Source: a virus | Length of the DNA: 21,918 nt | Virus record (IMG/VR): IMGVR_UViG_3300013130_001731 | Coordinates: 1 to 21,918 of that record | Strand: one strand, 5' to 3' | Shown: one piece after another, positions 1 to 21,918 of the stretch | How positions within the stretch are numbered: position 1 is the first letter of the stretch | How the letters are laid out: the number at the start of each line of letters is the position of its first letter | Position numbers and translations under genes: made by a program | The notes under the pieces: model-generated | What the model was told of the DNA's origin: nothing | What the model saw: only the letters and a program-made list of their open reading frames with translations | The model's database searches: none

Positions 1-845
1 GCAATGAGCTTGTATCCGCTGATATCGACATTTTGGTCTGCCCCCGAATAAGGGACGTAGCTTCCACTGGGCGTGACGTAGTCCACGCCCGCAGTCGCTA
101 CCGCGAGAACTCCCAAAGACACCTTAAGCATCCCCGTTAGGCTCGAATTCACCTGGGTGATTGCAGCTTGGTCAATGCCCACAATGTACCCAGAGGTAAT
201 CGTAATCGGCGAGGCTACAGCGAGGTTCGTACTTTGAATAGTGATACCTGACAGGGAGTTGCCCGTGTGGGTGTGTCCAGGATCCACCCCGCTGGTTACG
301 TTGACCCCGGTGATAGTACCAGCGGAAATAGCATGTGTTCCCAAGTGAACATCTTTGGTTGCTCCGTCGTAAGGAACCAAGTTGGTGGGCGAAGGTATGT
401 CAATCGTCGCCCAGGACATCGCCGTCCCATTGTTCGTGAGGTATTTGCCGGACTGACCCGAAACCGAAGGCATTTTCGAGTCAAGAAAATATTGAGTGTG
501 TTTGTGAAGACTATCCGCGTTGGACGCAACCCCCGCTGTCAAAATACCGAGATTGGCTCCAGTAGTCTTAGATGTCGCGTCACCGTGCTGGATGAAGTTA
601 TGATTGACGTTGGCCTTGTCGTCGTGGGTATGGATGAGGCTACCGACAACTACAAGACCCGTCCTGATGTAATTAGAGAGCACCAGGGACTTCGAAAGGG
701 TTTCCTTGGGATAATAGACGATCAAATCAATTGTCGCCCCTGGTGGCCAACTGGGGATGCGTGGAAGGTCGGGGATAGTCAGTGCTCGCCTGCTGACGTT
801 GGTTGCGACCCAATTTTCTCTAGCTGGAGTGATTGTGGTTGCCAT
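1..845 (-). CDS. Tail-fibre-like virion protein, 3' end beyond window
   Basis: An open frame of 281 codons runs from the ATG at 845 off the left edge without a stop. The N-terminus reads MATTITPAREN. Three segments are typical of phage tail fibres and neck appendages: ANLGILTAGVASNADSLHKH in the first half, and the paired repeats LVPYDGATKDVHLG and YVPYSGADQNVDI, which match the 'VPYTGAT-NV-LG' unit seen in many fibre shafts. His/Thr-rich stretches (HTHDDKANVNHNF, GHTHTGNSLSG) also fit a trimeric beta-structured fibre. The gene starts 11 bases after the stop of the metalloprotease-like gene, with only a weak AGAGAA ribosome site, so it is probably co-transcribed with it. The assignment to fibre-type virion proteins is firm in kind. 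Whether it is a tail fibre, head fibre or baseplate appendage cannot be told, because the C-terminal receptor-binding part is outside the window. Confidence 0.75.
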   Translation of the reverse strand, partial: MATTITPARENWVATNVSRRALTIPDLPRIPSWPPGATIDLIVYYPKETLSKSLVLSNYIRTGLVVVGSLIHTHDDKANVNHNFIQHGDATSKTTGANLGILTAGVASNADSLHKHTQYFLDSKMPSVSGQSGKYLTNNGTAMSWATIDIPSPTNLVPYDGATKDVHLGTHAISAGTITGVNVTSGVDPGHTHTGNSLSGITIQSTNLAVASPITITSGYIVGIDQAAITQVNSSLTGMLKVSLGVLAVATAGVDYVTPSGSYVPYSGADQNVDISGYKLI

Positions 846-856
846 TTGTTCTCTAT

Positions 857-1327
857 TTATTGAAAATCAGGGACATTTCGTTCTGCGAAAGGTTCGCCGC
901 CAGGAAATAATGATTGTCCGCTTAACTGATCGTCCGGGCTCCCCTCCTGGGCTCGCAAAGCATCTGTCACGTGGCCTTTTTCATGGTAGAAGACCACCTC
1001 AATGGCTCGTTTGAGGGCTTCGGCATAGTTAGGATCCTGGGTGTTGGCCGGTAATCCCATCTGTCGAGCCACCTCCGATTTAATTGCTTCAAGCCGTATG
1101 TTTATATCGGCAGGATTCGTGCTTTCGACATTACCAAATCCCGGGCCCGCTCCGACGATATTAACCGTGTTAATGCCGCGTCCAAACTGGGGGTCTTTTT
1201 CTAGAATCCTATTTTTCACTTCATCAACAATAGGATCGTAGGGCGTGACTTGAATCGAAGAATTCTCCACGTTCACGGTGTTCTCTGCCGTGAACTGGGC
1301 CAGCTTCAAACGGTGATACCAGTTCAT
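857..1327 (-). CDS. Putative HExxH zinc metalloprotease-like protein
   Basis: A 156-aa protein from the ATG at 1327. A TTG seven codons upstream is possible, but AGGA lies eight bases before this ATG. Residues 111-119 read VVFYHEKGH, a hydrophobic helix ending in the HExxH zinc-binding motif (His115, Glu116, His119). A FPGGEPFAE segment follows, with a glutamate at 145 about 25 residues after the second histidine, which is the place of the third ligand in gluzincin-type metalloproteases. No signal peptide or membrane segment is visible. The N-terminus carries KLAQF (8-12), a form of the short motif seen in many neighbouring proteins. The gene lies between the capsid terminator and the fibre gene, so it may be a virion protein or a maturation factor. 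The peptidase motif is seen directly. Activity and substrate are inference, and the rest of the protein is not recognised. Confidence 0.6.
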   Translation of the reverse strand: MNWYHRLKLAQFTAENTVNVENSSIQVTPYDPIVDEVKNRILEKDPQFGRGINTVNIVGAGPGFGNVESTNPADINIRLEAIKSEVARQMGLPANTQDPNYAEALKRAIEVVFYHEKGHVTDALRAQEGSPDDQLSGQSLFPGGEPFAERNVPDFQ

Positions 1328-1342
1328 ATAGCTTTTCCTATA

Positions 1343-1359
1343 AGACAAAGTGGTTGTCT
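1343..1359 (-). promoter_or_regulatory. Short inverted repeat before the HExxH gene
   Basis: AGACAA and TTGTCT form a perfect 6-bp inverted repeat around a 5-base spacer, between the end of the HTH-like reading frame (1366) and the ribosome site of the HExxH gene. It could be a small operator or an RNA hairpin that affects initiation. It is not followed by a U-tract on the minus strand, so it is not a terminator. Functional assignment is weak. Confidence 0.25.
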
Positions 1360-1365
1360 ACAAAA

Positions 1366-1613
1366 CTATATTACGACTGTTTTTAGTAAATCCCTTGCCC
1401 TTTCCCCATACTCTTTCAAAAGCCTCGGACGACCGTTCCCCGACAACCGGTGACACGGAACCTTGCCTGATTTCACCAGATACGCCAGGTGGTCATAATC
1501 TATTCCTAGCTCATCCGCCACCCAGGAACGTCAAATTTATAATCGTGACACTTAACCGGCGATTTGTGACCAATGAAATCAAAGAAAGCAGGGATACCGT
1601 TCACCTCAATCAT
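1366..1613 (-). pseudogene. Small excisionase/MerR-like HTH protein split over two frames
   Basis: Two overlapping minus-strand frames together look like one small gene. Frame A starts at the ATG at 1613 with a CAGGA just upstream and encodes 35 aa, ending ...YKFDVPGWRMS before a TAG at 1506-1508. Frame B, from about 1521 to the TAG at 1366-1368, encodes 51 aa containing VADELGIDYDHLAYLVKSGK followed by VPCHRLSGNGRPRLL. This has the pattern of a winged-helix excisionase/MerR DNA-binding domain (A-x-x-L-G-[IV]-x...V-x-x-G-x-[LV]-P...R). One extra base in the GGG near 1522-1526 would join them as ...FDVPG-VADELG... Frame B has an in-frame TGA just upstream and no ribosome site at its GTG. Explanations are a real frameshift mutation, a sequencing indel, or a coupled overlapping second gene. 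No function beyond probable DNA binding can be given. Confidence 0.45.
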
Positions 1614-1635
1614 AATCCTGATTTGCAGGGTTAGC

Positions 1636-1666
1636 AAAAAAAAGAGCAGACCTTACGGCCTGCTCT
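1636..1666 (-). terminator. Rho-independent terminator after the capsid gene
   Basis: On the minus strand AGAGCAG-G-CC, loop GTAA, then GG-T-CTGCTCT forms a stem whose only irregular position becomes a G-U pair in the minus-strand RNA, followed by eight Ts. It lies 30 bases after the major capsid stop codon. The G-U pair and the long U-tract both point to termination of the minus-strand head transcript. Confidence 0.9.
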
Positions 1667-1695
1667 CTTCTTTAAAAGGGTCTATTCGCGGTTGA

Positions 1696-2568
1696 TTACG
1701 TTACAGGGGCTACCTGAATTTCGGCAATCGCATAGTCGTTGATAACCACAATGCCAATTTCCTCGTAGATGACCCAGCCCAAACGCAATTTCTTCGGGTC
1801 ATCCGCCGGAAGGACGGTGATGTCTTGCCGGATCGGGAACGCCCCAACATTTTCCGGGGAGGCGATAATCAGCACGCGGTTGTTTGGCATACGCGAGCTA
1901 ATGTGCACGTCGGCGGTCCAGAGGTGTCCGAACAAGCCGGTCGTGATAATCTCGCGTTGAGAAGCTTCGTCGAAGAAGTCCTTACCAAAGGTACGGATTG
2001 CGGCATACTGGAACGCATGGGTCACAATCTTCGCAACGACCAAATCATGCTGCTCAACGAGTCGGAACGCGGTGTTGATCGACTGAACGGTCAACGTTCC
2101 CATGTTCACAACCAGGTTGTTTCCGGTCGCTTCAACGGCTGCGATCAGCGCGTTGAAAATGTTAGTGTCTTCTTCCTTCTGGATAGCTTCTTTCGCCTTA
2201 ATTTGTGCACGGTCAACGATGTAAAATCTTCGGGCCTTGATCTCGCTCAAACGAACCGTGGGGTTCGCGGCGATTTCGAAGGTCGGGACGAGGATCTCTT
2301 CGCCTTCCTGAATCTGATCAGGCACAGCGCCTCGGCGGGACACAACGTAGGCAATCGCCATAACGTCGCGCTCGTACCGAGCAAGAGCACCCTGCGGGAG
2401 CTCGTCAACCATGAGCAGTTTTCGTCCGACAGCCTGATACTCAAGGCTGCGCCGGATCGGTTCCACCATTGCCTGCGCCAAAGCCACGCGACCTTCGTCG
2501 GTTTCGAGCGCCTGGGCAATGATCGTCTCTTTTTCTTGATCACTTAATGAATTCTTTACAAACGCCAT
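1696..2568 (-). CDS. Major capsid protein, HK97 fold
   Basis: A 290-aa protein forming the icosahedral shell. The start at 2568 follows a clear GGAG. An amphipathic N-terminal segment (1-50) precedes ARYERDVMAIAYVVSRRG (63-80). The region EEILVPTFEIAANPTVRLSE (90-109) and then RRFYIVDRAQIKAKEAIQKEED fit the E-loop and long spine region of HK97-like subunits. The C-terminal part has the usual pattern: a central helix (THAFQYAAIRTFGKDFF), then GHLWTADVHISSRMP, RVLIIASPENVGAFPIRQDI and GWVIYEEIGIVVINDYAIAE. The short length and lack of a long N-terminal delta domain mean scaffolding must come from elsewhere; the upstream protease polyprotein is the obvious candidate. It lies directly after the putative decoration gene and before a strong terminator, as expected for the most highly expressed gene of the block. 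The family call rests on sequence pattern only. Confidence 0.85.
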   Translation of the reverse strand: MAFVKNSLSDQEKETIIAQALETDEGRVALAQAMVEPIRRSLEYQAVGRKLLMVDELPQGALARYERDVMAIAYVVSRRGAVPDQIQEGEEILVPTFEIAANPTVRLSEIKARRFYIVDRAQIKAKEAIQKEEDTNIFNALIAAVEATGNNLVVNMGTLTVQSINTAFRLVEQHDLVVAKIVTHAFQYAAIRTFGKDFFDEASQREIITTGLFGHLWTADVHISSRMPNNRVLIIASPENVGAFPIRQDITVLPADDPKKLRLGWVIYEEIGIVVINDYAIAEIQVAPVT

Positions 2569-2643
2569 TTCAAAACTCCTTTTCTCTATCTCTAGGTTTT
2601 CGGTCTTGAATAAGAGCCAAAGCCTAAAAACTAGGTAAACTAA

Positions 2644-3291
2644 TTAACACTTGGTCCAGATGATACCGACATAAAACCCGAGGTTGATGCTGCCGTCGAG
2701 GGTGTCGGTGCCAGGAACTCCGCTCGGATACGCCGCCGGAGCCGCAAAGCAGATACCCACCGGGGTCGTCTTCTCACTGCTACAGGTAAATAGCCCACCG
2801 CTACTTACGTAGACCGGAGCACCAACCGTCCAGTCTTCGCCGTTTTTAAACTGGTCGGTGTAGAACTTTCCACCCGCTCCGTGATAAACGGTCATGCGGC
2901 CAGAGGCCACCGTCTCGTTGTATGCATCGGATACGCGGTTCTGGGTGAAGTTGCCATAGGCCGGATACGTCTGGGGGGTGTTGCCAACGTCGGCAACACG
3001 AACGCCACCAAAGATAGCCCGTGCCGCGGCCGGATTCGCAATGTGGCCTTGGGTGGATACTGTACCGATACCGGTCGAAGCAATGGTGCTGTCGCCAGCG
3101 ATACCGATGACGTAGTTGTCTTCACTTTCATCTGCATGGGCCGCCCTTTGTACGGTTCCAGGGGAAATCGTGTTCCGGATGACCAGGATTTGTCCAGCGT
3201 AGATGTTGTTGTGGTTATCAGAAGAAATCTCCTGCGGAGCATACAACGGGTAGTAGTCAGCAATCATGTGATATACAGGGATTAACGCCAT
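2644..3291 (-). CDS. Putative capsid decoration or head structural protein
   Basis: A 215-aa protein with a strong AGGAGAG ribosome site before the ATG at 3291. It begins MALIPVYHMIADYYPLYAPQ and is rich in beta-forming, Gly/Thr/Ser residues. The segment GQILVIRNTISPGTVQRAA...NYVIGIAGDS (about 33-68) resembles the small beta-domains of phage head decoration proteins, which typically have a 'G-x-[IV]-V...G-x-V-x-x-A...V-I-G-I-A' pattern. A second beta-rich half (about 130-215) contains GGKFYTDQF, GAPVYVSS and GSINLGFYVGIIW and ends WTKC. No signal peptide or membrane helix is seen. Its place immediately upstream of the major capsid gene supports a role on the outer shell. It could instead be another structural protein such as a head fibre base. 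The specific role is inferred from position and general pattern. Confidence 0.55.
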   Translation of the reverse strand: MALIPVYHMIADYYPLYAPQEISSDNHNNIYAGQILVIRNTISPGTVQRAAHADESEDNYVIGIAGDSTIASTGIGTVSTQGHIANPAAARAIFGGVRVADVGNTPQTYPAYGNFTQNRVSDAYNETVASGRMTVYHGAGGKFYTDQFKNGEDWTVGAPVYVSSGGLFTCSSEKTTPVGICFAAPAAYPSGVPGTDTLDGSINLGFYVGIIWTKC

Positions 3292-3319
3292 TTTAAAACT
3301 CTCCTATTTTGTCTTTTCT

Positions 3320-6300
3320 TTATTTTCTAAACGTTCTTTTCAACGATGCGTCGGGAAGCTTGTCTGCTTCCGCATTTTGCCGTCCCAATGTCATCATCGA
3401 TGAAAGCTTTTCTGCAAGGGTCTGATTAGCGTCACTCACGCTAGAGTTCGCGTTAATTATGACGGGCTGCGAAACACCCTCTGATACTGTGTCCAGTCCT
3501 TTTTTGCTTGCAAATACGATTTTCTCGTAGTCTGCAATCTGAGCAGGCTTGTAGGATTTGAGCTGGTCCACCTTGGTCTTGAGCTCTTTGGGTTCAATCA
3601 AACCCGCCTCGACCATGCGGCCTGCAACTCTAAATGCCTCTGCCTCGGACTGCTTGGTATCGCTGCTTTCGTTTGCGATAACAGTACCTTTTATATTCTC
3701 TTGTTTCTCAGGGGCGATTTGCTCGCCTTCCTGACCAATCAACTGTTTGTCAGCCGGAATACTTGGTTGGTCTTTAGGAGCATCGGGCTTGTCGCCGACA
3801 ACTTCTTTTTCGTGACCAATGTAAGTTCCTTCCGACTTGGTGTTTTCCGGTCCCTTTGCGTCAAACTTAGGTTCCTTACCAATGGTGGAACCATTCTGAA
3901 CCGGTTGAATGTCTTTATCGTCGGCTACGGGTTTCGCGTCGTTAATTTTCTTCTGAGCGGCTTTAATGCGATTGACCAAACTGTCAATTCGTGACCGCGT
4001 ACTATGAATGCCTCGCATCGAAGCGACTTCATCGAGTTCTGCTTCTTTCTGCATTTCTTCCGCCGTCATCGCCGTGTCAGTCTTTCCTTGACCCTTGTCA
4101 CCGCCGGTCATGCTATGGTCGCCGCCGGTAAATCCAAGTTCCTTCTCTTTGCCAATTTCAGCCGAACCGGAAGGAATTTCCGGAAGCGGCTTATCCTTCG
4201 GATTCAAATCCGATGGCTCTTTGCCAATCGTGGCTTGAGACCGAGGAACATCAGGCTTCGCGGATTTGGGAGGATTTTCCTTCCCAATCGCTCCGGCGTT
4301 CTCGCCGCCGGTATAGCTTCCAATCTCTTTCGTGTCCTGGACCTTCTTAACGTCAACGGTTGCCGATTGAGCACTCTTGTTGATCACCGCTTGAACCTTC
4401 GACAGGTCAAGAGAGATTTTGTTGACTTTTCCAAAACTACTATTCATTACAGAAGCCTCTGCAAAACCGTAACCCTCTTCTTCATCATCGTCGCCTTCTT
4501 TGAAAGACTCGTTCTCATCCTTGGGTTCGTTTTCTTTCTGTTCCGATTCGCCGCCTATTTCTCCTTCTTCTTTTTCTTCTTTTTCTTCACTTTTTTCTTG
4601 AACAGGAGTTTCGGCGTTCTCATGAGCAGGGGTTTCGTCTGGGGTTACTGGGTCAACCGGAGCTGCGTCACCACCAGTTGGTTTTATTTCGACTGTTACA
4701 CCTTTGCCAGGTTCGGCCGCAGGTTTCTTGGTTTCGCCACCCATTTGAGCGGCACCCGCAGGAGCAGCTGTCGGTTCAATAACCGACTTCATACTTCCGT
4801 CGCCGTTCGCATTGCCCTGACTGACCGAGTCCATCGGAGGAGTCATTTCAACCGGTTTGGTTGCCTCGGCCGGAGTGCCTTCTACAGGCGGGGTTTCGGC
4901 AGGAGCCTCCATCGGGACTGCGTCAGCAGGAGCTCCTTCGGCTGGAGTGGCTTCAGGGGATATTGCACCTTCGCCGGTTGCCTTTTCAACCGCTTCGCTG
5001 ACTTGGACTGCGATATCTTTTGGAAGTTCAATGGTGATCATTTCGCCGCCATCGAACGGATCGTCTTGCCCGATACCATCCGTGGGAGGAGCCTCTTCAA
5101 TCGGGGCTCCGCCAGGACCACCCGGTCCTTCTGGCATATCTGAGGTTGTCGCTGTGCCCAACTCGTCGGCGAACATGTCGTCCGGTCCAGCCAGAGCGAC
5201 TTTCAAGAATTCGCAAACTGTTGCGGCTTGATTAAGACCCATGCCTTCGCGTACCCGGTCTTCAATGCATTCCTCAGAACCGGATTTGTCGCTCCAAGCG
5301 TCTGCAACTTTCAGGGCAATCTTGGTCGTGTAAACCCCAGCATTTTTGAGTTGCTGGCAGACACAATCAATGAGCTTCTGACCTTCGCAAGGTCCGCTGA
5401 TTGCCAACGCATCCTCACCGTAGCGGCGAGCCAATTTTTCGCGGCAGGCTTCCATTGGGAACTTCTCTCCGTATCCACCGTAGGCAACTTTGTAGTCGCC
5501 AATAATGTTTCCGGTCTTGGCTGCTGTTTTCACCATAGCTAAAGCTCCGGCCTGTCGCATCTGGTTAATGACCTTCGTCTTCTCAATAACGTCCATTGCA
5601 TCAAAGGCTTGCTGGGTTACATTGACTTTGGCGAGAGACTGGATAAAGCTCTCTTTTGCTCGCTGACAGCTTGGGCAATCCAATGAGGCAACACGGGGCT
5701 GCCAGGACCATTGGGCATAGATGCGTTTGCCTTCGCGGTCAGTTGCAAATTCGACTTTGTATTTTGTGCCCGTATCCAGGCAGATGTATTCGTTCTTGCC
5801 GACTTCAAGGGTGTTTGCTTTTCCGGTTGCCGGACTGATGGTCCCAAGTTTGACTTTCTTTTCGGCCAACTTCTGCATCATCTTTGGAGTAATAAGGGTC
5901 ATTGCAGCCACCTGAGACATTCCGCCGCCACCCATACCACCCATATCTGCACCGCCACCGGCCGCGCCAGGAGCGCCGCCAGGAGCTCCACCGGCACCTG
6001 GCATTTCGAAGCCTTCTCCGGCTCCGACTTTGCCACCTTCTTCCGCACCCTGTTCTTTGGTTTCCGGTATCATTCCGGGCCATTTGGTTACATCAATGTG
6101 TACTTTGTAAACAAATTCCGCACCGCACTCTTCGTTGTTGCATTTGCCCCTGCCCGCAACGACATCTACGTCGTCGGTTCCGCAAACTGGGCAAATGGTT
6201 CCTGGAGGAGCTGGTTCCATTGTGTCATCGTCTCCACCCATTCCCTCATCTTCGGGAAGGTTGAAGCTTTCGACTGGAGGCTGTTGAGCAGCAGCACCAG

Positions 6301-9300
6301 GAGCTTGTGGCATAGTCGCCCCAGCACCAGGACCGCTACCTAATCCGCCTTGGCCACCGAACTCGCCGCCGAACTGGGCGGTTTTGTTCATGGCCGCGGC
6401 TTTCTTAACAACCGCGTCTCGGGATGCAAAAGAACAGGGCTTTTCGCCTGGACCTTCTGGCTGACCGTCCATATTGACGATGTCCTCGACTGGCCCTTCC
6501 AACTCGTCTCCGGTTGCTTCAGGACCAACCTCTGGTTCGCCGCCAAAATCGAGGTCATCTTCGCCAACTCCTTCGTCACCTTCGCCCGCTTCTTTAGCGT
6601 CAATGATGACCGTGCCATCATCGTAGACCTTAATGTCCATTGTGACAGTGGCGACAGGGGTTCCGATTTCGCCCTCAATCTGTTCTTGTGCGAATTTATT
6701 TACAGAGGCAATGAACTTGCCTTTGTTTGACTGAATGTCGGCGGCTTTTTTAATTCCCAAATCTTCGAGCGTGGCCCGAATCTGATAGCGGCCATCTTCG
6801 GGCTTCTCAAGGTCGGAAATAGCCTGCTCAAACGCGGCTCGCTTGTCAACGACATTGTCCATTCCGACTGCGACGGACATGCCGTCGATAATTTCTTTGA
6901 CTTTCGCATCGACACGAGCCATCGCTGTCTTGTTGCGGATGACGGTCGAAACCGCATCAATCACGTCTTCTGCTTTCAGCCCCGTTTCCGCATTCGCGGC
7001 AATGGAGAAGATAAGAGAATCAACGGTCGTCGGTTCGACATCCTTAGAAGCCAATTTGGTGAAATAGGCAACCTTGGCCGCAATGCGGGTCAAATCTTCG
7101 CGTTTGTGGGGCAATGCGTTGATCAGTGCCAAATAAACAAACTTGTCTTTCGCGTTCTTGTTGTCTTCCAGGGAAGCCAGAACTTTACGAATCTCGTCTG
7201 GGCTCTTGTGATACTTGGCAATCGTTTCGGCAATAGCCTTTTCCGCAATCTTGATCAGGGTTTTCGGATACTCTGCCATTGCCCACCGCTTGATGCCTGA
7301 AGGACGTTTGTCAGCCTTAAGCTGGCCTTCGGTAATGACATCGGGTGTAACGAAAGAATGGTTGGACAGAAGATCCCGAAGCTGGGCTTCTGTGATAACC
7401 TTGGTATAATCCTCGCTGACCTTTGCGCCAACTGCTCGGCTGGTCTCGGTCCATTGTTTTTCGGTAATGACATCCGGGGTGTTGTTGAACCGGATAATGC
7501 AGTCATCTACCGCAGTAGCAAGCTGTCCCTCAGTGATGACATCGTAGGTTCCCTGCCGGACCTGTGGCGAACTGGAAGTCGTGTCATTAACGTCTTCTTT
7601 GCCCTTACCAATCTGTTCATTGCTTTCGGTAATGCCTTTGTAGGTCTCGCCGGTTCGAGGGTGAAGGTCGATATCCTGCTTCATGAGCTGCTTTTCGGTA
7701 ATGATATCGAGGTTTTCCTTCCCCGCCGCTGTTTTTAGGGTATTATCAGTTGTCATAGGTCCATTATTCTCCTTAACAAAGTTTTCTTTGAAAATTTCGA
7801 TGAAAGCCTCCTCAGGCTTTTCCCGTATCAATTTTTGGATGTTTTCCGGAAATTGGCTGATGTGGGCGTACTTGAGAATAGTGTCTCCCCGAGCAATGGT
7901 TACGGATACCCCATCCTCAGCATGGGCAATGATAGCCTGGCGAGAATTTGGATCATTGGGATTTTCCAACGCCGTAAACGATTTTGTAATCATTTTTTTG
8001 CTCCTGGCGAGTCTTTTGACGGAATCAACTATTTCGCTCACTTTTCTTTGTATATTGGCGTGTCCCCCAGAAAAGTCCTTTATTTTATTTGATGAAATTT
8101 TGGGCAGGGTCATGGTTCCCATGCCACCCAAATCCTGAACCTGCGAAGAACCCGCTGCCTCCGGCGACGGAGTTATCGGGGCAGGGGCTTTGGGGAAGGT
8201 AGAAACGGGCTGCATAGGAGCCGGGGACGCTCCCTCCAAGACATTTGGTGAGACAAGGTTTCCATACCCCATTTCCATCAGTTCGTCCGTCGATTCTTGA
8301 ATTTGAGCGATAATCTTTACGATGTCGCTGATGTACTCGACGGAAACCTGGTCTTTCTGTGCAAACATACTCTTGGCGACTTTTTCCAAGTCATCCATCG
8401 ATTGCTTGAGAAGCTGGAGTTCTTTGACCCCGGCTGTTTTCTTCATTTGCGTGTCGTCGGTCTGGATTTTCTCAGACAATTTCTCGATGCTTTGCCGAAG
8501 CTGACCCAGCTTTTTTGTAACCTCTGGAACGTGCAAAATGCAAGTTACACCACAAGTATGACAAGCAGGATTAACAACAAACGAATTCTCCACGAATTTG
8601 AGTCCATAGTTATGCTCGAAAACAGGGTAATCGGAAAGTTTGAAGCTCTTGACATCATCTTTGGTTGAGCCACAAATTGGGCAGGTTTCGTCTAAATCAC
8701 TTACACCGCTTTTGTGATACTCGCATTTATAGGCACCCGATACCTTCCTGTTTTTCTGATTTTTGATATGGCTGCAATATTCCGACTGATTGTGAGCTTT
8801 CCGGTGACAAACAGAACAAATACTATACTCGACACTACACCCCATACTTGTGTTTGACACAGCGAGATGATTAACACAGTAGGAGTGGTCTTCTTCAACT
8901 TCTATATCGTATACTGTTCCATTGAAATCAACTTCTTCTATTTTTTTGACCGGTCTTAACACAATATCTTTTGTAGAATGCCACCTCGCCGGACCAACCT
9001 CGTTTATTTTAGCCTGTTTATAAATAAGCTTTTCGCGTAAAGCTTGCGATGTTGTTAATCCAAAAATAACTTCGTGAACAGGTTTGTATCCCCATGTTCC
9101 TGTGTTTTTTCTAATTCTGTACCCTGTTCGTATTCCTATTTTTGATAATAGAATTCGCAATTGACTTGCTAAACCGGCAGAGACTATGCCGAATCCGTAG
9201 CTTTTAGACTTAACATTATATCCATCACCTTCCATAAACCCAGCAATAAGCGAGGATGTTTGATCTGTAGTCAAATCCATAAGTCTTTGATTCAACTTCT

Positions 9301-10462
9301 TTTTATCGCTGTATTCGCCGCATTTGTCGTAGAACCACTGTGCAATCTCTTTCCCATAGAGTGAAACTCTTGTTTGTGAAGCCTCGGGGTAAAAATTAAC
9401 CGTAGGTTTATTCGATGTCGGGAATTCTTGGGACAATAATTCTTCACACTTAAATGCGAGGGTATCCCTTTCATTGTGTGAAAAATTGAATATCACGCCG
9501 TTTCTTTTTCCCTGTCGTTTATCATAACTACCTTCAGCAAGGAATAATCCGATAAGAAAAGCCTGTCCATCAGTAATATATTCTTTTTCTTTTTCGCAGA
9601 GATATCTCGGTTCAATAAGAAAATCACCTTCTTGTATCTCATTGGCTTTTATTTTCTGGATATACTGGTGCTGTATTTTTTCACCTCGTGTGTTATGTCC
9701 TTTTACAAATCTTCTCTGGAATGTTTTTACTGTTATTCTACTGTCTTTTTTCTCTGGTAGTTCCTCACCACATCCACAGGCACAAATATTAGGAAGTCTA
9801 TAAACAAACAAATTGTGATATGATGTGCAAACGAGCGGTTGTTTAATCCCTTGAGCCTGTATCGACAGCATAGGGTAGGAATATCCCCTTTGCCTTATTC
9901 CAAGTACCTTCCTAATGTTTCCACGTCCAGATATGACATAATCACCATCTTCTATGTCGCAAATATTTTTTTCCGTTCCATCAGACATTAATACAGGAGC
10001 ATCGCCAGGAAAGCATCCGACGATGTATCCTTCTTCAATGCCTCTGGCTAATTTCGGATAGGCGACTTTATCTACGCGGGCAATAATGAAAATGCCGCCT
10101 GCAGCCTCGTCATACCACGAATGAACCACATCACCTTTTGCCTTCTCTACGTCATCATTTTGGTGATTTGTAAAGATAGGTACGCCAGTAAATGTCGGGG
10201 AAGCGAGACGAAGTTGTTCGGCGCTGAAAGAGTCGCCGTTGTCGTTAGGCTCATCTTTTTTGATGGCGAAGATTTTCACGAAAAGGTGGTCAGGATACTT
10301 CGTCACTGCCGTGTTCAGGTCGAACCCGCCTAAATCCGAATCCTTAGTAGTCTGGGCAACTTTGATGTTGTCCATATTGAAGATAGTCCATGACTCAGGC
10401 TTATTGAGAGCCTGAACGGGAACGTGGTCAAGACTAATTGTTGCGGTCTTAAGAAATGCCAT
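3320..10462 (-). CDS. Giant prohead protease-scaffold polyprotein (2380 aa) with intein
   Basis: The ATG at 10462 follows AGGA and overlaps the stop of the 89-aa gene by 14 bases; the frame is open further upstream but has no better start. Residues 1-149 and 538-650 form a prohead protease-like domain split by an intein. His100 (IFTNH) and Ser539 (TSMGCSVEY) fit the His and Ser of S78/S80-type prohead proteases. Cys/His clusters follow (CSVC...YCSH, CPIC, CHTC...C). Then come a coiled coil (about 645-735), a Pro/Ala linker, six I-T-E motifs (918-1048), a helical region (1055-1260), an acidic stretch, a Gly-rich segment around a zinc-ribbon-like CPVC...CNNEEC (1424-1446), Cys-containing helical regions to about 1757, long Pro/Ala/Glu-rich disorder, an acidic Glu/Lys run (1957-1996), I-G-K-E repeats (2058-2265) and a helical tail. 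Protease-scaffold fusions are known in phages and herpesviruses, but this length is extreme. It may be processed into several core proteins. Confidence 0.75.
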   Translation of the reverse strand: MAFLKTATISLDHVPVQALNKPESWTIFNMDNIKVAQTTKDSDLGGFDLNTAVTKYPDHLFVKIFAIKKDEPNDNGDSFSAEQLRLASPTFTGVPIFTNHQNDDVEKAKGDVVHSWYDEAAGGIFIIARVDKVAYPKLARGIEEGYIVGCFPGDAPVLMSDGTEKNICDIEDGDYVISGRGNIRKVLGIRQRGYSYPMLSIQAQGIKQPLVCTSYHNLFVYRLPNICACGCGEELPEKKDSRITVKTFQRRFVKGHNTRGEKIQHQYIQKIKANEIQEGDFLIEPRYLCEKEKEYITDGQAFLIGLFLAEGSYDKRQGKRNGVIFNFSHNERDTLAFKCEELLSQEFPTSNKPTVNFYPEASQTRVSLYGKEIAQWFYDKCGEYSDKKKLNQRLMDLTTDQTSSLIAGFMEGDGYNVKSKSYGFGIVSAGLASQLRILLSKIGIRTGYRIRKNTGTWGYKPVHEVIFGLTTSQALREKLIYKQAKINEVGPARWHSTKDIVLRPVKKIEEVDFNGTVYDIEVEEDHSYCVNHLAVSNTSMGCSVEYSICSVCHRKAHNQSEYCSHIKNQKNRKVSGAYKCEYHKSGVSDLDETCPICGSTKDDVKSFKLSDYPVFEHNYGLKFVENSFVVNPACHTCGVTCILHVPEVTKKLGQLRQSIEKLSEKIQTDDTQMKKTAGVKELQLLKQSMDDLEKVAKSMFAQKDQVSVEYISDIVKIIAQIQESTDELMEMGYGNLVSPNVLEGASPAPMQPVSTFPKAPAPITPSPEAAGSSQVQDLGGMGTMTLPKISSNKIKDFSGGHANIQRKVSEIVDSVKRLARSKKMITKSFTALENPNDPNSRQAIIAHAEDGVSVTIARGDTILKYAHISQFPENIQKLIREKPEEAFIEIFKENFVKENNGPMTTDNTLKTAAGKENLDIITEKQLMKQDIDLHPRTGETYKGITESNEQIGKGKEDVNDTTSSSPQVRQGTYDVITEGQLATAVDDCIIRFNNTPDVITEKQWTETSRAVGAKVSEDYTKVITEAQLRDLLSNHSFVTPDVITEGQLKADKRPSGIKRWAMAEYPKTLIKIAEKAIAETIAKYHKSPDEIRKVLASLEDNKNAKDKFVYLALINALPHKREDLTRIAAKVAYFTKLASKDVEPTTVDSLIFSIAANAETGLKAEDVIDAVSTVIRNKTAMARVDAKVKEIIDGMSVAVGMDNVVDKRAAFEQAISDLEKPEDGRYQIRATLEDLGIKKAADIQSNKGKFIASVNKFAQEQIEGEIGTPVATVTMDIKVYDDGTVIIDAKEAGEGDEGVGEDDLDFGGEPEVGPEATGDELEGPVEDIVNMDGQPEGPGEKPCSFASRDAVVKKAAAMNKTAQFGGEFGGQGGLGSGPGAGATMPQAPGAAAQQPPVESFNLPEDEGMGGDDDTMEPAPPGTICPVCGTDDVDVVAGRGKCNNEECGAEFVYKVHIDVTKWPGMIPETKEQGAEEGGKVGAGEGFEMPGAGGAPGGAPGAAGGGADMGGMGGGGMSQVAAMTLITPKMMQKLAEKKVKLGTISPATGKANTLEVGKNEYICLDTGTKYKVEFATDREGKRIYAQWSWQPRVASLDCPSCQRAKESFIQSLAKVNVTQQAFDAMDVIEKTKVINQMRQAGALAMVKTAAKTGNIIGDYKVAYGGYGEKFPMEACREKLARRYGEDALAISGPCEGQKLIDCVCQQLKNAGVYTTKIALKVADAWSDKSGSEECIEDRVREGMGLNQAATVCEFLKVALAGPDDMFADELGTATTSDMPEGPGGPGGAPIEEAPPTDGIGQDDPFDGGEMITIELPKDIAVQVSEAVEKATGEGAISPEATPAEGAPADAVPMEAPAETPPVEGTPAEATKPVEMTPPMDSVSQGNANGDGSMKSVIEPTAAPAGAAQMGGETKKPAAEPGKGVTVEIKPTGGDAAPVDPVTPDETPAHENAETPVQEKSEEKEEKEEGEIGGESEQKENEPKDENESFKEGDDDEEEGYGFAEASVMNSSFGKVNKISLDLSKVQAVINKSAQSATVDVKKVQDTKEIGSYTGGENAGAIGKENPPKSAKPDVPRSQATIGKEPSDLNPKDKPLPEIPSGSAEIGKEKELGFTGGDHSMTGGDKGQGKTDTAMTAEEMQKEAELDEVASMRGIHSTRSRIDSLVNRIKAAQKKINDAKPVADDKDIQPVQNGSTIGKEPKFDAKGPENTKSEGTYIGHEKEVVGDKPDAPKDQPSIPADKQLIGQEGEQIAPEKQENIKGTVIANESSDTKQSEAEAFRVAGRMVEAGLIEPKELKTKVDQLKSYKPAQIADYEKIVFASKKGLDTVSEGVSQPVIINANSSVSDANQTLAEKLSSMMTLGRQNAEADKLPDASLKRTFRK
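3668..4291 (-). repeat. I-G-K-E short-motif repeats in polyprotein tail
   Basis: Residues 2058-2265 of the polyprotein hold seven copies of an I-[GA]-x-E core: AIGKE (2058), TIGKE (2078), EIGKE (2102), TIGKE (2193), YIGHE (2214), LIGQE (2241) and VIANE (2261). They sit in disordered, Pro/Lys/Asp-rich sequence. Copies of TGG[ED] (YTGGEN, FTGGDH, MTGGDK) are interspersed. Irregular spacing argues for repeated linear motifs and not a folded tandem domain. Possible roles are protease cleavage sites or docking motifs for capsid or scaffold partners. Confidence 0.7.
7319..7711 (-). repeat. Six I-T-E motifs, candidate prohead cleavage sites
   Basis: Residues 918-1048 contain DIITEKQL (919), KGITESN (942), DVITEGQL (974), DVITEKQW (997), KVITEAQL (1021) and DVITEGQL (1041), spaced 20-32 residues apart in polar linker sequence. 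The core matches the (I/L)-x-E consensus after which the T4 prohead protease cuts. Here the motifs lie in the same polypeptide as a protease domain, so self-processing is an attractive reading. They may instead be conserved binding motifs of the scaffold. Confidence 0.7.
8852..10015 (-). other. Intein with LAGLIDADG endonuclease in the prohead protease
   Basis: A 388-aa intein occupies precursor residues 150-537, from CFPGDAPVLM to HLAVSN, and is followed by Thr538. Block A begins with Cys1 and block B contains TSYH (a TxxH motif). Two dodecapeptide motifs, LIGLFLAEG (intein 154-162) and LIAGFMEGDG (256-265), mark a LAGLIDADG homing endonuclease. Block F is seen as GTVYDIEVEEDHSYCV. The residue before the terminal Asn is Ser and not the usual His. 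A CACGC...GHN element near intein residues 78-107 looks like an added zinc-binding piece. The insertion is directly before the probable catalytic serine of the protease, so activity should require splicing. The DNA looks richer in A+T than its flanks. Confidence 0.92.
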
Positions 10463-10718
10463 GTTTTTCCTTTTTTGTATTCTGAGCGTATGTCTCGCTG
10501 AACTCGTATTGTTCCCGAGTCCAAGGTCGCTGCATCTGGAACGAAAGGTGTTGCCATTCTTTTGACACCAGGCTTTTCTGTTCCGGAGTAAGCGGGAGGT
10601 CAAGTATGCCGTCCTGGTTCTGAATAGTAAGCGTCTCACCGTCGAAGCTGATTTGGCCTTGAACAGGAGCGGCAATTTGAGCCGTTTTCTTGCGGGCTGC
10701 GATAATAAGTTTAGGCAT
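10449..10718 (-). CDS. Small unknown head-module protein, 89 aa
   Basis: The ATG at 10718 lies one base after the stop of the previous gene, with AGGAGG six bases upstream, so its translation is coupled to the 258-aa gene. The frame extends further upstream, but the ribosome site decides this start. The protein begins MPKLIIAARKKTAQIAAP, carrying a KTAQ motif at 11-14. A small beta-rich segment follows (GQISFDGETLTIQNQDGILDLPLT, shown here as one continuous hairpin-like region about 19-42). The C-terminus is charged and helical. No known family is recognised. It overlaps the start of the protease polyprotein by 14 bases, so the two are made together, which suggests a partner in head assembly. 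The coding call is good and the function is unknown. Confidence 0.7.
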   Translation of the reverse strand: MPKLIIAARKKTAQIAAPVQGQISFDGETLTIQNQDGILDLPLTPEQKSLVSKEWQHLSFQMQRPWTREQYEFSETYAQNTKKEKHGIS

Positions 10719-10719
10719 G

Positions 10720-11496
10720 TTATCCTCCTGCAATCTCGACGGGTCGAGCTCGGTCACCGCCAGACTGGTTCATCTGCTGGGTCATGGTATTGGCGGGAGC
10801 GCTGGGATTATTGGTGTCCCATAAATTTTCCCGGCTCGCAGCGTTCTCGTTTATGCCGTTGTCTTTGAAAATAACAGGGATGTCAGTGGGATTGACGACA
10901 AGAGGATAACGGAAGTTTCCCATGTAAACCTCGAACCGTCCAAGAACGACATTGAAGACCACGCGACCGTTCGGAATCGGGACGTTTGAATAATTTTTCG
11001 GTTCTTGCATATCGATGGTTTCGGTCCCTATCGACAGACCATCTCCTACAGACCGAGCTATCTTGGAATATTTTTTTGTGGCTATAATTTCCATGGGTTC
11101 TCCTTGAACTTGACCGGTGAGGTACGCGAGGGATTTGCAGTATTCTTTACCTTTAACGTTTATCTTGTGCCATGAGAAAGCCAATTGAGTGTTTGCGATC
11201 TGATCCCCCGGAGTAAACGCATCGGTCGTTGGGGCGTACCGGACAGGGTAGAATTTTTGTCCATCGGGCTGTGTAAATGCCATGCTATCAATGATGCCGT
11301 CGATTTCCATGCCGTTGTTTTGCAGGATTTCCTGGGCCTTACTTAACGCCATATTGTGGTTGGCGAAGTACCCGTTTTCGTCCAGGCCCGCAGCCTTCAT
11401 TTCGTCATTGGCTTTGCGCCGTACCTTTTTGTCCAGTTTTACGGGCGGTGATGCTGCATGTTTCCTGTCGTACTGTGCGGTCTTGATCACTTTCAT
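10720..11496 (-). CDS. Unknown head-module protein, 258 aa
   Basis: The start is the ATG at 11496, preceded by GAGAGGA; a TTG eight codons upstream is in frame but has no ribosome site of its own. The N-terminus MKVIKTAQYDRKH carries KTAQY at 5-9, followed by a basic segment (KLDKKVRRKANDEMK) and a helix. From about residue 65 the protein looks like a mixed alpha/beta fold, with stretches such as KFYPVRYAPTTDAFTPGD, LAFSWHKINVKGKEY and GRFEVYMGNFRYPLVVNP. The C-terminal 40 residues are Asn/Gln-rich and probably disordered. There is no signal peptide, membrane segment or recognisable catalytic motif. The position between the portal and the protease polyprotein suggests a structural or internal-head protein. 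No family is recognised. Confidence 0.75.
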   Translation of the reverse strand: MKVIKTAQYDRKHAASPPVKLDKKVRRKANDEMKAAGLDENGYFANHNMALSKAQEILQNNGMEIDGIIDSMAFTQPDGQKFYPVRYAPTTDAFTPGDQIANTQLAFSWHKINVKGKEYCKSLAYLTGQVQGEPMEIIATKKYSKIARSVGDGLSIGTETIDMQEPKNYSNVPIPNGRVVFNVVLGRFEVYMGNFRYPLVVNPTDIPVIFKDNGINENAASRENLWDTNNPSAPANTMTQQMNQSGGDRARPVEIAGG

Positions 11497-11560
11497 TTTT
11501 GGTCCTCTCAAGGTTCTCAAAAATTAAAATGCAACAACTCTCACCGAAAATCCTTTGAAA

Positions 11561-12019
11561 TTATCCCTTAACATGTCGGGGAATCTCGATGCCCTGGAGG
11601 TCCATCAGTGTGTACGGCGGGGCTTCTTTAGGAAATGGAACAGCCCATTTGTCGGAAGCGTGGCTAAACGCGGCTTTGATTGTGGAGAAATATTCTCCGC
11701 TGGGAGCATAAATTTTCTTCTCGGGGTCTTTGGGGAGCTTCTTAATTCCTGCAAAAAACATCTTTTTGAGGTCTTCAGTTTCGGCGGGGCCAACGACCAC
11801 GAAATAGTCGCTGTCCGTCGTATAGTCATGTCCTTCCCAGCGCATGTAAGACATCGCCCCCAGGTCTTTGTCGAACCTCTTTTTGAGAGGAGCGGATTTC
11901 TCACCATAGTGCTCAACCCATTTGATGCCTCGATCTTTGATGCGTTTTTTATGTTTTCCTTCTGGCCGAGCTGCTTCTTTTAGTTGGTGCCGGTATTGTG
12001 CCAGGTTAAACTTGTCCAT
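11561..12019 (-). CDS. Unknown head-module protein, 152 aa
   Basis: The ATG at 12019 is one base after the portal stop, and the ribosome site GGGA lies inside the last portal codons, so translation is coupled to the portal gene. The protein begins MDKFNLAQYRHQLKEAARPE, with a form of the FNL/AQY motif shared across this block, then a very basic stretch (KHKKRIKDRG). The rest is compact and mixed (GAMSYMRWEGHDYTTDSDYF, VVVGPAETEDLKKMFFAGIK, IYAPSGEYFSTIKAAFSHAS), ending in HVKG. No domain family is recognised and no catalytic motif is obvious. The position between portal and protease suggests a connector or internal-head component. A gap of 64 bases to the next gene contains only that gene's ribosome site and nothing else recognisable. 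Confidence 0.75.
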   Translation of the reverse strand: MDKFNLAQYRHQLKEAARPEGKHKKRIKDRGIKWVEHYGEKSAPLKKRFDKDLGAMSYMRWEGHDYTTDSDYFVVVGPAETEDLKKMFFAGIKKLPKDPEKKIYAPSGEYFSTIKAAFSHASDKWAVPFPKEAPPYTLMDLQGIEIPRHVKG

Positions 12020-12020
12020 T

Positions 12021-15000
12021 CTATGTCCCTATCAGAATTAATTGTCCCAGGTTCCCCTCTAACTCTTTTACGACAATTTTTGTTTCCTCCGGCCATGGAG
12101 AATCCTTATCGCCGGTTCGAGCAAAAGCGAGCTTAATCAACTCTTCGTTATCCTTACTATTCTCAGCCGCCTTCTTATAATCCTCCGCAGCATCCACAAT
12201 ATTCTTGTAAATCATATCCCGAACTTCTTCCGGGTTATCTGTTACCGCGTCCTCTTTAAACCGTAGGATTCTCCATCCCACATTGGCAAGCTTTTGGTCT
12301 CGGATTTGGTCCCGTTCCTGTGAATCAATCCGCTGGTGCCAAACGTTCCCGTCTGCTTCGACTCCGACCCCGATTTTGGGATAGGCAAAGTCGATCAAGA
12401 ATGGACGTTCTTCGCCAGGGACTTTTACCTGGTACTGTCCAAAAAGTTTGTACGGGACTTCAAGCTGTGTCAGTAATTTGTACATCTGCTGTTCCAACTT
12501 CGTCAGTTTAATCATTCGAGGTGGGGGAGCTTGAGCATGCTCTTGTTTCTTGTTTTTACCACGTTTGGTGATTTTCGGGGCCGCTGCAGCTGTCGCGCCC
12601 ATTCCGCCGGGTACTCCGCCAGTAGCTCCACCCATACCGCCCATCATTTCGCCACCAGGTGCTCCACCGGGAGCTCCGCCCAGGCCAACCGGAGGTGCCA
12701 TGCCGCCCTCCGGACCCATCGGTCCACCGCCACCGAGTCCACCCATGCCACCGAGTCCACCCATGCCACCCATCGGTCCACCCGCACCGCCCGCTCCACC
12801 TTTTTGTCCCATCATCATTCCGGTCGCAGAGACCATCTGCTGTTCTTCGCGAAGTCGTTGAATTTCCGTGTCATAGTCCAAATCGAGTTCTTCAAGAATG
12901 CATTGAGCACTGACAAAGCTTTTGTCGTAGCCTTGCATAAGAATTTGAATGTAGTTGGATTTGTCACGCAGCCGCATGTCATTCCACTTGATTTCAGGGT
13001 ATATGTATTCGGTGTCGCCACTGTTTTTGCTTTCTTCTTTGTCAACGAAACCTTGCATCATTGCAACCGGAAGGAAAATGTAAGCTTCCACCCATTCCTT
13101 AAGAATGTTTCGCCAATTTTCGAGTCGCCGAATAAGGCTTTCCACACCAACTTGGGCAGAGTTGTATCCTGCCATTTCGCCGTTCAACAAAGCTTGGTTC
13201 AACATCATACCGTCAAGAATTTCTTTGCCCAGTTGTTCGAGCTCTTGGGTAAGATTGTGAATTTTTCCCGTATTACCAACAATAAAAGGTCTGCCGTGAA
13301 ATCTGACAATCAACAGATTATTGGGCACAGAGAAACACCACACTTTTCCTGCGTAAGGAATACGATCAATACTGGTGACTTCTCTTTCATTTATTGATTT
13401 AATATCTGACCAATAGACTCTATATGTTTCTCCTCTTTGCTTCGTTTCGTTGCCTTTATCGAATCCTAATTTTGGCGAGAAGCCAAGCCGGAATATAATC
13501 TCACATACATCATCACCAAGTTGTTTAGACGCGGTAGTATATTTGAATTTATTGCCGTTGAGCATGGCGGCAGAATCACCATCTCCATCCATCATTGCAT
13601 CAAATAGAATTTGTAGATGTTTTTTGGGGAGATTCAAAATCCAACGAGGTATTTTCTTCCCTCTACATCCTATCCCGAATTCTTCCGCCATATATCGTGA
13701 TATCTCAACAGAATTGATTATAAATGTGTTAACAGGAACAAACCCTCTTTCGTCTTTATGTGTAGAATAAGAACTGTAAACCTTACGAACAATATTCTCA
13801 ATCTTGCCATAACAGGGTTGGTCACTTTTTTGCGTTATCCCCATTGCTTGAATCTTTTTATCTTCGGACAATCCACGGTTGCTCTCTATCTTGATGTGTC
13901 CCTCCGATAGGAAATACCCTGCAAATGTCAGAAATTCATCAAGTGACAGGTGAGATAATTTTTCTATTTTTTGATAAGGAAGGACATCGGGAGTTGCTCC
14001 ATCCCAATCTACCTGTGAAAGGAATTTGTAATGTCTTTTCATATCTTGAGACATCACGATTTCGTAGTTATGTTTCAGTGATTTACGAGTAAACATTCGG
14101 TGGTTTGGAGTAACGGGTATATTCATGCATTTACTTCTAAAGTTGTACAGACCGCCATATACATCTGAATCGTAATCATATTCATACCGTTCAATATAGT
14201 TGTGGAACTCCATTTTTCCAGTGTTAGCGTTGTAGGTTGCAAGTTTATCCGATTCTTTCACTTCCCTGTATGTTCTCCATCCGTCTGGTGTTAAAACTTG
14301 CACATTGTCATCGTCTGGAAAACAGGCACCGTACCATTCATATTCGAAGGCGTGGTGTGTGACAATGGTAAGGTTCGGGTCATTAGCAACAGCAGCGAGC
14401 TGTGAGACAACATCGGCAATAGCTGCATCATCGGCAGGACGCTCTGCATCCCCGACCTTAACGACGCGAATGGGAAGAATCAACCGTTCCGCCACAATCC
14501 AGTTGGCGGTCATAATTTTGGTTTTGTATGCGAGTACCGTAAACAATCGGCGAATCAAAGAGATACCGTAGGTTCCATAGGGGCTCGCATTGTGTTTGAG
14601 ATGACTAATGCACCGTGGGGATAGAGGGATAGGTTGTCCAGAAGCAACTAACTCGACAATTTTCGGGTCGAGGCGCTCGTAGATATGTCGCGGCTGTTTC
14701 CGCTGAACGATAGCCCGCAACTCGTCGTCGGGCATCAAGGCATAGGCCGGCTCGCCCGCAATCATGCTGTCTTGGACGACGACGAAATCGGGGTTAAGTA
14801 CACGGATTTTCCCGAAGGAACCATCAGGGTGGTTACATTGTTCGGATTTGCCATGTTCCTTGACGAAGCCTCTGCCTCCGCATTTGGGGCATTTAATTTC
14901 GAGGAATGGGAAAACGTCGCCCAGCATGAAGTATTCGTGGCTGATGTAGCTGAGCCATTTGTTCAATTCGAGTTTCTTGACGAGCTTTTCGTAATATCGC

Positions 15001-15380
15001 AGGATTTTCCGGCTCTTACACTCTAGCTTAAACCCGTTCATTGGGAAGTTGGCGTAGAAGTCAATGCCTGCCCCTACTTTGGGTTCGTTCTCATAATAAA
15101 ATCTGGCCCACTGGTAGGTTTCTTTTCGCTTGGCAGGAATTTGCCAGTTTTGTGGCGTGTGAATGGGGGAGAAGAACGCGGGTTGGGTTTGTGTTACAGA
15201 AGCTCCCGATCCCATATACTGTGCGTACTTGGTAATCGGAACATAGGCAGTGTCGCTATGAGCGTATTTGCTTCTGGACTTGAGGCCGGAAGTTGTATAT
15301 CCTCCATTTGCGTTAACCACACGTTGCCGGTTGGTCGCGCTTCGGTCAGGCAAAATCATTCTGATTTGGCGAATGGGCAT
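12021..15380 (-). CDS. Portal protein with intein and C-terminal Vsr/DUF559-like nuclease
   Basis: A 1119-aa precursor (768 aa after splicing) starting at 15380 behind AGGGAAAGGA. Residues 60-352 and 704-850 fit a large-phage portal: NEPKVGAGIDFYANFPMNGF (about 98-117), a Cys cluster (C164, C167, C182, H184) before IRVLNPDFVVVQDSM, SPYGTYGISLIRRLF, and IMTANWIVAERLILP. An intein occupies residues 353-703. After a helical C-terminal portal segment (EELDLDYDTEIQRLREEQQM) comes a Gly/Met/Pro linker (about 857-930), then a domain (958-1066) with FLIDFAYP, VGVEADGNVWHQ and GWRILRF, the signature of the Vsr/DUF559 branch of the PD-(D/E)xK nucleases. The portal forms the dodecameric DNA gate of the head and binds the terminase. 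A nuclease fused to it is unusual. The frame is continuous through the fusion. Confidence 0.85.
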   Translation of the reverse strand: MPIRQIRMILPDRSATNRQRVVNANGGYTTSGLKSRSKYAHSDTAYVPITKYAQYMGSGASVTQTQPAFFSPIHTPQNWQIPAKRKETYQWARFYYENEPKVGAGIDFYANFPMNGFKLECKSRKILRYYEKLVKKLELNKWLSYISHEYFMLGDVFPFLEIKCPKCGGRGFVKEHGKSEQCNHPDGSFGKIRVLNPDFVVVQDSMIAGEPAYALMPDDELRAIVQRKQPRHIYERLDPKIVELVASGQPIPLSPRCISHLKHNASPYGTYGISLIRRLFTVLAYKTKIMTANWIVAERLILPIRVVKVGDAERPADDAAIADVVSQLAAVANDPNLTIVTHHAFEYEWYGACFPDDDNVQVLTPDGWRTYREVKESDKLATYNANTGKMEFHNYIERYEYDYDSDVYGGLYNFRSKCMNIPVTPNHRMFTRKSLKHNYEIVMSQDMKRHYKFLSQVDWDGATPDVLPYQKIEKLSHLSLDEFLTFAGYFLSEGHIKIESNRGLSEDKKIQAMGITQKSDQPCYGKIENIVRKVYSSYSTHKDERGFVPVNTFIINSVEISRYMAEEFGIGCRGKKIPRWILNLPKKHLQILFDAMMDGDGDSAAMLNGNKFKYTTASKQLGDDVCEIIFRLGFSPKLGFDKGNETKQRGETYRVYWSDIKSINEREVTSIDRIPYAGKVWCFSVPNNLLIVRFHGRPFIVGNTGKIHNLTQELEQLGKEILDGMMLNQALLNGEMAGYNSAQVGVESLIRRLENWRNILKEWVEAYIFLPVAMMQGFVDKEESKNSGDTEYIYPEIKWNDMRLRDKSNYIQILMQGYDKSFVSAQCILEELDLDYDTEIQRLREEQQMVSATGMMMGQKGGAGGAGGPMGGMGGLGGMGGLGGGGPMGPEGGMAPPVGLGGAPGGAPGGEMMGGMGGATGGVPGGMGATAAAAPKITKRGKNKKQEHAQAPPPRMIKLTKLEQQMYKLLTQLEVPYKLFGQYQVKVPGEERPFLIDFAYPKIGVGVEADGNVWHQRIDSQERDQIRDQKLANVGWRILRFKEDAVTDNPEEVRDMIYKNIVDAAEDYKKAAENSKDNEELIKLAFARTGDKDSPWPEETKIVVKELEGNLGQLILIGT
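12183..12509 (-). other. Vsr/DUF559-like nuclease domain at the portal C-terminus
   Basis: Portal residues 958-1066. The order is a helix (KLEQQMYKLLTQLEVPYKLF), strands QYQVKVP and RPFLIDFAYP with Asp997, then VGVEADGNVWHQ with Glu1008 (or Asp1010) and His1015, then DQIRDQKLANVGWRILRF. This strand-helix order and the D...E-x-D-G-x-x-x-H...D-x-x-x-x-x-x-L-x-x-x-G-W-x-[IV]-L-R-F pattern are characteristic of Vsr-like (very short patch repair) and DUF559 nucleases. Key acidic and His residues are present, so activity is plausible. Confidence 0.8.
12733..12768 (-). repeat. 18-bp tandem repeat in the portal Gly/Met linker
   Basis: CCGAGTCCACCCATGCCA (plus strand) occurs twice without interruption. 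On the coding strand it encodes a repeated GMGGLG unit within a 70-residue Gly/Met/Pro-rich linker (12591-12812). Such repeats expand and contract easily, so linker length may vary between relatives. Confidence 0.85.
13272..14324 (-). other. Intein with LAGLIDADG endonuclease in the portal
   Basis: A 351-aa intein occupies precursor residues 353-703, from CFPDDDNVQVLTPDGW to GRPFIVGN, followed by Thr704. Cys1 is the block A nucleophile, and block B reads VTPNH (a TxxH motif). Dodecapeptide motifs FAGYFLSEG (intein 134-142) and LFDAMMDGDG (240-249) indicate a LAGLIDADG homing endonuclease. Block F is GKVWCFSVPNNLLIVR. The residue before the terminal Asn is Gly and not His, a variant seen in some phage inteins. 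The removal point joins EWYGA to TGKIHNL. The coding sequence is visibly more A+T-rich than the portal sequence on either side, in keeping with separate origin. Confidence 0.92.
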
Positions 15381-15402
15381 GTGAAATTCCTTTCCCTAAA
15401 AA

Positions 15403-17292
15403 CTATACATCCTCCAGGCAGAGAAAGTCACACGCATTTTGTACAGCAATCTGCCTTCGGATTTTATTAATATAATCGTCTTTTGGGGAAGGAGAAGTTT
15501 CGTTTACTTCATCGTCATCCGAAGGATCGGCCATTTGTTTGAACTCATCGCTCATAAAAGTTTCTTTTATTTTGGGCGTTTCGACTTTAATGTGATTGGG
15601 CTTTTCTTTGCGAGCCGCAAGAACATCGAGCTGCCGAATGAAGGTATCGCCGGATTGCTGTCCCTGTGGATCGGGCCCAAGTTTTACCGTACTGGTGTCG
15701 ATGGGATGTGCGTTGTCGTACCCACAGGACGAACACCGGGTTTGGCCTTTGGGTAGAATACTCCCGCAGCCTTGACATTTTTTGATTGTCTCTTTGGGAA
15801 CGTACTTCTTTTTAGGGTGCATCGGGTCTTCCGATAGCGGTTGGATAGGCTCTATCGGGGAAAAGGGTTTAATTTGGGCTTCCGCTCTCTTTTTTTTTTT
15901 AGAGCAGGAGAGAACCAGGTTGACTCCCGTTTCCGATTTTTTGCCGTGTTGTTTCTCATATTCTTCTGCCACTTCTTGCTTAGCACCGAACCAGGATTCG
16001 ACCGAACCATCCATGTCCTCCGCATTGTGATGGTCTTTGACGGGAGTCAGGGGGTCGGTTCCACCGTAAGAAGATGGGTTGTGTTTGGTACGAGCTTCTT
16101 TGTCGTCAGCTTCTTTGGTAGTTTCCGACGCTACTTTTACTTCCGGATTTTTCTGATCGTCTTCTGTCCAATCAAACGGGGCGAGGTCTTTTTCTTCCTC
16201 AGCTCGTTTTGCTTGCATCCGCGATTCCATACTCCCGTATTCAGGTAGCCGGGGTTTCCGTTTCTGGCCCGGTTTCAGTTGGTAGTTGTTTTGTTCCGGG
16301 ATATTTTTGTCCACCTCAAACCGTTTCTGGATATATCCACCGACCCAGTTCCCGTCCTTGTCGCGGTATGGCTGGGAATACTTGTCCATAATGGTGTTGC
16401 GCCAGATAGATTCCCAGTCGATGTTCCAAATATCTCCCACTTGTAACCCAAAGCCTTTGTTGCGTTCTACCAAATGCCAGTCGGAAATCGGTTGGCGGGA
16501 GAATGGGTCAACGCGAACCTGGCCTGGACCCCACATAATCGTGTTCTGGAGGGTCTGATGCTGGGCGTACTTTTTTAGATTGAATTTTTTACCAGAGACC
16601 GAGGCTTTGGCAGATTTCTCAATCGCCGCATTGGTCTCTTCAACTATCTTTTTAATTTCTGTGTTCATGGACCCACCTTTACTGAAAGTAGCAGGAATCT
16701 CTAGCTCATTTTGGGCTACATCCCCCGAAAGCACTTCAAAGAAATTGGCAACCTCTTTCCATTTGTCCGTTTCGGTCATTCCGGTCTCGTAGTAGCGATA
16801 CAGGAACTCAGCCAGGGCATTTTTACCAGCTTCGCCCGAAACATGATCATACAATTGGTCCTTAGCCGTCTGCTCATCCACTTGGTCCAGCCATTGCTTG
16901 AGTTGGCCTGGATCTTGAAATTGCTGGGCTACAGGCGATGCCGGGTTCTCCGTCGTTTCTTGGGACGGCATGTCCAATCTTGGGTCCGTCCCTAACTCGT
17001 CCACCATCGGGCCATCCATCATCTGGGCTTTACGAAGGTTAAAAACCTTACGCGATGCCGCTGCCCCCATTCCCACTTGTTGGCTTTGTTCCATCGATTG
17101 GCCGTAGCCCTGGGCCTGTTGGGCGACGTTCTTTACCTCTTCCATGAGCTGGTCCCCAATCTGGGCTTGCTGTGATAACTGTTGAGCCATTTCCACGATC
17201 TCGTCGGGGTTGTCTGGCACCTTCATGCCATTCGTCTGAATGAGTTGAATGGCACTGGCGATTTGTTGAGGATCATAAGCACCAATTGGCAT
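15403..17292 (-). CDS. Unknown virion-module protein with zinc ribbon, 629 aa
   Basis: Starts at the ATG at 17292, whose A is shared with the upstream TAA (TAATG), and ends 22 bases before the portal start. The N-terminal 75 residues are Gln-rich and helical. FNLRKAQ (84-90) and KKFNLKKYAQ (235-244) are two forms of the motif shared across the block. Between them is a folded helical segment (QLKQWLDQVDE...LAEFLYRYYETGMTETDKWK). Residues 250-345 are aromatic and probably folded (IMWGPGQVRVDPFSRQP, DIWNIDWESIWRNTIMDKYS). The rest is charged and disordered, with a zinc ribbon C506-x2-C509...C520-x2-C523. A run of eleven A encodes Lys465-468; slippage there would remove the zinc ribbon. The position just before the portal suggests a portal-associated, terminase-related or internal-head protein. 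No family is recognised. Confidence 0.7.
   Translation of the reverse strand: MPIGAYDPQQIASAIQLIQTNGMKVPDNPDEIVEMAQQLSQQAQIGDQLMEEVKNVAQQAQGYGQSMEQSQQVGMGAAASRKVFNLRKAQMMDGPMVDELGTDPRLDMPSQETTENPASPVAQQFQDPGQLKQWLDQVDEQTAKDQLYDHVSGEAGKNALAEFLYRYYETGMTETDKWKEVANFFEVLSGDVAQNELEIPATFSKGGSMNTEIKKIVEETNAAIEKSAKASVSGKKFNLKKYAQHQTLQNTIMWGPGQVRVDPFSRQPISDWHLVERNKGFGLQVGDIWNIDWESIWRNTIMDKYSQPYRDKDGNWVGGYIQKRFEVDKNIPEQNNYQLKPGQKRKPRLPEYGSMESRMQAKRAEEEKDLAPFDWTEDDQKNPEVKVASETTKEADDKEARTKHNPSSYGGTDPLTPVKDHHNAEDMDGSVESWFGAKQEVAEEYEKQHGKKSETGVNLVLSCSKKKKRAEAQIKPFSPIEPIQPLSEDPMHPKKKYVPKETIKKCQGCGSILPKGQTRCSSCGYDNAHPIDTSTVKLGPDPQGQQSGDTFIRQLDVLAARKEKPNHIKVETPKIKETFMSDEFKQMADPSDDDEVNETSPSPKDDYINKIRRQIAVQNACDFLCLEDV
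15890..15900 (-). repeat. Homopolymer tract of eleven A (coding strand)
   Basis: Eleven consecutive A encode KKKK followed by R within the 629-aa gene. Reading one base more leads to a stop after about KKKKESGSPN; reading one base fewer leads to a stop about fifteen codons on. Tracts of nine or more A often cause transcriptional slippage in bacteria and are also error-prone in sequencing. The frame is intact as given. Confidence 0.9.
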
Positions 17293-17936
17293 TACTTTTC
17301 TTGCTCCGTAATCGCATCAAACAATCGGTTCACCACATCCTTTGAACTAAAACTTCGTCCGCTGTTTTTCCAGGACGTATCTTTCTGGTTGCGACGCGCC
17401 TCATTTTCTTCGCTGACTTTTTCACCGGCTGTCTTTTCCGGAATTCGCTCGTAATCGCCCTGATCGAAGATACTCATGCCCTGTTGCGGAAGATTGAATT
17501 TCGAACCTCCCAAAGGAGAAAGAGACGAAACGCTTGCACTGGAAGCTTTTCGCTGATCAGTGGACTGCAATTTTTCCACCAAATCATCCATTCGTTGTTT
17601 TTCAGCAATACGTTTGTTCTCCGCAACACGCTCTTTTTCTTGTCGTGTTTGGGATTGAGTGTCAGGGATATTCTTGGGGGCCGAATCCCAGATGGAGTTG
17701 CCGGTAACGCTTTTGATCTGCTTGGACGGCCCGCCAATGTCGCTTACAGTGCCCGTCCGGGCGGAGGCAACGGATTTGGACGAAGCCATCGTGTCGTGAT
17801 GATCGAGCTTGCGGGACTTCATGTCCTCGGGGGTTACTTCCTGTTTGCCGGATGCCTTTTTTTCTTCGGGCTTGATTTCATCGGGCTGGTCAAAAAGGAA
17901 GTTGATTGTATGCTGGTCTGACATTTTCTGGATCAT
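17292..17936 (-). CDS. Unknown, mostly disordered virion-module protein, 214 aa
   Basis: The ATG at 17936 shares its A with the upstream stop (TAATG), with GGAGA placed in the end of the upstream gene, so translation is coupled; the next gene is joined by the same overlap. The protein is polar and low in hydrophobic residues. It has a helical, highly charged segment (RQEKERVAENKRIAEKQRMD, about 98-117) that may form a coiled coil, a Ser-rich stretch (KASSASVSSLSPLGGSKFNL) with a KFNL sequence like those in neighbouring proteins, and a C-terminal helix ending FDAITEQEK. The I-T-E near its end resembles the motifs of the protease polyprotein. No catalytic motif or known family is recognised. 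The context suggests a small core, scaffold or assembly protein. Confidence 0.7.
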   Translation of the reverse strand: MIQKMSDQHTINFLFDQPDEIKPEEKKASGKQEVTPEDMKSRKLDHHDTMASSKSVASARTGTVSDIGGPSKQIKSVTGNSIWDSAPKNIPDTQSQTRQEKERVAENKRIAEKQRMDDLVEKLQSTDQRKASSASVSSLSPLGGSKFNLPQQGMSIFDQGDYERIPEKTAGEKVSEENEARRNQKDTSWKNSGRSFSSKDVVNRLFDAITEQEK

Positions 17937-18724
17937 TATTTGTCTCCGTGAACGATCTTATAGAGTTGGTCGATGAGGCCCGACGATTTGGAACTTTTAA
18001 TCATCTCATGGATGGTTTCCGCTTTACGAGGAGCCTTCTTCTCGGTCACCCCGCCCTGTTGTTTTTTACCGCTCGCTGGAGCCCCGTAGACCGCCTCAAG
18101 GTTATCTTGTTGCATCCCGTTTGCTTCTTCCATAGCTTTTTCGGCAGCAAGGTTTGCAGAAGTAAAATCAATAATCCATTTGCCCGCGTCGTTTTTAGCC
18201 CCGTTGAAATGGAGCCCGAACGACTTCTCTACGCCACCAACCATATCTTTAAGCTCGGAATCGGAAAGCGCCTGGGCATTCCCATAGTGCTTGTCCGGTA
18301 TGATTACCTGAACGGTTTTTGTCCCATCGGAGGTAATCTCAATCCTGGCCATCTGGTCTTTGAACTCCATCAGGCGACGGCCGGGATATCCCAATCCTTC
18401 CAGTTTCTTAAAAACGAACTCTTTAATACCATGTTGAGGACTGGACTCTTCTTTGGCTGGGAGCTGCTGGCCATCATCCGCCCCGGCGGATTCGGTTTCC
18501 GTTTGGTCGGGCTCATTGGGCTGGGTAAAAACGTGTTTTACCATTTCGTCACGGTCATCAGGGGAAAGACCTGGTGTTTTCGCCATGTCCAACCCCTGAT
18601 CCAACTGTGACTTCTCTTCCTGTCCAGACTGAGAGCTGTAGGAATCGCCATAGCCTTGAGCCAATGGGTTCGTATATTGCTGTGCTACCATTAACCGAGC
18701 TTTACCAGCAGGCACAAGTGGCAT
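17936..18724 (-). CDS. Unknown virion-module protein, 262 aa
   Basis: The ATG at 18724 has AGGAGA six bases upstream. The N-terminal 95 residues are Gln/Ser/Asp-rich and disordered and contain LMVAQQY (11-17), a form of the AQ motif of this block. Residues about 98-200 look like one small alpha/beta domain: HGIKEFVFKKLEGLGYPGRR, then RIEITSDGTKTVQVIIPD (alternating strands), then helices and GKWIIDFTSANLAAEKAMEE. The C-terminus has a Lys-rich linker and a final amphipathic helix (IHEMIKSSKSSGLIDQLYKI). No signal peptide, membrane segment or catalytic motif is visible. Coupled by overlap to the 214-aa gene. The family is not recognised; a structural or assembly role is inferred from context only. 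Confidence 0.7.
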   Translation of the reverse strand: MPLVPAGKARLMVAQQYTNPLAQGYGDSYSSQSGQEEKSQLDQGLDMAKTPGLSPDDRDEMVKHVFTQPNEPDQTETESAGADDGQQLPAKEESSPQHGIKEFVFKKLEGLGYPGRRLMEFKDQMARIEITSDGTKTVQVIIPDKHYGNAQALSDSELKDMVGGVEKSFGLHFNGAKNDAGKWIIDFTSANLAAEKAMEEANGMQQDNLEAVYGAPASGKKQQGGVTEKKAPRKAETIHEMIKSSKSSGLIDQLYKIVHGDK

Positions 18725-18755
18725 AGTTATCTCCTATGACTGAATTATAGGGAAC

Positions 18756-19310
18756 TTATCGTTTTGCGAACATGAGATCGACGTATTCAGCAGGATAAAC
18801 TTTTTTCCACTCGTCCATTTTGGCCTTGCGTTCGGATTCATCGGTCAGGTTACTGATTTTGATGAACTTGAAAACCGATGCGGCTTTGCCACACTGGCAG
18901 GGTTTCTTTTCTTCGGCTTTCGCGTCGGATTTTTTATCTTCTTCGGCTTTCGGATCCTGCATGTTGTTATTCTTCTTCTCGCCTTCCCATTCCGGCTGAC
19001 CGCTCGACGGGGCTTCGGTTTTCTCGGTCTTGTTTTCTTTGACCGTGGCCTTTACCACATCGTCTTTCTTTTCGGTCGCGGATGGCTTTACCGATTCACC
19101 CTTCTGGTGAAGAGGCTCAGGATCCAACTGTCCGCTGGACGGAGCTTCGTCGGCTTCTTTTTCGGCAACCTTGACCTCGGGCTCAACTACCGCAGCGGTT
19201 TTAACAACCGGAGCACTGGCAGCAGCCTTTTTCTGGAGGTGGTCTTCGACGATTTCTTTCAGCGTCCGTCGAGGTTTCCCTGTTGGAATTCTGTTCGTGA
19301 TCAATTGCAT
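18756..19310 (-). CDS. Unknown Lys/Glu-rich protein with conserved-looking C-terminus, 184 aa
   Basis: The ATG at 19310 follows AAGGAG. A short basic N-terminus (NRIPTGKPRRTLKEIVEDHL) leads into about 110 residues of Ala/Lys/Glu/Pro-rich disorder, with two copies of EAPSSGQ (EAPSSGQLDPEPL and EAPSSGQPEWEGE). A CQC pair is followed by a compact C-terminal domain (KAASVFKFIKISNLTDESER, then KMDEWKKVYPAEYVDLMFAK). The long charged linker between two short ordered ends fits a scaffold-type or tether protein. The 57-base gap before it contains its ribosome site and an A+T-rich stretch with no convincing promoter. No family is recognised. Confidence 0.7.
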   Translation of the reverse strand: MQLITNRIPTGKPRRTLKEIVEDHLQKKAAASAPVVKTAAVVEPEVKVAEKEADEAPSSGQLDPEPLHQKGESVKPSATEKKDDVVKATVKENKTEKTEAPSSGQPEWEGEKKNNNMQDPKAEEDKKSDAKAEEKKPCQCGKAASVFKFIKISNLTDESERKAKMDEWKKVYPAEYVDLMFAKR

Positions 19311-19367
19311 TTTCTTTCTCCTTGTAAACTGGAAAAACGATTCATTTTTATCTAATAAGGAAAAACC

Positions 19368-21080
19368 TTAAAAACTCCTTTGTAAAATCCACTGTTTAAC
19401 CGATGCCGCTTTCGCTTCCGGTGCCGGAGGCAGCGTTGCAGGAGTTGTACCTGGTGCTGGAGCCGGAGCTTCTGGAGCCTTGCCCGCTCCGTTCAACTTT
19501 TTTGCGAAAACATTTATGGCTTTGGCGATTTCCTGAATGAGAGCTTTTTGTTGGTCCGTTAACTTACCGATATCGATGTTGGGTTCAACTGTAGGGTTGA
19601 CCAGTATCTTCATAGCGGCGGCTTTCACCGGCTCGCGAATAATGTCGCTTACGGCGGCAATTGTGTTCTCGTCGAGCTGCGGAATATCTGCGGCCGGAGC
19701 TGCGGCCGGAGCTGCGGCCGGAGCGGATGCAGGAGCTGCTGCCGGAGCTGCACCAGGAGCCACACCAGCGGATGGACCTGCACCTTCCTGTCCGAATGGT
19801 CCTTCTTGGGGCACCGCCCGGCCAGAACGAATGTAATCTATAGCTTTAACAAGAGACTGGAGCGGCATAATAAGGTCGGTAGCCGGTAACTTTGCTCCTT
19901 TGCTCCACCACTGATGGTGAGCTGCGACATAATTATGCACAGCATCCGTTGCCTGGTCAACCATCTGTATAGTGCTTTTGTCCTTCGTTTGCTGTCGTTC
20001 ATTTGTCAGTTGATTTCCTATTTGGCTAAGATTTGCATAGAAGCGGTTGTAAATCGCTTTGAAAAGCTGTTCAGGGGTCCGCTGCGGCATTTTGGGAGCT
20101 GTGGCTGGTTTTTTCGATACAGGTGCTTTCTGATTTTGGTTCTGAGCGGCTGCGTCGCCTTTAAAATCGAACATCTGCTGCGTCACGCCACCGTTTTGTA
20201 GAGTCAGGGGGTTGTCTTTTTTGCCCCAATTTTGGAGGGTTTCTACACTTCCAGGAGCTTTACTGATTTGGTCATAGACTTCGCCCGCGTATTTGATGAA
20301 TTCGGCGTAGTTGAAAGCATTTTTGCCTTTACCTTTCGCCGGTACGGGTATCCGTTGCATCCGGTTTACCATATTCATAACCGTCCAAGCAAGATTTTTA
20401 AGTTCGCCCAGACTGTCCATAACACGCTGTTTGATATTCGATGCGGAGTTTTGCCCCCACGTAAAAGGGTTCCACCACCGACTTCCCGGCTTCAATGCCG
20501 TTTTCAATAGTTCATCCGATGCTGACGCAATTTTTTCTGCGAGCTCTTTCTGTCCGGAACTGGCAACCTGGCTAGAAAGGGAAACCAAGTCAACCGCCGC
20601 ATCAACCGCTGCGTGGCGAAATCGAGAGCCGCCTTCTTCCATCGTAATGTAAACTGCATTCTCAAAAGGGATACCTCTCGCAACTTTTTCATGGACGGCG
20701 TTGTTGAAGAACTCGCGTTCCTGATCAATCCACGCCTGTGTCTCTAAGTCGCCCGATGCCATCTTCAACATCTCCACATCTTCTCCCGCGTACTTGTCCC
20801 ATTTACTGTCATTTTCATTAATGGAAGCGAGATACTCTTTGTGACATTCGGACCAGACCTCTTGGGCGGGCATGTTTTTGTTCTCGGTTCGCTTGGTGCG
20901 ATAACAGTTATCCCAGCACCGCCGGTTCCGAATCCAATAGCCCTGAATACCTACATACTGTGCGGTTTTGAGGCCAAGGATGTTATTCATGATTTGGGTA
21001 GTTCGGTCGGCCTGTTTGGACATCCCCAACTTTTCCAAGCTGTCACCAATGTCTTTGAGACGGATTAAAATTTGGTCCAT
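19368..21080 (-). CDS. Unknown large virion-module protein, 570 aa
   Basis: The ATG at 21080 has GGGAA just upstream and lies 16 bases after the WYL-like gene. The N-terminus (LKDIGDSLEKLGMSKQADRT) is a helical segment of a kind seen at the start of many environmental phage proteins, followed by LKTAQY (37-42). A Cys motif, RRCWDNCYRTKR...WSECHKEYL (about 53-83), may bind metal. The region 90-200 is helical (DLETQAWIDQEREFFNNAVH; then HAAVDAAVDLVSLSSQVASS). The middle holds WWNPFTWG and further helices. A Gln/Pro linker (about 305-335) and an Ala/Pro/Gly linker (about 430-460) separate helical domains, the last being about 465-535. The C-terminus is Pro/Ala-rich. No signal peptide or membrane helix is seen. 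The modular helical build suits a structural or internal-head protein. No family is recognised. Confidence 0.7.
   Translation of the reverse strand: MDQILIRLKDIGDSLEKLGMSKQADRTTQIMNNILGLKTAQYVGIQGYWIRNRRCWDNCYRTKRTENKNMPAQEVWSECHKEYLASINENDSKWDKYAGEDVEMLKMASGDLETQAWIDQEREFFNNAVHEKVARGIPFENAVYITMEEGGSRFRHAAVDAAVDLVSLSSQVASSGQKELAEKIASASDELLKTALKPGSRWWNPFTWGQNSASNIKQRVMDSLGELKNLAWTVMNMVNRMQRIPVPAKGKGKNAFNYAEFIKYAGEVYDQISKAPGSVETLQNWGKKDNPLTLQNGGVTQQMFDFKGDAAAQNQNQKAPVSKKPATAPKMPQRTPEQLFKAIYNRFYANLSQIGNQLTNERQQTKDKSTIQMVDQATDAVHNYVAAHHQWWSKGAKLPATDLIMPLQSLVKAIDYIRSGRAVPQEGPFGQEGAGPSAGVAPGAAPAAAPASAPAAAPAAAPAADIPQLDENTIAAVSDIIREPVKAAAMKILVNPTVEPNIDIGKLTDQQKALIQEIAKAINVFAKKLNGAGKAPEAPAPAPGTTPATLPPAPEAKAASVKQWILQRSF
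19690..19725 (-). repeat. 12-bp tandem repeat coding for an Ala/Pro linker
   Basis: Three consecutive units of GCGGCCGGAGCT (last base differs in the third) lie in the gene of the 570-aa protein and encode an Ala-Pro-Ala-Ala repeat. Degenerate copies continue to about 19760. This is a flexible linker that probably changes length by slippage. Confidence 0.85.
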
Positions 21081-21096
21081 TTGATTTCCCTTTGAA

Positions 21097-21705
21097 TTAC
21101 GGAACTATTCTCATTTTGGGTTTAAACTTCCTGTTCACGAATAAAAAATCCTCGATTTGGCTGAGGATAAACGCTCGGATGTCTCTTACACTCCTGTCAT
21201 AACAGACCACGATAGTATTGCCGGTCGATTCGGATACGAATCTCCCGTGGGGCTCGACAATCCTCTCAATATGGTTCCCTTTTCTAGTTCGATAAAAAAT
21301 CCTGATTACCTCGTTGTTTTTTTCCGCCCATCGAACGGCTGCAGGAACGTTGTTGCCGAACTCTGGTATCTCTTTTTCCTTCGGTTTCTTTTGGGGCTTC
21401 GGTTGAATCTCGGGCTCAGACTCAATAGGCGGGGCAACTTCTGGGCTTTCAACGTCCTCCGGCTTCTCTACTTTCATCGGTTGGCCTGGAGGCGGGCCTA
21501 ACGGAGTTGCCAATTCGTTCTCTTGATCGTCTTCCAGTATCTTCGCCAAATCTTGCTGCCGAATAACCGGTAACTGCTCATCCATCGTTTGTGGATCGTA
21601 AGGATTGTCTAAGGACGTAGTATCTATGGGCTCTTGCAGCGCATCCGTCTTTGCCTGGGCAATCACAAACAGCCTATTGTAGTTGAAACTGCGTATTTTT
21701 CTCAT
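21097..21705 (-). CDS. WYL-domain-like phage protein, 202 aa
   Basis: The start is fixed at the ATG at 21705 by an in-frame TAA two codons upstream. No ribosome site is visible. A basic N-terminus containing FVIAQ (13-17) is followed by about 95 residues of Pro/Glu/Asp-rich linker (to about 115). The C-terminal domain (about 119-195) reads AVRWAEKNNEVIRIFYRTRK..., ERIVEPHGRFVSES, NTIVVCYD, and VRDIRAFILSQI. This fits the WYL pattern of 'I-x-I-x-Y...R-x-V-E-P...V-x-Y-D...I-R-x-F', a small beta-rich fold that binds nucleic acid or ligands and is common in bacterial regulators. Here there is no HTH domain; the WYL-like unit is joined to a disordered arm in a structural gene block. It may be a virion or DNA-binding component. 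The domain assignment is by pattern and the role is unknown. Confidence 0.6.
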   Translation of the reverse strand: MRKIRSFNYNRLFVIAQAKTDALQEPIDTTSLDNPYDPQTMDEQLPVIRQQDLAKILEDDQENELATPLGPPPGQPMKVEKPEDVESPEVAPPIESEPEIQPKPQKKPKEKEIPEFGNNVPAAVRWAEKNNEVIRIFYRTRKGNHIERIVEPHGRFVSESTGNTIVVCYDRSVRDIRAFILSQIEDFLFVNRKFKPKMRIVP

Positions 21706-21710
21706 TATTT

Positions 21711-21739
21711 GTTATAGATTGCATCGCCCGTGGTGTTTC
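21711..21739 (-). promoter_or_regulatory. Weak candidate promoter for the head gene block
   Basis: Between the terminator at 21756 and the ATG at 21705 the minus strand has TATAAC (21716-21711), a fair -10, with GAAACA 17 bases upstream, a poor -35. A transcript would start at or very near the ATG, which would explain the missing ribosome site (a leaderless message). The head block needs a promoter here if the terminator works, but the match is weak. A phage-specific promoter is equally possible. Confidence 0.25.
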
Positions 21740-21755
21740 CCCTTTGAAAATGTCC

Positions 21756-21789
21756 AAAAAAAAGCACAGATAAGAGTCTGTGCTTTTTT
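21756..21789. terminator. Bidirectional rho-independent terminator
   Basis: AAAGCACAGA and TCTGTGCTTT form a perfect 10-bp stem around a six-base loop, with eight A on the left (including the stem's AAA) and six T on the right, so both strands have a U-tract after the hairpin. It separates the head block from the element at the right edge and would stop transcription arriving from the right on the minus strand. Confidence 0.88.
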
Positions 21790-21794
21790 ATAGT

Positions 21795-21918
21795 TATGAA
21801 CTACCCCATACTGAAGTAACGGGGTTTCTTCACTCAACGAAATGTTTTGCTTTTAACATTCAACTTTTGAAAATTAAATATGAAAAGTAGAGAACAAATC
21901 TCCTGAAGCTTTACTTCC
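21795..21918 (-). mobile_element. Probable right end of an IS200/IS605-type element
   Basis: On the minus strand a GAAGAAACCCCG, TTACTTCAGTA, TGGGG and TAGTTCAT order is present, with a hairpin at 21824-21804 (CCCC...GGGG outer stem, TAC/GTA inner stem, 4-base loop). This arrangement, placed about 50 bases after a tnpB-like stop codon, is typical of IS200/IS605 right ends, where the sequence also forms the scaffold end of the TnpB guide RNA. The exact left limit, near 21790-21800, cannot be fixed. The remainder of the element lies beyond the window. Confidence 0.5.
21874..21918 (-). CDS. tnpB: Possible 3' end of a tnpB gene (partial)
   Basis: The last 14 codons of a minus-strand frame entering from the right edge read GSKASGDLFSTFHI and then stop. 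TnpB/OrfB proteins of IS200/IS605 elements often end with a G-x-x-A-[CS]-G-[DE]-x-x-S-T-like tail after the RuvC-zinc-finger core, and the right-end hairpin lies just downstream. With so few residues the call depends mostly on this context. TnpB is the RNA-guided nuclease of these elements. Confidence 0.4.
   Translation of the reverse strand, partial: GSKASGDLFSTFHI

Follow-up and report, generated by a model that had tools for sequence, protein, structure and literature searches.

A probable nested protease/scaffold gene, interrupted by an active-site intein, in the head-gene cluster of a large tailed phage

Head genes and the long reading frame

The window, by which we mean the whole 21,918-base stretch of viral DNA analysed here, carries a run of head genes in the order portal, protease/scaffold, cement and major capsid protein (MCP), and nothing else lying between the protease and the MCP is a candidate for the scaffold (Table 1). 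The protease/scaffold gene is the 2380-aa frame (1992 aa after splicing) to which the earlier note had drawn attention, and it is indeed uninterrupted from its ATG to its stop codon on the minus strand. No tRNA or Rfam matches were found within the 21,918 bases. In the neighbouring portal gene, the C-terminal domain is of the DUF559/MTES_1575 type (Vsr-like nuclease fold); among the homologues tested with Pfam, the same portal-nuclease fusion occurs in L010, L028 and L034; the phage G, E3, Myrna and I3 portals showed no sign of it. Further along the window, positions 18756-19310 (minus strand) encode a Lys/Glu-rich protein of 184 aa with a repeated EAPSSGQ motif, the product of a small gene that is kept upstream of the portal in relatives, and a 12/24-base tandem repeat at 19674-19760 corresponds to the Ala/Pro-rich linker of a 570-aa protein.

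Table 1. Features of the head-gene region, in window coordinates
Feature	Position	Strand	Remarks
Portal protein, 1119 aa	12021..15380	-	own 351-aa intein 14324..13272; C-terminal DUF559 nuclease-like domain 12404..12198
Full-length protease-scaffold gene	10462..3320	-	ATG 10462, stop 3320; 2380 aa, 1992 aa spliced; kept in 45 homologues
N-extein, first part of prohead protease	10016..10462	-	catalytic His100 at 10165-10163, NHQN motif; PHROG matches
Intein, 388 aa, residues 150-537	8852..10015	-	Cys1...Ser-Asn, +1 Thr; LAGLIDADG homing endonuclease
C-extein	8519..8851	-	catalytic Ser (extein 151, codon 8848-8846) in TSMG; CxxC...CxxH-type Cys module, further CxxC pairs
Predicted coiled-coil/helical linker after protease	8261..8518	-	conserved alignment block
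Internal start 1	ATG 7993-7991	-	SD AGGAG at 8001-8005, spacing 7; at beginning of optional module
Optional module, ~78 aa	7757..7993	-	in about half of homologues; begins with internal start 1
Internal start 2	7754..7774	-	SD AAGGAG 7774-7769, ATG 7756-7754, spacing 12; position conserved in 41/45 homologues
Predicted scaffold-only product, from start 2	3320..7756	-	1478 aa (1557 aa from start 1); inferred from start signals
Repeated (D/E)xITExQ(L/W) motif region	7319..7708	-	0-6 copies per homologue
Conserved helical region, short beta segment at end	6596..7303	-	alignment; pLDDT ~75-84 in parts
Zinc-ribbon-like CPVCG...CNxC module	6074..6217	-	weak resemblance to ribosomal/eIF2-beta Zn ribbons
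Two conserved domains	5180..5902	-	SPATGK... module with CPSC; Cys-containing helical module FPIESCxEKLARRFG
Low-complexity acidic linker	4436..5044	-	least constrained gene segment
Repeated [IM]GxE motif region	3719..4435	-	spacing ~20-28 aa
C-terminal conserved helical hairpin and tail	3323..3649	-	candidate capsid-binding end of scaffold, role inferred
Head decoration/cement-like protein, 215 aa	2644..3291	-	Pfam, PHROG
HK97-fold MCP, 290 aa	1696..2568	-	56% identical to Bacillus phage G gp27

A scan of viral contigs returned eleven close relatives of the gene, one of them on a contig of 547,943 bases. Their frames are 1835-2305 aa long and show no break, the shorter ones being shorter because the intein is absent. 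Searching by alignment with three parts of the gene (protease, middle and C-terminal) brought the number to about 50 contigs. In 45 complete IMG/VR homologues all four gene segments lie within a single frame, with a spliced length of 1761-2033 aa (median 1912). A scan of genome contigs yielded a single, short MAG contig and pointed to no host. For close pairs in which dS is not saturated, dN/dS is 0.04-0.3 in the gene segments; the one higher value, 0.47, belongs to an acidic linker in a single pair. Judged by these ratios, purifying selection acts on every segment of the gene wherever dS can be measured.

The earlier note had named relatives with intervening stops as the outcome that would expose the frame as an artefact; such stops are absent in nearly all of the ~47 relatives. 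The frame is broken in three contigs, by frameshifts in L063 and L066 and by a single in-frame TGA in L051. This TGA (IMGVR_UViG_3300009149_010517, 15800-16010) detaches the last ~350 aa exactly where the [IM]GxE module starts, and homologous sequence goes on beyond it in the same frame. The L066 frameshift (6200-6310) falls within the intein, just past its first residues, and may reflect a sequencing error, a broken allele or a split intein.

The Cys-rich modules that had been described from the window alone are present, as are long acidic or Gly/Pro-rich stretches, and both are conserved in the homologue alignments. The order is protease, Cys module, helical linker, optional 78-aa module, ITE-motif region, conserved helical region, acidic linker, zinc-ribbon-like module, two conserved domains, long acidic linker, [IM]GxE region and C-terminal helical end. 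Structure prediction was of little help: AlphaFold gave an unusable model of the protease and coil from a four-sequence input (pLDDT 36) and a pLDDT of 50 for the middle 859 aa, and confidence for the two conserved domains was too low for a fold call. Comparison of the middle-859-aa model by VIA gave a best Z of 4.2, with nothing above background; PDB profile searches with three gene segments produced no significant match, nor did sequence and fold searches of the C-terminal part against known scaffolds. For the C-terminal hairpin, comparison with phage G gp21 and with the actinophage C-terminus gave a suggestive pattern and a top rank, but with such insignificant scores (E 3.6 by hmmsearch; hhalign probability 13%) we do not claim homology.

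The statement that known protease-scaffold fusions are several-fold shorter was too strong. Actinophage relatives of the gene measure 895-1408 aa (I3 gp103, 1408 aa; Grungle 85, 1286; ScoobyDoobyDoo 90, 1257; Myrna gp97, 1211; Stormageddon gp13, 1089; Pupper 94, 1082), and the excess is 1.4- to 2.2-fold.

The protease domain and its intein

The N-terminus resembles head maturation proteases, in agreement with its first assignment. It matches phrog_2774 (E 3e-14) and phrog_18299, 'head maturation protease' (E 4e-7), and the latter match recurs in homologues (E 4e-11 in L010, 6e-16 in L050); gp77 of Rhodococcus phage E3, which it also resembles, is a 'prohead protease'. Pfam Peptidase_S78 and S78_2 match over the right region, below cut-off. 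The SMG motif is found in 47/47 homologues, as well as in G, E3, Myrna, I3, Stormageddon and LE2-3. It is preceded by NHxN, which is present in all 47 homologues but one with a broken frame; in some of them the regular expression caught an earlier EHPD or DHPD, and there the alignments show NHQN. Two database names deserve comment. Gene 71 of Eggerthella phage LE2-3 (L004 11884-14997), annotated 'tRNA synthetase', encodes another prohead protease, whose intein follows SMG. The family phrog_27806 bears the name 'DNA methyltransferase' but matches these phages in the protease domain (for instance in L050 9878-15160, residues 65-210, E 4e-13), which suggests a misnamed or fused family.

The intein of the window is inserted directly 5' of the catalytic Thr-Ser-Met-Gly of the protease. 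LAGLIDADG_3 scores above the Pfam cut-off, and Intein_splicing and Hom_end_hint fall just below theirs. At the same insertion site the intein is absent in L007, L009 and L010 and present in L016. The element thus combines the splice-site residues, the splicing and homing domains, and the precise absence in close relatives that mark an intein. Of 46 classified homologues, 18 have inteins, as the window does, at one of three points round the protease active site: before TSMG (the window, L016, L060, L047, L100 and L075), after TSMG (twelve homologues), and at a Cys of the adjacent Cys module (L011).

Internal start sites

At the junction before the ITE region, the alignment contains a conserved Met column. 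A Shine-Dalgarno (SD) sequence of at least 4 nt precedes this Met in 30/30 homologues that have it, and one of at least 5 nt in 28/30; the background for all internal Met codons is 26% and 9.5%, respectively. The SD lies in differing codon registers according to lineage (AAG GAG versus ATA GGA G). Homologues with another residue in the column have a start nearby, and a few homologues use GTG or TTG. By automatic count, an in-frame start with an SD core lies in the junction window of 41/45 homologues. Elsewhere in the gene, the next best non-overlapping window of the same size reaches at most 14 homologues, and the median is 1. When synonymous codons were shuffled within each gene, the junction window gave 5.8 +- 2.2, with a maximum of 13 against the 41 observed, and therefore the amino acids do not explain the junction start. 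With spacing held strictly to 5-10 nt, the count is 30/45 (8.3 in shuffles), or 21/32 (5.6 in shuffles) among representatives less than 60% identical. SD-plus-start pairs elsewhere in the gene are depleted (89 observed versus 134 in shuffles), and the junction region is less structured (mean z +0.86).

A strong SD start also stands at the beginning of the optional module in 11 of the 26 homologues that have the module (shuffle mean 0.58, maximum 3). A third internal start, in the C-terminal module (Met 2006), was tried and rejected, being present in 8 homologues against 5.4 in shuffles. We conclude from the sequence comparisons that one or two internal SD starts behind the protease are selected beyond amino-acid requirements. 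One caveat concerns the window itself. Its start 2 has a spacing of 12 nt, as in ten other homologues, which exceeds the spacing of the cement and MCP starts (6-10 nt) and makes the strength of start 2 in this phage uncertain. The full-length start of the window has a weak SD (AAGGA at 10468-10472, spacing 5). Across homologues, a 5-nt SD core precedes the full-length start in 1/47, the cement start in 34/44 and the MCP start in 30/38. The weak signal at the full-length start fits a minor long product.

The same feature is seen in cultured phages. Seven actinophage protease genes were compared (I3, Grungle, Myrna, ScoobyDoobyDoo, Pupper, Stormageddon and Rhodococcus E3), and their alignment has exactly one column in which SD-preceded starts occur in at least three phages; there they occur in 7/7. 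The start is ATG, with AAGGA, GAGGA or AAGGAG 7-9 nt upstream. Shuffling of codons over 1000 trials gave a mean of 1 and at most 2/7. In the region of the start, I3 and Grungle are identical and Myrna and ScoobyDoobyDoo are 78% identical, so the seven phages amount to about five independent lineages. The predicted short products are 389-447 aa long; for I3 gp103 the start would be codon 1011 and the product 398 aa. The genes of cluster C mycobacteriophages and relatives share with that of the window a homologous protease (SMG, NHxN, CxxC...CxxH), the gene order, a single long frame and the internal SD start; they differ in their length, in having no intein, and in C-terminal parts that are not recognisably homologous (weak hhalign match). 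In Myrna the protease-scaffold gene is gp97 (L003 11917-15552), which had been noted as 'tape measure'. In open-licence papers, we did not find a nested start described for cluster C actinophages or huge phages.

A nested protease/scaffold gene

Because the internal SD starts are conserved, the gene is best read as a nested protease/scaffold gene. We consider it probable that it is a head-assembly gene of a large tailed phage, belonging to the head lineage of Bacillus phage G and the cluster C actinophages, and built in this nested way. The fusion of protease and scaffold proposed in the earlier note is well supported by the single frame in homologues, and the C-terminal part probably has the scaffold role, as its place in the gene order and its composition suggest. 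The sequence shows a single frame, conserved over 45 diverse homologues, in which a prohead protease of the Ser/His type stands at the N-terminal end with its Cys module, and some ~1500 aa of other modules (helical, Cys-containing, disordered acidic) come after it. Ribosomes would make two kinds of product from it: a full-length protease-scaffold in minor amount and, as the major product, a scaffold free of the protease. The C-terminal part that the two have in common would let them assemble together into the prohead core and so bring the protease inside the head. The protease would be active only once the intein that interrupts its active-site motif has been spliced out, and would then cut itself free and digest the scaffold before DNA packaging. 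Such self-cleavage of the protease from the scaffold is likely by analogy with SPN3US gp245, which cleaves off its own 64-residue C-terminal propeptide and makes several cuts in long propeptides (PMC10052503).

Among other explanations, the earlier note had raised that of a viral-type polyprotein, in which the protease cuts its own full-length chain into several mature head-core proteins that the virion retains; the internal starts would then be of secondary importance or not used. The gene does consist of one long frame with several discrete conserved modules joined by linkers, and proteolysis of the own chain is normal for this class of protease. The Glu-ending repeats ITE and [IM]GxE, the latter numbering 190 against 14.1 +- 3.2 expected, resemble the small-x-Glu sites of jumbo-phage prohead proteases (SPN3US, PMC10052503). 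Neither motif is universal, however: 8 homologues have few copies of [IM]GxE, and for ITE the count ranges from 0 to 6. We also rejected both as general cleavage sites, since no conserved sites of this kind were found in other head proteins and the IGKE of the portal lies within the conserved fold. Moreover, conserved internal starts would already supply separate products, which can therefore arise by initiation and not by cleavage alone. On balance we regard the polyprotein as rather unlikely to account for the gene; as a description of the processing step it is possible, with [IM]GxE as a candidate cleavage motif.

A more elaborate idea, which we offer as a speculation with a small chance of being right, gives the intein the role of a timer. 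Inteins sit in the active-site segment of the protease, and therefore the long product would assemble in the prohead core as an inactive zymogen that splicing switches on. Nested starts downstream of the intein would give protease-free scaffold at once, and the [IM]GxE and ITE repeats would be sites for dismantling of the ~1500-aa scaffold by the protease once active.

It is also conceivable that the gene is a relic of fusion, in which adjacent protease and scaffold genes were joined by loss of a stop codon, leaving the SD and ATG functionless and the long protein as the only product. Met is conserved at the junction, and separate protease genes exist in distant relatives: phage G gp19 (300 aa), Tunturi_5 gp331 (288 aa) and a protease of 474 aa in LR745208. 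These phages have a homologous protease and a homologous MCP (56%, 32% and 37% identity, respectively), and differ from the window in that the protease is a gene of its own with separate acidic genes after it (gp19-gp21 in phage G, gp331-gp332 in Tunturi_5). In Tunturi_5 and LR745208 a separate acidic gene (529 and 422 aa) stands before the decoration and MCP genes. Of the segments of the long protein, for which the earlier note had proposed a search for separate genes in relatives, the protease is a gene of its own in these phages; the other modules were not recognised there. A functionless signal would decay, yet the SD has been kept against synonymous drift in homologues less than 60% identical, in differing codon registers, and in actinophages as well. 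We therefore think a mere relic very unlikely, while the separate protease genes of distant relatives make a fusion with the internal start retained the likely history.

SD-like elements can slow ribosomes, and the internal sites might accordingly be pauses that aid co-translational folding or intein splicing and not starts at all. To this we give little credence, since the site is kept in intein-free homologues, an in-frame start codon follows at start-like spacing in nearly all homologues, and SD-plus-start pairs are depleted in the rest of the gene. An origin of the long frame in errors of assembly or of frame can practically be dismissed: against the three relatives with a broken frame stand 45 independent contigs in which it is intact, with dN/dS far below 1.

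The nested protease/scaffold gene, if correctly read, would be a design common to a whole lineage of large phages and to related, culturable mycobacteriophages, in which it was previously unrecognised. It would bear on capsid size and core composition in phages with very large heads. The M. smegmatis phage genes concerned carry no annotation beyond 'hypothetical protein', 'capsid maturation protease' or 'tape measure'; the reading would correct their start sites and product lengths, and would account for the lack of a separate scaffold gene in the annotations.

Parallels are to be found in several systems. The assemblin-scaffold pair UL26/UL26.5 of herpesviruses has a nested protease-scaffold design, with the scaffold made from a separate internal transcript. 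In phage lambda, C and Nu3 form a nested protease/scaffold gene. Overlapping C/nu3 are drawn in the literature (PMC11739229). In phage Mu, the scaffold Z starts in frame inside the protease gene I, and Mu and PaMx73 both show the nested arrangement before the decoration and major capsid genes (PMC4378225). Like Mu I/Z and lambda C/Nu3, the gene described here has an N-terminal protease, a putative scaffold that is the 3' part in the same frame with an internal SD start, and decoration and MCP genes after it. It differs in being four to five times longer, with several Cys/Zn-like modules, an active-site intein and, in many homologues, a second internal start, and the likeness is one of organisation. 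With SPN3US gp245, phiKZ and T4 gp21 it would share self-cleavage and head-core processing at small/hydrophobic-x-Glu sites (PMC10052503); those proteases are encoded by short separate genes, whereas the gene here has a candidate cleavage motif only. The nested protease/scaffold gene, a device familiar from small phages, would recur here at giant size and also, unannotated, in laboratory mycobacteriophages.

Follow-up and report, generated by a model that had tools for sequence, protein, structure and literature searches.

The portal protein encoded in the viral DNA analysed here continues in frame into a nuclease domain of the Vsr/DUF559 type, and comparison with related sequences confirms that this portal-nuclease fusion is genuine. 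The gene lies on the minus strand of a window of 21,918 nucleotides, which is the whole stretch under study (positions 1 to 21,918 of IMG/VR record IMGVR_UViG_3300013130_001731). An earlier note on this DNA had described an unbroken frame from the portal core through a Gly/Met linker into a Vsr-like domain with intact acidic and histidine residues. The description is borne out, including the numbering of Asp997 and Glu1008, and the frame can be divided as follows.

12021..15380, minus strand: whole open reading frame (portal, intein, linker and nuclease), 1119 amino acids, ATG start, no internal stop
14319..15380, minus strand: N-terminal part of the portal, residues 1-354, with phrog_16240 and Portal_Mu matches and 55-65% identity to relatives
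13263..14318, minus strand: intein, residues about 355-706, with a weak LAGLIDADG_3 match
12801..13262, minus strand: C-terminal part of the portal including the crown-side end, residues 707-860, with a phrog_2739 match at residues 714-849
12516..12800, minus strand: Gly/Met/Ala/Pro linker, residues 861-955, with a basic motif at its end, assigned by composition and fast-evolving
12126..12515, minus strand: DUF559/Vsr-like PD-(D/E)XK nuclease domain, residues 956-1085, assigned by profile, model and fold matches
12390..12392, minus strand: codon of the predicted catalytic Asp997, Asp in 99 of 99 distinct sequences
12357..12359, minus strand: codon of the predicted catalytic Glu1008 (in E-x-D1010-G), Glu in 99 of 99 distinct sequences
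12336..12338, minus strand: codon of His1015, His in 99 of 99 distinct sequences

In profile searches, phrog_16240 matches the window portal with E=3.1e-33 (residues 180-345) and intein-free relatives with 1e-37 to 1e-49. The window intein is flanked by GA and TGKIHN, which are adjacent and uninterrupted in the intein-free relatives. In the latter, phrog_533 (495 positions) is aligned up to position 483-487, nearly to its end; the portal thus reaches its customary C-terminus, and the linker follows a complete protein. The portal profiles stop at the linker start. Residues 862-940 of the linker comprise 36 Gly, 11 Ala, 9 Met and 9 Pro among 79 residues, and the tether is about 75-200 residues long. 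For the C-terminal domain, the Pfam search gives a significant match to PF04480 (DUF559) at residues 993-1061, with 40.4 bits (E=2.9e-10) against a curated cut-off of 20.6 bits.

The whole protein matches 45 loci in viral contigs, and the nuclease is in frame in all matches with a complete, uninterrupted portal gene. Intein-free relatives have 736-768 amino acids, and the other relatives hold one to several inteins. Using the nuclease alone as the query, we found 80 loci, of which 79 are fused to a portal and one is cut by the contig end. A broader portal alignment led to a second clade (B) of about 70 contigs of up to 379 kb, which also carry the fusion, except for contigs that end before the domain and for locus L205. 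Contigs of clade A reach 494-548 kb. Altogether, 186 locus ORFs show the architecture (with overlapping loci counted repeatedly), well beyond what chance would give, and they yield 99 distinct nuclease sequences. The fusion that the earlier note had proposed to look for in metagenomic phages is thus seen across both sister clades and regardless of inteins, in every member found whose gene is neither truncated nor interrupted. Relatives with the domain as a separate gene, which the note had named as a sign of misassembly, did not turn up, apart from the one contig of about a hundred (L205) with an in-frame TGA in the linker. In the clade B portals L152-L222, an extra conserved segment of ~100 residues (SGRG..LPE.YDGF) separates linker and nuclease. 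No cultured phage with the fusion was identified by tblastn searches of INPHARED with the portal or the domain, and a scan of genome contigs gave no relative among hosts or prophages. The fusion-bearing viruses are a branch of large, uncultured tailed phages.

Homologous portals without the nuclease are found in Bacillus phage G and nine relatives and in LR745208 and nineteen relatives (30 outgroup portals, L250-L279), and a DUF559 search of phage G and LR745208 themselves found none. One phage G-like portal (L254:5995-9042) is in one frame with an apparent downstream gp15-type protein, again without a nuclease. In the portal-core tree, which has long branches and should be read with caution, clades A and B form one group with SH-aLRT support of 99 (98 for clade A alone). 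As the two clades group together and the outgroups lack the nuclease, the tree pattern fits a single gain of the domain. The nuclease tree separates A from B with full support, and within each clade the distances among portals are correlated with those among nucleases (r 0.85 and 0.90, p=0.0005), which indicates that nuclease and portal co-diverge.

The AlphaFold2 model of the nuclease domain (pLDDT 93) has the REase core fold. It is similar to NGO0050 (3hrl, Z 10.1), I-Bth0305I (3r3p, Z 9.9) and Vsr (1vsr, Z 7.8). By sequence, the closest solved structure is I-Bth0305I (E=7.7e-7), and NGO0050 is matched with E=2.8e-5. In the model of the full portal (pLDDT 50), the portal part is too weak to place the tail. 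Among 69 sequences, the residues Q, D, P, E, D, G, W, H, D, R, D, L, G, W and R are invariant or nearly so. The earlier note had asked whether catalytic residues are lost across relatives; none of the 99 distinct nuclease sequences has lost D997, E1008 or H1015. With the significant nuclease profile match and the fused relatives, each of the three refutations that the note had named thus turned out in favour of the fusion. For close pairs, dN/dS is 0.02-0.08 in the nuclease, 0.02-0.08 in the portal and 0.07-0.24 in the linker, with synonymous sites saturated in several pairs; these ratios indicate that the nuclease is under purifying selection. Inteins favour conserved active sites. The extra intein of L046 and L145, located exactly within the E|CDG catalytic motif of the portal nuclease, can therefore be counted in favour of an active enzyme. 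The nuclease domain is thus apparently catalytically active, as far as can be judged from conservation.

The gene is located in a head module: the gene for the major head protein lies further downstream in the window, and TerL is present in all 23 records that hold relatives. Two downstream genes are relevant here.

3320..10675, minus strand: head polyprotein of 2451 amino acids, with an intein within a probable prohead protease, followed by a long low-complexity scaffold-like part (intein matches)
1696..2568, minus strand: major head protein (phrog_2522, E=8.4e-67)

The protease assignment in the polyprotein is presumptive and is taken from the order of motifs. Short motifs recur along the polyprotein, ITE.Q five times and IG[KHQ]E six times (as many in 0 of 2000 shuffles); they look like sites of a maturation protease or like repeats of a scaffold.

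Portals form dodecameric rings with the C-terminal crown turned towards the inside of the capsid. The fusion could therefore hold as many as twelve copies of the nuclease where the DNA channel opens into the head, or, in view of the tether length, let them reach through the channel before filling. We propose that the portal permanently carries, at its C-terminus, a flexible tether with an active DUF559/Vsr-like endonuclease. This enzyme would nick or cut DNA that is branched, damaged or protruding and would otherwise obstruct packaging or the joining of the tail. It would be the functional equivalent of a covalent version of the T4 gp49-gp20 pair, or of the virion nuclease gp4. In T4, gp49 associates with the portal and releases branched DNA that has stalled (PMC3012670, PMC9958956), and gp4, as cited in PMC7824862, is a virion-associated REase-fold nuclease that is required for morphogenesis. 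The crown and wing of the T4 portal are inside the capsid, in contact with DNA (PMC9958956). By analogy, and because the portal profiles end where the linker begins, the nuclease tether is most likely located at the inner mouth of the portal. For the fusion, we infer the dodecameric state, the lumenal position, the catalytic activity and the packaging role.

The best reading, that the tethered nuclease processes phage DNA in packaging or head completion, is close to an even call. The lumenal side is away from TerL and from the branches of the concatemer, which counts against this role, as does the failure of the prediction that the nuclease replaces a resolvase. RuvC, Endonuclease_7 and RusA were searched for in nine large records. 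RusA-like matches are present in all five large clade B records (two above the cut-off and three below), and the clade A record G024 has Endonuclease VII; none of the three was found in the clade A records G005, G006 and G014. These records may be incomplete. Other resolvases are thus not consistently absent, and the portal nuclease was rejected as the sole resolvase. As there is no correlated loss of other resolvases, debranching is one possibility among others. In a filled head, an active nuclease would also have to be kept in check.

To our knowledge, portals are regarded as non-enzymatic rings. Both domains of the fusion are known, and we found no description of a portal fused to DUF559, Vsr or a nuclease in the open-access literature, so that, as far as found, their fixed combination is apparently undescribed. 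It is a natural covalent design that places an enzyme at the DNA gate of the capsid. A conserved and apparently active portal nuclease makes the packaging role of portal-associated nucleases directly testable. Somewhat short of an even chance, an entire clade of phages may have a portal that is itself an enzyme, with a nuclease array built covalently into the packaging gate and essential for finishing heads. If so, the portal would not be a passive channel.

A minor possibility is that the nuclease is a virion-borne effector. The head protease or the opening of the capsid would set it free, and it would enter the cell with the DNA and attack the DNA of the host or of competitors. A tether that is flexible and evolves fast would fit such a release, the polyprotein with the probable protease is encoded directly downstream, and its ITE.Q and IG[KHQ]E repeats may be cleavage sites. 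The closest neighbours of the nuclease by profile also include, with a weak match, the C-terminal nuclease domains of the anti-phage proteins ProA/Hhe. However, portals remain in the capsid, and the sequence is strongly conserved, without the diversification usual for conflict effectors. Moreover, the window portal was found to lack a protease site of the T4 type ahead of the nuclease, with no [IL]-x-E beyond residue 850.

It is unlikely that the nuclease acts in termination, by making or trimming the headful or pac cut as a partner of TerL, like the HNH proteins of HK97-like phages. Such a role would agree with a single copy in the packaging and head module (DUF559 scores above the cut-off once per genome, in the portal, in 9 of 9 large records, next to one sub-threshold match) and with the position of TerL upstream of the portal where both positions are known. 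However, the RNase H acidic motifs of TerL (HLDPA, [YF]D and DD..D) are conserved in all 13 aligned relatives, and the C-terminal position of the nuclease is predicted to be lumenal. These intact motifs, and the presence of TerL in all 23 records, speak against the idea that the portal nuclease stands in for the terminase nuclease, and it was rejected as a replacement. Separately, TerL frames of ~1000 amino acids with probable inteins occur at loci L067-L074; the packaging genes are intein-dense.

It is very unlikely that the domain is a catalytically inactive remnant, which only binds DNA or anchors the scaffold. D1010 is changed in 3 of 99 sequences, to Glu in one and to Cys in two, as a remnant might permit, and W1014 is changed in one of 99. 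In contrast, D997, E1008 and H1015 are never lost, and dN/dS of the nuclease is similar to that of the portal.

The earlier note had also suggested that the nuclease supports homing of the inteins. Spread of inteins, or of the nuclease itself, by homing is barely plausible, even though the nearest solved structure by sequence is the catalytic domain of a homing nuclease and the portals are intein-rich (L012, L013, L015, L077 and L105 hold up to several inteins at different sites). The nuclease is independent of inteins, as it is kept in more than 20 intein-free clade A portals and in all of clade B, and the portal inteins match the window intein, which has its own weak LAGLIDADG match. Moreover, the nuclease is essentially single-copy and strictly co-inherited with the portal. 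EDxHD homing endonucleases are mobile, in introns or intergenic and variably present, whereas this domain is fixed in the portals of all untruncated relatives. On the sequence evidence, homing is thus unlikely.

That two genes were joined by an error of assembly or annotation has a negligible probability, and this reading was rejected because the fusion is the same in about 99 distinct sequences that come from independent assemblies. Two loci speak for it. L205, the only uncut relative that separates portal from nuclease, has an in-frame TGA at the linker/nuclease boundary (8669-8671), which may be a sequencing error, recoding or a real split; in L042, unlike in all relatives, the portal gene is split over several frames.

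Among known systems, the portal of Bacillus phage G (gp14, phrog_16240) is homologous, with about 31% identity, and also has a Pro/Gly-rich tail after the crown region, but it stops after this tail and has no nuclease, as do its relatives (L250-L259). The nuclease shares its fold with NGO0050/DUF559 and E. coli Vsr, and has the D...E-x-D-G-x-x-H pattern of DUF559; those enzymes are free-standing, whereas this one is fused to a portal. Similarity to the EDxHD homing endonuclease I-Bth0305I extends to fold and sequence, but I-Bth0305I is intron-encoded and mobile, and the domain described here has a fixed place within a structural protein. Endonuclease VII of T4 (gp49), bound to gp20, is likewise a nuclease at the portal with a proposed action on DNA in packaging. 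In contrast to the fusion, it is a separate protein of another fold, and its association with the portal is non-covalent. Finally, the head-completion nuclease gp4 shares with the fusion the REase fold and the place in the virion, but it is a separate, TnsA-like protein of T4-like phages.
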